This document shows, one piece after another, positions 1 to 50,863 of a DNA stretch of 50,863 nucleotides; positions within the stretch are counted from its first letter, which is position 1, and the number at the start of each line of letters is the position of its first letter. Below the pieces are notes generated by a model, which was given only the letters and a program-made list of their open reading frames with translations, was not told the origin of the DNA and searched no databases. The stretch is taken from contig JAUVDV010000034.1 in the NCBI GenBank assembly GCA_030595125.1, positions 1-50,863 on the forward strand. The letters run 5' to 3'. This DNA comes from Deltaproteobacteria bacterium. Lineage in GTDB: Bacteria > Myxococcota_A > Polyangia > JAAYKL01. The position numbers and the translations under genes are program-made.

Positions 1-134
1 GCGCTTCTCCATAACATTCGTTGTTTGCCAGGGCATTTTTCCTCTCTTCCTTGGGGAGGAAGAGAATATCTATCAGGTGTAAACTATGTCCTGATAATAC
101 CTGTAAACGATGTCATGATACTGTACAGCATGCG

Positions 135-386
135 TCGCCCCTACAGACGAATGTGGAATCGCCGGGGCCCAGGTCCGGTTCGATCGGCGCGATTGTGGGT
201 TCGTACAAATCTGCAGTGACCAGACAAATCAACGAATTGCGCGGCACCCTCGGCGCCAGGCTATGGCAGCGCAACTACTACGAGCGCATCATCCGCAGCG
301 ACGCAGAACTGAACCGCATCCGCGAATACATCGTCCAGAACCCAGCCACCTGGGATACCGACGAGTTAAACCCGAATCGTTCGTAG
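135..386 (+). pseudogene. C-terminal remnant of a REP-associated tyrosine transposase (IS200/Y1 family)
   Basis: The readable segment contains the conserved C-terminal blocks of RayT-type Y1 transposases: a GSIGAIVGSYKS stretch, LWQRNYYERII and IREYIVQNPATWDTDELNP. The N-terminal part, which should carry the HUH metal-binding motif and the catalytic Tyr, is not visible: upstream bases 60-135 hold stop codons in frame 1 and show no transposase similarity. The fragment is about 84 residues against roughly 150-200 for an intact enzyme, so it is dead or cut by the window edge. RayT proteins mobilise REP hairpins, and hairpin repeats do occur elsewhere in this window (15983-16044 and 38801-38862). 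Any functional link is inference. Confidence 0.8.
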
Positions 387-399
387 GGAATCCGCAACC

Positions 400-1344
400 C
401 TAATCTTCCAGACAGTCCACGATAACCCAGGGTGCGGCGAGGTTGTCGCAGTGATCGTTGAAATGCCCCATTCCCGAGCCGATCTCGGTGACGGTTCCGC
501 TGATGGGGTCGATCTGTCGCAGAACCGCGCTGTTCGAGCTGGTGCATGCGTAGATTTCGCCGTTGGCGGGTAGCAGCTCGATACCCACTGATGCGAAAGC
601 CAGGCTCATGCCGACAATCTGAGTCGCGGCGCCGGTGGTATAATCAATGGAGTAGAGGTGACTATTCGAGCCGTTGATGCCGTACAGCCCTCCCGTGCCG
701 GTGTTGAGGTCATCGGACCATGTGGCGCCGGAGGTTCCGAAATCTACGCCGAGGGGACCGATCTCGGTGCCCGCTCCGGTGCTCGTATCAAGTGAGAGCA
801 GTAAATCGCTTGTGGTTTCAACACCAAAAAGCCCGGTTCCGTAGTCGGCGGTGATCCCCGGCAGTGAGGCGTATCCGGTGAGGCCTATCTCGGTGACGTC
901 GCAAGTGCATGGATCGATCATGTCCAGCCTGCCTTCAGAGCTGTTGGACATGAACAGAAAACCATCCCGGGAGAACGTGGATGAGTTGTACGTGAAGGAA
1001 CTGTAGGCAACGGGCAAGTCGCACAGCACCTGGCCGGCTCCTGTGACGATGTCGATCTTGATCAACCTGGATGGTGACGCCTGGTAGTCGACGGATATCA
1101 GGTATGAAGGCAAATTACTGCCCCCATCGGGCCCCGCGTCCGCATCTGTGTCGGTATCCGTGTCGCTATCGGTATCCGTGTCGCTGTCGCCGTCTGTGTC
1201 GGTATCCGTATCGCTATCGATGTCTGTGTCGGTATCCGTTCCGCCGTCACTGTTGCCCACGCCAGGACTGTTGTTGCTGCACCCCACGGCAATCGCAGCC
1301 ACAAGCCCCAGCACCACACAAATGCTCAACATCTCGCTTCTCAT
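400..1344 (-). CDS. Lipoprotein with Asp-Thr linker and propeller-like C-terminal domain
   Basis: The 314-residue product starts at ATG 1344 with a GGGGAAGAAGG ribosome site just upstream. A signal peptide ends in a lipobox (AIAVGC) at about residue 23. Then comes an Asp-Thr/Asp-Ser linker (about residues 35-70) and a domain of repeated short blades (Y..S.D...G....I..L) resembling PQQ/NHL-type or DUF4394-like beta-propellers with paired cysteines. The expected location is the outer membrane, with the domain held away from the lipid anchor by the linker. It is the last gene of the kinase-headed cluster, 16 nt after the preceding lipoprotein gene. The precise function is unknown. A longer frame reading through the linker in register TPIPTP is a shadow of the neighbouring repeat. 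Confidence 0.85.
   Translation of the reverse strand: MRSEMLSICVVLGLVAAIAVGCSNNSPGVGNSDGGTDTDTDIDSDTDTDTDGDSDTDTDSDTDTDTDADAGPDGGSNLPSYLISVDYQASPSRLIKIDIVTGAGQVLCDLPVAYSSFTYNSSTFSRDGFLFMSNSSEGRLDMIDPCTCDVTEIGLTGYASLPGITADYGTGLFGVETTSDLLLSLDTSTGAGTEIGPLGVDFGTSGATWSDDLNTGTGGLYGINGSNSHLYSIDYTTGAATQIVGMSLAFASVGIELLPANGEIYACTSSNSAVLRQIDPISGTVTEIGSGMGHFNDHCDNLAAPWVIVDCLED
1139..1240 (-). repeat. Asp-Thr-encoding hexanucleotide tract
   Basis: Imperfect 6-bp repeats (GATACC/GACACG types on the coding strand) encode the linker of the lipoprotein at 400-1344. Changes in unit number keep the frame. Confidence 0.85.
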
Positions 1345-1360
1345 AAATACCTTCTTCCCC

Positions 1361-1873
1361 TCATCCCGCGTCCGGTATGTAGCAACAAACATGAGCCGCG
1401 CTGGTACAGGTAAAGGCGGGCATCTCCGTCCCTCCTCCGTTGGCACACGCGGTGGGCGGCATGCAGTCGTACGGGCATGTGTTGTTGGTGTCCGTTCCCG
1501 TGTCGGTATCGGTGTCGGTATCGGTGTCGGTATCCGAATCGGTGTCGGTATCCGTGTCGGTATCGGTGTCGGTATCGGTGTCGGCATCCGTATCGGTGTC
1601 GGCATCCGTATCGGTGTCGGCGTCTGTATCGCTGTCTGTATCGCCGTCAGCGTCTGTATCGGCGTCAGTGTCCGTATCTGTCGACTGCGGGAAATTGTTT
1701 TCATCCGAGTAACAAAGAGAATCGGCCGGGTTGCATAGCCATTCGGGGGGGCAATCGGAGTCTTCTGTGCAAACGAACTGTCCCTGCCTGGGTTCGAGGT
1801 TGCACGCAATGAAGACGAAAGACACGACCAGCGCGATAACCGAAAATAACGTGATTGTTTTGTTATCTTGCAT
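1361..1873 (-). CDS. Cys-rich lipoprotein with long Asp-Thr linker
   Basis: The 170-residue product has a signal peptide with lipobox (FVFIAC, Cys near residue 24). A short Cys-rich N-terminal module follows (CTEDSDCPPEWLCNPADSLC, four Cys), like the small disulphide modules common in myxobacterial surface lipoproteins. A roughly 60-residue Asp-Thr/Asp-Ala linker leads to a second Cys-rich C-terminal module (six Cys). The start ATG overlaps the stop of the upstream TPR gene as TGATG, indicating translational coupling. Two small disulphide domains on either side of a flexible linker suggest a surface adaptor or binding role, but no function can be assigned. Confidence 0.82.
   Translation of the reverse strand: MQDNKTITLFSVIALVVSFVFIACNLEPRQGQFVCTEDSDCPPEWLCNPADSLCYSDENNFPQSTDTDTDADTDADGDTDSDTDADTDTDADTDTDADTDTDTDTDTDTDTDSDTDTDTDTDTDTGTDTNNTCPYDCMPPTACANGGGTEMPAFTCTSAAHVCCYIPDAG
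1499..1680 (-). repeat. Asp-Thr/Asp-Ala-encoding hexanucleotide tract
   Basis: This is one of the longest simple-repeat tracts in the window. It encodes the linker of the lipoprotein at 1361-1873 and gives long open shadow frames in other registers. Confidence 0.85.
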
Positions 1874-2661
1874 CAGAACGTTCCTTCCAGAGCCAGGCCT
1901 CCAGGGTAAGGATTGAGTTTAACCGAGATCTCCCCCTCGGAGGTGTTTTTTTCTTCCACCATCAGCATGATCATGCCGGTAGCGGCCGCGACGGCCCCCA
2001 CTGCGAAGCTGATGATAGCGCCGACCTGAAAGGACGCCATGCGATCTTTCTGATCCCCGAATTCGCTATAATCAGACGTGTCTTCACCATCGCTACGGGC
2101 CTTGCCGACGAGTCCCTGGAATACAGCGCCCAGGACAAGACCCGCACCGCCGATACCTAGCGACACCCCCCCGATCAACTTGAGATTCGGGCCGTCGTCG
2201 ACGGGTTCGGCCGGCATGTCCTCCTCCGGCTCCGGTTCTGGTTCCGGCTCGGGCTCCGGTTCGATTTCCGGCTCGGGCTCCGGCTCCAGTTCGATCTCGA
2301 GCGCGGCGACATTGGCCCTGGCTTCGTCCGCGCGAGCGCCCTCGGGCTCCAATTCCAGATACCTTCTGAAATGGGAAAGGGCAGTTTCCTTGTTACCCGC
2401 CATCTGGGCCACCAGGCCTGCGTTTATTAGCGTCGCCGGATGCTCCACCAGTTTCAAAGAGCAGCCGAATGCTCCGAGGGCCTCGGCGTGCATCTTTTCC
2501 TCCACGAGAACCTCACCCTTGGAGAACCACTCTCCAGCCAGCTTTTTTGCCTTTGCCTCATCATCGGGACGTTCCGGGCACCCCGGTGACACCTCTTGCG
2601 CCGAGGCTCCAGAGGCGGCGAGGACAACCGCGACGACAAACAACATACAATTTTTGATCAT
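1873..2661 (-). CDS. TPR protein with Glu-Pro linker and C-terminal membrane segments
   Basis: The 262-residue product is taken from ATG 2661, which gives a normal signal peptide (MIKNCMLFVVAVVLAASGASA). A longer frame upstream would add a charged leader overlapping the kinase gene. TPR-like helices follow (about residues 35-115, with ALGAFGCSLKLVEHPATLINAG and ALSHFRRYLELEPEGA). Then comes a TonB-like Glu-Pro linker of about 25 residues and two hydrophobic segments (SLGIGGAGLVLGAVFQGLVG and VGAIISFAVGAVAAATGMIML) separated by a charged loop. The same layout recurs in the protein at 39435-40400. The gene starts 4 nt after the kinase stop and overlaps the next gene, so it is probably co-expressed. 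A role in envelope scaffolding is inference. Confidence 0.85.
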   Translation of the reverse strand: MIKNCMLFVVAVVLAASGASAQEVSPGCPERPDDEAKAKKLAGEWFSKGEVLVEEKMHAEALGAFGCSLKLVEHPATLINAGLVAQMAGNKETALSHFRRYLELEPEGARADEARANVAALEIELEPEPEPEIEPEPEPEPEPEPEEDMPAEPVDDGPNLKLIGGVSLGIGGAGLVLGAVFQGLVGKARSDGEDTSDYSEFGDQKDRMASFQVGAIISFAVGAVAAATGMIMLMVEEKNTSEGEISVKLNPYPGGLALEGTF

Positions 2662-2665
2662 GATT

Positions 2666-4231
2666 TTACCCGAATGGGTTGGTTTCCCAGTTCTTGCTCT
2701 TCTTCTTTTCACGCTTCTTTTTCTTCGATGAACTGCGCGGCTTCTTGTTGAGCGTCTTCTGTTTCTGGGGCCGAGTCTCTTCCAGTTTCTTCATTTCCGC
2801 GCGGATTACCTGATCCGCTTTCAGAACCAGCGCCTTTTCGAACGGCTCCCGACCGGGCGCCTCCACCTTCAGCAACACCGGTTTGTTTGAAGCCTCGCGC
2901 GTGATCTTTGATTTCACCTCAAGGCCGTCCAGGGTGATGATCGCATCCGGCGGGGCGCCTGTTACCTCAAGTGTCACCCTGGCTTTTTCGATGGTCAGGT
3001 TCTCCCGAACCGTCTCGATCTCGGGGGATATGGGCGAGGAGACATCACCGGCGGGTGAAACGATATCTTCATTGCTTCCCAGTTCGACAAAGGCGAAGCC
3101 GAGGATCGCGGCGATAATGACCAACCCGGCCCCCGCCGCGATTACAAAAGGCGTATTAGAGCGCCGTACGATGGGAGCGGCGACGCTGTCTGCGTATTGC
3201 ATCTCGTCCAGATCCAGATCCATCGTCTGCGCGTTCGGATCGCTTTTCCGCAATTCCTCACCCTTGTTCGGTTGCGGCGTTGTTCCGTCTCCCGAGCCGA
3301 GGCGGTGCGCCGCTGCCGACGGGTTGAGCGTCTCGAATACTATTGTGCTCATATCCTCGCGGTCGACGCTGTGGAAAGGCGTCAGCGCAGCCATCATCTC
3401 GTCCGCGTTCGCGAATCGGTCATCCCGGTCCTTGGCCATGGCCTTCGCGACCACATTTGCAATATCGTCGGGAACATTGGGCGCCACATCCTTGAGCGAG
3501 GCCGGCTCGGTCATCAAGATATTGCTCAAGATCTCGTTGTAGTTCTCACCGCTGAACGGTAGCGAGCCGCTGAGCATTTCGTACATGAGCACGCCGACGC
3601 CCCATATGTCGATGCGCAGATCTGCGCCCTTTCCACCGCGCGCCTGTTCGGGAGACAGGTAATAGGGCGTGCCGACGACGTTGCCTTCCTTTGTAAGGCC
3701 CAGGTTCGCGGCGTTCCCTTTTTCGATCTTGGCGATTCCGAAATCGAGGAGCTTGATCTCTTCGCGACCGCGGGCGTTCAATGACAGGAAGACGTTGTCC
3801 GCCTTGAGATCCCGGTGAATGATGCCCTTTTTATGAGCGGCATCGAGCGCTGACAGGATCTGCAGCGCAATATGAACCGAGTGCTCGATTGTGCACCCGC
3901 CGTCACTGTCGATGATGTTGTCGAGGCTTCTCCCTGAAAGGAGTTCCATGACGATGAAAATAGTGTCGTCATCTTCGCGGCCGACGTCGTGAATATCGAT
4001 TATGTTGGGATGCCCGATGGCGCTGGCGGCCTTGGCCTCCCGGAAAAAGCGCTCCACGGATTCGGGATTGGACACATATTCGGGGTGCATGACCTTCACC
4101 GCCACCTTGCGGCTCAGAAGGATGTGCTCGGCCTCGTAAACCGTACCCATGCCTCCGGCCCCGACGAGGCGCGTTATTCGATACTTGCGATCGAGGATCT
4201 GCCCGATGTGATTTTGTCCGACTGAATTCAT
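2666..4231 (-). CDS. Transmembrane serine/threonine protein kinase with PEGA-like C-terminal domain
   Basis: The 521-residue product starts at ATG 4231. A TTG 15 codons upstream is also open, but the kinase homology starts after ATG 4231. It is a Hanks-type kinase: glycine loop GAGGMG at residues 24-29, ATP-binding Lys46, HRDLKADN with catalytic Asp141, DFG at 163-165 and SPE at 193-195. The catalytic core is complete, so activity is expected. A juxtamembrane linker (about 285-360) leads to one membrane segment (about 361-383), then a beta-rich PEGA-like domain (about 405-480) and a very basic Lys-rich tail. The topology is a cytoplasmic kinase with a periplasmic sensor. It heads a four-gene run with a TPR protein and two lipoproteins, which suggests signalling about envelope state. 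Substrates are unknown. Confidence 0.93.
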   Translation of the reverse strand: MNSVGQNHIGQILDRKYRITRLVGAGGMGTVYEAEHILLSRKVAVKVMHPEYVSNPESVERFFREAKAASAIGHPNIIDIHDVGREDDDTIFIVMELLSGRSLDNIIDSDGGCTIEHSVHIALQILSALDAAHKKGIIHRDLKADNVFLSLNARGREEIKLLDFGIAKIEKGNAANLGLTKEGNVVGTPYYLSPEQARGGKGADLRIDIWGVGVLMYEMLSGSLPFSGENYNEILSNILMTEPASLKDVAPNVPDDIANVVAKAMAKDRDDRFANADEMMAALTPFHSVDREDMSTIVFETLNPSAAAHRLGSGDGTTPQPNKGEELRKSDPNAQTMDLDLDEMQYADSVAAPIVRRSNTPFVIAAGAGLVIIAAILGFAFVELGSNEDIVSPAGDVSSPISPEIETVRENLTIEKARVTLEVTGAPPDAIITLDGLEVKSKITREASNKPVLLKVEAPGREPFEKALVLKADQVIRAEMKKLEETRPQKQKTLNKKPRSSSKKKKREKKKSKNWETNPFG

Positions 4232-4335
4232 GCCTGGTTTTACACCGAATAAACTACAGCTATGCCACTCGTTCAAAGTTTTCAGACGTTAATAGGGAGT
4301 TCCTAGTAGATTTTCCATCTTTTCACAAGGATTCC

Positions 4336-5691
4336 TTACAAGGCAGGCACACCGTCAATTTCGATCAATACATCGAGGGCCATTGTCTCCGCGTTCTTCC
4401 GCGCTACGAGGGGATGTATCTCGGCGCGGGATATCTTTTCGCCCAGGTGACGGATCATGTTGCCGAAGAGCGCCGTTGCGTGCGCGAGTTTTTTAGTTTC
4501 TTCGTCTGCGTCGTCGAACCCCATTGAGCAGAGCGCCTTTTGTGCGTCATTTTCGATGATCGGAAGTGAGAGGACCATCTGCGGCGATCCGGACGGGGTG
4601 TCTCCATGTCCTCCGATGACCAGTCTTCCGAACACCGGATGCTCTGCCATCTTTAGCCAGATTCTGGATCCGCCGTCCACGTGAGCGGCCACGAGAATGC
4701 CCAGGGCGGCCGGTGGCGCGAGGGATGTGCCGAGGGCTTGCAGAGAGTGGTACTCCCGCCGCACGCGTGCGTGGCCGGTTACCTTTTGAGATATGGCTCC
4801 GAGGTTGGATTTTCCCTCCAGGTACGGGCGCACGAGCTTGAGTACGACCGGGGTTTTCAGATCGGATGCGAAGCGCGACGCCTCGGTGGGAGATGTGCAC
4901 AGTCGCTCGGGGCCGCTGTGAATTCCAAATGCCGAGGCGAGGCGTTTTGATGTGGTCTCCGAGAGCAGGCGTTTTGGAGGGCGGGCGATGAGGTCCACGA
5001 CTTCGGAATCAACCTCGCCGAAATCAAACTGAGGTTTCGTTCCGGAAACAGTTGCGTTCCGTGTGCGGCAAAGGAGCGACAGCGCGGTTGATATGACGTC
5101 GGGTGCGCCCAGGGTCAGGCGTCGTCCATCCTGCGATTCGATCTCGATTTTTCCGTCACGGCCGATCTCCAGCACCAGATCATTTTGAAAACGTTGTTTC
5201 ATCGGCGCGAGATCCGCGTGTGCAAGGGCGCAGGACAGGTGCGACTTGAGAGCGCTCTTGCGACCCTTCAGACGAACGTTGAAGGGGTCAAGTTTTCCCA
5301 GGAATTCGGTGATCCTCAAGGCCTGGATGAGGGCGGTCAGGTTGCTGCTCACAATGGCGCCTCGTTGATCGAGGAGCTTGTCCATCAACTGGTCGTCCCC
5401 CTGAGCGTCGCCGTTGCGCTGCTTCTGACTCCAGGCGAAGGTTACCCCGCCCGTCGCGGCAACCTGCTTCGCCAGATCGAACTGTACGCCTGGAAGGCGG
5501 TCCGATGGAACCAGGAGCATGATCGGGTGCGCCAGGGAGTCGATTGCCTTGCGTGCCCGGGCGCTCCAGCCTCGCGAATCGTCGATGACGACGCGGGGTC
5601 CGATTCCGTGTGCCTTCAACATCCCGATCACATGCGCAGACGTGACCGGATCGGGCGCCGCCAAAACGATCTGGGTTTTCCTGATTTTCAT
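4336..5691 (-). CDS. ATP-grasp protein resembling the ADP-forming acyl-CoA synthetase family
   Basis: The 451-residue product has a C-terminal half (about residues 240-451) like the ATP-grasp part of ADP-forming acyl-CoA synthetases. LLSETTSKRLASAFGI matches the helix that opens this domain, PVVLKLVRPYLEGKSNLGAI matches the Lys-containing nucleotide-binding strand, and EIHPLV is near the usual I-N-P-L end. The N-terminal half looks like Rossmann-type CoA-ligase subdomains but is much shorter than in full ligases (about 700 residues), and I see no clear phosphohistidine segment. A diverged or regulatory paralogue is possible. It is divergent from the protease at 5771 and 104 nt upstream of the kinase gene. 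The start is ATG 5691. Confidence 0.7.
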   Translation of the reverse strand: MKIRKTQIVLAAPDPVTSAHVIGMLKAHGIGPRVVIDDSRGWSARARKAIDSLAHPIMLLVPSDRLPGVQFDLAKQVAATGGVTFAWSQKQRNGDAQGDDQLMDKLLDQRGAIVSSNLTALIQALRITEFLGKLDPFNVRLKGRKSALKSHLSCALAHADLAPMKQRFQNDLVLEIGRDGKIEIESQDGRRLTLGAPDVISTALSLLCRTRNATVSGTKPQFDFGEVDSEVVDLIARPPKRLLSETTSKRLASAFGIHSGPERLCTSPTEASRFASDLKTPVVLKLVRPYLEGKSNLGAISQKVTGHARVRREYHSLQALGTSLAPPAALGILVAAHVDGGSRIWLKMAEHPVFGRLVIGGHGDTPSGSPQMVLSLPIIENDAQKALCSMGFDDADEETKKLAHATALFGNMIRHLGEKISRAEIHPLVARKNAETMALDVLIEIDGVPAL

Positions 5692-5770
5692 TTTCGAGTC
5701 GAGTGTACAGGCTGGTCCACTGCGGGATCAACACTTGGTGCCCGGTTCTGGTTGGGTGTATGACAACAAA

Positions 5771-7018
5771 ATGGAATGGAACCTGTTCACATGGATCTTT
5801 GCGGCCTTTCTCGCGGCCCGTTTTGCGCTGGAGTCCACGCTGGATATCCTGCAGGCACGCTACCTTTCGAGACGACCCGATCGGGTGCCGTCCCACCTGG
5901 AGGGTGTTGTCGAAATAGAAACCATTCGCAAGGCAATCTCTTACAACCGCGACAAGCTCCGTTTCCGTTTCGTTTTAAGGATTGTGGACATGGCGCCTCT
6001 ATGGGCCCTGCTGTTGTTCGGTTTTGCGTTCATCGATCGTGCGGTGGTCCAGGTGGAGATCGGGCAGCCATGGTCCGGCCTTTTATTCTTTGGGATTCTT
6101 GGAGCGTTGGGTTTTCTGTGGAGCCTTCCGTCGGACGCGTATTACACCTTCGTCGTCGAGGAGAAACACGGGTTCAACAAGCAGCGCCCCGGTGGGTTCA
6201 TCGCGGACAAGCTCAAGGGTCTGGGGGTGGCGGCCGTTCTGGGCGCCGTTCTGGGGAGCGTGGTGTTGTTGATGATGAAACACGCCGGGACTGCGTGGTG
6301 GTTGTTTGCCTTTGCCGCCGTCACGATCCTCCAGCTGCTGATCACATGGATATACCCGGTGGTGATAATGCCGCTGTTCAACAAGTTCGAGCCGGTGGAG
6401 GCGGATCTGGCCGATGATGTGGCCCGACTGGCGAGGAGCGTGGGATTTCCCCTGAGCAAGGTGCTCACCATGGATGGATCGAAGCGTTCCTCTCATTCGA
6501 ACGCATTTTTCACCGGGTTGAGGGGCGCGCGCAGAATAGTTCTCTACGATACTCTGATGAGCAGTCTGGAACGGCCGCAATTGCTCGCCGTGCTGGCTCA
6601 CGAGTTGGGCCACTTCAAGCTCGGACATGTGACAAAGAGAATCGTGATGACCGTCGCCCTGATGCTGGCAGTCTTCGCCGTCATGGGTTGGCTCGGCGGG
6701 CAGGGTGACGTGTACGCCGGGCTGGGATTCGAGCGGTCGAGTGAACATGGATTGATAGTGGTCTTCGGGTTGCTCGCCTCCGAGATGCTGTTTCCATTTG
6801 GATGGGTGAGCAGGGTACTGTCGAGGCGCGACGAGCGCGCCGCAGATCGGTTCGCCGTGGAGGCGACGGGAGACGGTGAGGATCTGGTCGGGGCGCTGAC
6901 GGCGCTCACAAAGCAGAACCTCGGCAGCCCGGGTTCACACCGTTTGTACCGGGCATATCACAACACCCATCCCACCTTGCGCGAGCGCATGAAAACCATC
7001 AGGGGCTACGCGCGTTGA
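5771..7018 (+). CDS. M48-family (Ste24/CAAX protease-like) integral membrane zinc metallopeptidase
   Basis: The 415-residue product starts at ATG 5771; the open frame continues upstream, but homology starts here. The N-terminal region matches the CAAX_prot_N domain of Ste24 (ARYLSRRPDR, LPSDAYYTFVVEEKHGFNKQ). The catalytic motif HELGH is at 277-281, with the third zinc ligand in ERAAD (Glu355, Asp359). Several membrane segments are visible (about 3-20, 70-92, 104-118, 150-168, 176-200, 290-308, 325-345). The length fits Ste24-type enzymes. Bacterial members act in membrane-protein turnover. It is divergent from the ATP-grasp gene, with a 79-nt gap. I see no sign of damage. Confidence 0.92.
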   Translation: MEWNLFTWIFAAFLAARFALESTLDILQARYLSRRPDRVPSHLEGVVEIETIRKAISYNRDKLRFRFVLRIVDMAPLWALLLFGFAFIDRAVVQVEIGQPWSGLLFFGILGALGFLWSLPSDAYYTFVVEEKHGFNKQRPGGFIADKLKGLGVAAVLGAVLGSVVLLMMKHAGTAWWLFAFAAVTILQLLITWIYPVVIMPLFNKFEPVEADLADDVARLARSVGFPLSKVLTMDGSKRSSHSNAFFTGLRGARRIVLYDTLMSSLERPQLLAVLAHELGHFKLGHVTKRIVMTVALMLAVFAVMGWLGGQGDVYAGLGFERSSEHGLIVVFGLLASEMLFPFGWVSRVLSRRDERAADRFAVEATGDGEDLVGALTALTKQNLGSPGSHRLYRAYHNTHPTLRERMKTIRGYAR

Positions 7019-7106
7019 CCAGGCCCGGGTCCGCTCTTCCCCGTCGTCCAACGGCACATGATGTGTCACTGAAATCCTGCTCATTTTGTCCCAATCTGTT
7101 GAAATT

Positions 7107-7123
7107 AAATGAACAATTCATTT
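7107..7123. promoter_or_regulatory. Perfect 7-bp inverted repeat (operator candidate)
   Basis: AAATGAA-CAA-TTCATTT lies about 85 bp upstream of the lipoprotein start at 7207, in an AT-rich stretch. No convincing -35/-10 pair is obvious next to it. It could be an operator or chance. Confidence 0.35.
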
Positions 7124-7206
7124 GGACCGGCATGGTATCATGTTTGCATTGGACACCAATTGTACTTGAGAACCCCTGGATGAAAGGGTGAAACGAGGTT
7201 GTGAAG

Positions 7207-7866
7207 ATGAACTCCTCTAACAAACGAGTAATTGTGTTGTTGGTTTCTTTTTCGATTGCCGGATGTCTGAGTGTCGATGAGATGGATGACCTCGACATTC
7301 TCGGGCCTGAAGACGGTGGCTCAGATACCGACACGACCGATACCGATACCGGTGATACCGATACGGGTGACACCGAGGAGGGCTGCGGCACCTGGTACGA
7401 GGACGTGCTCGGTCGTTATTGGGAGAAATGCATGGGGATGGATGAGCGCGTCTCGTTTGAAGATGCCCAGGAATACTGCCAGGACCTTGTTCTGGATGGA
7501 GAGAGCGATTGGAGATTGCCCACCATTGATGAACTGAGGACTTTGATAAGGGGATGTCCCGACTCCGAGTACGGGGGTGCGTGCATAGCTACGGATGGGA
7601 GCGGTCCCGATGTGGATTGGGTGGAGGAGGACTGTCTGGGATGTCCGTATATGGAAGGTCCTTCCACTTCAGGTTGCTATTGGCCCGACGAGCTGGAAGG
7701 CGAGTGCTCGGATGGTGCTGGTTTCTGGACGACATCATTCTTCCCGTCTTCTGAAAACGAGGTGTGGGCGTTTGGTTTTCAAAGCTGTCGATTGGAGAGT
7801 ACCTACACCGATGAACACGAAAACCGGGTGAGATGCGTGAGAGATCCCGGCACGCTGGGTGAATAG
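7207..7866 (+). CDS. DUF1566-type lipoprotein with short Asp-Thr linker
   Basis: The 219-residue product is read from ATG 7207, preceded by CGAGG at good spacing; GTG 7201 is also in frame. The signal peptide ends in a lipobox (FSIAGC). A short Asp-Thr/Gly linker (about residues 40-58) leads to a domain with the Lcl/DUF1566 hallmarks: WRLPTIDELRTLIRGC, then ...GFWTTS and a terminal RVRCVRDP. DUF1566 domains occur in secreted and surface proteins of many myxobacteria and are usually unassigned. The stop is 9 nt from the convergent radical SAM stop, leaving no room for a separate terminator. Confidence 0.87.
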   Translation: MNSSNKRVIVLLVSFSIAGCLSVDEMDDLDILGPEDGGSDTDTTDTDTGDTDTGDTEEGCGTWYEDVLGRYWEKCMGMDERVSFEDAQEYCQDLVLDGESDWRLPTIDELRTLIRGCPDSEYGGACIATDGSGPDVDWVEEDCLGCPYMEGPSTSGCYWPDELEGECSDGAGFWTTSFFPSSENEVWAFGFQSCRLESTYTDEHENRVRCVRDPGTLGE

Positions 7867-7875
7867 TGGGAGTCC

Positions 7876-9606
7876 TTACCAATCCCGCCTTGCGTGAGCT
7901 CCGGGCTGCCTCGTTCGATCCGCCAGCCAGTTTTGCCAGGGAGGGGTATCCGCGTTTTTGGAGGGCTCTACTATCCATCGATACAAATCCGCGAACAGGC
8001 GCTGGATCTCCGCGTCGTCGACTCGGTCGAGGAACCCGAGGGTCAGCGCCCGCCTGCGAGCGAATGCCTCCCGCCGCTGATCCAGGTCCCACCAGCTCGG
8101 TACGTCGGCGGTCTTGTAGTTGTACGGCACTTCTTCCACGCCCCTGAACATGTACGGCGCCCAGGTGTGGGCCGCCTCCGCCGCGTTCATCGTGTTGTGG
8201 GACCAGTCCCTGTGCCTGCCGCGCAGGCCGAACCGACGCCGAAACGCAGGTGCATCCGCCGCAGTGCTCGGCGACAGGTAGAACGGGTAAATCTCGAACG
8301 ACGCCGAGCCGGGGTTTTCGATCGGTAGACGGTTCATCAGCTCGACGGTGTTATCGAGAGTTGAGCGGGTTTCGCCGGGGAAGCCGACCAGGAAGGTCGC
8401 GATCATGTCGATACCGGCCGCGGTGCATAGCTCAACTCCTGCGACGGCGCGTTGGGGATCTCCCTCCCGTCCCATGCGTTCGAGCTGGTCCAGGTCCCCG
8501 CTCTCGATGCCGCAAAAGCCGAAGCGACAGCCCGACTCTCTGATCAGCTGCACGTTGCTTTCGTCCACATGGTCCGCACGAAAGAATCCGCCCCATATGA
8601 CGTCGAGTTCGGCGTCGATGATCCCGCGCGCAAGTTCGGAGGCTCGTCTTGCGGTGGGAAAGATGTTGTCGTCGACGAAAGAGATGAACCCCCGGCCGAG
8701 ATTGGTGGCTTCGCGCAGCTCGGCCAGGATCGAATCGACCGAGCGCAGTGTGGAGTGTGGGTGGAGTCGGTGGAAGTCGCAGAAGCGACAGCGATACGGG
8801 CAACCGACGCTGGTGCGTACAGGGATCGACGTCGGCAACTCGTCGATCTCGGTCCAGCGCACGTAATCATGATCGATGTCGAATGTCTCGGGGCGGCGCT
8901 CGGTGGCGTGCCAGCCCCGGTCGGCGGTCATCAACACCAGGTTTGGTATCTCCGCGAAATCGGCCGGACGCCGTCCGCCCCGTTCGATGAGCGCGAGCAC
9001 TTCGAGGGCGGTTCGCTCACCATACTCGGCTGCCACGTAGATCGCGTCGGTGATGCATTGATCGGGATGTTCGGCAAAGAGAAGGTCCTCGTTTGTGTCG
9101 ACCCCGTGGGCTGCCAGAGCGCGCCGCCGGCTCTCTCCAGCGTCTCTCGCAAACGCATGGGCCTGTTTGTAAACGTACGGTCCCCCGATCAACAGCGGCA
9201 GGTCGTCGATGGTGTGGCGGAGGCTGTCGAGGCAGGCGGCCAGGGTGCGGGGATCGGTGATGAAGGTGGTGGAGAAGAGCACCGCCAGCGGGTCTGTCGC
9301 GAGGGCGCGCTCGAGGGCGGAGTCGTCCTCCCAGTCGAAGACCGTGTGCGCGGCGTATCCGTGACGCTTGAGGAAACTCTCGAGGTAGTAGCCGGCCAGC
9401 GGGTTGGCGTTGCCGATGCCCCGGCTGAGCGATGGGTGCTCCAGCGGAGAGTTGAACAGGGCCTCCAGATTTGTGAGCGACGCCGGAGCCCCGCTTTTAG
9501 TCTGCACCGTGAGCGGCGCCTCGAGAGACCAGCCGCCGAACCGATCGAACGACGTGTACCTCGGCGCCAGCACTACTACCGATTCTGTTTTCCTGGTTGT
9601 TTTCAA
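7876..9606 (-). CDS. B12-binding-type radical SAM enzyme
   Basis: The 576-residue product has an N-terminal Rossmann-like half (about 1-200, with FSTTFITDP and LLIGGPYVY) in the position of a B12-binding domain, though without a DxHxxG motif. Next is a radical SAM core with the [4Fe-4S] motif CPYRCRFC (Cys269, 273, 276). Downstream elements include GFISFVDDNIF, GFCGIESG and FLVGFPGET, typical of this superfamily. The start is TTG 9606, which overlaps the stop of the upstream gene as TTGA, so translation is probably coupled. It is the last gene of an operon headed by a phosphatidyltransferase. The substrate is unknown; context hints at lipid or envelope modification (inference). Confidence 0.88.
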   Translation of the reverse strand: MKTTRKTESVVVLAPRYTSFDRFGGWSLEAPLTVQTKSGAPASLTNLEALFNSPLEHPSLSRGIGNANPLAGYYLESFLKRHGYAAHTVFDWEDDSALERALATDPLAVLFSTTFITDPRTLAACLDSLRHTIDDLPLLIGGPYVYKQAHAFARDAGESRRRALAAHGVDTNEDLLFAEHPDQCITDAIYVAAEYGERTALEVLALIERGGRRPADFAEIPNLVLMTADRGWHATERRPETFDIDHDYVRWTEIDELPTSIPVRTSVGCPYRCRFCDFHRLHPHSTLRSVDSILAELREATNLGRGFISFVDDNIFPTARRASELARGIIDAELDVIWGGFFRADHVDESNVQLIRESGCRFGFCGIESGDLDQLERMGREGDPQRAVAGVELCTAAGIDMIATFLVGFPGETRSTLDNTVELMNRLPIENPGSASFEIYPFYLSPSTAADAPAFRRRFGLRGRHRDWSHNTMNAAEAAHTWAPYMFRGVEEVPYNYKTADVPSWWDLDQRREAFARRRALTLGFLDRVDDAEIQRLFADLYRWIVEPSKNADTPPWQNWLADRTRQPGAHARRDW

Positions 9607-10370
9607 AACAACACCGTCATGGACAGGCCCGTTGCGGGGTGGCCGCTGGAGGAAAAAAGAACTGTTGGAACGGGACCCATCACCAGTGGTTTGACGCGTT
9701 CGGGAGTTTCAGTGCGAGAAAGATGATAGGGCGAAAGCACATGCCTTTCCCTTTCTTTCTTTGATGCGCCCAGCCCGATCATTTCTCCTGCTGCCGGTAA
9801 CAAGAGACTGAACGAGGTTATCAGAGTCACCGATCGCCACGACTCTGTTTGATATGAAGCGTAACTTACGCCTATTGCGGCGCCGAGACCGACGAGCCCG
9901 CCCAGCGCAATGGCCAGGGGATTGACCTTGAAAAACGCGCTTCTGTTGTAGACCAGAGTTGTTATCGTTGTGCTCAACAGAACACCGGCGCCACCCAGCA
10001 GAGGAACGCTGGACTTGGAGGCCGATCTGGCGACTTCAAAATCCTCGTAGGTCTCCCCGACGGGGGTATCCTCGTCATCGTTGTGGCCAAAATCTATTTC
10101 AAAAGGGGCCAAAGTAACTACCACAATATTTATTATGGCGGTAAATCCATGTGCGGCGAAGGGAACAATTAACGCTTTGGTTCTCAGTCGCTTGTCTCTG
10201 TGTCTGACCTTCTCCTGGATTTCTTCGGAGGGCTCGGGTCTTATTTTTTTCTCAACATTGGCGAAGCAATTCGATGACGCGATAAACAAGAGCGAAAAGA
10301 TGTTCAGTGCAACAGCGCAACTGACAAGTTTGCCTGAGCCCTTTTGAGGATGATGATTTCTTTTGTACAC
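9603..10370 (-). CDS. Unknown membrane protein with four hydrophobic segments
   Basis: The 255-residue product begins at GTG 10370; no earlier in-frame ATG exists and the ribosome site is weak. After a basic N-terminus there is a signal-like hydrophobic stretch (about 15-37), a charged region, then segments near 65-88, 120-140, 150-168 and 178-197. The C-terminal 50 residues are polar. The acidic loop GHNDDEDTPVGE precedes the third segment. I do not recognise a family. The layout resembles the small membrane modules that follow TPR domains in the proteins at 1873-2661 and 39435-40400, without the TPR part. It overlaps the radical SAM gene by 4 nt and follows the beta-propeller lipoprotein by 45 nt. 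Confidence 0.7.
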   Translation of the reverse strand: MYKRNHHPQKGSGKLVSCAVALNIFSLLFIASSNCFANVEKKIRPEPSEEIQEKVRHRDKRLRTKALIVPFAAHGFTAIINIVVVTLAPFEIDFGHNDDEDTPVGETYEDFEVARSASKSSVPLLGGAGVLLSTTITTLVYNRSAFFKVNPLAIALGGLVGLGAAIGVSYASYQTESWRSVTLITSFSLLLPAAGEMIGLGASKKERERHVLSPYHLSRTETPERVKPLVMGPVPTVLFSSSGHPATGLSMTVLF

Positions 10371-10415
10371 GAACCCGATGTTACCCGAAAATCCCGATTG
10401 TTTTGGAGAACTATT

Positions 10416-12008
10416 TCACAGGACGTATTTTGTCAGGAAGCCCTGGTACTGGAAGCTTCCGACAAGCATGGTTTCGTTGGGTTCATCCAGACCGAAGATA
10501 ACGTCGTCCTCTCCCCAACAGAATCCGTAATCGTCACAAGGAATGCTCCAGTTGCCCGTGGTGAATAGATATCCCTCGGGATCGACCACGATTCCCATTA
10601 CGCTGGCCGCCATGGCTTCCACCTTTCCGAAAGACACCCATATTAGCGTACCGTCCGGGTTGTACCTGGCCACGTATGCGCTCAGGGAGTAGGCAAAACC
10701 GCAATTGATGCATGTTTCTTGGTCAAAAGGTGTCTCCGTCTGTGCGCTCTCGCCGGGCCCCCAGACAGGCTCACCGGTGAAAGTGCCGCCCACGGCAATG
10801 GAGCCGTCCTCGAATATTTCGAAGTCATCGACAAGTGTGTTGTAAATACCCGCCGGGGATCTCAACCAGTCGACAACACCGTCGGGAGAGACCCCGGCCA
10901 GGTATCCTCCGCCGGTCTCTATCTGGGTATCGACTCCGTTCGTGCCGTGAAAAACGACGTGTTGAATCTCACCCGCCGATCCCGTTACCCGAAGAGATCC
11001 TTCAGGTGTCAACCGAACCCTGGGATAACTGCTCTTGCCCGGATATTCCACCCGGAACACCCAATCCAGCTCGCCGTTCCAACTGTATCGCGCAATGAAA
11101 GCGTCACTTCCTCCGCTCGAAAACAGCTCCGTTGCATTCTCACCCTCGCCGAACACGGCGGAACCGTTGTCATCGTTGTACTGGTCGTATCCGAAATTGC
11201 CGCCAATAAAGAAATGGCCCTCACCCGATACGGCAAGACTGTAGGCGCCATCGAATTTGGCTCCCCCGGCTTTCTTTGCCCATACCAGCTCCCCGTCCTT
11301 TGAGTATCTGGCCACGAGCGCGTCGCTCATCCCGGAAGAATGGATCTCCACCTGTCCGTCTGGCCCCTCGAAAACCGCCGGCGGCAGTTCTTCTCCTTCG
11401 AGATTGGGGTGTGCTCCAAAGGCGCCGACTGTGATGATGTCGCCATCATTCGTGAACGCAACATCGTGGAAAAAAGAATAGACATCTCCCGAAACCATCC
11501 TCACCCATTTGAGCTCGCCGTCGAGGGAAAAGGAGGCAAGAAAAGCGTTGCTCGAAGCGTTCGGTTCCAGGGTGACGGTGTTGCCCCCTTCAATTCCAAA
11601 GGTTGCCGGGTCATATCCCAGATCGCCGACCACCAGAATGGTTTCGCCCAGGGTTGCAATTTCCCTGACGTAGATCGCCCCGTGTCCGATCTCTTGTCTT
11701 CCGAGGAAGACCCCGTCTGCGCTGTATTCGACGAGATTCAAACCAAGTGGTTGTGACGAAGTATCCGACGAATCGACATTATGTAGCGCGGTGACCGAAG
11801 CCAGGAGTGTCACGCCTCCTTCGGGCGACACATCGACCAGTCGTGGTCGCCAAACAGCCCAATTGTCGCCAATCGGGACCGCCCACTCCAGCTGACCGGG
11901 TATCGAGGGAGTGTCTGTGTCCGGTTGTTCAACGATTTCTTGAGATCGATAGCAGCCCGACAAGCAAACGAATATTGCGATCAAGCAGCATATTCGTGCC
12001 TCCAACAA
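10416..12008 (-). CDS. SBBP-type beta-propeller lipoprotein
   Basis: The 530-residue product starts at TTG 12008, supported by GGAG 8 nt upstream; no ATG is available. The lipobox is CLSGC near residue 19, then a minimal linker (PDTDTPSIP). The rest is a repeat of the form DAxxARYSxxGELxWxxxxGG...DGxxxxxGxFxGxxxFG, as in SBBP/NHL-like propellers of secreted myxobacterial proteins, with five or more blades visible. It is expected at the outer membrane. It lies 12 nt after the phosphatidyltransferase gene and 45 nt before the membrane-protein gene, in one operon. Ligand and function are unknown. Confidence 0.87.
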   Translation of the reverse strand: MLEARICCLIAIFVCLSGCYRSQEIVEQPDTDTPSIPGQLEWAVPIGDNWAVWRPRLVDVSPEGGVTLLASVTALHNVDSSDTSSQPLGLNLVEYSADGVFLGRQEIGHGAIYVREIATLGETILVVGDLGYDPATFGIEGGNTVTLEPNASSNAFLASFSLDGELKWVRMVSGDVYSFFHDVAFTNDGDIITVGAFGAHPNLEGEELPPAVFEGPDGQVEIHSSGMSDALVARYSKDGELVWAKKAGGAKFDGAYSLAVSGEGHFFIGGNFGYDQYNDDNGSAVFGEGENATELFSSGGSDAFIARYSWNGELDWVFRVEYPGKSSYPRVRLTPEGSLRVTGSAGEIQHVVFHGTNGVDTQIETGGGYLAGVSPDGVVDWLRSPAGIYNTLVDDFEIFEDGSIAVGGTFTGEPVWGPGESAQTETPFDQETCINCGFAYSLSAYVARYNPDGTLIWVSFGKVEAMAASVMGIVVDPEGYLFTTGNWSIPCDDYGFCWGEDDVIFGLDEPNETMLVGSFQYQGFLTKYVL

Positions 12009-12020
12009 ATGATCTTCTCC

Positions 12021-13112
12021 TCAAATCTGTGAGAGATACCGGCTGCGGTGACGCCACAGGGAGATTACAGCGAAGATGACGGTGACGAGTGTTGCGCAGG
12101 CGACGAGGATCTCTCCGAGTGGGATGCCGAGGGATACGTTGAAATACCAGATGGCGAGCGAGCCTCCGGCGAAGAGTATCTGAAGCGATGACTTCAGCGC
12201 CACCCACCTGAACCGAGGGGAGATCTTCTGCGACGCCAGGAGGTTGCCCAGGCCGCCGACCGCGAGTTCCAGGGTGAAGGACAGGATGATGAGCGTGCTC
12301 ATGCCCACCATCTCATACCTGCCGATGAGGAAGAGGAAGACCAGGGGCACCATCAACCCATCCAGAATGAATCTTCCCATCTCCTTCATCAGCCCGGGTT
12401 TGCCGCGAAAGGCGCGCCAGGCGTCCGACAGGTAGGACATGCCGGTTATCGCGGTGAGGCCGGTGATTCCAGCCAGGATAATGTATCCCGCCAGGTTTGT
12501 GCCCGCCGCCCAGAAGATCAGGACAGCAACGGTCATGAGGATAATCATCGTCACGCTGCGTTGTCCCTGTTTCTTGCCCTTCACCAGACGGTAGATGATC
12601 AACGACAGCGGGATGACTATGGGTATGCAAAGGAGGCAGATGCGAAGGTAGGCATCCATATTTGAGAGATGGGCCGCCAGGAAGAACAGGATGTATCCGA
12701 TGCCGACCATCTGGATCGCGGTCTTGAATTTTGCCAGCGTCGAGGTGCGCATGGGGGCGTCTCGCAAACTCAGGCCTGTGCGCAGAGACGTGACGAGAAA
12801 ATCACGCGAGAAGATGATGGCGATCATCCACAGGGGAATCACCGTGCGACCCCATTCCTGAACGTATCGCTCGGACAGCGGCAAGTAGATGACCGCAATG
12901 AAGATCTTGTCGGCGATGGGATCCAGCAGACTTCCCAGGACCGTCGGTCCCTCCGCGCGAGCCATGATGCCGTCAAAGTAGTCGGTTATCCCCAGCACGG
13001 CGACCACCGCAATGCATACGAACAGCAGGTTCGCGTCCTGGTAGAGCAGGTACCCGGGAATAGGCATGAAGACAATCCGCGCGATCGTCATCATGTTGGC
13101 CGTTATCTTCAA
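12021..13112 (-). CDS. CDP-alcohol phosphatidyltransferase with extra C-terminal membrane domain
   Basis: The 363-residue product carries the complete family signature: DYFDGIMARAEG followed by GSLLDPIADK, that is D-x2-DG-x2-AR-x8-G-x3-D-x3-D, at about residues 44-68. This places it among PgsA-like enzymes, which transfer a phosphatidyl group from CDP-diacylglycerol to an alcohol such as glycerol-3-phosphate. Such enzymes are normally about 180-200 residues. Here a further segment of about 165 residues with around six hydrophobic helices follows, which I do not recognise. The start is ATG 13112. It heads the operon with the propeller lipoprotein, unknown membrane protein and radical SAM enzyme. 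The exact head group is not determinable from sequence. Confidence 0.88.
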   Translation of the reverse strand: MKITANMMTIARIVFMPIPGYLLYQDANLLFVCIAVVAVLGITDYFDGIMARAEGPTVLGSLLDPIADKIFIAVIYLPLSERYVQEWGRTVIPLWMIAIIFSRDFLVTSLRTGLSLRDAPMRTSTLAKFKTAIQMVGIGYILFFLAAHLSNMDAYLRICLLCIPIVIPLSLIIYRLVKGKKQGQRSVTMIILMTVAVLIFWAAGTNLAGYIILAGITGLTAITGMSYLSDAWRAFRGKPGLMKEMGRFILDGLMVPLVFLFLIGRYEMVGMSTLIILSFTLELAVGGLGNLLASQKISPRFRWVALKSSLQILFAGGSLAIWYFNVSLGIPLGEILVACATLVTVIFAVISLWRHRSRYLSQI

Positions 13113-13124
13113 GTAATTACCACC

Positions 13125-13149
13125 TTCTCATTTACATCCGAGATGAGAA
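13125..13149. promoter_or_regulatory. Inverted repeat between divergent genes
   Basis: TTCTCAT-N11-ATGAGAA is a perfect 7-bp dyad in the 103-bp gap between the phosphatidyltransferase start (13112) and trmH start (13216). Size and place suit a dimeric regulator site. No regulator is encoded next to it. Confidence 0.4.
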
Positions 13150-13215
13150 TGCCGTTGACCGGAGTTGAAGTAAAGCCTCTTCCGTGTCGAGACGGTTCGA
13201 TGTAGGTTCAACACC

Positions 13216-13938
13216 GTGAGACGAATAAAGGCAATAGACGGCGATCTTTTTCGCCCCAGGGGACAGATGGGGCGTGAACTGGATCTTGCGAAGAGCAACC
13301 CCGGTGAGGTCATCCGTGTGCTCGGGCCCAGGCTCAGCGAGGAAAGAAAGCGTCGTATAGACAAGGTGGCGGCCAATCGCACTGGGAAACTGGCAGTGGC
13401 CATTGAGGGTGTCCACGATCCGCACAATACGGCCGCAGTCATCCGAACGGCGGATGCGTTTGGTATCCTCGAGGTGCATATCCTCGAGGGTGACACAAAG
13501 TTCAGATCCTCGCGCAAGGTGACCCAGGGCGCGCACAAGTGGGTGGACGTTGGAATCTGGAGCAACGTCAAGGCGTTCATCGAGGCCATGAAGGCGCGAG
13601 GGAAACGTGTGCTGGTTGCGGCCATGGACGGCTCGCAAAGCGTCGGGGACTTGTCGCCGATCGAGGAGCCGACGGTGCTTGTTTTCGGTAACGAGGCCGA
13701 GGGAATCTCGGACGCCATGCTCACGTCGGCCGATGGAACCTTTCGGATTCCCATGTACGGGTTCGTGGAGAGTTTTAACATTTCGGTGGCTGCCGGAATA
13801 TCGATTGCGACATTGCGCGCCGGCGGCGGCGGCGATCTCTCGGCGCGTGATCTTAAGGTTCTGCGCGCGAGATACTATCTCCGTTCGGTTCGAGCAGGTT
13901 ACGATATAGTCAAGCTCTCCGGGAAGCGGGACCGATAG
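13216..13938 (+). CDS. trmH: SpoU-family tRNA (guanosine-2'-O-)-methyltransferase, TrmH type
   Basis: The 240-residue product has all three SPOUT motifs. Motif 1 is NTAAVIRTADAFG with Asn71 and Arg77. Motif 2 is VLVFGNEAEGIS with Glu160. Motif 3 is IPMYGFVESFNISVAAGI with Ser186 and Asn188. The PMYGFVESFN wording is characteristic of TrmH, which methylates G18 of tRNA using S-adenosylmethionine. The start is GTG 13216; the next in-frame Met is at codon 18. The last 48 bp before the final codons are repeated exactly 2 kb downstream (15886-15933), so the gene's 3' end looks like an integration site that keeps the gene intact. Confidence 0.93.
   Translation: MRRIKAIDGDLFRPRGQMGRELDLAKSNPGEVIRVLGPRLSEERKRRIDKVAANRTGKLAVAIEGVHDPHNTAAVIRTADAFGILEVHILEGDTKFRSSRKVTQGAHKWVDVGIWSNVKAFIEAMKARGKRVLVAAMDGSQSVGDLSPIEEPTVLVFGNEAEGISDAMLTSADGTFRIPMYGFVESFNISVAAGISIATLRAGGGGDLSARDLKVLRARYYLRSVRAGYDIVKLSGKRDR
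13885..13932 (+). repeat. 48-bp direct repeat, left copy (att-like, 3' end of trmH)
   Basis: These 48 bases match 15886-15933 exactly and in the same orientation. They encode the trmH C-terminus (S V R A G Y D I V K L S G K R D). Only 6 bp of coding sequence (one codon and the stop) follow. Confidence 0.93.
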
Positions 13939-13965
13939 TCAATGCGGGCCTGAACAGTCTCTTTG

Positions 13966-13983
13966 CAGTGGAGTCAGACTTTG
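13966..13983 (+). repeat. Degenerate copy of the GTGGGGTCAGACACATTTG repeat
   Basis: CAGTGGAGTCAGACTTTG resembles the dispersed repeat seen intact at 20893, 21815 and 21961. It lies just inside the left direct repeat of the ATPase cassette. Confidence 0.45.
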
Positions 13984-14008
13984 CGGGGAACCCCAAAAGG
14001 GTGTTAAT

Positions 14009-14039
14009 TTGACCTTCATCTGAGCGGGTCGAGTATGAT
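14009..14039 (+). promoter_or_regulatory. Candidate sigma-70 promoter of the ATPase/TOPRIM cassette
   Basis: TTGACC (14009-14014) and TATGAT (14034-14039) are separated by 19 bp, slightly long. A GAGG ribosome site follows at 14053 and the ATG at 14064, so the cassette appears to carry its own promoter. Confidence 0.5.
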
Positions 14040-14063
14040 AAGCAGCAAAAAAGAGGTGACGTG

Positions 14064-15203
14064 ATGAACGAAGGATACACCGCGATCAGGCGGCTGAAGG
14101 CCAGAAACTACGGTTGCTTGAAAGATATTAATGTGGAATTCACCCCGCTCCACGCGCTGATTGGCCCCAATGACAGCGGGAAGAGCACTATTTTGAGAGC
14201 CGTGCGGACCCTTTCCCAACTCGGTGGTTCCCGATTTGCTGACGTTACCGAGACGGAAGCGAAGCCGTTCTTCCCGGGTATAGATTTCACAATCGATTTC
14301 GACCTCAGGTGGTTGATTGAAGACAACTATGGCTATCGAATCGAGTCAGGTCACGAGTTCGGCTACGTGAACGAATACCTGCTTTTGGGGGACAACGGGG
14401 AGACTCCCGCGAGTAAAAGATTCATTCACAATAGTGGGCTGCTGACCCTCACAAGGGAACAACCCGAAAGAAGGGACCTGTTTAAGAAGATGTCCAGCAG
14501 GTTTGTGCGATTCAACCCGGATGCACTTCGCCAGGGAACGAAACTCATTACGCGCGACAGTAAGATTCAGCTGAACGACGAACAGGGACAGGGCCTGTCG
14601 AGCGTTTACGATGCGGTGTTGAAACGGGACCGCCAAGCCTACACATCGATCGAGGAGCAAGTGCAGAAGCTGTTCCCGACAGTGAAAGGCTTGAACCTTT
14701 ATAACGATTCATCGTCAACGACGGCATTGATGATCAACCTGGTGACCGGTGAGGATATCAACGCCAGTCTCGTAAGCGAGGGGTTGCTCTTCTACCTTGC
14801 GTTTGCCGCAATCCCCCATCTCGAGCCGACCTCTGTTCTCCTCGTAGAAGAGCCGGAGAACGGACTTCATCCGGCGATGATGCGACACGTGGTCGGAATC
14901 CTTCGCGAGATCTCCGAGCATACCCAGGTAATTGTTGCGACACATAGTCCTCTCATCGTCAATGAGCTGAGGCCGGAGGAGGTATCGGTAGTGACGCGCA
15001 CCGCCGAGGAGGGGACCCGGGTCAGACCGATCAAGGACACGCCGAACTTCAACGAGCGTTCCAGGGTATACGCTCTGGGTGAACTCTGGGTGAGTTACGC
15101 TGACGGCGAGTTGGAAGAGCCGTTGTTCACGGAGGAGTTGGAGTCGGAGGATACCGGCGAGCCGGTGGAATGGGAAGACGATGAAGAGGAGACAGAGGCG
15201 TGA
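14064..15203 (+). CDS. OLD-like AAA/ABC-type ATPase of a two-gene defence-like cassette
   Basis: The 379-residue product starts at ATG 14064; GTG 14061 is in frame but the GAGG spacing favours the ATG. It has an N-terminal SMC-like strand (AIRRLKARNYGCLKDINVEF), Walker A GPNDSGKST at 34-42, Walker B LLVEEPENGLHP at about 264-275 and the H-switch ATHSPLIVN at about 300. This is the AAA_21/AAA_15 organisation seen in OLD, Gabija, PARIS and RloA ATPases. The C-terminal 25 residues are extremely acidic. The stop overlaps the GTG of the next gene (GTGA), coupling the two. The pair sits between direct repeats of the trmH end. A phage-defence role is inferred from architecture only. Confidence 0.9.
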   Translation: MNEGYTAIRRLKARNYGCLKDINVEFTPLHALIGPNDSGKSTILRAVRTLSQLGGSRFADVTETEAKPFFPGIDFTIDFDLRWLIEDNYGYRIESGHEFGYVNEYLLLGDNGETPASKRFIHNSGLLTLTREQPERRDLFKKMSSRFVRFNPDALRQGTKLITRDSKIQLNDEQGQGLSSVYDAVLKRDRQAYTSIEEQVQKLFPTVKGLNLYNDSSSTTALMINLVTGEDINASLVSEGLLFYLAFAAIPHLEPTSVLLVEEPENGLHPAMMRHVVGILREISEHTQVIVATHSPLIVNELRPEEVSVVTRTAEEGTRVRPIKDTPNFNERSRVYALGELWVSYADGELEEPLFTEELESEDTGEPVEWEDDEEETEA

Positions 15204-15856
15204 TCCGCCTATACGTCTCTGGCGAGGGATCCAACGAGTTGGGATCTCGATGCGACCCCGAAAAGGGTGACGAGTTCCCTGACGACGGCTTCCATCCCGG
15301 CGTGATCGAGAAGCTCGTCGGAAAGGTCCGGCAAGGTGGATGGGAAATTCGCCATGCGGTTCGATGGCAGGATGTCCGCAAAATTAAAGTGCAAAATCCC
15401 GGGATATTGAAGGGGGAGGCGGCGAATGTCGAACGTCTGGCGCTCCGTGCTCGCGAGCTTTCCTGCAATGCCCTCATTTTTCTTCGCGATCGGGACGGAC
15501 CGAAGAACATAAGTCGTGAGCGCGTCATCGCGAAAGCGGTGCAGCAAGCCAAACGGGAGCACAAGAGATTGGATATAGTCGGCGGTGTACCGATCGAGAT
15601 GCTCGAATCCTGGTTGCTTGCACTCAAGGGCGACCGCAAGTCGGAGAGCGTGGGCGATCCGGCCGGCGAACTGAAGAAACGGCACGACGTCCAGAAGAAA
15701 CGAACGACCGCCATGGTCCAGCTCGTGATGAACTCCAACCTGAAAGACATCCCTGACGACGCTCACTCGCTGTGGCGTTGGCTCCGGGTCCTCGCGGTTG
15801 CACTGAAAGTCAAAATTCCGAAGAGCTGGCCGCGACTGCCCGCAAGAAGGCGCTGA
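15200..15856 (+). CDS. TOPRIM-like (DUF4276/OLD-nuclease-type) partner protein
   Basis: The 218-residue product starts at GTG 15200, overlapping the ATPase stop by 4 nt. The N-terminal strand LYVSGEGSNE places a Glu (residue 9) where TOPRIM domains have their catalytic acid, and FLRDRDG (Asp97, Asp99) matches the DxD motif. Between them are Arg/Lys-rich helices. The C-terminus is basic (KSWPRLPARRR). Such small TOPRIM proteins act as nucleases or effectors partnered with OLD-like ATPases. Whether this one cuts DNA, RNA or tRNA cannot be told. The stop is 29 bp before the right direct repeat. Confidence 0.78.
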   Translation: MIRLYVSGEGSNELGSRCDPEKGDEFPDDGFHPGVIEKLVGKVRQGGWEIRHAVRWQDVRKIKVQNPGILKGEAANVERLALRARELSCNALIFLRDRDGPKNISRERVIAKAVQQAKREHKRLDIVGGVPIEMLESWLLALKGDRKSESVGDPAGELKKRHDVQKKRTTAMVQLVMNSNLKDIPDDAHSLWRWLRVLAVALKVKIPKSWPRLPARRR

Positions 15857-15885
15857 ACCTGCATGCACTGGTGATAGATCTACGC

Positions 15886-15933
15886 TCGGTTCGAGCAGGT
15901 TACGATATAGTCAAGCTCTCCGGGAAGCGGGAC
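15886..15933 (+). repeat. 48-bp direct repeat, right copy (att-like)
   Basis: An exact copy of 13885-13932. In the trmH frame it is followed by an AGC codon and TAG, so it would also complete a trmH gene, with Ser instead of Arg as last residue. It marks the right end of the roughly 2.0-kb cassette. Confidence 0.93.
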
Positions 15934-15982
15934 AGCTAGCTAATACCCCGAGTCCACAAAGAAAAACATAAGTGACGAAAAG

Positions 15983-16044
15983 GTCGACCCCATCCCGGCC
16001 TTCCCCTGAGATAGGGGAAGGGGAAGATGATGGAGGCCTGCTTT
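15983..16044 (+). repeat. Nested-hairpin repeat element, copy A (REP/MITE-like)
   Basis: This block of about 62 bp recurs at 38801-38862. It contains an inner stem CTTCCCCT/AGGGGAAG (16 paired bases, 5-nt loop) inside outer arms CCGGCCT/AGGCCTG. It ends just before the promoter of the tetR operon. Confidence 0.8.
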
Positions 16045-16052
16045 AGATGGGA

Positions 16053-16081
16053 TTGACAAGGCACCGTTGCCAGGGCACATT
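16053..16081 (+). promoter_or_regulatory. Candidate promoter of the tetR-RND operon
   Basis: A perfect -35 TTGACA (16053-16058) and a weak -10 CACATT (16076-16081) are 17 bp apart. The predicted start of transcription falls at the palindrome beginning at 16088. Confidence 0.5.
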
Positions 16082-16087
16082 CAGATT

Positions 16088-16103
16088 GTGACGGTTGCGT
16101 CAC
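16088..16103. promoter_or_regulatory. Palindromic TetR-family operator candidate
   Basis: GTGACG-GTTG-CGTCAC is a perfect 6-bp dyad with a 4-bp spacer, placed at the predicted transcription start and 15 bp before the tetR ATG. Its form fits operators of TetR repressors that control their own RND pump. Binding itself is inferred. Confidence 0.65.
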
Positions 16104-16118
16104 TATGAAAGGCAACCC

Positions 16119-16763
16119 ATGACCAGGCACAGGAAACCGGATGAGTGGATCGAGGAGATTCTCGCCGCCGCCGGCGATGAGATAGAAGAGAAGGGGTACC
16201 CGGCGCTCACAATGGACGCAATCGCCGGGAGGATCGAGTTGAGCAAGGGCGGCGTTTATCGTTTTTTTGCCAACAAGACCGAGGTGGCCCTGGCGCTCTT
16301 CACTCGTTGTTACCGGGATTCACTGGACGTTGATGTCGAAGAGGCGATCGGCTGGAATCTTCCCCCGGCACAGACATTCTTCAGAGTGGCGCTCCGATTT
16401 CAGACCTCGAAGCAGGAGACGGCGCGACAGGACAGAATCTGGCTTGCGCTCATGCCGGAGGTGTTGAGGGACGATCGCTTCAAGATGGAGCGATTGAGAT
16501 TGCTCGATCAGATCGTCCGGAAATTCGGCGAGATAGCCGTTCGCCTTGCGCAACGCGACAATTTGGAGATACCGGAAGGATTCGAGGGTAGGGTGGAGCG
16601 CAATATCCGCCTGGGAGTGGTCCTGTTCGAGGGGTTCACTATCCAGGGTTCCCTCGGCGCGTCCAGAGAAGAGCAGGAGGATCTCGCCAGGCATTTCATG
16701 GAAGTGCTGGTGACCGACACTCTCGGGACGCCCGGCGATTCGGAGAAGGGAGCCGTGGGATGA
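16119..16763 (+). CDS. TetR-family transcriptional repressor of an RND efflux operon
   Basis: The 214-residue product starts at ATG 16119 with AAAGG at suitable spacing; a TTG 24 bp upstream is in frame but lies in the operator. The N-terminal TetR helix-turn-helix is clear: LTMDAIAGRIELSKGGVYRFFANKTE (shown by TMDAIA, SKGGVY, FFANK) at about residues 27-54. The C-terminal ligand domain is diverged. The stop overlaps the next ATG (ATGA). It probably represses its own operon through GTGACG-N4-CGTCAC and releases it when a pump substrate binds. Confidence 0.92.
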   Translation: MTRHRKPDEWIEEILAAAGDEIEEKGYPALTMDAIAGRIELSKGGVYRFFANKTEVALALFTRCYRDSLDVDVEEAIGWNLPPAQTFFRVALRFQTSKQETARQDRIWLALMPEVLRDDRFKMERLRLLDQIVRKFGEIAVRLAQRDNLEIPEGFEGRVERNIRLGVVLFEGFTIQGSLGASREEQEDLARHFMEVLVTDTLGTPGDSEKGAVG

Positions 16764-17833
16764 GTCGTGGGATAGTAATGCTCGCGAGTGTGATGGCGTT
16801 CGCTTTTTTCGTGTCGGGATGTTCGCGTTCGGCCGATTCAGGCGGGAAAGACGAGAGCGCGGCGGCGACAACGGCGGTTCAGGTGGAGACGGTAGTCGAG
16901 GAGCACATCGACGAGCACCGTCGGATCACGGGTGATGTCGCGGCCTGGGATATCATACCGCTCACCTTCACGGTCGGAGGGCGCATCACAAAGATCTTTT
17001 TCGATGAGGGGGCCTCGGTCAAAAAGGGAGAGCTGCTCGCGGTTCTCGATTCCAGGGACTACAAGCTCATGCGGGATCTCGCCAGGGCGCAGGTCAAGGC
17101 GCTCGATCCTCACCTCAAGCGAGCGGAGCAGTTGATGGGCGAGGAGGCGGTCACACAGGCCCAGATGGATGAACTCCTCAGCAAGATGGACGTGGCCCGT
17201 ATACAGAAGTCGCAGGCCGAGACGCAGCTCGCGTACGCAAGGTTGAAATCCCCTGGTTCCGGTGTGGTCATCAAGCGGATGGCTGCGGTCGGGGACATGA
17301 CGGACCCCTCCCACCCGGTCGGGATCCTGGCAGATCTCAAGAGGGTAAAGGTCATCCTGCCCGTGCCTCAGCGGGATCTTCACCTGTTTGAAGAGGGTAA
17401 AGATGTGGAGATAAATACCCCGGGGACCGATCGGGTTTTCATGGGGAAGGTGTTCTCCGTCGGTTACGCGGCGGACCCGACGACCAGGACATTTCCGGTC
17501 ACCCTGGAGGTGTCCAATGAGGATCTGACCCTGAGGGCGGGAATGATCGTGGAGGCAGAGATAATTGTCGCCAGTCACGATGGTATTTTCATTCCTCTCG
17601 ATGTCGTGAGCCGCGATGTCGATGGGAGTTCGGTAGTAATGGTTGCCGACCCGGGGACAGGCACGGCCCGGGCCAGGAGGCTGGATCTCGGGCTGGTGCT
17701 TGGAGAGAAGGTGCTGGTGAAGAGCGGTTTGAAGCGTGGGGAGAAATACGTGCTTCGTGGGATGGTGAGATCAGGAGATCCGATCACCATTATTGAAGCG
17801 GACGCCGCTCGCGTCGACAAGGCGCCCAGATGA
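16760..17833 (+). CDS. RND efflux periplasmic adaptor (membrane-fusion) lipoprotein
   Basis: The 357-residue product has a lipobox (FFVSGC, Cys21), then the HlyD/AcrA pattern: a lipoyl half-motif (GGRITKIFFDEGASVKKGELLAVLD, about 73-97), a short alpha-hairpin (about 105-155), the second lipoyl half (LKSPGSGVVIKRMAAVGD) and beta-barrel/membrane-proximal domains. It would bridge the inner-membrane pump to an outer-membrane channel. No TolC-like channel is encoded in the window. It overlaps tetR and the permease by 4 bp on each side, so the three are one transcript. Confidence 0.93.
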   Translation: MSRGIVMLASVMAFAFFVSGCSRSADSGGKDESAAATTAVQVETVVEEHIDEHRRITGDVAAWDIIPLTFTVGGRITKIFFDEGASVKKGELLAVLDSRDYKLMRDLARAQVKALDPHLKRAEQLMGEEAVTQAQMDELLSKMDVARIQKSQAETQLAYARLKSPGSGVVIKRMAAVGDMTDPSHPVGILADLKRVKVILPVPQRDLHLFEEGKDVEINTPGTDRVFMGKVFSVGYAADPTTRTFPVTLEVSNEDLTLRAGMIVEAEIIVASHDGIFIPLDVVSRDVDGSSVVMVADPGTGTARARRLDLGLVLGEKVLVKSGLKRGEKYVLRGMVRSGDPITIIEADAARVDKAPR

Positions 17834-20800
17834 GCGAACCTCGCCCCCCATTCAACGTCCCTCGGTGGTCCCTCGGGGCGCCCGCCCTGGTTCTGCTGGT
17901 GACGGGTGTCGTCATAGTGTGGGGTATCCTCAACTACTTCAGCATGTCCAGGCGCGAATCGCCGGAGATAAGGATCGCAACAGCGTTGGTCATGACGATC
18001 TACCCGGGCGCGGGCGCGGGCAAGGTGGAAGAGCAGGTCACCGAAAAGCTGGAAGAAGCATTCGAGTCGATGGACAGCCTCAAGAAGATGGACTCCATCT
18101 CCCGGGCGAACATATCGGTGATTTTTGTTTCGGTCGAGTACGACGCCGACACCGACATCGAGTGGCAGAAGCTGCGAAACCGCGTTGCCGAAGCCCGTTC
18201 CGGGATGCCTTCCGCCGTGATGGAGCCCGAAGTCATCGACGATTTCGGCGACACGACGGGAATGATAATTTCCCTTGAGGGCACGGGCCCGGTTCGCCTG
18301 AACGAGATCGCGCGGGAGTTGAGGTCCGGGCTTCGGGACGTTGAATCGGTTGGCGAGGTCTCGTTGATGGGGGAGCAGCCGGAGGTCGTCTACCTGGAGG
18401 GGAGGCGGGCGGTCCTGGCCCGCTACGGCCTGACGCCGTACCAGGTTGGGCAGATGCTCCAGATGCACAATCTGCGCATACCGGCGGGGTCCATCCGCAC
18501 CGATCGTTACCGGTACAGGCTCGAGCCCACCGGCGAGTACAAGTCGATAGAGGCAATAGAGAAAACGATCATCGATATCTCGAAGACCACGGGGCAGATC
18601 GTGCATGTCCGCGATCTCTTCGAAGTCACGAGGGAGCCGAGGAATCCGCCATATTCCCGATTGATCATGGACGGCAAGGTGGCGATGGCAGTGGGCATCG
18701 TCATGAAGGACGGCCACAACATCGTGAAGATGGGGCAGGAGGTTCGCGCGGTTGTCAGGGAGTTCGAGCAGCGCCTTCCTCCAGGGGTGAAGATGAGCGT
18801 GGTTCACGATTCACCTCGGCAGGTGGACGGCCAGGTCAACGAATTCATGATGAACCTGCTCGCGGGAGTAGTGATCGTCATCCTCTCAATGGCGTTGTTC
18901 ATGGGGTTGAAATCCTCGTTGATCAGCGCGGTGGCCATTCCCCTGTCCGTGCTCATAGCAATGGCGGTGATGCCGATGCTCAGCATCGATCTGGAGATGA
19001 TCTCCATCTCGGCCTTCATCGTTGCCCTGGGGATGCTCGTGGACAACAGCATCATCGTCACAGACAACGTGGATATAAAACTGCGGCAGGGAATGTCGCC
19101 CTCCGAGGCTGCGTGGAAGGGGACTCACGAGCTGGCCAGGCCGGTCATAGTCGGGACGCTCGCCACGGTGGTCGCGTTCATGCCGATGCTTCTCCTCAGC
19201 GACGAGATGGGCGCCTTCGTGCGCAGTCTTCCGCTGGTGGTCACGGTTTCCCTGGTGGGCAGCCTGGTGATCTCCCAGACGCTCACGCCGCTGATGGCTA
19301 AATGGTTGATGCGCCCCTCCGCAAAGAAGAAGACTGACTACGAGAAGACGCTGATCTCCAGGGCATATCGTGCCTTCATGGGCGCGTGCCTCTCGGCCAG
19401 GTGGCTGGTGATCCTTATAACTCTGGGCGCGCTCATCGGAGCCGGCGTGCTGTTCAATATTGTGGGGTTTTCCTTTTTCCCCGACGCGTATCGCGATCAG
19501 TTCACGGTGGACATCTGGCTGAAGGAGGGAAGCTCCGTAAAGGAGACGGAGCGCGTGGCGATGCTCGCCGAGCAGAAGCTGAGGGCCGATCCGGACGTGG
19601 TCAGCACAGTGACGTACGTGGGAGATGGAGGACCCAGATTTTACATCACCATCACGCCGGAGTTCCAGACCTCCAACTACGCCAGGATCATGGTCAATAC
19701 CAGCAGTCCGGACAGTACCTTCGACGTGGTCGATCGGTTCAACAAGGACGCCGAGATCGAGTACCCGGGCGCGCGGGTGTTCGCCAGGAAGATCGTGATG
19801 GGCATGCCGATCCAGGCGCCGGTGGAGTTTCGTATCATGGGAGAGGATTTCAAGGTCCTTCGGGACTTGTCCGAAAAAATACAGGCGATCCTGCGCACGA
19901 TTCCAGGGACCGATCGGGTGAAGGATAACCTCGGGCTGGACGTTCCGAGCCTCAAGGTGGAGGTGGATATCGAGCGTGCCAACCGGGTGGGCGTGACCAA
20001 CACCGACGTGGCGTTGGCCTTCCTCGCTTCCTACGAAGGATACGAGCTCACTCGTTTCACGGACGGGGACACAGAGATCCCGATCATCATGCGGCTCGTG
20101 GATGAGGAGAGGGAGATCGAGGCGGATATCGGCAACCTCCCGGTGGCGTCGAACCTCACGTCGAAGAAGGTTCCCCTCAGCAGCATCGCAACCATCGAGC
20201 CGCAGTGGGGGCCCGGGCTTATCAAACGGCGGGACGGCAAGCGCGCGCTAATGGTGCAGTCCTGGACCAAGGGGCGGTTGGCCGACGATATCGTTGTGGA
20301 GGCATGGCCCCGGGTTCAGGCGCTGAAATTCCCGCCCGGCTACAAAGTCGAGATCGCCGGCGAGAAGTACGAGATGGACAAGACCTTCCGCGAACTGGGC
20401 ATCGTGTTCGGCGTGATAGTGGTCTCGCTCATCATGCTTCTGGTTTTTCAACTCGGAACACTGCGCAAGGCCTTTGTCGTCATGCTGACGGTTCCGCTTT
20501 CGACGGTCGGCGCAGCGCTGGGACTGTACCTCGGAGGCTATTCCTTCAGCTTCATGGCGTTCCTGGGGGTGATCTCCCTCGTCGGGATGGCCATCAAGAA
20601 CTCGGTTGTGTGGATAGAGTTCGCGGAGCAGGAGAGGGCGAAGGGTGAGGCCGTTCGGGAGGCGGTCATCAAGGCGGGGATATACAGGTTGAGACCGATC
20701 CTGCTGACCACCGTCACCACCGTGGGAGGACTCTTTCCGCTGGCGCTCTTCGGCGGTGTCTTGTTCGAGCCGATGGCGTGGGCGATGATCGTGGGGTTGT

Positions 20801-20868
20801 CCCTCGTGACCGTCTTCACGCTCGTCTCGATCCCCGTTTTCTACTCCTTTGCAATGAAGCGGGTGTAA
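17830..20868 (+). CDS. RND-family efflux permease (HAE-type)
   Basis: The 1012-residue product has the normal RND length and duplication: a first membrane helix (about 15-37), a large periplasmic loop, a six-helix bundle (about 335-500), helix near 530-550, a second loop and a final bundle (about 850-1010). The proton-relay motif in helix 4 reads GMLVDNSIIVTDN near residue 405, with Asp then Asn where AcrB has Asp-Asp; this Asp-Asn form is common in one branch of the family. The second loop has the usual KRRDGKRALMVQ element. It probably exports small hydrophobic compounds or lipids using proton motive force. The substrate is unknown. Confidence 0.95.
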   Translation: MSEPRPPFNVPRWSLGAPALVLLVTGVVIVWGILNYFSMSRRESPEIRIATALVMTIYPGAGAGKVEEQVTEKLEEAFESMDSLKKMDSISRANISVIFVSVEYDADTDIEWQKLRNRVAEARSGMPSAVMEPEVIDDFGDTTGMIISLEGTGPVRLNEIARELRSGLRDVESVGEVSLMGEQPEVVYLEGRRAVLARYGLTPYQVGQMLQMHNLRIPAGSIRTDRYRYRLEPTGEYKSIEAIEKTIIDISKTTGQIVHVRDLFEVTREPRNPPYSRLIMDGKVAMAVGIVMKDGHNIVKMGQEVRAVVREFEQRLPPGVKMSVVHDSPRQVDGQVNEFMMNLLAGVVIVILSMALFMGLKSSLISAVAIPLSVLIAMAVMPMLSIDLEMISISAFIVALGMLVDNSIIVTDNVDIKLRQGMSPSEAAWKGTHELARPVIVGTLATVVAFMPMLLLSDEMGAFVRSLPLVVTVSLVGSLVISQTLTPLMAKWLMRPSAKKKTDYEKTLISRAYRAFMGACLSARWLVILITLGALIGAGVLFNIVGFSFFPDAYRDQFTVDIWLKEGSSVKETERVAMLAEQKLRADPDVVSTVTYVGDGGPRFYITITPEFQTSNYARIMVNTSSPDSTFDVVDRFNKDAEIEYPGARVFARKIVMGMPIQAPVEFRIMGEDFKVLRDLSEKIQAILRTIPGTDRVKDNLGLDVPSLKVEVDIERANRVGVTNTDVALAFLASYEGYELTRFTDGDTEIPIIMRLVDEEREIEADIGNLPVASNLTSKKVPLSSIATIEPQWGPGLIKRRDGKRALMVQSWTKGRLADDIVVEAWPRVQALKFPPGYKVEIAGEKYEMDKTFRELGIVFGVIVVSLIMLLVFQLGTLRKAFVVMLTVPLSTVGAALGLYLGGYSFSFMAFLGVISLVGMAIKNSVVWIEFAEQERAKGEAVREAVIKAGIYRLRPILLTTVTTVGGLFPLALFGGVLFEPMAWAMIVGLSLVTVFTLVSIPVFYSFAMKRV

Positions 20869-20892
20869 ACCGCCTTTTATTCCAGGGCCTTA

Positions 20893-20913
20893 CAGTGGGG
20901 TCAGACACATTTG
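20893..20913 (+). repeat. Dispersed 21-bp repeat, copy 1
   Basis: GTGGGGTCAGACACATTTG preceded by CA. It is 24 bp after the RND permease stop, and the same 21 bp recur at 21815 and 21961 in the same orientation. The gap 20869-21047 holds nothing else but a diverged CAGTGGGGGCACACATA at about 20986. Confidence 0.85.
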
Positions 20914-21047
20914 AGCGAAGTCTTCCCTTCAGGAGACATTATATCGTAAGATGAGATAGCAAGTTGTCTTTTGTAGTGGGGATCTTGCAGTGGGGGCACA
21001 CATACACAAAACCATGCCGGTCAGGCCGGTGCACAAGGAGATGAGTC

Positions 21048-21812
21048 ATGAATAACACACATGGCATGTGTTTTAAGGTAGCTGCGATCTGCGCTGTTGT
21101 GCTGATCGGTACGATTTCGCTCGTCCCGCCGGCATCGGCGCAGGATAGCGTACCGCCGCCACCTGCAGAGCAACCGATAAATCTGGTACCACCGCCACCA
21201 CCGCCGCCTGCTGTGCAACCGGAAGGTTCGCCTCCGCCACCACCTGCAGCGCAACCGGCAAGCCCGCCGCCGCCTGTGGTGCAACTGGTAGGCCCGCCTC
21301 CACCACCCGAAGTAATAGAGGAAGACTACGTTGAGGACGACTACAAATTCGCCATGGTGTTCAACCCGTTGTCGCTCGTCGTGGGCCTCGCCATCGGGAT
21401 ATTCGCCCTGGAACTCGACTTCCAGATCCCCCTGAACGACTACCTGGCTTTCGATGTGATTCCCGCGTTTGCTTACTACTTCGGCGACTGGGTCGAAGCC
21501 GATATTAAGGGCGGCGGAGGCTCCCTGGGATTGAGGATCGCACCGATGGGTTCAGGCCTGCGCAAGTTATACATCGTGCCTCGGGTCATGTTGCTGCACG
21601 TGGCCGGTGAGAGCGAAACCATGTCGTTGAGCGTGACCCAGCTGACGCCCAGTATCGAGGTCGGCTACGCCTGGATTTGGGGGCACTTCGTGCTCAATAC
21701 GGGTGGTGGTATCGGTTATAACATCATCGTATCCGGCGATGATATTTATGAGCACTCCAGGTTTGGAAACGTCGCGCTCATGCTCAACGTGAGCATTGGT
21801 TTCGCCATCTAG
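21048..21812 (+). CDS. Outer-membrane beta-barrel-like protein with N-terminal Pro-rich linker
   Basis: The 254-residue product starts at ATG 21048 with AAGGAG 7 nt upstream. A signal peptide (ending PPASA) is followed by about 65 residues of Pro-rich repeats (blocks of PPPPP separated by AVQP, AAQP, VVQL) and a short acidic stretch. The remaining 150 residues alternate hydrophobic and polar positions with aromatic girdles (VIPAFAYYFGDW, SIEVGYAWIWGHFVLNTGGG), as in small eight-stranded barrels. The Pro-rich part may cross the periplasm or peptidoglycan. The gene is flanked by two copies of a 21-bp dispersed repeat. I do not recognise a specific family. Confidence 0.8.
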   Translation: MNNTHGMCFKVAAICAVVLIGTISLVPPASAQDSVPPPPAEQPINLVPPPPPPPAVQPEGSPPPPPAAQPASPPPPVVQLVGPPPPPEVIEEDYVEDDYKFAMVFNPLSLVVGLAIGIFALELDFQIPLNDYLAFDVIPAFAYYFGDWVEADIKGGGGSLGLRIAPMGSGLRKLYIVPRVMLLHVAGESETMSLSVTQLTPSIEVGYAWIWGHFVLNTGGGIGYNIIVSGDDIYEHSRFGNVALMLNVSIGFAI

Positions 21813-21814
21813 CA

Positions 21815-21835
21815 CAGTGGGGTCAGACACATTTG
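21815..21835 (+). repeat. Dispersed 21-bp repeat, copy 2
   Basis: Begins 2 bp after the barrel-gene stop codon and is identical to copies 1 and 3. With copy 1 it brackets the barrel gene. Confidence 0.85.
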
Positions 21836-21960
21836 AGAAGGTTGTCGTGGCACAGTCTGGCACACTCGGCTGTCGGCGCAATGTGCGTAACATGCGATTA
21901 TTTCAAGTGTTTATATTTGACTATCCGGTCTTTCGATCATGGCATGCCTGTTGCTCCTTA

Positions 21961-21981
21961 CAGTGGGGTCAGACACATTTG
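21961..21981 (+). repeat. Dispersed 21-bp repeat, copy 3
   Basis: Identical to copies 1 and 2. It lies 26 bp before the start of the lipoprotein gene at 22008. The intervening 21836-21960 shows no gene. Confidence 0.85.
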
Positions 21982-22007
21982 TTCGCATCATGCGAAGGAG
22001 GCAGGTT

Positions 22008-22463
22008 ATGAAAAAATATTACGTATACCTATTGTTTGCGGCGAGCCTGTTTGTGTTTTTCGCCAGCTGCGACATCGATGAGCCGGATAAAAGCTATAGT
22101 TCAGACCTAGATGATGCCGGTTCGTCCGGTTCTCCGGGTGATGACTGTACGGAAGTGAACATGGCGTACTGTCTTGCTTGTTTCCATGCGTGTCTTGGGG
22201 ACAATCCCCATTATAATGATTATTATCCTAATGGATTTGACCAGTGTGCGAACGAGATTTACTGCCCCTGCCTGGAAAACCTGGGATGCGATCTCGAAGA
22301 TCATTACTACTGTAGCGGCGGCACAATGGATAGCGATTCGGATATGGATACCGACACGGATACCGACACGGATACCGACACGGATACCGACACGGATACG
22401 GATACAGACATCGATGTCGACACCGACACCGACACGGATACCGACACGGATTCCGATTATTAA
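22008..22463 (+). CDS. Small Cys-rich lipoprotein ending in an Asp-Thr tail
   Basis: The 151-residue product starts at ATG 22008 with a strong AAGGAGG 7 nt upstream. The signal peptide has a lipobox (FFASC). A Cys-rich domain (about residues 45-105, eight or more Cys: C..NMAYCLACFHACLG..., CPCLENLGC) follows. The protein then ends with about 45 residues of Asp-Thr/Asp-Ser/Asp-Val repeats and a final SDY. In all other proteins of this type here the tract is a linker to a second domain, so this is either a true tail or a gene truncated after its linker. The next lipoprotein begins 40 bp later. Function is unknown. Confidence 0.8.
   Translation: MKKYYVYLLFAASLFVFFASCDIDEPDKSYSSDLDDAGSSGSPGDDCTEVNMAYCLACFHACLGDNPHYNDYYPNGFDQCANEIYCPCLENLGCDLEDHYYCSGGTMDSDSDMDTDTDTDTDTDTDTDTDTDTDIDVDTDTDTDTDTDSDY
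22329..22457 (+). repeat. Asp-Thr-encoding hexanucleotide tract at a gene 3' end
   Basis: GATACC/GACACG-type units encode the C-terminal tail of the lipoprotein at 22008-22463. Confidence 0.85.
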
Positions 22464-22503
22464 TGTTAAAATGCTTTCACGTTCACAACGAAAGGTCAGG
22501 CCA

Positions 22504-24129
22504 ATGAGGCACTTGCTCCTGATGGCACTTGCGACCACGCTGGTTTTTGGTGGGTGTGATGATGACGAATCACCGTTCAACGACGGTGGTCCGGATACCG
22601 ACACGGATACCGATACGGACACCGATACCGATACGGACACCGATACCGATACCGACACGGACACCGGTCCGATCGAATGCAATCTGGGAGAGTACAGCGG
22701 CGATTTCGAGATCACCACACAATCGGATATTGCAGCCCTCGCGGGATACGCATCTATCTCTGGAAACCTGGAAATATTCTGCCCTTCTTGCACCGACCTG
22801 GGCGAGTTGAGTTGCCTCACATCGGTTGGGGGGTACATGGGCATCGTGGACAGCGACGCTCTCACCAGCATGAACGGCCTGAGCGGCCTCACCTCGGTGG
22901 GCGGGTACTTGACAATCTCCTGGAACGCCGTCCTGACGAGCTTTGACGGCCTGAGTGCCCTCACCCTGGTGGGCGGAAAATTGGAAATAGAAAACAACTA
23001 CAACCTGACTGACCTGGACGGGTTGAGCTCCCTAACCTCGGTGGGTGAGGGCTTGTGGATAGGGTACAACGCCTCCCTGGCGAACCTGAACGGCCTGAGT
23101 GGCCTCACATCGGTGGGCGGGGACTTGGTAATCAACGACAATTCCGTTCTGACCAACCTGGGCGGCCCGATCGCCCTCACATCGGTGGGAGGGAAATTGT
23201 ACATTTGGTCCAATGCCGCCCTCACAAACTTGGACGGCCTGAGCGCCCTCACTTCGGTGGGTGAGAACTTGGAGATAGGGTACAACGCCTCCCTGGCGAA
23301 CCTGAACGGTCTGAGTGTCCTGACCTCGGTGAGTGGGGGCTTGGACATCGGGGACAATGCCACCCTCGCAAACCTGGACGGTCTGAGCGCTCTCACCTCT
23401 GTGGGTGGGTTCATGTCAATCTACGACAACGACGCCCTCACCAACCTGAACGGCCTGAGCGCTCTCACCTCAGTGGGCGGGGACTTGTGGGTCGCGCAAA
23501 ACAACGCCCTTACCAGCATGGACGGGTTTGGCGCCCTCACCTCGGTGGGCGGGGACTTGGTAATCTACTACAACGGTGTCCTCAACAACATTGACGGCCT
23601 GAGTGCCCTGACCTCGGTGGCTGGGGACTTGTGGATCTACTACAACGACGCCATCGTCAATCTGGACGGTCTGGGCGGTATCACTTCGGTGAGCGGGGAA
23701 TTGAAAATTAACAACAACTCCAACCTCACCGACCTGGACGGACTGAGCGCCCTCACCTCGGTGGTCGGGAACTTGAGAATCTATTCTCACACCGCCCTGA
23801 CCAACCTGGACGGGCTGAGCGTTCTCACCTCTGTGGGTGGGGGATTGCAGATCTTCGACAACGGCGCCCTCACCGACCTGGACGGGTTTGGTGCCCTCAC
23901 CTCGGTGGGCGGGTACTTGTGGTTTGAAGACAACGCCTCCCTTGCGAACCTGAACGGGCTGAGTTCACTTACCTCGATGGGTGATTATCTTGGGATCAGC
24001 TCCAACTCCGTCCTGCCCGACTGCGAGGTTTGCGACCTGTTGGACCAGCTCACTACCGTCCCCACAACGATAGGTGTTTACACCAACCTCGACGATACGT
24101 GCACGCCGGTTCCGGGCGCCTGTCCTTGA
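22504..24129 (+). CDS. Leucine-rich-repeat lipoprotein with Asp-Thr linker (tandem paralogue 1)
   Basis: The 541-residue product is read from ATG 22504 (AAAGG upstream), giving a signal peptide with lipobox LVFGGC. An Asp-Thr linker (about residues 31-54) leads to a Cys-containing cap (CNLGEYSGDFEITTQSD ... CPSCTDLGELSCL). About 16 repeats of 24 residues follow (consensus ALTNLDGLSALTSVGG plus D-L-x-I-x-x-N-x). The end is a conserved cap, LPDCEVC...LLDQL...NLDDTCTPVP. The repeat resembles Recep_L/leucine-rich solenoids of bacterial surface proteins. It is expected to be an outer-membrane-anchored rod for binding or adhesion (inference). It is followed by three paralogues in the same orientation. 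Confidence 0.88.
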   Translation: MRHLLLMALATTLVFGGCDDDESPFNDGGPDTDTDTDTDTDTDTDTDTDTDTDTGPIECNLGEYSGDFEITTQSDIAALAGYASISGNLEIFCPSCTDLGELSCLTSVGGYMGIVDSDALTSMNGLSGLTSVGGYLTISWNAVLTSFDGLSALTLVGGKLEIENNYNLTDLDGLSSLTSVGEGLWIGYNASLANLNGLSGLTSVGGDLVINDNSVLTNLGGPIALTSVGGKLYIWSNAALTNLDGLSALTSVGENLEIGYNASLANLNGLSVLTSVSGGLDIGDNATLANLDGLSALTSVGGFMSIYDNDALTNLNGLSALTSVGGDLWVAQNNALTSMDGFGALTSVGGDLVIYYNGVLNNIDGLSALTSVAGDLWIYYNDAIVNLDGLGGITSVSGELKINNNSNLTDLDGLSALTSVVGNLRIYSHTALTNLDGLSVLTSVGGGLQIFDNGALTDLDGFGALTSVGGYLWFEDNASLANLNGLSSLTSMGDYLGISSNSVLPDCEVCDLLDQLTTVPTTIGVYTNLDDTCTPVPGACP

Positions 24130-24162
24130 ATGTTGTTTGCTTGCTGATGAAGGAGAAGCGAA

Positions 24163-26184
24163 ATGACTGCTAATACAATGAGGTATTTGCTCCTGGTGGC
24201 ACTTGCGACCACGCTGGTTTTTGGTGGGTGTGATGATGACGAATCACCGTTCAACGACGGTGGTCCGGATACCGACACGGACACCGATACGGACACCGAT
24301 ACCGATACGGACACCGATACCGATGCCGACACGGACACCGGTCCGATCGAATGCAATCTGGGAGAGTACAGCGGCGATTTCGAGATCACCACACAATCGG
24401 ATATTGCAGCCCTCGCGGGATACACCGCGATCTCTGGAGATCTGAGAATCAATTGTCCCTTGTGCACCGACTTGAGCGAATTGATTTGCCTTACCTCCGT
24501 GGGCGGAAGACTGTACATCGTAGGGAACGAAGCCCTCACAAATCTAGACGGGCTGAACTCACTTACCGAGCTGAGCCGGGGCTTGTGCGTCAACGGCAAC
24601 GCCGCTCTGACAAACCTTGACAGCCTGAGCGGTATCATCTCGATGGGCGGTGGATTGTACGGAGGGGTGTACATTGGGATGAACTACGCCCTTACGAACT
24701 TGGATGGCCTGAGCAACCTTACCTCCTTCGATGGGAGCTTGACTATTTGGGACAACCCCACCCTCACCAACCTTCTGGGATTGAGTGGGATTACCGGTTC
24801 GTTGAGCGGGATGTTAAATATCTCCGAGAACTCCCTGGCCAACCTGGACGGCCTGAGTGGTATCACCTCGGTGGTGTCGGATTTGAAAATCGAATACAAC
24901 TACAACCTCGCCAATCTGGACGGCCTGAGCGCCCTCACCTCGGTGGGCGGGAGATTGAGTGTTTGGGACAACGACACCCTGGCCAACCTGAACGGGCTGA
25001 GCGCCCTCACCTCAGTTGGCGGGGACCTGGACATCCAGGACAACTCCAACCTGACGAACCTGGACGGGTTGAGTAACCTCACTCTGGTGGGTGGGAACTT
25101 GGAAATTCGTGGGCACTACACCCTCACCAATCTGGACGGACTGAGCGCCCTCACCTCGGTGGGCGGAGGGGTGGATATTAACAGCAACGACGTTACCAAC
25201 CTGGATGGGCTGAGTGGTATCACCGGCTCGTTGGGTGGGAGCTTGACTATTCGAGACAACCTTGCCCTCGCCAACCTTAACGGGTTGAGCGGCATCACCT
25301 CTGTGGGTGGGGACTTGAGGATCTACGATCACACCTCCTTGACCAACCTTAACGGGCTAGACAGCATCACCTCGGTGGGTGGGTACCTGTTTCTATATGA
25401 AAACCAGGTTATGACCGACTTGGACGGGCTCGGAGCCCTCACTTCGGTGGGTGGGTACTTGGAAATAAGCAACAACCAGGACCTGACCGATCTGGACGGG
25501 CTTGGTGCACTCACCTCGTTGGGCGAGGGGGTGGAAATCGACAACAACGACGCCCTCACCAACCTGGACGGCCTGAGCGGTATCACTGGATTGTTGGCTG
25601 GGAGCTTGACTATTCGAGACAACCTTGCCCTCACCAACCTGGACGGGCTGAGTGCCATCACTTCGGTGGGAGAGGACTTGACTATTTGGGAAAACCCGGT
25701 GCTCGCCAACCTCAACGGGTTGGCCGGCATTACCGGCTCATTGGGAGGGAGTTTGATTATCTGGGACAACCCCGTCCTTTCCAACATTGATGGGCTGAAC
25801 AGCATCACATCGGTGGGCGAGGACCTGTCAATCAGTTTCAACACCGCCCTCACCAACCTGGACGGGCTGAGCGGTATCACCGGTTCGTTGGGTGGAGACT
25901 TGAACATCGACCACAACGCCGCCGTCACCAACCTGGACGGTCTAGGTGGCATCACCTCTGTGGGTATATATTTGGCAATTTGCGGAAATACCAACCTGAC
26001 CAACCTCGATGGTTTGAGTGCTCTCACCATGCTGGGTTTCGAGTTCTGGATCTACGACAACGACATTCTGCCCGACTGCGAGGTGTGCGAGCTGCTGGAC
26101 CAGCTCACCAGCGGACCCACTTCGATAGATGTCCACTCTAACCTCGACGACACCTGCACGCCGGTTCCGACCAACTGTCCTTGA
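24163..26184 (+). CDS. Leucine-rich-repeat lipoprotein with Asp-Thr linker (tandem paralogue 2)
   Basis: The 673-residue product starts at ATG 24163 with GAAGGAG upstream. It has the same order as paralogue 1: lipobox LVFGGC, Asp-Thr linker, Cys cap, solenoid, and C-terminal LPDCEVCELLDQL...LDDTCTPVP cap. It has about 21 repeats, making it the longest of the family. Its first 240 bp are almost identical to those of paralogue 1 apart from tract length, whereas the repeats differ, which indicates recent duplication or gene conversion of the leader. Some units read GITGSLGGSLTIRDN instead of ALTSVGG, giving two repeat subtypes. The 33-bp spacer before it is repeated before paralogues 3 and 4. 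Confidence 0.88.
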   Translation: MTANTMRYLLLVALATTLVFGGCDDDESPFNDGGPDTDTDTDTDTDTDTDTDTDADTDTGPIECNLGEYSGDFEITTQSDIAALAGYTAISGDLRINCPLCTDLSELICLTSVGGRLYIVGNEALTNLDGLNSLTELSRGLCVNGNAALTNLDSLSGIISMGGGLYGGVYIGMNYALTNLDGLSNLTSFDGSLTIWDNPTLTNLLGLSGITGSLSGMLNISENSLANLDGLSGITSVVSDLKIEYNYNLANLDGLSALTSVGGRLSVWDNDTLANLNGLSALTSVGGDLDIQDNSNLTNLDGLSNLTLVGGNLEIRGHYTLTNLDGLSALTSVGGGVDINSNDVTNLDGLSGITGSLGGSLTIRDNLALANLNGLSGITSVGGDLRIYDHTSLTNLNGLDSITSVGGYLFLYENQVMTDLDGLGALTSVGGYLEISNNQDLTDLDGLGALTSLGEGVEIDNNDALTNLDGLSGITGLLAGSLTIRDNLALTNLDGLSAITSVGEDLTIWENPVLANLNGLAGITGSLGGSLIIWDNPVLSNIDGLNSITSVGEDLSISFNTALTNLDGLSGITGSLGGDLNIDHNAAVTNLDGLGGITSVGIYLAICGNTNLTNLDGLSALTMLGFEFWIYDNDILPDCEVCELLDQLTSGPTSIDVHSNLDDTCTPVPTNCP

Positions 26185-26217
26185 ATGTTGTTTGCTTGCT
26201 GATGAAGGAGAAGCGAA

Positions 26218-27624
26218 ATGACTGCTAACATAACAAGGCACTTGCTTCTGATGGCTCTTGCGACCGCGCTGGTTTTCGGTGGGTGTGACGACGATGATGA
26301 TGACAGCGGGACCACCGACACAGACACCGGCCCGGTCGAGTGCAATCTGGGAGAGTACGACGGCTATTTCGAGATCAACACACAATCGGATGTCACAACC
26401 CTCGCGGGATACACGTCGATCTCGGATGACCTGTATATCAACTGTCCTTCGTGCACAGACTTGAGCGAGTTGATTTGCCTCTCATCGGCGGGCCGTGGCC
26501 TTATCATTCGGTACAATGACGTCCTCACAAATCTTGACGGGCTGAGCGCCCTTACCTCGGTGGCGGGGAACTTGAGTATTGACTACAACGATGTCCTCAC
26601 AAACCTTGACGGTCTGAGCGGCATCACCGGTTCGGTGGGCGTGTCCCTGGTACTTCGGAGCAACTTTGCCCTCACCAACCTTGACGGTTTAAGCGGAATC
26701 ACATCGGTGGGTAAGTCCGTGGCAATTCGGAACAACGACGCCCTCACCGAACTGGACGGCCTGAGTGGTATCACCTCGGTGGGCGAGTTCGTGTACATTG
26801 AATCCAATGACACCCTCACCAACCTTGACGGTCTGAGCGGAATCACCTCGGTGGGGGAAGGGGATTGGGGAGGTTTTGAGATCGCCGGAAACGCTGCCCT
26901 CACCGACCTTGACGGGTTGAGTTCCCTCACCTCGGTGGACGGAAAATTGTGGATTGCAAACAACGCCGCCCTCAACAACCTGGACGGTTTGAGCGGGATC
27001 GGTTCGGTGAGCTTGGGATTGTCCATTTCCAATAACGCTGCCCTCACCAACCTTGACGGTTTGAGCGGGATCGGTTCGGTGGGTGATCTAAGTTATCCTG
27101 GTTCAGGTTTGGGGATCTACGACAACGCCGCCCTCACCAACCTGGACGGGTTGAGCTCCCTCGCCTGGGTTGCGTACTTGAGCATCTCCGGGAATAACGT
27201 CCTGACGAACCTTGACGGTCTGAGCGGAATCACCTCGGTGGGTGGGGGATTGTCCATATACGATAACACCGCCCTGACGAACCTTGATGGGTTGAGCGGG
27301 ATCACCGGCCCGCTGGGCGGGGGCTTGTCCATCTTTGAGAACACCGCCCTCACCAACCTTGACGGTCTGAGCGGCATCACCTCGCTTGGTTTATATGATT
27401 GTTATGGAGGTTTGATGATCATCGAAAATACCGCCCTGACGAACCTGGATGGGCTGAGCGGCATTACCTCGGTGGGTGAGGAATTGGAGATCAGTTCCAA
27501 CTACGTCCTTCCCGACTGTGAGGTATGCGAACTGTTGGACCAGTTCACCGACGGGTCCAGTACGATAGATGTCCACGACAACCTCGATGACACCTGCACG
27601 CCGGTGCCGACCAACTGTCCTTGA
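26218..27624 (+). CDS. Leucine-rich-repeat lipoprotein, short-linker form (tandem paralogue 3)
   Basis: The 468-residue product starts at ATG 26218, preceded by GAAGGAG. The lipobox is LVFGGC. Here the Asp-Thr linker is only about six residues (TDTDT after an Asp-rich run), unlike its neighbours. The Cys cap, about 13-14 solenoid units and the C-terminal LPDCEVCELLDQF...LDDTCTPVP cap are kept. Several units are longer than 24 residues (inserts such as EGDWGGFEIAGN and GDLSYPGSGLGIYDN), as expected for loops on a solenoid. Function is unknown; surface exposure is inferred. Confidence 0.87.
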   Translation: MTANITRHLLLMALATALVFGGCDDDDDDSGTTDTDTGPVECNLGEYDGYFEINTQSDVTTLAGYTSISDDLYINCPSCTDLSELICLSSAGRGLIIRYNDVLTNLDGLSALTSVAGNLSIDYNDVLTNLDGLSGITGSVGVSLVLRSNFALTNLDGLSGITSVGKSVAIRNNDALTELDGLSGITSVGEFVYIESNDTLTNLDGLSGITSVGEGDWGGFEIAGNAALTDLDGLSSLTSVDGKLWIANNAALNNLDGLSGIGSVSLGLSISNNAALTNLDGLSGIGSVGDLSYPGSGLGIYDNAALTNLDGLSSLAWVAYLSISGNNVLTNLDGLSGITSVGGGLSIYDNTALTNLDGLSGITGPLGGGLSIFENTALTNLDGLSGITSLGLYDCYGGLMIIENTALTNLDGLSGITSVGEELEISSNYVLPDCEVCELLDQFTDGSSTIDVHDNLDDTCTPVPTNCP

Positions 27625-27657
27625 ATGTTTTTTGCTTGCTGATGAAGGAGAAATAAA

Positions 27658-28407
27658 ATGATTGCTGACACAATGAAGTACTTGCTCTTGATGGCGCTGG
27701 CGACCGCGCTGGTTCTCGGCGGGTGTGATGATGATGATGACAGCGATAACGGTGGGGATACTGACACGGACACCGATACGGACACCGATACGGATACCGA
27801 TGCCGATACGGACACCGACACGGACACCGACACGGATACCGACACCGACACTGACACCGATACGGATACCGATACGGACACCGACACCGATACAACAACT
27901 TGTTACGGTGGTGATTTCACAATCACTGATAGTTCCGACGTTGCAACTATACTGCCGTTTCCATGCATAACAGGTAGTCTCATTGTAGACGCGCCCGGGC
28001 TTTCCTCGCTGTGCCTTCCAAACCTGACCCTGGTGAGTGAAAGCGTATCCATTCTACCCGGTGACGATCTTGTCGATCTGGACCTGTCCGCGCTGACCTC
28101 GATAGGCGAAAGTCTTCCGGGCGGTTACCTTGGAATTGGCTACAACAACGCACTTGCCAGCGTGGACCTGAGCGCTCTTGATACGGTGGAGGAAGCTTTA
28201 TTTATCAGTTTCGATCCCGTACTTGACAGCTTGGACCTGAGTGCTCTGACCTCGGTGGGCTGGGAGTTCGAAGTCAACAATAATGATCTCCTGCCTGACT
28301 GTGATGTGTGTGCTATTTTGGACCATACCGTTACCGCCACCGGCGGCATCGCAGTTCACGACAACCTCGATGACTCCTGCACGCCGGTTCCGGCAAACTG
28401 TCCCTAG
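27658..28407 (+). CDS. Reduced leucine-rich lipoprotein with long Asp-Thr linker (tandem paralogue 4)
   Basis: The 249-residue product starts at ATG 27658 with GAAGGAG upstream. It keeps the signal peptide (LVLGGC), a long Asp-Thr linker of about 45 residues and the C-terminal cap (LPDCDVCAILD...LDDSCTPVP). It has only about four diverged solenoid units, in which the leucine pattern reads VDLSALDTVEEALFISFD. It is the shortest member and has the longest linker of the four. Its TAG stop overlaps the stop of the convergent transglutaminase-like gene within CTAG (28404-28407). Confidence 0.86.
   Translation: MIADTMKYLLLMALATALVLGGCDDDDDSDNGGDTDTDTDTDTDTDTDADTDTDTDTDTDTDTDTDTDTDTDTDTDTDTTTCYGGDFTITDSSDVATILPFPCITGSLIVDAPGLSSLCLPNLTLVSESVSILPGDDLVDLDLSALTSIGESLPGGYLGIGYNNALASVDLSALDTVEEALFISFDPVLDSLDLSALTSVGWEFEVNNNDLLPDCDVCAILDHTVTATGGIAVHDNLDDSCTPVPANCP
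27757..27891 (+). repeat. Asp-Thr-encoding hexanucleotide tract
   Basis: A nearly pure GACACN/GATACN tract encodes the linker of paralogue 4. Confidence 0.85.
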
Positions 28408-30053
28408 GGCATGTCGGCGGGATCCTGGCCTTTGGGGTACCAGTCGCCGATGTGGAGGTCCTGCACGTCGCAGCGGCCCTTGCAGACCCAACGCGCGTTT
28501 GAGTTGTAGTACCACTCCATGTACTTCGAGCCGCCGCCGCCCGAGGTGGTGATCATGAATCGATTGCTCAATCCGCCGATCCCCTGTTGTGCCGGGGCCG
28601 GCTTGTCGGCGCCCTGCGCGTCGGCGGGAATCCACCCGTACCCCGGGAGATAGACCTCGGCCCAACGGTGGAAGACGTCGTCGGTGCTGGCGTCGTCGCC
28701 GCGTACCACCACGGCCCCGACATACCTTGCGGGGATACCGGCGGCGCGGCACATGGCGATGAACACGAACGTGTACTCGGAGCAGGATCCCGTGCCGCGA
28801 TCGATCACGGTGGGGGCGATATTCCACCCGCCGGCCAGCTCGTACTTCATGTGCTCGCCGATGTATCTGGAGATCTTTCTGACCATCCAGTAGGGCCGCT
28901 TCTCGTCGCCGAGCGCTTCCTTGAGATGCTTCTTGATCGAGGGATGCCTGATTGCGTACTTGCTTCCGTCCGCGAGGTAGATCTTGCGGACCTTTTTGGG
29001 GATCGATTTCAGGGAACCCACCAGTGATGGATCGATGTGGTGGCGAACGGTGAAGAGGGTCGCCCTAATTGTCATCTGCACGTCCAGGTGTTTTCCCGGC
29101 GCGAGATTCTGGACCGTGAACCTCGCGAACTTCTGGCCCCACCTGTCCTCCACTATTTCGTCGGGCTTCGGTCTGAAAACAGGCTCGCCGTCCAGCGCCT
29201 GATTGGGCGCGGATACGGGGATTGCGATGAATACGTCCGCTCTGGCCAGGGCGTCGGGACCGCGATTGGTTAACCTGCGCCGAAGCACGATGGTTTCGAC
29301 CCTTGGCTTGGACCGAACGACGCGCGGAATGGACCGAATATCCAGTGTGTCCACACCCCTGCCGTGCACGTCGGCCACCTGCAGCAGGCCGTTAGCCATG
29401 GCGAGCCCGGCGGGGAACGGGCTGGGGGAGGGCATCATGTCCACCACATCCCCGCGCTCGCGCTCAACCTTGTAGATCATGTCGGACTTGCGATCCGAGA
29501 CCCACAGATACCCCTCGTGGAATGCCAGGCCAAGTTGCTCCATCCCCCGCCCCGAACCTTTCCAGGAGGGCGCGTTGAAAGACACGATCGTCGTGCCGTC
29601 CTCCCGGGTGACCCGGTGGATGTGTTTCCCGTCGGCCACCCAGAGATGTTCACCGTCGAATGCCAGACCCAGGGGATTGGCGGGACCCTCGATCTCTCTT
29701 GTTACCAGGCCTCTGGAGGTGTCTATTCCGAAGATCCGATTCCTGTCCCGGTCGCACACCCACAGGAGCTTCCCATCATGTGCCAGCCCGGTGGGCCATG
29801 TGCCGGGCGCGGTGATGGACACCTTCTCCACGCCGGTCTTCGGATCGAGGCCGCGGATCTTCAGGCCCAGGCGGTCGGAAACCCACAGGAGCGTTCCGTC
29901 GAAAGCGAGCCCGCCCGGTTTGTCGATGCGAAGGTCGAAGGCGTCGGTGAATGGTTCGGATTCCTCGTTGGACTCGGCCGGTCCCGCCAGAGCGGGGACG
30001 CAAAATGCGATGGCGATCGCCAGAAGACCTGTCGCCCTGAACGTCCCGCTCAT
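28404..30053 (-). CDS. Secreted propeller plus transglutaminase-like protein
   Basis: The 549-residue product is read from ATG 30053, which overlaps the upstream stop (ATGA) and opens a signal peptide (MSGTFRATGLLAIAIAFCVPALAG). The N-terminal half (about 40-225) is an NHL/YncE-like propeller (repeats of GLAFDGxxLWVxDxxxxxIxxxD). The C-terminal half carries a transglutaminase-like core: GSCSEYTFVFIAMCRAAGIPARYVGA with the catalytic Cys, FHRWAEVYLPGYGWIPAD with His and the following Asp. The triad looks complete. Members of this superfamily act as periplasmic proteases, amidases or cross-linking enzymes. The substrate is unknown. It is coupled to the Nudix-like gene. Confidence 0.88.
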   Translation of the reverse strand: MSGTFRATGLLAIAIAFCVPALAGPAESNEESEPFTDAFDLRIDKPGGLAFDGTLLWVSDRLGLKIRGLDPKTGVEKVSITAPGTWPTGLAHDGKLLWVCDRDRNRIFGIDTSRGLVTREIEGPANPLGLAFDGEHLWVADGKHIHRVTREDGTTIVSFNAPSWKGSGRGMEQLGLAFHEGYLWVSDRKSDMIYKVERERGDVVDMMPSPSPFPAGLAMANGLLQVADVHGRGVDTLDIRSIPRVVRSKPRVETIVLRRRLTNRGPDALARADVFIAIPVSAPNQALDGEPVFRPKPDEIVEDRWGQKFARFTVQNLAPGKHLDVQMTIRATLFTVRHHIDPSLVGSLKSIPKKVRKIYLADGSKYAIRHPSIKKHLKEALGDEKRPYWMVRKISRYIGEHMKYELAGGWNIAPTVIDRGTGSCSEYTFVFIAMCRAAGIPARYVGAVVVRGDDASTDDVFHRWAEVYLPGYGWIPADAQGADKPAPAQQGIGGLSNRFMITTSGGGGSKYMEWYYNSNARWVCKGRCDVQDLHIGDWYPKGQDPADMP

Positions 30054-30685
30054 CGTCCGGTGAGGTAGTCTATTGCCAGCGCTGACCATGTTTCCAGTTC
30101 CTCTCGCCTGGGACCCGCCAGATCCTCTATGGGCACGAATCCCGATTCCGTTATCTGTTGCTCCCTTTTCCGCACGGACTTCGCATCGAGGTTGCAGAGG
30201 TGAACAATCCCGAAATGAACCTGTCCCACCGGGTTGGAGTCGTCGTTTATCAGAGCGACGATCACGGGGTCGATCTCGCCGTCGACGATCACCTCCTCGG
30301 CGATCTCCCTGCGGACAGCCTCCAGGTAGTGGCCGATATCAGAGGACGCAGCCGGGGCCAGGGCCAGGAGTTGCTCGTCCTGTGGGTTGATGTGACCGCC
30401 GATCCCTACCGAGCGGTTGCCCACGAGTCGCTTTTCACCCGCCTGCTTGCCCCTGACGTAGGAGAATATCTCGTCGCCGCAGCGAAACATTACGTACGGG
30501 ATTATCTGCTTTAACGATGGGTCGTCTTCCGCAAGATATCGTTCGTGAAAACGGTTGTTGCTCTTGTCGAGAATGACATCCATGAATCGAGACGTATCTG
30601 TACTTATCCCCTGGAATGACCCCAACTCGTCCAGCGTTGCACGCGAGAAGACCAGCACTCGTTCGCCCTTGTATTTGTCTTGCAT
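30050..30685 (-). CDS. Nudix-fold (COG4112-like) predicted hydrolase
   Basis: The 211-residue product starts at ATG 30685. It contains a Nudix-like box, GIGGHINPQDE then REIAEEVIVDG, with a longer spacer than the standard GX5EX7REUXEEXGU, as in the COG4112 group of predicted phosphoesterases. The N-terminal region VLVFSRATLDELGSFQGI is characteristic of that group. It is expected to be a cytoplasmic hydrolase of a nucleoside diphosphate-linked substrate that I cannot specify. The stop overlaps the start of the transglutaminase-like gene by 4 bp. It is divergent from the histidine kinase at 30843. Confidence 0.8.
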   Translation of the reverse strand: MQDKYKGERVLVFSRATLDELGSFQGISTDTSRFMDVILDKSNNRFHERYLAEDDPSLKQIIPYVMFRCGDEIFSYVRGKQAGEKRLVGNRSVGIGGHINPQDEQLLALAPAASSDIGHYLEAVRREIAEEVIVDGEIDPVIVALINDDSNPVGQVHFGIVHLCNLDAKSVRKREQQITESGFVPIEDLAGPRREELETWSALAIDYLTGR

Positions 30686-30842
30686 CTGTTTGTTCTTCGC
30701 CTCCCTTGTCGCAGGTTCTCATGTGCATGCGCCCGTCGTCAAATGCGTCGGCCACCGCAATGCATTCAACTTGATCGCGCGATGCCCATTGGGATATGTA
30801 GTTGTTTTCAATTTGGATAATTTGGGGATCTCTCTTGATACA

Positions 30843-32681
30843 ATGAAAATCAGAACCAAATTACTGCTGCTGCTAACCCTGGGCTTGCTCGTTCCTCTGG
30901 TCCTGAGCCATCTGTTTTCCGCCAACGTCAACTTGATGTCCATGGAGAAGATGGTTCGAGAAGACCTCTCAACCGGTGCGGAGACACTGTCGGGGCGCGT
31001 GAACGACCGGGTCAACTGGATGATCGACGGGATGGGTCTGGTTGTGGAGTCGGTCCCCTTCGAGAGTTTTCCGGCTGACGATCTTCCGATGGCCCTGGCG
31101 ATTCCGTACAGACAGCTCTCATCGGCCACGCTGGTTGCCCTCCTGGACGACGGCGGGAAAGCAGTGGCGCCCCCGTATCGGCCGGACGATGCAGAAGTGG
31201 ATCTCCTTGGCAGGGAGAAGGTGACCGATGCCGATCTCGACAAGTTTTCGCGGCACGTCCCCATGGATCTCGCCCTGAGCGCTTCCATGGCCCTGGGGCC
31301 GGTGTACCTGTCCTCGTCCGGGTCGCCGCGAATGGTGGCGGCAATGGCCTTCCCTGTATCGAGCGGTGAGAACAGATGGGTCCTGGCGGTGGAGTATTCG
31401 TTGCAGAAGATCTGCGATTTGATCGTGGAGACCGATCCGCAGTCGTCGCGCATGGCGAGGCTTGTGGATACTCGGGGATATTCCCTTTGTGGCAACGCAA
31501 GGGACGCCGACGGAAACTGGATGCCCCTGGCGGCGGACGAGGCGCAGGAGATAGCGAAGATGCCGGTGGGCACAGTGACCTCCCGTGACAAAGCTGGTGA
31601 GCTAATGTTGAGCGCGGTGGCGGACGTCCGGTTTACCGCCTGGAAGCTCCTCCTCGAACAATCGGAGAAGACCGCGATGGCTCCGGTCGTGCGCTCGATG
31701 ACGATGGCCGTCGTGTGGATCGTGGTCTGCATCTTGATAGCGATCATAGGGGGAGTGGTCCTGGCAAAGGGACTATCGCGGCCGATCTCTGAGCTCGAGA
31801 AGGCGTCCGTACGGATAGCGGGGGGGGACTACGATCAGGTTCTCGATGTCGATTCGCGAGACGAACTCGGGAGCCTGGCCTCATCGTTCAACAGGATGAC
31901 GGAGGAGATCCGGGCATGGAACGCCGAGCTCACCGAGCGAGTCGAGGATCGCACCAGAGAGCTGAAGCAGGCTCAGGAACAGATCCTCCAGACTCAGAAG
32001 CTTGCGGCCGTCGGAGAGCTGGGCTCGGGTGTGGCTCACGAGATTAACAACCCCCTTACCGGGGTGCTCGGGATGGCGCAATTGCTCAAGGAGCAGATCG
32101 AGCCGGGCACCGAGACGGCTGAGTCCGTCGACGTGATCATAACCAACGCGAGACGGGTAGCGGAGGTTGTCGACGCGCTTCTCAGGCTGTCCCAGTCCCA
32201 GGTGGCCCCCAATATGAGGTCTCTGGAGCCGGCGCTGTTGCTAAGGGAATCGGTTTCGATGTTCGAGGGCAGGTTCGAGGAGCGGGGGATCGAGATAGTG
32301 TGGGATCTCGCGCCCGAATGCTCGGTGTTTGCGGTTGATGGTGACATGAGGCTCGTCTTCAATCACTTGCTGGACAACGCGTTGCGCTCAATGCAGCAAG
32401 GCGGAACGCTTACCCTGTCGGTCTCTCGCCTGGAGGGAGGGGCGGTCAACATCTCCGTTGCGGACAGCGGTGTCGGGATGACCGAAGAGGTTCGGATAAG
32501 GGCTATTGACCCGTTCTTTACGACGGAAGCGCCCGGTTCCGGCTCGAAGGGGCTGGGGCTGGCGACCGTTCATCGCGTGGTGGAAGAACACAAGGGAAAG
32601 ACTTTGATAGAGTCCGATGTCGGAAAGGGAACCAAGATAACGATTTTCCTTCCCGGCACTGTTAAGTTATCCAAAAACTGA
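30843..32681 (+). CDS. Membrane sensor histidine kinase with HAMP domain
   Basis: The 612-residue product is read from ATG 30843, which opens membrane helix 1 (residues 5-25); the frame is open further upstream, but that stretch overlaps the divergent gene. A periplasmic sensor domain (about 30-285) is followed by helix 2 (about 287-311), HAMP (about 311-365), a coiled coil, HisKA with phospho-acceptor His399 in GVAHEINNPLTG, and HATPase_c with N box FNHLLDNALRSM, G1 ADSGVGM and G2 GSKGLGLATV. It is complete and probably active. No classical DNA-binding response regulator is adjacent; the next gene is a soluble kinase-receiver hybrid 43 nt downstream. Confidence 0.92.
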   Translation: MKIRTKLLLLLTLGLLVPLVLSHLFSANVNLMSMEKMVREDLSTGAETLSGRVNDRVNWMIDGMGLVVESVPFESFPADDLPMALAIPYRQLSSATLVALLDDGGKAVAPPYRPDDAEVDLLGREKVTDADLDKFSRHVPMDLALSASMALGPVYLSSSGSPRMVAAMAFPVSSGENRWVLAVEYSLQKICDLIVETDPQSSRMARLVDTRGYSLCGNARDADGNWMPLAADEAQEIAKMPVGTVTSRDKAGELMLSAVADVRFTAWKLLLEQSEKTAMAPVVRSMTMAVVWIVVCILIAIIGGVVLAKGLSRPISELEKASVRIAGGDYDQVLDVDSRDELGSLASSFNRMTEEIRAWNAELTERVEDRTRELKQAQEQILQTQKLAAVGELGSGVAHEINNPLTGVLGMAQLLKEQIEPGTETAESVDVIITNARRVAEVVDALLRLSQSQVAPNMRSLEPALLLRESVSMFEGRFEERGIEIVWDLAPECSVFAVDGDMRLVFNHLLDNALRSMQQGGTLTLSVSRLEGGAVNISVADSGVGMTEEVRIRAIDPFFTTEAPGSGSKGLGLATVHRVVEEHKGKTLIESDVGKGTKITIFLPGTVKLSKN

Positions 32682-32724
32682 TAAACGTCGTTACTGCCAT
32701 TTAAGGAATACAAAGGAGAAGTAG

Positions 32725-34350
32725 TTGGGCAAGCATGAAGGAACGTCGGAGCCGCCTTCTGTAGAAGTAGAAGAGGCCAAGCTGATGCACGTGGCGAAAC
32801 TTGCGGAGGTAGGCATATCCGTTGCCGCCGTCGCTCACGAAGTGCGTCAGCCGCTCTCGGCGCTGAAGATATCTCTTCAGATGATGAGGGAAAACGCCTG
32901 GGACAACGAAGATCTCAAAAAAAATCTGGACGAAGCGCTCCAGCAATCAGGGCGGATCGAGAAGCTGGTCGAACGCACGCGCAGCTTTCTTTTACCTTCC
33001 ACCGGGAAGAAAAAGATCGACCTGGCTGAGGTTGTCGAGAGTGTCATGATCGTGATGGAGTGGCATGGAAACACCGTGCGCAAGAGAGCTAAAATGGAGA
33101 TGAATATCGATCATGGTTGTTCGCTTATAACGGCCGATCGATCCATGTTGGAACAGCTCGTGTCCAATCTTGTCATCAACGCTCGTGAGGCGGTTGCGTC
33201 CGTCGAAGGGGGAAGAGTAATGGTGCATGTCGGCAAGGCTTCTGAAGGTCGGGGTGTGGAGTTGATCATCGCGGATAACGGAAAGAGTATCGACCCGGAG
33301 ATCGCCGCGAAGATGTATGAGCCGTTTTATACTACCAAGTCGGCTTCCAACGGAACCGGGCTCGGGCTCTACATCGTAAAGAGGGTGGCCGAAGATCACG
33401 AGGCGGTGTTGCAGTACCTCGATCGAGAGCAGCTTCAGGCTCTCGAATTCGAACATCTGACAAAGGGATTCAAGGTGAAGTTTCCCGCCTCCACCTCGCG
33501 GACCACTGCTCCTCCTTCATACAAGAAAATAAGCAGCAATCCCGGCGCAAAAAAGCGGGCGCTGGTGGTGGACGATGAGAACTCAGTGCTGCAGATCCTG
33601 GGCAAGGTCCTCGAGCAGATGGAGTTCAAGTGTGTTCTTTGTACCACTGGCGAAGACGCACTCACGGAGCTGGAATCCGGGACATTCGATTTGCTGGTGA
33701 CGGACAAGAACCTCCCGGGGATCTCCGGTATCGAGGTCGCGCAAGTTGCGAGGAATATCTATCCCGCACTGCCGATCCTCGTGGTCACCGGGTATGCCTC
33801 GGAGGAGTCCGCGCTCGAGGCGCTTTCGCTCGGCGTCGCCGACTACGTGCTCAAGCCTCTTGACCTGAACGATTTCAGGAATAGCGTCGAGAAGGTCATG
33901 GCGAAAGAGGTCAAGAAAAAGGAGATGCCCATAGCCATGGCGCCTCCGCAGTCGGAACGAGAACCTGCGGCGAAAGACGAAGTTGCGGTCAATGTCCTGT
34001 TGATCGAGAAAGATGACGGCATTCGCGATCTCATCAGCGATGCGCTGCTCGGGTTGGGTTGTGAGGTCGCCGCCTACACCAACGTGGAGGATGCCCTCGG
34101 AAGTATCGGGAGCTATCCGTTCGAGGTGGTTATTGCCCGCCCCGATGACCTGAAGAGCCAGGGTGTCCGATTTACGCATTCGCCGGGCGTGTTGGGAGCG
34201 ATAGCGACAATGGAGCGCGGAGGTCTCGACAAGACCATAGAGGCCATCCATCTGGGTGCCCGCGGTGTGCTCGCGGCGCCCTATGACGAAGCGAGCGTGG
34301 CGTTCGATTTCAGGCGGTCGGTCTCGCAGATGCGAAAAGAAAATAAATAG
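32725..34350 (+). CDS. Soluble histidine kinase with receiver and degenerate second receiver
   Basis: The 541-residue product starts at TTG 32725, supported by AAAGGAG 6 nt upstream; no ATG fits. HisKA has His38 in VAAVAHEVRQPLSALK. HATPase_c follows (about 110-250; NLVINAREAV, ADNGKSID, GTGLGLYIV). A first receiver (about 273-395) has Asp327 in LLVTDKNLPG and the Lys in YVLKPLD. A second receiver-like domain (about 425-541) has lost the acceptor Asp (VVIARPDD in its place). There is no DNA-binding output. It probably passes signals between the membrane kinase and another partner. It is followed after 5 nt by a FecR-like gene. Confidence 0.9.
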   Translation: MGKHEGTSEPPSVEVEEAKLMHVAKLAEVGISVAAVAHEVRQPLSALKISLQMMRENAWDNEDLKKNLDEALQQSGRIEKLVERTRSFLLPSTGKKKIDLAEVVESVMIVMEWHGNTVRKRAKMEMNIDHGCSLITADRSMLEQLVSNLVINAREAVASVEGGRVMVHVGKASEGRGVELIIADNGKSIDPEIAAKMYEPFYTTKSASNGTGLGLYIVKRVAEDHEAVLQYLDREQLQALEFEHLTKGFKVKFPASTSRTTAPPSYKKISSNPGAKKRALVVDDENSVLQILGKVLEQMEFKCVLCTTGEDALTELESGTFDLLVTDKNLPGISGIEVAQVARNIYPALPILVVTGYASEESALEALSLGVADYVLKPLDLNDFRNSVEKVMAKEVKKKEMPIAMAPPQSEREPAAKDEVAVNVLLIEKDDGIRDLISDALLGLGCEVAAYTNVEDALGSIGSYPFEVVIARPDDLKSQGVRFTHSPGVLGAIATMERGGLDKTIEAIHLGARGVLAAPYDEASVAFDFRRSVSQMRKENK

Positions 34351-34355
34351 CGTTC

Positions 34356-35342
34356 ATGAAGGGGCGAGTTTTCATATACCTGCTGATAGTCGCGGCGCTC
34401 ATTGGGGTTGGCTTCGCGGTGTCCCACGTGCTGATGGACGACGATGAGGTTGCGTCCAGGCCTGCGGTCCCCACGGTTGACACCTCCGAGCCAGAGGCGG
34501 TCGTCGGTCACGATGATGAGAAAAAGGATGCGGCGCCAGGCCCGGAGATCTCGAGAACAGTTGAGGTGGTTGAGGTAAGAGGGCGGGTCGCTCGAGAGAC
34601 CGATGGGCAATGGGTTGATGTGGTAGCCGGCCAGGAGCTGGGCGTTGACGATGCGGTGCGAACCGACAAGGAGTCCAGCGTCACCATCAAGGTGGGTGAG
34701 AGCTCGGTGGTCGAACTGGCACAGGAGGCGGAGATAAAGGTGCGCGAGCTGTCCAGTTCGGTACAGCGATTGGGTCTCGTCAGCGGTCGCGCGTCTGTCA
34801 ACTACGACGAGGGCGGCGAGCGGGTACTCCTAATCGAAAACGAGAACGGGAACGCGGTGGCCGAGGTCAGAGCCGGAAAGTTTTCCATCATGAACACCGG
34901 CGGGACAGTGGCGGTCGCAACCGAGACAGGTTCGGTGGATCTGTCCGCGTCAGGGCGGAAGGTGGAGGTCGCGGCAGGAATGCAGTCGGTGGTCGCGGGA
35001 GGAACCCCGTCGAGTCCGCTGGCCATTCCGGTGGATGTGCTGCTCCGCGTTGCCGACCCGGGGTGCATAACTCAGAAGGAACCGTTCTATACCGTCAGAG
35101 GTCGAACCACACCGGGTTCCAGCGTGAGGGTCAACGCTGTTGGCGGGACAGTTCAAACGGATGGTCGATTCGTTGTGAGGGTGCCCCTTCGCCCCGGTAA
35201 AAACCGTATCGTGGTTGTAACCGAGGATGTCACGGGGAGAGAAAAACGAAGAGTCTTTCCGTGCGTCACGCACGACCCACGCGCGAAGATCGAGGGCATA
35301 GATATCAACTGGGGCGCACCAAAGAAAACGGGCGATACCTGA
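34356..35342 (+). CDS. FecR-domain inner-membrane protein
   Basis: The 328-residue product has one N-terminal membrane helix (residues 5-24) and a periplasmic part. A FecR-like domain (about 65-215; VEVVEVRGRVAR, QELGVDDAVRT, SVTIKVGESSVVELAQEAEI, LVSGRASVNYD) is followed by an Ig-like/glucodextranase-B-like beta domain (about 225-310; YTVRGRTTPGSSVRVNAVGG). FecR domains usually relay signals from outer-membrane barrels to ECF sigma factors. No sigma factor is encoded here; the upstream neighbours are histidine kinases. The stop and the next start share one base (TGATG). Confidence 0.88.
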   Translation: MKGRVFIYLLIVAALIGVGFAVSHVLMDDDEVASRPAVPTVDTSEPEAVVGHDDEKKDAAPGPEISRTVEVVEVRGRVARETDGQWVDVVAGQELGVDDAVRTDKESSVTIKVGESSVVELAQEAEIKVRELSSSVQRLGLVSGRASVNYDEGGERVLLIENENGNAVAEVRAGKFSIMNTGGTVAVATETGSVDLSASGRKVEVAAGMQSVVAGGTPSSPLAIPVDVLLRVADPGCITQKEPFYTVRGRTTPGSSVRVNAVGGTVQTDGRFVVRVPLRPGKNRIVVVTEDVTGREKRRVFPCVTHDPRAKIEGIDINWGAPKKTGDT

Positions 35343-36793
35343 TGCGAACCACGTCCATGGGCATCGCTCTTGCAATTCTGTTTGCAGTTTCCCATGGCGC
35401 TGTTTCCGACGAAGTAGATGGTGTTGACGTGAGCCTGCCGGACGCTGCAAGGGGGGGCGAACTGGACGTCACGGTGACTCCCTCCACTATACTTCTTGGA
35501 CAACGCACTGAGGCTGATGTGTCTGTCAATCTCCCCGGAGGCAAGGGAAAGATCAAACTCTTCGCCCAACATGGAAGGGTGCGGGGGGTCAAAATTGTGT
35601 CCGATGACAGGGCAACAGCGGTCTACAATCCCCCCGAGCAATACATACCCAGGGTGGATGTGATCGCCGCGATGATCGAGACTGCCGACGGTCCGGTGTG
35701 GGGCTATGCCGCAGTCCAGTTGATCGGACGTGGGGAGGCGGTCATCAAGACAAGGCCTCGTGCGGAGGCGACCATCAATATTGGAGGCAAGGAGTTCGGC
35801 CCGGTGAAGGCCGGGAAAAAGGGCGTGGCGAAGATCCAGGTGGAGGTTCCGCCGGGAATCATGAAAGGCGTGGACGGCGAGGGCGGGGATGTTGATCTCC
35901 GCCTGCCGCAAGTTCCAAGGACCGCCGTGTTCGCAGAGACAAAAAAGATCGCTATGGATGATCCTCGGGATGTCTCCCTTTTCGCGGTGGTTGTGGGAAA
36001 AGACGGTGGCATGGATGAAGACGCCGCCATCGAGATTCATTGCGATGTCGGAGAGGTCGTCGGTCTGGAATCGATGGGTGGTGGCGCCTTTCGGGCGATC
36101 TACCATCCCCCTGCCCAGGGCGAGGGCAAAGTGAATATCGGGGTTTCAGTGGAAGGAAGCGATCTGCCGCCGGCGGCAATAGATCTGGTGCTTGTGCCCG
36201 GGACGGAAAAAGAGACGGTAGAGACACCCCCCGAAGTGCCGCCGGATGATGAGATCAGCGCATCGCCTGAGATCCCCTGGCTGAGCACTGCGCTCAAGGG
36301 AGGCCTTGCCTGGAATTTCGGATCCATGCGCGCTTTCGATCTTGCGGTGGACTTCGGTGTCAAACTTCCGATTGGAAATCATCGCATGGGAGCGGGTCTT
36401 CAGATTGGTTTTTCGAGAAGTACCGAAAGCTCGTCGGTGGGCTCCGGCGCCACTCCGTCTGCCGGTATGGAATCAAAAACATGGATCGTTCCTTTTGGCG
36501 GCATGCTGTTCTATCGATTTGCTCTGGGAACACGGTGGGGGCTACTGGCTGCGATCCACGGAGCGGCGGTGATGGTGGACAACACGCTCGAAATGGCGAG
36601 CCTGGATACCACTTCCCATGAGCGTGATTTTCTTTTCGGGTTGGGTGGCTCGGTCGCTCTGGAATTTGGTCTCGGTCCGGGTGTGGTGTTCGTGGAGGTC
36701 GAGTACCTCGCATTGTTTGGATCTATGGAGACCCTCGAGGGGAACCTGTCACCCATGTATTTCAACCTGGGCTATCGATTCTTTTTCCTTTGA
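35342..36793 (+). CDS. Ig-like beta-domain protein with C-terminal outer-membrane barrel
   Basis: The 483-residue product starts at ATG 35342 (overlap with the FecR gene), giving a signal peptide (MGIALAILFAVSHGAVS). Residues 30-310 form Ig-like beta-sandwich repeats (DVTVTPSTILLGQRTEADVSV, YNPPEQYIPRVDVIAAM, YHPPAQGEGKVNIGVSV). The last 160 residues alternate polar and apolar with aromatic ends and finish YFNLGYRFFFL, a terminal-Phe barrel signature. An outer-membrane protein with a periplasmic or surface Ig part is expected. It is coupled to FecR and may be its outer-membrane partner (inference). It is convergent with the hybrid kinase, with stops 4 nt apart. Confidence 0.82.
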   Translation: MRTTSMGIALAILFAVSHGAVSDEVDGVDVSLPDAARGGELDVTVTPSTILLGQRTEADVSVNLPGGKGKIKLFAQHGRVRGVKIVSDDRATAVYNPPEQYIPRVDVIAAMIETADGPVWGYAAVQLIGRGEAVIKTRPRAEATINIGGKEFGPVKAGKKGVAKIQVEVPPGIMKGVDGEGGDVDLRLPQVPRTAVFAETKKIAMDDPRDVSLFAVVVGKDGGMDEDAAIEIHCDVGEVVGLESMGGGAFRAIYHPPAQGEGKVNIGVSVEGSDLPPAAIDLVLVPGTEKETVETPPEVPPDDEISASPEIPWLSTALKGGLAWNFGSMRAFDLAVDFGVKLPIGNHRMGAGLQIGFSRSTESSSVGSGATPSAGMESKTWIVPFGGMLFYRFALGTRWGLLAAIHGAAVMVDNTLEMASLDTTSHERDFLFGLGGSVALEFGLGPGVVFVEVEYLALFGSMETLEGNLSPMYFNLGYRFFFL

Positions 36794-36797
36794 GGTT

Positions 36798-38459
36798 TCA
36801 GTCCGAGGAAGGTCGGCGGGGCGGTATCTTGTATACTGCGGCAAGTATACCGGCCGGCCTGACGGGCTTGAGCAGTACATTGCGTCCCTGTTCCAGACAC
36901 TCATCGGTCAGGGGGCTCGGATCGCCCAGGAAGATGAACCGGTCCTTGAGCTCGGAGTACGTCTGGACAATGTTATTGTGGAACTCGGCCAGGGGGTGTC
37001 CGCCCGGGACCAGTTCGCACACTATAACGTCAAGGTCCTCATTGATCTCATCCACCAGAGCCCTGGCCTCCTGCGGCGTTCTGGAGAGATGGACGTCGTG
37101 CAGCTGGCCGAAGGATTCCTCGTAGGCCTCGAGATTGCCGGTTTCGGAATCCACAAAGAGGATCTTTCGCCGGGTGCGGGTCATCTCCGCTGCATCGGCT
37201 CTGGCCACCGCCGGGATGCCCATCATCGAGGGGCGATCCGCTATGACCGGAAGCGTTATCGTGAATGTGGTTCCGCTTCCTTCTTCGCTAGACACCGCCA
37301 TGGTGCCGCCGTGCTCCTTGATGATCTCCTGCACTATGGACAGCCCGATGCCCGAACCTATCTGGTCGCCAGGGCTGGTTGACGTGAAGAACCTGGTGAA
37401 TATCTTGTCGATGTTTTCCCCGGGTATCCCTACTCCGGTGTCCGAAACGTCGACTATAATTTTACGTTCCTCGAGTCTGCCCCGAATGGCTATTTCGTTG
37501 AGACCGGGGGCGTCCTCTTCGGTGATCGCCTTTCCAGCGTTCGTGAGCAGGTTGATGAACACCTGGACCAGACTCCTGGAGTGTCCAAGCACTGTGAGTT
37601 CCTCGGGTATATCGACGACCAGGTTGGCCTTGTTCTTGAGCTGGTGACGGATCAGTCGAAGGGCCGAACCGGCGGCGTCTCTGAGGTTGACCGGGACGGG
37701 GTGCTTCTGCTCCGGTTTTCCTAGGGAGTGGAGGTCCGTGGAGAGCCCCATCAGAAACTCCACCGCTTCCTGGGCGGAGCGAAGAGACTTGTGCATTCTG
37801 GCAAGAGCTGCCGCGTTTTGTTCAGATTTCTGCTCAAAAACACCTGGTTCGAGCAGGGAACCAAGCTCGCTCACCGTGTAAGGGATGATCATGCTGAGCA
37901 GGCCGAGAGGGTTATTGATCTCGTGGGCGACCCCGGCGGCGAGTGAACCGACGGTGGCCAGGCGTTCCGCACGCATGCGACGACGCTCGGACTCGTCCAT
38001 ACCGACGATAGCTTCGCGTAGATCGAAGTTGGCGCGCTCCAGCTCCAGGTTGGTATCCTTCAGGTTGGTGCGAAGTCTGCCCGCCTCGAGGGCTTGATGT
38101 ATGTCCACGCGGAGGGTGTCCAGATCGAAGGGTTTCAGCACGTAGCGGAACACACCCAGGTTGATGGCCTCAATTGCGGAATCGGCGTCGGAATAGCCGG
38201 TGACGACAATGGACTCCGCGTCGATGTTCAGATTCCGCGCGCCGGAAATGATCTCCAGACCGGAGCCGTCCGGGAGGTTCTTGTCCACTATAATAAGATC
38301 AAATTTTACTTCTGAAAAGTATTGGAACGCTTCCTTTTTGGTACCAACCGTCACCACGTCGTGGCCGTCTGATTTGAGTGCGTTGCCCAGGAGGTTTCGG
38401 ACCATAGACTCGTCATCTACGAGGAGGATTGAGGCCGGTATGTCGACTCTTGATATCAT
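36798..38459 (-). CDS. Hybrid receiver-histidine kinase with degenerate C-terminal receiver
   Basis: The 553-residue product starts at ATG 38459. A receiver domain comes first (about 10-125), with acidic pair DD at 15-16, acceptor Asp59 in DLIIVDKNLPDG and Lys109 in LKPFD. A coiled coil leads to HisKA with His179 in GVAHEINNPLG and HATPase_c (FINLLTNAGKAI, VSDTGVGIPG, GSGIGLSIV). A C-terminal receiver-like domain (about 440-545) has Glu in the acceptor position (DVIVCELVPGG). No membrane segment or DNA-binding domain is present. The first receiver closely resembles the one in the kinase at 32725, so both may belong to one phosphorelay. Confidence 0.9.
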   Translation of the reverse strand: MISRVDIPASILLVDDESMVRNLLGNALKSDGHDVVTVGTKKEAFQYFSEVKFDLIIVDKNLPDGSGLEIISGARNLNIDAESIVVTGYSDADSAIEAINLGVFRYVLKPFDLDTLRVDIHQALEAGRLRTNLKDTNLELERANFDLREAIVGMDESERRRMRAERLATVGSLAAGVAHEINNPLGLLSMIIPYTVSELGSLLEPGVFEQKSEQNAAALARMHKSLRSAQEAVEFLMGLSTDLHSLGKPEQKHPVPVNLRDAAGSALRLIRHQLKNKANLVVDIPEELTVLGHSRSLVQVFINLLTNAGKAITEEDAPGLNEIAIRGRLEERKIIVDVSDTGVGIPGENIDKIFTRFFTSTSPGDQIGSGIGLSIVQEIIKEHGGTMAVSSEEGSGTTFTITLPVIADRPSMMGIPAVARADAAEMTRTRRKILFVDSETGNLEAYEESFGQLHDVHLSRTPQEARALVDEINEDLDVIVCELVPGGHPLAEFHNNIVQTYSELKDRFIFLGDPSPLTDECLEQGRNVLLKPVRPAGILAAVYKIPPRRPSSD

Positions 38460-38559
38460 TATAGTGCGGTTGTTTTATTACACAATCGATGAAGGATTGC
38501 AAGAATGGCATCCGCAGGCGATGTACCATTCATTTTTGAAAACAGGTGATCTTTTCTCC

Positions 38560-38727
38560 TCAGAAAGCAGCCGGAGATTCAGCCAAATCACTCGATTTAA
38601 AGGCGGTTTTTCGCAGTAACTCCAGGTCGTCCTCCGGGTAGTTTGTGAGCCGGAAATTGGATTCAAGCGACTGTATTGTGGCTCTTGTTCCATGCATAGT
38701 AAGTGGAGCGTACGCGGTCATCGTCAT
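38560..38727 (-). CDS. Possible small protein (55 residues)
   Basis: The frame from ATG 38727 encodes a polar peptide (MHGTRATIQSLESNF..., YPEDDLELLRKTAF) with amino-acid use like a real protein. The ribosome site is weak and no family is recognised. It lies 100 bp upstream of the hybrid kinase in the same orientation. The rest of the gap 38460-38877 holds only the hairpin repeat at 38801. Confidence 0.28.
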   Translation of the reverse strand: MTMTAYAPLTMHGTRATIQSLESNFRLTNYPEDDLELLRKTAFKSSDLAESPAAF

Positions 38728-38800
38728 CTCGTTGCAGAAAGCGTTTCGTCCCACGGCTTGCCATGACAACGGCTTCGCGCTACGTTTTCGCCGGGTAGAC

Positions 38801-38862
38801 GTTGACCCCATCCCGGCCTTCCCCTGCGAGGGGAAGGGGAAGATGATGGAGGCCGGCTTTAA
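38801..38862 (+). repeat. Nested-hairpin repeat element, copy B (REP/MITE-like)
   Basis: A near-identical partner of 15983-16044. Here both arms are perfect: CCGGCCT (38813-38819) with AGGCCGG (38850-38856), and inside it CTTCCCCT (38818-38825) with AGGGGAAG (38829-38836) around GCG. It ends just before the ribosome site of the lipoprotein gene at 38878. Confidence 0.82.
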
Positions 38863-38877
38863 GTGGGAGTAATTGGG

Positions 38878-39399
38878 ATGTCCCTTGCAAAAATAGCAGT
38901 GTTGGGCGCGGTTTTCTTGTCGGCAACGGCCTGTTTCTACGACACCGACGGGGAGCCCGCCGATATCGAAACGGACGCAGGAACCGATGATGATGCAGGG
39001 ACTCCCGACGGAGGGGGATCAACCGCGGACGTGTCCGGAACGGTGACCATCGCAAACGGGCTGAACGCCTCTTCGTACGCTGTCGGAGATGTCCATTTTG
39101 CGTTTATGGAGCAATGTCCCAGCGGTCCAACTTCACCACCTGTTTACTTCTCCTATGTGGAAGAATCCCTGGATCTGTCCTTCGCTGGCGCCGTCCGGGT
39201 CTTCGCGATAAATGGGGTTCCCGTCGGGCAATCTTTTCTCTGGGCGTTCCTCGACAGCAACGGAAACGCAGATTCCGAATCGCCCGAGCCGGATCTGGAT
39301 GATGCTGTCGCCACAACCTGCGTGGAGATGGATCTGGAGGGCGGGGATCTGATGACCGATGTGGAAGTCACCCTCGACTTTTCGATGATTTCTTTTTAG
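38878..39399 (+). CDS. Small lipoprotein of unknown function
   Basis: The 173-residue product starts at ATG 38878 with GGGAG 8 nt upstream. The lipobox is ATAC at about residues 16-19. A short Asp/Gly/Thr-rich linker (about 22-50, without the regular Asp-Thr repeat) leads to a beta-rich domain of about 115 residues (SGTVTIANGLNASSYAVGDV, FAGAVRVFAINGVPVGQSFL, FLDSNGNADSESPEPDLDDA). The acidic loop DSNGNADSE could bind calcium (inference). The gene sits 35 bp before the TPR/PEGA gene. Confidence 0.78.
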   Translation: MSLAKIAVLGAVFLSATACFYDTDGEPADIETDAGTDDDAGTPDGGGSTADVSGTVTIANGLNASSYAVGDVHFAFMEQCPSGPTSPPVYFSYVEESLDLSFAGAVRVFAINGVPVGQSFLWAFLDSNGNADSESPEPDLDDAVATTCVEMDLEGGDLMTDVEVTLDFSMISF

Positions 39400-39434
39400 C
39401 CATATTGGGATTTCGAGGTAAAACGGAGGAATAT

Positions 39435-40400
39435 ATGCGGGTATTTGGTTGCTTATTTACGGGGGTTCTGGCGATGGCGTTGTGCGGGACGTCCTGGGCC
39501 GACAAGAGTGACGAAGAGGCGCGAGTACAGTTCAAGCAGGGTTTGGCGCTGTACAATGAGCACAAGTTCGACCAGGCTGCGATAGCCTTCGGCCGGGCGT
39601 ACGAACTGAAACCCACGTACAAGTTGCTCTACAACATCGGGCAGGTGGAGAGCGAGCTTAGCCACTACGCCGCCGCGCTTGAAGCGTACACCCGCTACCT
39701 TGTCGAGGGGGGGGAGGATATTCCCGATGACCGACTGGAGCAGGTCAAGTCCGAGATCAAACAGCTCAACGCCCTGGTGGGGATGATAGTGATCAAGGGG
39801 GGCGACGACGGCGCGACAATTTTGGTGGACAAGGAGGAGCGGGGCAAGACACCGCACCCGGGGATAATCTTCGTCGACCTGGGAAAGCACGAGGTGGTGG
39901 TGGAGTTGGGGAGCAGGCGGTTGCTCGACCGGGTGGTCAAGGTGGCCGGAGGCGAGAAGGTAGTACTGGAGGTGGGCAAGGACGACGCCCCGACAGTGGA
40001 AGTGGAGGGATCCGAGCCCTCTCTCCCGCAGGAGCAGGAGGAGACTCCGGAAGAAGCGTCCGGACGGCGGTTATGGACCTGGGTGGCACTGGGTGTGGGC
40101 GTAGGCGCCGGGATCGGCGCGGGAGTGACCGGCGGGTTGGCCATGTCCAGGGAAGGGTCTCTGGATACGAACTGCCCGGACAAGATCTGCCCGCCGGGTG
40201 AGGAGGGGGAACTCGATTCGACCAAAAATCTGGCGCTGGCGTCGACTATACTGACGGGTGTGGCAGCGGCCGGGGTCGTGGCTGGAGTGGTGCTATTCTT
40301 CGTGGAGCCGGGGCTGGGCGAGACGGAAGACGCGCCAGTGGCGCTGCTGCCGTCGGTGACACCGAACGGCGGGTGGCTGCAGATAGTAGGGAGGTTCTAG
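39435..40400 (+). CDS. TPR protein with PEGA-like domain and C-terminal membrane segments
   Basis: The 321-residue product is read from ATG 39435 (GGAGG 5 nt upstream), giving a signal peptide ending TSWA. TPR helices follow (about 25-100; FKQGLALYNEHKFDQAAIAFGRAY and ALEAYTRYLVEGGE). Then comes a PEGA-like beta domain (about 112-180; ATILVDKEERGKTPHPGIIFVDLGKHEVVVE), an acidic linker and two hydrophobic segments (about 208-232 and 265-290). It shares this plan with 1873-2661, except that there a Glu-Pro linker replaces the PEGA domain. It is periplasmic and membrane-tethered. The next lipoprotein starts at the base after its stop, so the two are co-translated. Confidence 0.87.
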   Translation: MRVFGCLFTGVLAMALCGTSWADKSDEEARVQFKQGLALYNEHKFDQAAIAFGRAYELKPTYKLLYNIGQVESELSHYAAALEAYTRYLVEGGEDIPDDRLEQVKSEIKQLNALVGMIVIKGGDDGATILVDKEERGKTPHPGIIFVDLGKHEVVVELGSRRLLDRVVKVAGGEKVVLEVGKDDAPTVEVEGSEPSLPQEQEETPEEASGRRLWTWVALGVGVGAGIGAGVTGGLAMSREGSLDTNCPDKICPPGEEGELDSTKNLALASTILTGVAAAGVVAGVVLFFVEPGLGETEDAPVALLPSVTPNGGWLQIVGRF

Positions 40401-42515
40401 ATGCTGCCAAGAATAATTATTGTTGGGCTGATTGCTGTTCTGACCGGCTGCAGCGCCTTGCTGGGCCTCGATGAGTACAAAGTGGGGGACGGCACTGACA
40501 CCGATACGGACACCGACACGGATACCGATACCGATACGGATACGGATACGGATACGGACGCGGATACAGACACCGACAGCGACACCGACACCGACACGGA
40601 TTGTGACCCCATCTGCGCCAATCCAATCGAGATAGATTCATTGCCATTCAGTGACTCGGGCTCCACCGCCGGCGGACAGATATGCATGGACGCATACGAT
40701 TGTTCACCGCAGTGGGAAGAGACCGGACCCGAAATCGTGTACTCCTACACACCGGCAGACGACGAGATGATCACAGCGGAGATCTCGAACGTCTCCTCAT
40801 CAATGAAAATCATCATCCTGGCCGACCTCGGGGAAGGCTGCGAATCGGACGTGTGCGTCCGTGAGGAAACCACTTCCATCGAGAACTACTGCCTTCTTGG
40901 AGGGTTCACATATTTCTTTGTGGTGGACGGCCTCGACGAAGCCGAGGGGGAATACGATATTGACATCACTTCGGGCGGTAGCTGCACAGCAGCGTGCAAC
41001 ATTGACGGTGTGGAGGATTTTAGCGGGGGCGGACTGCCGGGGAACTGGAACGTCGAGGACGGCGACTCGGACAGCTTGACCTGGTATGTATCCACCACAC
41101 CCAACGATCTTTCCGTCCCATTTCACATGATGGAAGACGGGTTTATGATGGTCGATTCGGACACTGCGGGCGATGGTGTTTTCATGGAGGAGTCCCTGAT
41201 CACCCCGTGGCACCAGGCCGACGGTTGCCAGGAAGTGACCGTCTCATTCGATCATTATTATAGAGACGCGAGCCCAGGCACGGAAGATCTCGCCCGGATT
41301 GAGATTCAAGTTGGAACCGAAACTGCTCCATGGGTCACCATCGAGGAGTGGAACGAGAGTCTGACCGACACAACCCACGAGTGCTTCTCCCTCGCGCCGT
41401 ACATCGATCCCTGGGATAGTTTCCGCCTGAGGTTTTACTATACCACGGGGGCTGTCTGGGGATGGTTCTGGTACGTGGATAACGTGACCGTAAGTTCAAC
41501 AATGTCGTGCGAGCCCAATTATGTCTTCACCCTGGCCGGCACGGGGATTACCCCTTCAGGTCTGGGTGGTATCTCAGGTGCCGACGCCCTTTGTCAGAGT
41601 GCCGCCGACGGTAGTAGTGTTCTCCCACCGGGACGCACCTACGTGGCCTGGCTGTCAACAACGAGCGTAGACGCTATCGACCGTCTCATAGGAGCCCGGG
41701 GTTGGATCCGCCCCGACGGAAAACCGTTCGCCGACACAGTGAACGACATCGCGCTGGGCCGTATTATCCACCCGCTCAGCCTCGACGAGGATGGAAATAC
41801 GGTCAACACCACTACAAAGGCGGTGACAGGCACGGGCATGGATGGCTCACTCGACACCACGACTGGGACCTGCGGGAACTGGACCTCAACGTCCGGTTCC
41901 ACACGTGGTGGAGGCCCCTGGTGTACCACCAATCTATGGACAAACAGGGGGATGGAAGTCCCATGCACCACCGGCGTATATCTCTACTGTTTCGGGATAG
42001 ACCATCAGACACAGGTGGTTCCCCCTCCAACCGTTGGGCGCATAGCGTTCCTGTCCGACGCAAGCCTGTCGCCCTCGTCCGGTCTCGGGATCGCCGGCGC
42101 TGACGCCATCTGTCAGAACGAGGCCATCGCGGCCGACCTGCCGGGAGGTGCCTACACGGCCATGCTAGCAACGCTGGGCAGTTCAGCAGCATCGCGCTTC
42201 ACGACGGGAACTCCGTGGAAGCGGGTGGACAACGTCCTGTTGAACGCCACGGCTGACGGCATATTGGTGGGCAGCGCACTGGATACCCCCATCAACGTCA
42301 ATGCCTCGGGTGATTACAAGATGAACTATGGCGTCTGGTCGGGGGCCTCCTCGGTCACCATCGTGCCCACCGTCTTCAGCACCTGCAACAGCTGGACGTC
42401 TTCGTCATCGACTTATGAGGGATCTACGGGGATCGCCTCTCTCACCGACGAATGGTTCTACCAGTTTTTATCGGGCTGCACCGCCTCGATGCGTGTGTAC
42501 TGCTTCCAGGAATAA
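40401..42515 (+). CDS. Large lipoprotein with Asp-Thr linker and duplicated C-type-lectin-like/DUF1554 domain
   Basis: The 704-residue product starts at ATG 40401, directly after the previous stop. The lipobox is AVLTGC (Cys17). After an Asp-Thr linker (about 33-67) come a domain with paired Cys (about 70-195), a jelly-roll or MAM-like domain (about 200-370; GLPGNWNVEDGDSDSLTWY, VSFDHYYRDAS, FYYTTGAVWGWFWYVDNV), then two related copies (about 375-535 and 545-704) of a DUF1554/endostatin-like fold: GISGADALCQ ... CGNWTS ... YLYCF and GIAGADAICQ ... CNSWTS ... RVYCF. Such repeats occur in surface proteins of myxobacteria. A binding or adhesion role is inferred. Confidence 0.86.
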   Translation: MLPRIIIVGLIAVLTGCSALLGLDEYKVGDGTDTDTDTDTDTDTDTDTDTDTDADTDTDSDTDTDTDCDPICANPIEIDSLPFSDSGSTAGGQICMDAYDCSPQWEETGPEIVYSYTPADDEMITAEISNVSSSMKIIILADLGEGCESDVCVREETTSIENYCLLGGFTYFFVVDGLDEAEGEYDIDITSGGSCTAACNIDGVEDFSGGGLPGNWNVEDGDSDSLTWYVSTTPNDLSVPFHMMEDGFMMVDSDTAGDGVFMEESLITPWHQADGCQEVTVSFDHYYRDASPGTEDLARIEIQVGTETAPWVTIEEWNESLTDTTHECFSLAPYIDPWDSFRLRFYYTTGAVWGWFWYVDNVTVSSTMSCEPNYVFTLAGTGITPSGLGGISGADALCQSAADGSSVLPPGRTYVAWLSTTSVDAIDRLIGARGWIRPDGKPFADTVNDIALGRIIHPLSLDEDGNTVNTTTKAVTGTGMDGSLDTTTGTCGNWTSTSGSTRGGGPWCTTNLWTNRGMEVPCTTGVYLYCFGIDHQTQVVPPPTVGRIAFLSDASLSPSSGLGIAGADAICQNEAIAADLPGGAYTAMLATLGSSAASRFTTGTPWKRVDNVLLNATADGILVGSALDTPINVNASGDYKMNYGVWSGASSVTIVPTVFSTCNSWTSSSSTYEGSTGIASLTDEWFYQFLSGCTASMRVYCFQE
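40494..40602 (+). repeat. Asp-Thr-encoding hexanucleotide tract
   Basis: GATACC/GACACG units encode the linker of the lipoprotein at 40401-42515. Confidence 0.85.
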
Positions 42516-42539
42516 AGGATTCGCAGGGGGGCGCCGCAA

Positions 42540-43268
42540 TTACTTTGCGGGGAAGTCGATGACGTTGCCGGTCCAGTCGGCTGTGAGGGTTCCGGTGCAG
42601 CCGCCTGCAACGGGTGTCGTGACCAACGTGGTGCCATCAATAGTAACTTCCTGCATGGTGAGATCGAGGCTTCCCGTAAAGGTACTGCCGACCGGATTGC
42701 TCAATTCGTAGTCGGTAAGGATGATCGATCCGCTGCCGGCTACGGGCATGTAGTTGGTAACGCCGTCCACCACAATGATGCACAGACCACATGTGGAATA
42801 ATCGGCCTCATTGGCATCTATCGGGTACGTCCCTGCGGTCGTGGGCGCTCCGAAAGAAGCGTAGATCTCCACGTTGAACGCAGTTTCTACACCGTCGTTC
42901 CAGAGCATCTTGATGACACCGCCATCTTCAGTGCTCCCCATGGCATTGGCATCGCCGCCAACACCTACTTCCACACAGGAGGTATTGAAGGTTCCACTTG
43001 TGTTCAAAACGACAATCGAATCCGTGTCAGTGTCGCTATCGGTGTCCGTGTCCGAGTCGGTGTCCGTGTCGGTGTCTGTATCCGTGTCCGCGTCGGTGTC
43101 TGTATCCGTGTCCGAGTCACTGTCGGAGTCACTGTCGGAATCGCTGTCGGAGTCACTGTCGGAGTCGCTGTCGGAATCGCCACCGCCGGCGTCGTCACTG
43201 GAGCAAGCGAGCATACCAACGTTAAGGGCAAGGCCCATGGCCAACAAAACAAACCAGAAGTATTTCAT
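42540..43268 (-). CDS. Lipoprotein with Asp-Ser/Asp-Thr linker
   Basis: The 242-residue product is read from ATG 43268 (GGGAG 8 nt upstream); the longer open frame before it is not needed. The lipobox is VGMLAC (Cys22). The linker (about 31-85) is unusual in changing from pure Asp-Ser to Asp-Thr/Asp-Ala. The C-terminal domain of about 150 residues is beta-rich with four Cys (FNTSCVEVG, YSTCGLCIIV, GGCTG), in a plan seen in small secreted beta-sandwich domains. Family unknown. It is convergent with the DUF1554-type lipoprotein, with stops 24 bp apart. Confidence 0.83.
   Translation of the reverse strand: MKYFWFVLLAMGLALNVGMLACSSDDAGGGDSDSDSDSDSDSDSDSDSDSDSDTDTDTDADTDTDTDTDTDSDTDTDSDTDTDSIVVLNTSGTFNTSCVEVGVGGDANAMGSTEDGGVIKMLWNDGVETAFNVEIYASFGAPTTAGTYPIDANEADYSTCGLCIIVVDGVTNYMPVAGSGSIILTDYELSNPVGSTFTGSLDLTMQEVTIDGTTLVTTPVAGGCTGTLTADWTGNVIDFPAK
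43018..43177 (-). repeat. Asp-Ser/Asp-Thr-encoding hexanucleotide tract
   Basis: The tract has two compositional halves, GACTCC-type (Asp-Ser) and GACACG-type (Asp-Thr), pointing to two separate expansions. Confidence 0.8.
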
Positions 43269-43443
43269 TGTAGTTTCTCCCTTAAGTTCCCCTCTCGAAA
43301 GTGGGGTTTTCGAGCAACCACCCATTATTGGATGACAGCTCCATGTCTTTTGTAAAACAAGATTACCATAATTCCACAGCACAAGGATAAAGAAGGAGAG
43401 GGAGGGCAAACACCGGATGAGAACGGTTTCAATAGACGAAGTA

Positions 43444-44136
43444 CTACCCCAGTCCCAGCGCGGTGACTTCGTCTTCGTTCATTCCAAAGAAGTGCGCGAT
43501 TTCGTGCAACAGGGTTATTCGCACCTGCTCCACGGCGTCGCTCTCGCTGAAGGTGAACGCCTCGATGTTGACTCGAAACAGAAGTATCCTGTTGAGCGCG
43601 GGGCCGGCCGAGATTTCGTCGGGGAAGGGGATCCCTTCGAAAAGACCCAGGGCTCTGGGATCGAAGCCGTCGGCCACCAGATCCCTGGAAGGCCGGTCGT
43701 CCACCAGGATGGGCACGTTCCCAAGTTTTTCGGTGATCTTTGCGGGTAACTCACCAAGCAGTTCTTCCGCGATTCCGACGAGCAGATCCTCGCTCAGGTG
43801 AGTAGGGAGATCGATGTCGTAGCCACTGTCACGGTCGAGAACCTCCAGGAAGGCGGCAGTTCTCTTTGCGGTGTTGCCGAGGTGCTCGTGGGAGAGACCG
43901 ATGTCGTAATACAGATCCGGCGTGTCGTAACCCAGGGCCAGGGACTTTTCGAAGAGGGCGAGCGCCTGTGCGGGCGTGTTGCGCTGGAGGGAAATTCTTC
44001 CCAGGAGGTGAAGCGCCTCGGGGCGAAGAGATGGATCGACTGCCGCCCGCCGGGCCTTCGACCGCGCGCCCATGTAATTGCCGACATCGAGATCGGCCCA
44101 TGCATCGTCCAGCAATCGCCCCAGAGATTCCAGCAT
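43444..44136 (-). CDS. TPR protein fused to a zincin-type (PF06262-like) metallopeptidase domain
   Basis: The 230-residue product is read from ATG 44136; a TTG one codon upstream is also possible and no good ribosome site is seen. The N-terminal half has TPR helices (about 10-110; ARSKARRAAVDPSLRPEALHLLGRI, ALALFEKSLALGYDTPDLYYDIGL). The C-terminal half carries the minimal zincin motif HEIAHFFGMNEDEV, that is HExxHxxGxxE-like, near residues 210-223, preceded by FPDEIS and a beta strand as in the PF06262 family. It has no signal peptide, so it is cytoplasmic. The target is unknown. It is divergent from the gene at 44186 with only 49 bp between. Confidence 0.82.
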   Translation of the reverse strand: MLESLGRLLDDAWADLDVGNYMGARSKARRAAVDPSLRPEALHLLGRISLQRNTPAQALALFEKSLALGYDTPDLYYDIGLSHEHLGNTAKRTAAFLEVLDRDSGYDIDLPTHLSEDLLVGIAEELLGELPAKITEKLGNVPILVDDRPSRDLVADGFDPRALGLFEGIPFPDEISAGPALNRILLFRVNIEAFTFSESDAVEQVRITLLHEIAHFFGMNEDEVTALGLG

Positions 44137-44185
44137 CAAGACAGTATATAGGTATCGACGCGCGAACGTGATATGAAATTTCGAT

Positions 44186-45655
44186 ATGGAAGTTCGAAGC
44201 TGGATGAGGCTGGCTTTTCTGGCGGCTACGCTGGTTCCCGTGGGCGCTGCGGCCCAGCGGGTAGAACGCTCCGGTCCGTGCGAGAACCCCGATCGTTACG
44301 AGGACTGGGGCGGCACTCCTGACCTCCTCATGTCCCGGGCTCTCGGGCTCAGCGCAAAAGAAGTGGACGCCATTTCGCGCAAGATGACTTCCCCTGACAG
44401 ATCCGAACGAGTGGCGGCCGCACTCGAACTCAAGAAGAACGCGCCCGGTTCGGAGCAGGCGTTGCGTCAGGCCCTCTGGAGCAATCATGGCGCGCGGAAT
44501 GCCCAGATACGCGAGTCGGTGAAGATGGCGCGCCGAAAGATGAAGAACGAGGATGCGGCATCGCAAGGAGGCCTGCTCGGAGCCTTGCTGGCGATGGATC
44601 CGAAAGATCAGAACTACGGCGAGGGGACGCGGGCGGCTATTCGGATCATGGGAATGCTGGTTTCTCTCAACGGTCTCGACACCATGGCGGGATACAAGGT
44701 GATTCTCGAGTTCTCGGGCAGGCACGCCGGGATCTTCAGGAAAGAGATCGGGAGAATGTTCAAGTCGAACGGCATGAAGGTAATCCCCGCGCTGGTATAC
44801 GGTCGTGGCAGCAAGGACAAGGAGCTGCACATGTTCTCGGTCAAGTGGGTTCGGGATATGGGCAATCCACGGTTCGGTGAGCAGATCGAGCAGATCGAGA
44901 ACCCGAGACGACTTGCCCAGCTTCTGGAGGCTTACGCATCGGTCAACGAACTCGATGCGGTGGAGATAACCCTCTCACTGGCGAATCACGAATCGGTCTT
45001 CGTGCGCAACGCAGCGCGCAAGTGTCTTGAGTATTATGGCAAGAACGTCAAGTGGTCGGCTCTTCGGGCCTTCGAGAATACTTTCGGCCATGAGGCGCCG
45101 GAGGGCACCGATGTCGAGTATTGGCTGGAGAAGTTGTACGAGCACTGGGACTCCGAGCGGGGGGCAGGCGCGATGGCTCTCTTCTCGGAGGGGCTTGGCG
45201 CGAAAGCCGAGGGCGATCTCGGGAAGATGGAGGATAGGTACAGGTTGATCCTGAGGGATGATCCGATGTTTATCCGCCGTCACGAGATGGCCGGCGGATT
45301 TCTCGATCTGGCGACCGCCCACGAGGAGGAGGGTCGCCTGAAAAAAGCGCGAGAGGCTTCCTTGATGGCTTTCCGGGTGGCCTCGCCGAACACGGACGGC
45401 AAGCGCAAGGCGAGGGCGAGGTTGGACTGGCTGGAGGCGGAGACCCTCAGAGCCGGCGGCGCCTTCGATGAGGAACTCTACCGACGGATCGCGCAGGAGG
45501 ATCCTGAAAACGAGGCTGCGCGCACGTGGGCCGAGGAATACTCGGAAACAGACGATGGGACAGGGCGGCTCATCGTCAAGGCCCTGGAGATATCACTCAT
45601 CCTTTTTCTCGGCGCTCTCTTGTTGTACCTCAGGCTTCGCAGACGGCGGCGCTGA
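44186..45655 (+). CDS. HEAT-like repeat protein with signal peptide and C-terminal membrane anchor
   Basis: The 489-residue product starts at ATG 44186; ATG 44204 is a close alternative. A signal peptide (LAFLAATLVPVGAAAQ) precedes a long helical region with HEAT-like character (RSERVAAALELKKNAPG, RNAQIRESVKMARRKM, HESVFVRNAARKCLEYYG) and a TPR-like segment (FLDLATAHEEEGRLKKAREASLMAF). A membrane segment (ALEISLILFLGALLLYL) and an Arg-rich cytoplasmic tail end the protein. A periplasmic helical domain on an inner-membrane anchor is expected. I do not recognise a specific family. Confidence 0.75.
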   Translation: MEVRSWMRLAFLAATLVPVGAAAQRVERSGPCENPDRYEDWGGTPDLLMSRALGLSAKEVDAISRKMTSPDRSERVAAALELKKNAPGSEQALRQALWSNHGARNAQIRESVKMARRKMKNEDAASQGGLLGALLAMDPKDQNYGEGTRAAIRIMGMLVSLNGLDTMAGYKVILEFSGRHAGIFRKEIGRMFKSNGMKVIPALVYGRGSKDKELHMFSVKWVRDMGNPRFGEQIEQIENPRRLAQLLEAYASVNELDAVEITLSLANHESVFVRNAARKCLEYYGKNVKWSALRAFENTFGHEAPEGTDVEYWLEKLYEHWDSERGAGAMALFSEGLGAKAEGDLGKMEDRYRLILRDDPMFIRRHEMAGGFLDLATAHEEEGRLKKAREASLMAFRVASPNTDGKRKARARLDWLEAETLRAGGAFDEELYRRIAQEDPENEAARTWAEEYSETDDGTGRLIVKALEISLILFLGALLLYLRLRRRRR

Positions 45656-45692
45656 AGAAGGAGGCGTTAACCTTTTATTGGGTCAGGACCGG

Positions 45693-46364
45693 CTAGCCGG
45701 CATTTTCTTCACAAGAGGAAGAAACCAACGCGCGAAGCTCTGCCACCAATTCGTGGACGTGCGTGCACGGGTTGGCGTTGTGAGGGGCGATCCCCTCATT
45801 CAGCTCGACCAGTCGCTGTGCATTTGCACAAGCCTGATCGGTCCTGTCTTTCAGTGTGGAGTACATGTCTGAAGCGTTTTTCTGATATGCCCGTTTGAGG
45901 TGTCTTGTCAGCTTCTGCTGGAAATCCGTTCGCATCATCGACGTGGTACGAAGCTCAAAATGGAGGAGGTACCACAGCTCGAAGGCCTCGTTCGACCACG
46001 CGGCGCCGTATCCAAGGCTCTCGGCTTTCGAGATGGCGTTGTCGAAATCGTCTGGGCGGAAGCTGTCGCGATCGAACACGACCCAGACCTTGTCCACGGT
46101 GCGTTCTTTCCGCTCCATGTTCTCCCTGATCTCGCGGGCTCGGTTTACGAGGCTCAACGTGTTCATCCCCTCGCCGTGGATTTCGACATTCACCGTTCCT
46201 TTCGGAAGGTCGTCACGGAATGCCTCGAAGTAGTTGGGTTCCGTCTTCTCCCCCTCGCAGACGATGAGGAAGTATGTTCTTTGTGGTGTCTTGCCGAATT
46301 TTCGCGGTCGGTTTATTGACGCCCAGGGCTTGTCCCTGTCGGAAGTTTTCAACGGCTTGCCCAT
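45693..46364 (-). CDS. rloB: RloB-like TOPRIM protein
   Basis: The 223-residue product is read from ATG 46364 (GGAGGG upstream); the longer open frame overlaps the ATPase gene. RloB-family features are clear: a basic N-terminus, YFLIVCEGEKTEPNYF with Glu37 and Glu39, and KVWVVFDRDSF with Asp98 and Asp100, then the conserved AWSNEAFELWYLLHF segment. These are the acidic motifs of a TOPRIM nuclease fold. It follows the ATPase by 5 nt. RloA/RloB pairs are restriction-linked genes first noted in Campylobacter, and related ATPase/TOPRIM pairs defend against phage. Activity here is inferred. Confidence 0.88.
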   Translation of the reverse strand: MGKPLKTSDRDKPWASINRPRKFGKTPQRTYFLIVCEGEKTEPNYFEAFRDDLPKGTVNVEIHGEGMNTLSLVNRAREIRENMERKERTVDKVWVVFDRDSFRPDDFDNAISKAESLGYGAAWSNEAFELWYLLHFELRTTSMMRTDFQQKLTRHLKRAYQKNASDMYSTLKDRTDQACANAQRLVELNEGIAPHNANPCTHVHELVAELRALVSSSCEENAG

Positions 46365-46369
46365 GAAGA

Positions 46370-47662
46370 TCAGCCCTCCATCAAGCGGTCGAGCGCATCC
46401 GTGCCGCCGAGGAACGGGATCGCTCCGAAGCGCCCTTGTATGTAGCCTTTTTCGATTTGGGTGTCCTTGCGGACACCCGCGAAATCCGAGAGGGGGTAGA
46501 GCGTGCTCGCTCCCCTGGCCGACTTCTCGACGAACCATATCTGGTCGCGGCGCAAGCCCCCGTTCGACAGGAGCCCCGTGTCGTGAGTGCAGAAGACGAG
46601 CTGTGCGTTGTTCTTGTTGATTTCCGGCGTGTGGAAAAGCCGAACTATAGAGCGCGTTAGCAAGGGGTGGAGCTTGGCCTCGAGCTCGTCGATGAAAACG
46701 GTGTACCCGTTCTGCAATGTGTCCAGGATCGGCCCCATCAGGTTGAAGTACTTCCTCGTCCCCTCCGACTCTTCCTTCATCAGGTTGAACGATACGCGAT
46801 CGACAATCTCATCACCATTGTACTTTGGATGCTCCATGAGAACGCGCATCTCGACGAGCTTGTCACCTTCCCCGTTTTTGACCTTGAGTGCCGGAATTTG
46901 TGACAGAACACCCGGCACATTGGGATCGAAATCGTGCTCTTCTACCCGAATGTTCTCGATGCCGAGATCAGCAGATCGGCATGCCTCAAGGAGTACCTTC
47001 CCCGCCTTGCTGGAGGTCGCCAATTCCGCGGAGAAGCTCAGGAAATCATTGTCGCGCGTTCCCCAGATTGGGCGTATTCGATTCATGAGCTCGAGAACTC
47101 GGCGCGCGGTCGGCTCGTTCCACTGGGCGGCCACCGAGAGGAAAAGGGCGTTCTCTAGCGTGCGCTTCTTGAGATCTTTTGCGTCGGTGATGCCACCGGG
47201 CTTCACGTCGATTTCATCGCCTTCTCGCAGGAAGAGCGTCCTTTCACGAGAGTGTTTCTTCGACAGGTTGGTTGCGAACAACCACTCCGAGCGTACGGTG
47301 TGAAAATCGACTTCGAAGCCGTAACGGAAGCGCTCGGTTCCATCGAGGAGTGTCACTTGAAAGCGGCTCGGTGCTTTCTCTGTCGCTGTGTCCAGTTTGA
47401 ACGGTGTGATGGAAATTGGATCTCCTGCTTGCCTAGAGGCAGAATTTCGAACGAAACTCGTCATGAATGCGACGGCATAGACGAGGTTTGTCTTGCCACC
47501 GGCGTTGGGCCCGTAGATCCCCGCGGACTTGAGGAAACGCTGATTCGCGACTGTGAACACATTCTCCTCTTCCCGCTCTTTGTATGCCTTAACTGCTTCC
47601 AGCGTCAGCTTGGTGGTGTCGCGGAATGAACGAAAATTAGAGAATTCAAAATCTATCAACAT
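46370..47662 (-). CDS. rloA: RloA-like AAA/ABC-type ATPase
   Basis: The 430-residue product is read from ATG 47662 (AAGGGG upstream), where the SMC-like start MLIDFEFSNFRSFRD begins. Walker A is GPNAGGKTN (residues 51-59). Walker B is FIDELEAKLHP, followed by QLVFCTHDTGLLSN as H-switch. The segment DQIWFVEKSARGASTLYPLSDF is typical of AAA_15/RloA proteins. It probably forms a complex with RloB that senses infection and activates the TOPRIM effector (inference from family). It differs clearly from the ATPase at 14064, so the two cassettes are not recent copies. Confidence 0.9.
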   Translation of the reverse strand: MLIDFEFSNFRSFRDTTKLTLEAVKAYKEREEENVFTVANQRFLKSAGIYGPNAGGKTNLVYAVAFMTSFVRNSASRQAGDPISITPFKLDTATEKAPSRFQVTLLDGTERFRYGFEVDFHTVRSEWLFATNLSKKHSRERTLFLREGDEIDVKPGGITDAKDLKKRTLENALFLSVAAQWNEPTARRVLELMNRIRPIWGTRDNDFLSFSAELATSSKAGKVLLEACRSADLGIENIRVEEHDFDPNVPGVLSQIPALKVKNGEGDKLVEMRVLMEHPKYNGDEIVDRVSFNLMKEESEGTRKYFNLMGPILDTLQNGYTVFIDELEAKLHPLLTRSIVRLFHTPEINKNNAQLVFCTHDTGLLSNGGLRRDQIWFVEKSARGASTLYPLSDFAGVRKDTQIEKGYIQGRFGAIPFLGGTDALDRLMEG

Positions 47663-47804
47663 GTTTTCGCCCCTTTTAGTGGTGGCCACATGGGTATAAT
47701 GCCGAAAATTTGCAAAAAAAACACAAAAAAGAGGTTCTTATGGGCGATATTGGGTTTTTTATTGAGAAATATGGTTTGGAACTGTTTCCGTATCAGAGAA
47801 AATG

Positions 47805-47855
47805 CCCCCAATAATTACCCCCCAATAATGACCCCCAATAATGACCCAATAATGA
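47805..47855 (+). repeat. Four-unit CCCCCAATAATGA tandem repeat
   Basis: Units of 13, 14, 13 and 11 bp share the core CCCAATAAT. The array lies in the 413-bp gap between the divergent rloA and the unknown gene at 48076. The rest of the gap holds poly-A runs and the promoter and hairpin listed below. Confidence 0.8.
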
Positions 47856-47993
47856 CTCCCACTCCTTAGCCCCCGTGAACAATCGGTCTCGTCGCCCCAC
47901 GAAGAAACAAACTGGCACTTTTGGGTGACGTATCCAGCCATAGCGGACTAATTCAGCCGCATGAAACGGCAAAAGGCACGTAATAACAATAAG

Positions 47994-48022
47994 TTGACAG
48001 CATTGATCACCGTTGCTAATGA
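47994..48022 (+). promoter_or_regulatory. Candidate promoter of the unknown gene at 48076
   Basis: A perfect -35 TTGACA at 47994-47999. The -10 is either GCTAAT (48015-48020, 15-bp spacer) or TAATGA (48017-48022, 17-bp spacer); neither is ideal. Confidence 0.45.
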
Positions 48023-48032
48023 ATTTGCTTCC

Positions 48033-48048
48033 GGGCGAATTGTCGCCC
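48033..48048. promoter_or_regulatory. Inverted repeat in the leader of the gene at 48076
   Basis: GGGCGA-ATTG-TCGCCC, a perfect 6-bp dyad with 4-nt loop followed by TAATTTT, lies between the promoter and the ribosome site. It could be an operator or an RNA hairpin/attenuator. Confidence 0.45.
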
Positions 48049-48075
48049 TAATTTTCACCCAAAAGGGGGAGCAAA

Positions 48076-48858
48076 ATGACACTTTCACCAGCGCTGGAAA
48101 CACTTATCGAAAATGAGATGACGGCTCTCACAAAGGACGATTATCTTCGCCCTGGCATGGGCTTCGACAAACATGTCGGCGAATTCAGCAATCTGCTAGC
48201 GCAGGAGAAAGAGGACGAAACGCCCCTTGCGCAGGCCGGTTTCGATACATCCCTGATGGCCAAATTCTACGGTTACCTGGAGATGATCACCAGGACGCAC
48301 GGCGAACGTGTCGTTGCGGAGTCCGAAAAGAAAGAATCCCGCAAGGAGTTCAATCTGAAGATGCCCGAGGCCAAAAAAGACAAGAAGGTGCTCATGGCGG
48401 TGGGTCGCTACATTGTCAAACGCACGGACAGCAAAGAAGACAAGAAGGTCTACGACATGGTCGCCGACGGCTACGGCGACGTGGACACCCTCACCGACAT
48501 CGTCACCCTGGCCGCCTTAATGAGGAAGCACAAAAGCCTGGCGCAGGAGGTCAGGCCCGGCGGCAAGACCGTCGACGACAGTTACCTCGACGATGTGGAG
48601 CAAAAAGCGCTCGACCTGATCAAACTGCGAGGCGAAGCCATCACCTCCGATGACGACTCCAAAGAGCAAGTCGACCGCCAAAACCGCCTCATGACCCTCA
48701 CCATCAACGCCCAGCGCGAAATCAAACTCTTCGCCGAAATGGCCTTCTACGACGACACCGACCGCTACGACCAGTTCTACGCCAGTGATGAGATGCGAAA
48801 GCAGAACAAGAACCGAGACGCCGAGACCCAGCCGGCGACGGAAACCCCCACTTCCTGA
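48076..48858 (+). CDS. Unknown soluble helical protein between two repeat arrays
   Basis: The 260-residue product starts at ATG 48076 with AAGGGGGAG at good spacing. It is highly charged and mostly helical, with no signal peptide or membrane segment, so cytoplasmic. Visible features are an N-terminal helix (TLSPALETLIENEMTALTKDDYLRPGMGF), a Lys/Glu-rich middle (about 85-110), a helix-rich core with ALMRKHKSLAQEV, and a polar C-terminal tail ending TQPATETPTS. I do not recognise the family. It is flanked upstream by 13-bp repeats and downstream by a nine-unit 21/22-bp repeat array. That layout recalls DNA-binding proteins with their own sites, but no helix-turn-helix is evident. Confidence 0.75.
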   Translation: MTLSPALETLIENEMTALTKDDYLRPGMGFDKHVGEFSNLLAQEKEDETPLAQAGFDTSLMAKFYGYLEMITRTHGERVVAESEKKESRKEFNLKMPEAKKDKKVLMAVGRYIVKRTDSKEDKKVYDMVADGYGDVDTLTDIVTLAALMRKHKSLAQEVRPGGKTVDDSYLDDVEQKALDLIKLRGEAITSDDDSKEQVDRQNRLMTLTINAQREIKLFAEMAFYDDTDRYDQFYASDEMRKQNKNRDAETQPATETPTS

Positions 48859-48963
48859 GAGTCGACCTCCCAGATCACCGCCCTGACAATGCCCCGCAAG
48901 ATACCGGCAACGCAGTTTTGCCCACTGACAACGTGGTTTTGCCTACGGACACGGCAAAAATTG

Positions 48964-49151
48964 ATACAGACATCGCCTCACAGGGGTACAGACAAAGCCT
49001 CACAGTGGTACAGACACGCCCGTTTGGGGTACGGACAAGGCCTCACAGAGGTACAAACACGCCCGTTTTGGCTACAGACAAGGCCTCACAGAGGTACAAA
49101 CACACCCATTTGGGGTACAGACATGCCCGTTTGGGGTACAAACACGCCCAG
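48964..49151 (+). repeat. Iteron-like array of nine 21/22-bp units
   Basis: Each unit begins GTACAGACA or a close variant. Type A (22 bp) continues AGGCCTCACAGAG and type B (21 bp) continues CGCCCGTTTGGG. The order is A A B A B A B B and a partial B, at 48964, 48986, 49008, 49029, 49051, 49072, 49094, 49115 and 49136. The A+B period is 43 bp, not a multiple of three, which argues against coding. The mean spacing of about 21.5 bp is two helical turns. The gap 48859-49253 holds no convincing gene. Confidence 0.88.
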
Positions 49152-49253
49152 AAAATTCCGCGTAAACACCTGTTATTCAATGGTTATCAGCAGAACGCTC
49201 AATAATAATGCAAAAATAATGTGTCTGGCACCCCTGCGAGGGCGTGAAATGCC

Positions 49254-50648
49254 TTAGGGGCAGTTCCCCGGAACGGGCGTGCAAGTGTCGTCGAGGTTGT
49301 CGTGGACATCTATCGAAGTGGGTCCGCTGGTGAGCTGGTCCAGCACATCGCATACCTCGCAGTCGGGCAGGATAGTGTTGCTGTAGATATATAACCATAC
49401 GCCCACCGAGGTGAGGACACTAAGGCCATCGAGGTTGGTAAGGCTGTTGTTCCCGGAGATTGACAAGTCCACACCCACCGAGGTTATGCCGCTGAGCTCG
49501 TCCAGGTCTGTGAGGGTGTCGTTGTAGGAGATCCTCAAGTCCCCGCCCACTGAGGTGAGAGCACTTAGCCCGTCCAGGTTGGTGAGGGCAGTGTTCCCGG
49601 AGATCGACAAGTCCCCGGCCACCGAAGTGAGGGCGCTCAACCCACCTACGTCGGCGAGGGAATCGTTGCTAATGATCTCAAAGCCCCCCCCCACCGAGGT
49701 GATGCCGCTCAGCCCATCCAGATTGGTGAGGGCGGCGTTCTCGGAGATTGCTACGTCAAAGGCCACCGAGGTGATGCCGCTCAACCCGTAAAGGTTGGTG
49801 AGGGCGGCGTTCTCGGAGATTGCCACGTCAAAGGCCACCGAGGTGATGCTACTCAGCCCGTCCAGGTTGGTGAGGGCAGCATTTGCGTGGATGTGCAAGT
49901 CCTCGTCCACCGAGGTTATACCGCTCAGCCCGTCTAGGTCGGTGAGGGCGTTGTTGTGGACGATCCACAAGCCGCCCACTACTGAGGTGAGATTACTCAA
50001 CCCGTCCAGGTTCGTAAGTGAGACGTTGTTTTCGATAGACAAGTCCTCACCCACCGAAGTGATGGCGCTCAGACCGTCAAGGTCAGTGAGGGTGTCGTTA
50101 TCGACTATCCCCAAGATCCCATCCACCGAAGTGATGGCGCTCAGACCGTTCACGTTATTGAGGGCAGGGTTCGCGGTAATCCCCAGAACCCCGCCTACCG
50201 ATGAAAGGGCGTCAAGCCCGTCCAGGTTGGGGAGGACAGCGTTCTGGTAGATCAACAAGCCCCCGCTCACCGAGGTGAGGCAAATCAACTCGCTCAAGTC
50301 GGTGCACGAAGGGCACTGGACCAATAGGCTTCCTAAGATAGAGGTGTAACCAGCAAGGGTTGCAACGTCCGATTGCGTGCTAATGGAAAAATTGCCGCTG
50401 TACTCTCCTAGGGGACAATCAGTGTCTGTATCTGTATCTGTGTCCGTGTCGGTATCCGTATCGGTGTCGATGTCTGTATCTGTGTCAGTATCTGTGTCGG
50501 AGTCAGAGTCGGTGTCGGAATCCGTATCGCTGTCGGAATCGGAATCCGAGTCGGAATTCGAGTCACTCGATCCACCGCCGCCGCTATCGCCCGAGCACCC
50601 GCCGCAAACCATCACGGTCGCAAGCGCCACTAAAAGCAAGTACCTCAT
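49254..50648 (-). CDS. Leucine-rich-repeat lipoprotein, distant fifth paralogue
   Basis: The 464-residue product starts at ATG 50648. It has the plan of the tandem family at 22504-28407: signal peptide with lipobox VCGGC, a linker passing from Asp-Ser to Asp-Thr (about 28-75), the cap (CPLGEYSGNFSISTQSD ... CPSCTDLSELICL), about 12 units of 24 residues and the LPDCEVCDVLDQL...LDDTCTPVP end. Two neighbouring units (49737-49808 and 49809-49880) are nearly identical at DNA level with the same unusual SVAFDVAISEN sequence, showing a recent 72-bp duplication. It lies 21 kb from, and opposite in orientation to, its relatives. Confidence 0.88.
   Translation of the reverse strand: MRYLLLVALATVMVCGGCSGDSGGGGSSDSNSDSDSDSDSDTDSDTDSDSDTDTDTDTDIDTDTDTDTDTDTDTDTDCPLGEYSGNFSISTQSDVATLAGYTSILGSLLVQCPSCTDLSELICLTSVSGGLLIYQNAVLPNLDGLDALSSVGGVLGITANPALNNVNGLSAITSVDGILGIVDNDTLTDLDGLSAITSVGEDLSIENNVSLTNLDGLSNLTSVVGGLWIVHNNALTDLDGLSGITSVDEDLHIHANAALTNLDGLSSITSVAFDVAISENAALTNLYGLSGITSVAFDVAISENAALTNLDGLSGITSVGGGFEIISNDSLADVGGLSALTSVAGDLSISGNTALTNLDGLSALTSVGGDLRISYNDTLTDLDELSGITSVGVDLSISGNNSLTNLDGLSVLTSVGVWLYIYSNTILPDCEVCDVLDQLTSGPTSIDVHDNLDDTCTPVPGNCP
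50420..50568 (-). repeat. Asp-Thr/Asp-Ser-encoding hexanucleotide tract
   Basis: Encodes the linker of the fifth leucine-rich lipoprotein. Asp-Ser units lie near the lipobox and Asp-Thr units further in. Confidence 0.82.
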
Positions 50649-50800
50649 TCCCCAACCTTTCGTTTTGCATGTGGAAACATTCTACCAGGGATCAGGAAAA
50701 TGCGCCTTGAAAAGGTGTCCGACTGTAAGGAGCAGTGGAGATGTCCGGGTCATAAGCAGTTAGTTATGTCCGCCCCATCGGCATCCGTAATAATTGGCTT

Positions 50801-50863
50801 ATGGAAAAGCCAATTGAAAAATGGATCGCCAGGAAGGCGAAGCAAATGACAAGGTATGAAATT
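50801..50863 (+). CDS. Possible gene start cut by the window end
   Basis: An open frame from ATG 50801 reads MEKPIEKWIARKAKQMTRYE and runs off the end. No ribosome site is visible. A perfect hairpin, AATTGGCTT (50792-50800) with AAGCCAATT (50807-50815), spans the start codon. The gap 50649-50791 holds nothing else that I can name. Confidence 0.3.
   Translation, partial: MEKPIEKWIARKAKQMTRYEI

Follow-up and report, generated by a model that had tools for sequence, protein, structure and literature searches.

A gene for an all-helical protein and an adjoining array of helically phased repeats in a deltaproteobacterial genome and among its relatives

Genes and repeats at the locus

The 48076 gene is located near the end of the window (the whole stretch of 50,863 nt that was analysed), and a tandem repeat array lies directly downstream of it; gene and array are together called the cassette below (Table 1). 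AAA_21-like genes such as the one adjoining this cassette also adjoin those at L092, L105, L136 and L298, and the (TD/SD)n lipoproteins form a large paralogous family in the genus, several members of which adjoin cassettes (L023, L074). At 47801–47861, ~215 bp before the start of the 48076 gene, CCCCCAATAATGAC is repeated in tandem (3–5 copies) with a period of 13–14 bp, which differs from that of the main array.

Table 1. Features of the window and arrays sampled elsewhere in the same genome
Feature	Position	Strand	Remarks
RloB and AAA_21 (RloA-like) ATPase genes, adjoining the cassette	45693–47689	-	
48076 gene, encoding the 260-aa all-helical protein (family uncharacterised)	48076–48858	+	13 full-length copies in genome
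Four degenerate units in 21-bp phase, leading into the main array	48880–48963	+	Weight matrix; TRF
Main array of nine units (core GTACAGACA; 3′ halves of two types)	48964–49157	+	Spacing 21/22
Lipoprotein genes with (TD/SD)n stretch and LRR-like repeats of 72 bp	49254–50648; also 22.3–28 kb	-	
Array, family B ORF	L244:4820–5100		
Array, family B ORF	L258:9300–9680		
Array, family C ORF	L238:1700–1940		
Array, ORF weakly C-like (E 0.017)	L251:6820–7180		
Long array of 41-bp period, no visible helical-protein gene	L272:13020–13520		

The nine units of the main array start at 48964, 48986, 49008, 49029, 49051, 49072, 49094, 49115 and 49136, with steps of 22, 22, 21, 22, 21, 22, 21 and 21. TRF gave a composite period of 43 bp (88% matches, score 226) and autocorrelation gave z = 13; as the initial annotation had stated, the period is not a multiple of three. 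The nine units that it had described as sharing one core are real, but the core is exactly GTACAGACA in just three of them, with a single change in the remaining six, and four further in-phase units had been missed. The alternation it had reported between two 3′ halves, CCTCACAG (L) and CCCGTTTGGG (R), holds in the middle of the array but not at its ends: the order is L L R L R L R R, the final unit being incomplete, and strict alternation is confined to 48986–49114, with two CCTCACAG units opening the array and CCCGTTTGGG units closing it.

When a weight matrix built from the nine main units was used, weaker units in 21-bp phase with the main array were detected at 48943, 48922, 48901 and 48880 (joint chance ~3e-9); their cores are GCCCTGACA, ATACCGGCA, CCACTGACA and CTACGGACA, and TRF also called 48908–48951, inside this degenerate block, with a period of 21. 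The array therefore begins 21 nt past the stop codon of the 48076 gene. These results confirmed that the repeat array is real and larger than first described. The motif GTACARACA, with 38 occurrences in the 5.39-Mb genome, is clustered at the window array alone; no second copy of the array region was found by blastn against the same genome, and the search for further GTACAGACA arrays that had been proposed returned only that of the window.

The encoded protein

The 260-aa protein had no Pfam or NCBIfam match and no significant PHROG match. AlphaFold2, with 67 relatives in the alignment, gave a confident, all-helical and elongated model (pLDDT 94.1, pTM 0.76). When the model was used for structural searches, the best Foldseek match had E 0.09, and VIA-align gave a best Z of 7.9 (7aal_A, rmsd 5.3, 158 aligned) and a Z of 7.6 to the S23-family structure 2rld_A (rmsd 3.6, 92 aligned), both inside the stated noise for helical bundles. 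The viral fold library gave no match to the model, PADLOC gave no match to the family above noise, and a sequence search of the PDB returned just computationally designed helical inhibitors (E ~1e-3), which were judged unspecific. Neither the model nor the fold searches revealed a helix-turn-helix or any other known DNA-binding fold. The window protein is acidic (pI 4.9, net charge -12); the median pI of its family, referred to as family A, is 5.4, and the C-terminal 40 residues alone are basic in the family. This tail is a possible DNA contact region.

Distribution of family A

Family A has 13 full-length members on different contigs of the window genome (5.4 Mb), plus one split copy. A phylum survey revealed members in 50 of 379 genomes, and a search for related loci yielded 80 in Bacteroidota (including Aquimarina, Sunxiuqinia, Maribellus, Prolixibacter and Reichenbachiella), Aminicenantes, Acidobacteriota/Holophagae and deltaproteobacterial MAGs. 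No relatives were found in 72,556 plasmid records (PLSDB), in phages or in viral contigs (IMG/VR).

Among the A4 members, 44 of 67 matched the NCBIfam model NF052641, “PQLLE family protein”, at E<0.01 (best 6e-12). The similarity is distant and runs across most of the model (L132 residues 48–223 against model positions 27–206), and protein size is similar. However, in single scans of seven relatives the best score was 29.9 bits, below the 80-bit cut-off, the model did not match the window protein, and membership of NF052641 was rejected. Clear 21-bp arrays were not seen alongside the PQLLE genes L223–L225, which were inspected by eye. NCBIfam states no function for this family.

Phased arrays beside relatives of the gene

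Periodicity was analyzed in 400 nt on each side of 144 family members, from which obvious duplicates had been removed, at lags 12 to 64. Downstream flanks reached z≥5 in 89 of 139 cases (maximum 4.55 in dinucleotide shuffles, n=139), and the best lag was 20–21 (38), 41–43 (29) or 62–64 (19) in 86 of those 89. Control segments reached z≥5 in 5 of 111 cases at 1.5–1.9 kb downstream and 11 of 121 at about 1.9–2.3 kb upstream, mostly at other lags. Upstream arrays exist in some lineages, 16 of the 26 significant upstream signals falling in the same lag classes. Under the strict threshold, 42 of the 144 members had no array. The array starts at a median of 66 nt past the stop of the gene. Within the window genome, each full-length member with flanks not truncated by the end of its contig is accompanied by an array or, failing that, by a similar but weaker signal; two of these signals lie upstream, and one of those and one downstream fall under z 5. 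The cores of these arrays are highly diverse (GCGCGGGAA, TCCGTATC, ATCGGA, GCGGCTT and GTCAGCTACAGCCTGATT). The initial annotation had linked the array to the gene upstream of it and had suggested a search for copies of that gene beside arrays. The linkage was borne out, with arrays adjoining the gene in most of ~140 relatives.

Over 60 arrays the pitch averaged 20.90 bp (sd 0.23, range 20.25–21.50), which corresponds to about two helical turns, although the chains allowed steps near multiples of 20.9 bp and the narrow spread is thus partly built in. The lag histogram, for which all lags from 12 to 64 were scanned, is the unbiased evidence for the pitch. The two-turn phasing that had been claimed for the cores therefore holds in the window and across relatives; spacing did not vary freely among the latter, and arrays were not found widely without the gene.

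The units are built on a 7-bp core with ~1.5 bits per position, which is conserved while the remainder of the unit decays, and a second, weaker conserved zone lies one helical turn from the core (p = 0.006 and 0.03 in two tests). A phased reverse-complement block was observed in 10 of 59 arrays (0 in shuffled sequence) and precedes the forward block in eight of those ten. As RNA, the arrays folded slightly better than shuffled sequence, with mean z of -1.5 and -1.3 on the two strands and no strand preference, and Rfam gave no match. The fixed pitch, the reverse-complement blocks and the strand-equal folding favour double-stranded DNA as the working form of the arrays, and the upstream arrays of some lineages disfavour a 3′UTR role. 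A perfect 7-bp repeat, GTTGATG, lies downstream of the gene at L187, hence 21 = 3 x 7; it is possibly a decayed or re-expanded array.

Joint inheritance and genomic context

Two duplicates in the window genome, C95 and C120, are 89% identical through gene and array; the similarity stops within about 15 nt past the last unit, and the duplication also takes in part of the upstream region. Across relatives, unit similarity tracks protein identity (Mantel r 0.41, 0/999 permutations), a signal that common descent may explain in part or alone. The gene flanking the window locus (44186–45655) is also present in G002, a genome of the same genus, where it precedes another cassette (core CCGTAGC) and a RAYT; at the equivalent position in the window lie RloB, RloA and the GTACAGACA cassette.

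All-against-all BLAST of neighbours revealed no conserved neighbour gene among relatives, and PADLOC found no enriched system among the neighbours, with RT models in 3 of 131. Genes for RAYT, Rpn and GIY-YIG proteins are occasional neighbours; RAYT was considered as a partner of the cassette and rejected, as it was found at few loci only. At L077, an array upstream of the gene is directly adjoined by an IstB-like gene that has IS21-style end repeats.

Arrays beside other helical proteins

An unbiased sample for arrays, consisting of 60 contig starts of the window genome (783 kb), yielded six further non-coding arrays of the two-turn type. None of the six has a recognisable family-A gene beside it. 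Four are located directly 3′ of other ORFs of about 240–290 aa that look helical as judged from sequence (families B and C, Table 1), and no partner is visible for those at L264 (at a contig end) and L272. In other genomes too, B and C homologs have arrays beside them (L290, L295, L297, L298). Profile comparison revealed no similarity among A, B and C, the B and C profiles holding four sequences only; families A and C are both acidic in composition. By proportion, a rough extrapolation, the window genome may hold ~40 arrays.

Discussion

Direct repeats of ~21 bp beside a gene, phased on one face of the helix, are also the layout of Rep-iteron origins, and in ParR-parC, ParB-parS and other centromere-like arrays a protein gene likewise lies beside an array of phased sites. 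The initial annotation had read the array in these terms. The array would then be where an integrated or former plasmid starts its replication or is partitioned. This was not supported and is strongly disfavoured, to the point of being very improbable: the genes are chromosomal, with many differing copies per genome, 13 of them full-length and on different contigs in this one; relatives are absent from plasmids, phages and viral contigs; and no Rep, ParA or relaxase lies beside the gene. The 48076 protein belongs to no Rep family of Pfam or NCBIfam. In contrast to partition systems, the cassette has no ATPase or NTPase partner and no plasmid, its protein is all-helical and acidic, and the operon holds no motor NTPase, the neighbours being RloA/RloB-type genes and an LRR lipoprotein. 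The arrays could also be ends of mobile elements (transposase sites, IS21- or Tn7-like), with the gene as cargo or accessory. Multiple copies that vary between sister species, the different cassette of G002 at the window locus, the IS21-style repeats touching the L077 array and the RAYT, Rpn and GIY-YIG genes sometimes nearby are consistent with this, but the array is one-sided and lacks a matching second end, no transposase is linked to it or recurs among its neighbours, none of which is conserved, the array region occurs just once in the genome, and the C95/C120 duplication, with its part of the upstream region, has no clean ends. We consider such an origin unlikely. RAYT-REP systems, too, pair a gene with family-specific repeats, and RAYT lies near some cassettes, but the cassette repeats are not palindromic REPs scattered over the genome, and the family proteins have no Y1_Tnp match and are thus not Y1 transposases.

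Type III toxin-antitoxin systems (ToxIN-like) resemble the cassette in having a lone protein gene with its own tandem array, the unit of which differs between copies. A co-transcribed array whose repeats bind or restrain the protein, as the repeat antitoxin does, would agree with the mostly 3′ position, near enough to the gene for co-transcription, and with the folding of the arrays. However, the folding gain is equal on both strands, ten arrays mix both unit orientations, some lineages have the array upstream, single-stranded RNA offers no obvious reason for the strict 20.9-bp pitch, and Rfam is without a match; type III systems need a 5′ repeat RNA and a ToxN-fold endoribonuclease, whereas here the model is all-helical, the array mostly 3′ and the PADLOC match absent. 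An RNA role is doubtful on these grounds. The 3′ position would equally suit an array bound by a host protein that merely insulates or terminates transcription after the gene, and a few arrays, L157 among them, have a palindromic centre plus T-run. One shared core would be expected for a host factor, whereas the core is private to each array; moreover, upstream arrays exist, a terminator precedes the array in L086, and terminator-like sites around the window array do not exceed chance level, which leaves this boundary role with a low probability. Neutral tandem duplications, intergenic by chance, are quite improbable: fast turnover of arrays and composite 41–43-bp units, which suggest slippage or unequal exchange, are compatible with them, but 60 arrays of unrelated sequence cluster around a pitch of 20.9 bp, periodic signals are far rarer in distant control segments, and the core is kept while the rest of the unit decays.

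Across relatives, the cassette has an architecture in which 6–16 sites lie beside the gene, usually 3′; the pitch is fixed, the core is lineage-specific, gene and array are inherited together, and mobile replicons lack it. We give about an even chance to the reading that this is a dispersed chromosomal cassette in which a helical-protein gene is paired with a dedicated array of double-stranded DNA, with its cores on one helix face and probably bound by the encoded protein itself. Binding of the neighbouring protein or its oligomer to its own array would be cooperative, along a single face of the double strand and in either unit orientation, and the nucleoprotein structure formed at its own locus may regulate, anchor or preserve that locus. 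The adjacency, joint inheritance and phasing point to this predicted binding; the calculated acidity of the protein (pI 4.9) and the absence of any recognised DNA-binding fold speak against it, and, given that like arrays follow proteins whose sequences show no detectable resemblance to family A, the protein-site link may be indirect. Turnover between sister species fits an accessory or selfish behaviour of the cassette.

More tentatively, and with somewhat less than an even chance, these loci may represent an unrecognised class of chromosomal element in several phyla, perhaps with ~40 per genome here, in which at least three sequence-unrelated families share the design of a helical protein and a private two-turn-phased array. 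A literature search, which reached few subscription journals, found no description of such arrays, and two-part units of gene and array seem undescribed so far. Should the protein bind its array, a single genome would contain at least a dozen orthogonal pairs of protein and site from one family, and comparison of the copies could reveal how recognition works; the cultured hosts Aquimarina, Sunxiuqinia and Prolixibacter make experiments feasible. If true, this reading would also account for a class of tandem repeats at which several draft assemblies appear to break.
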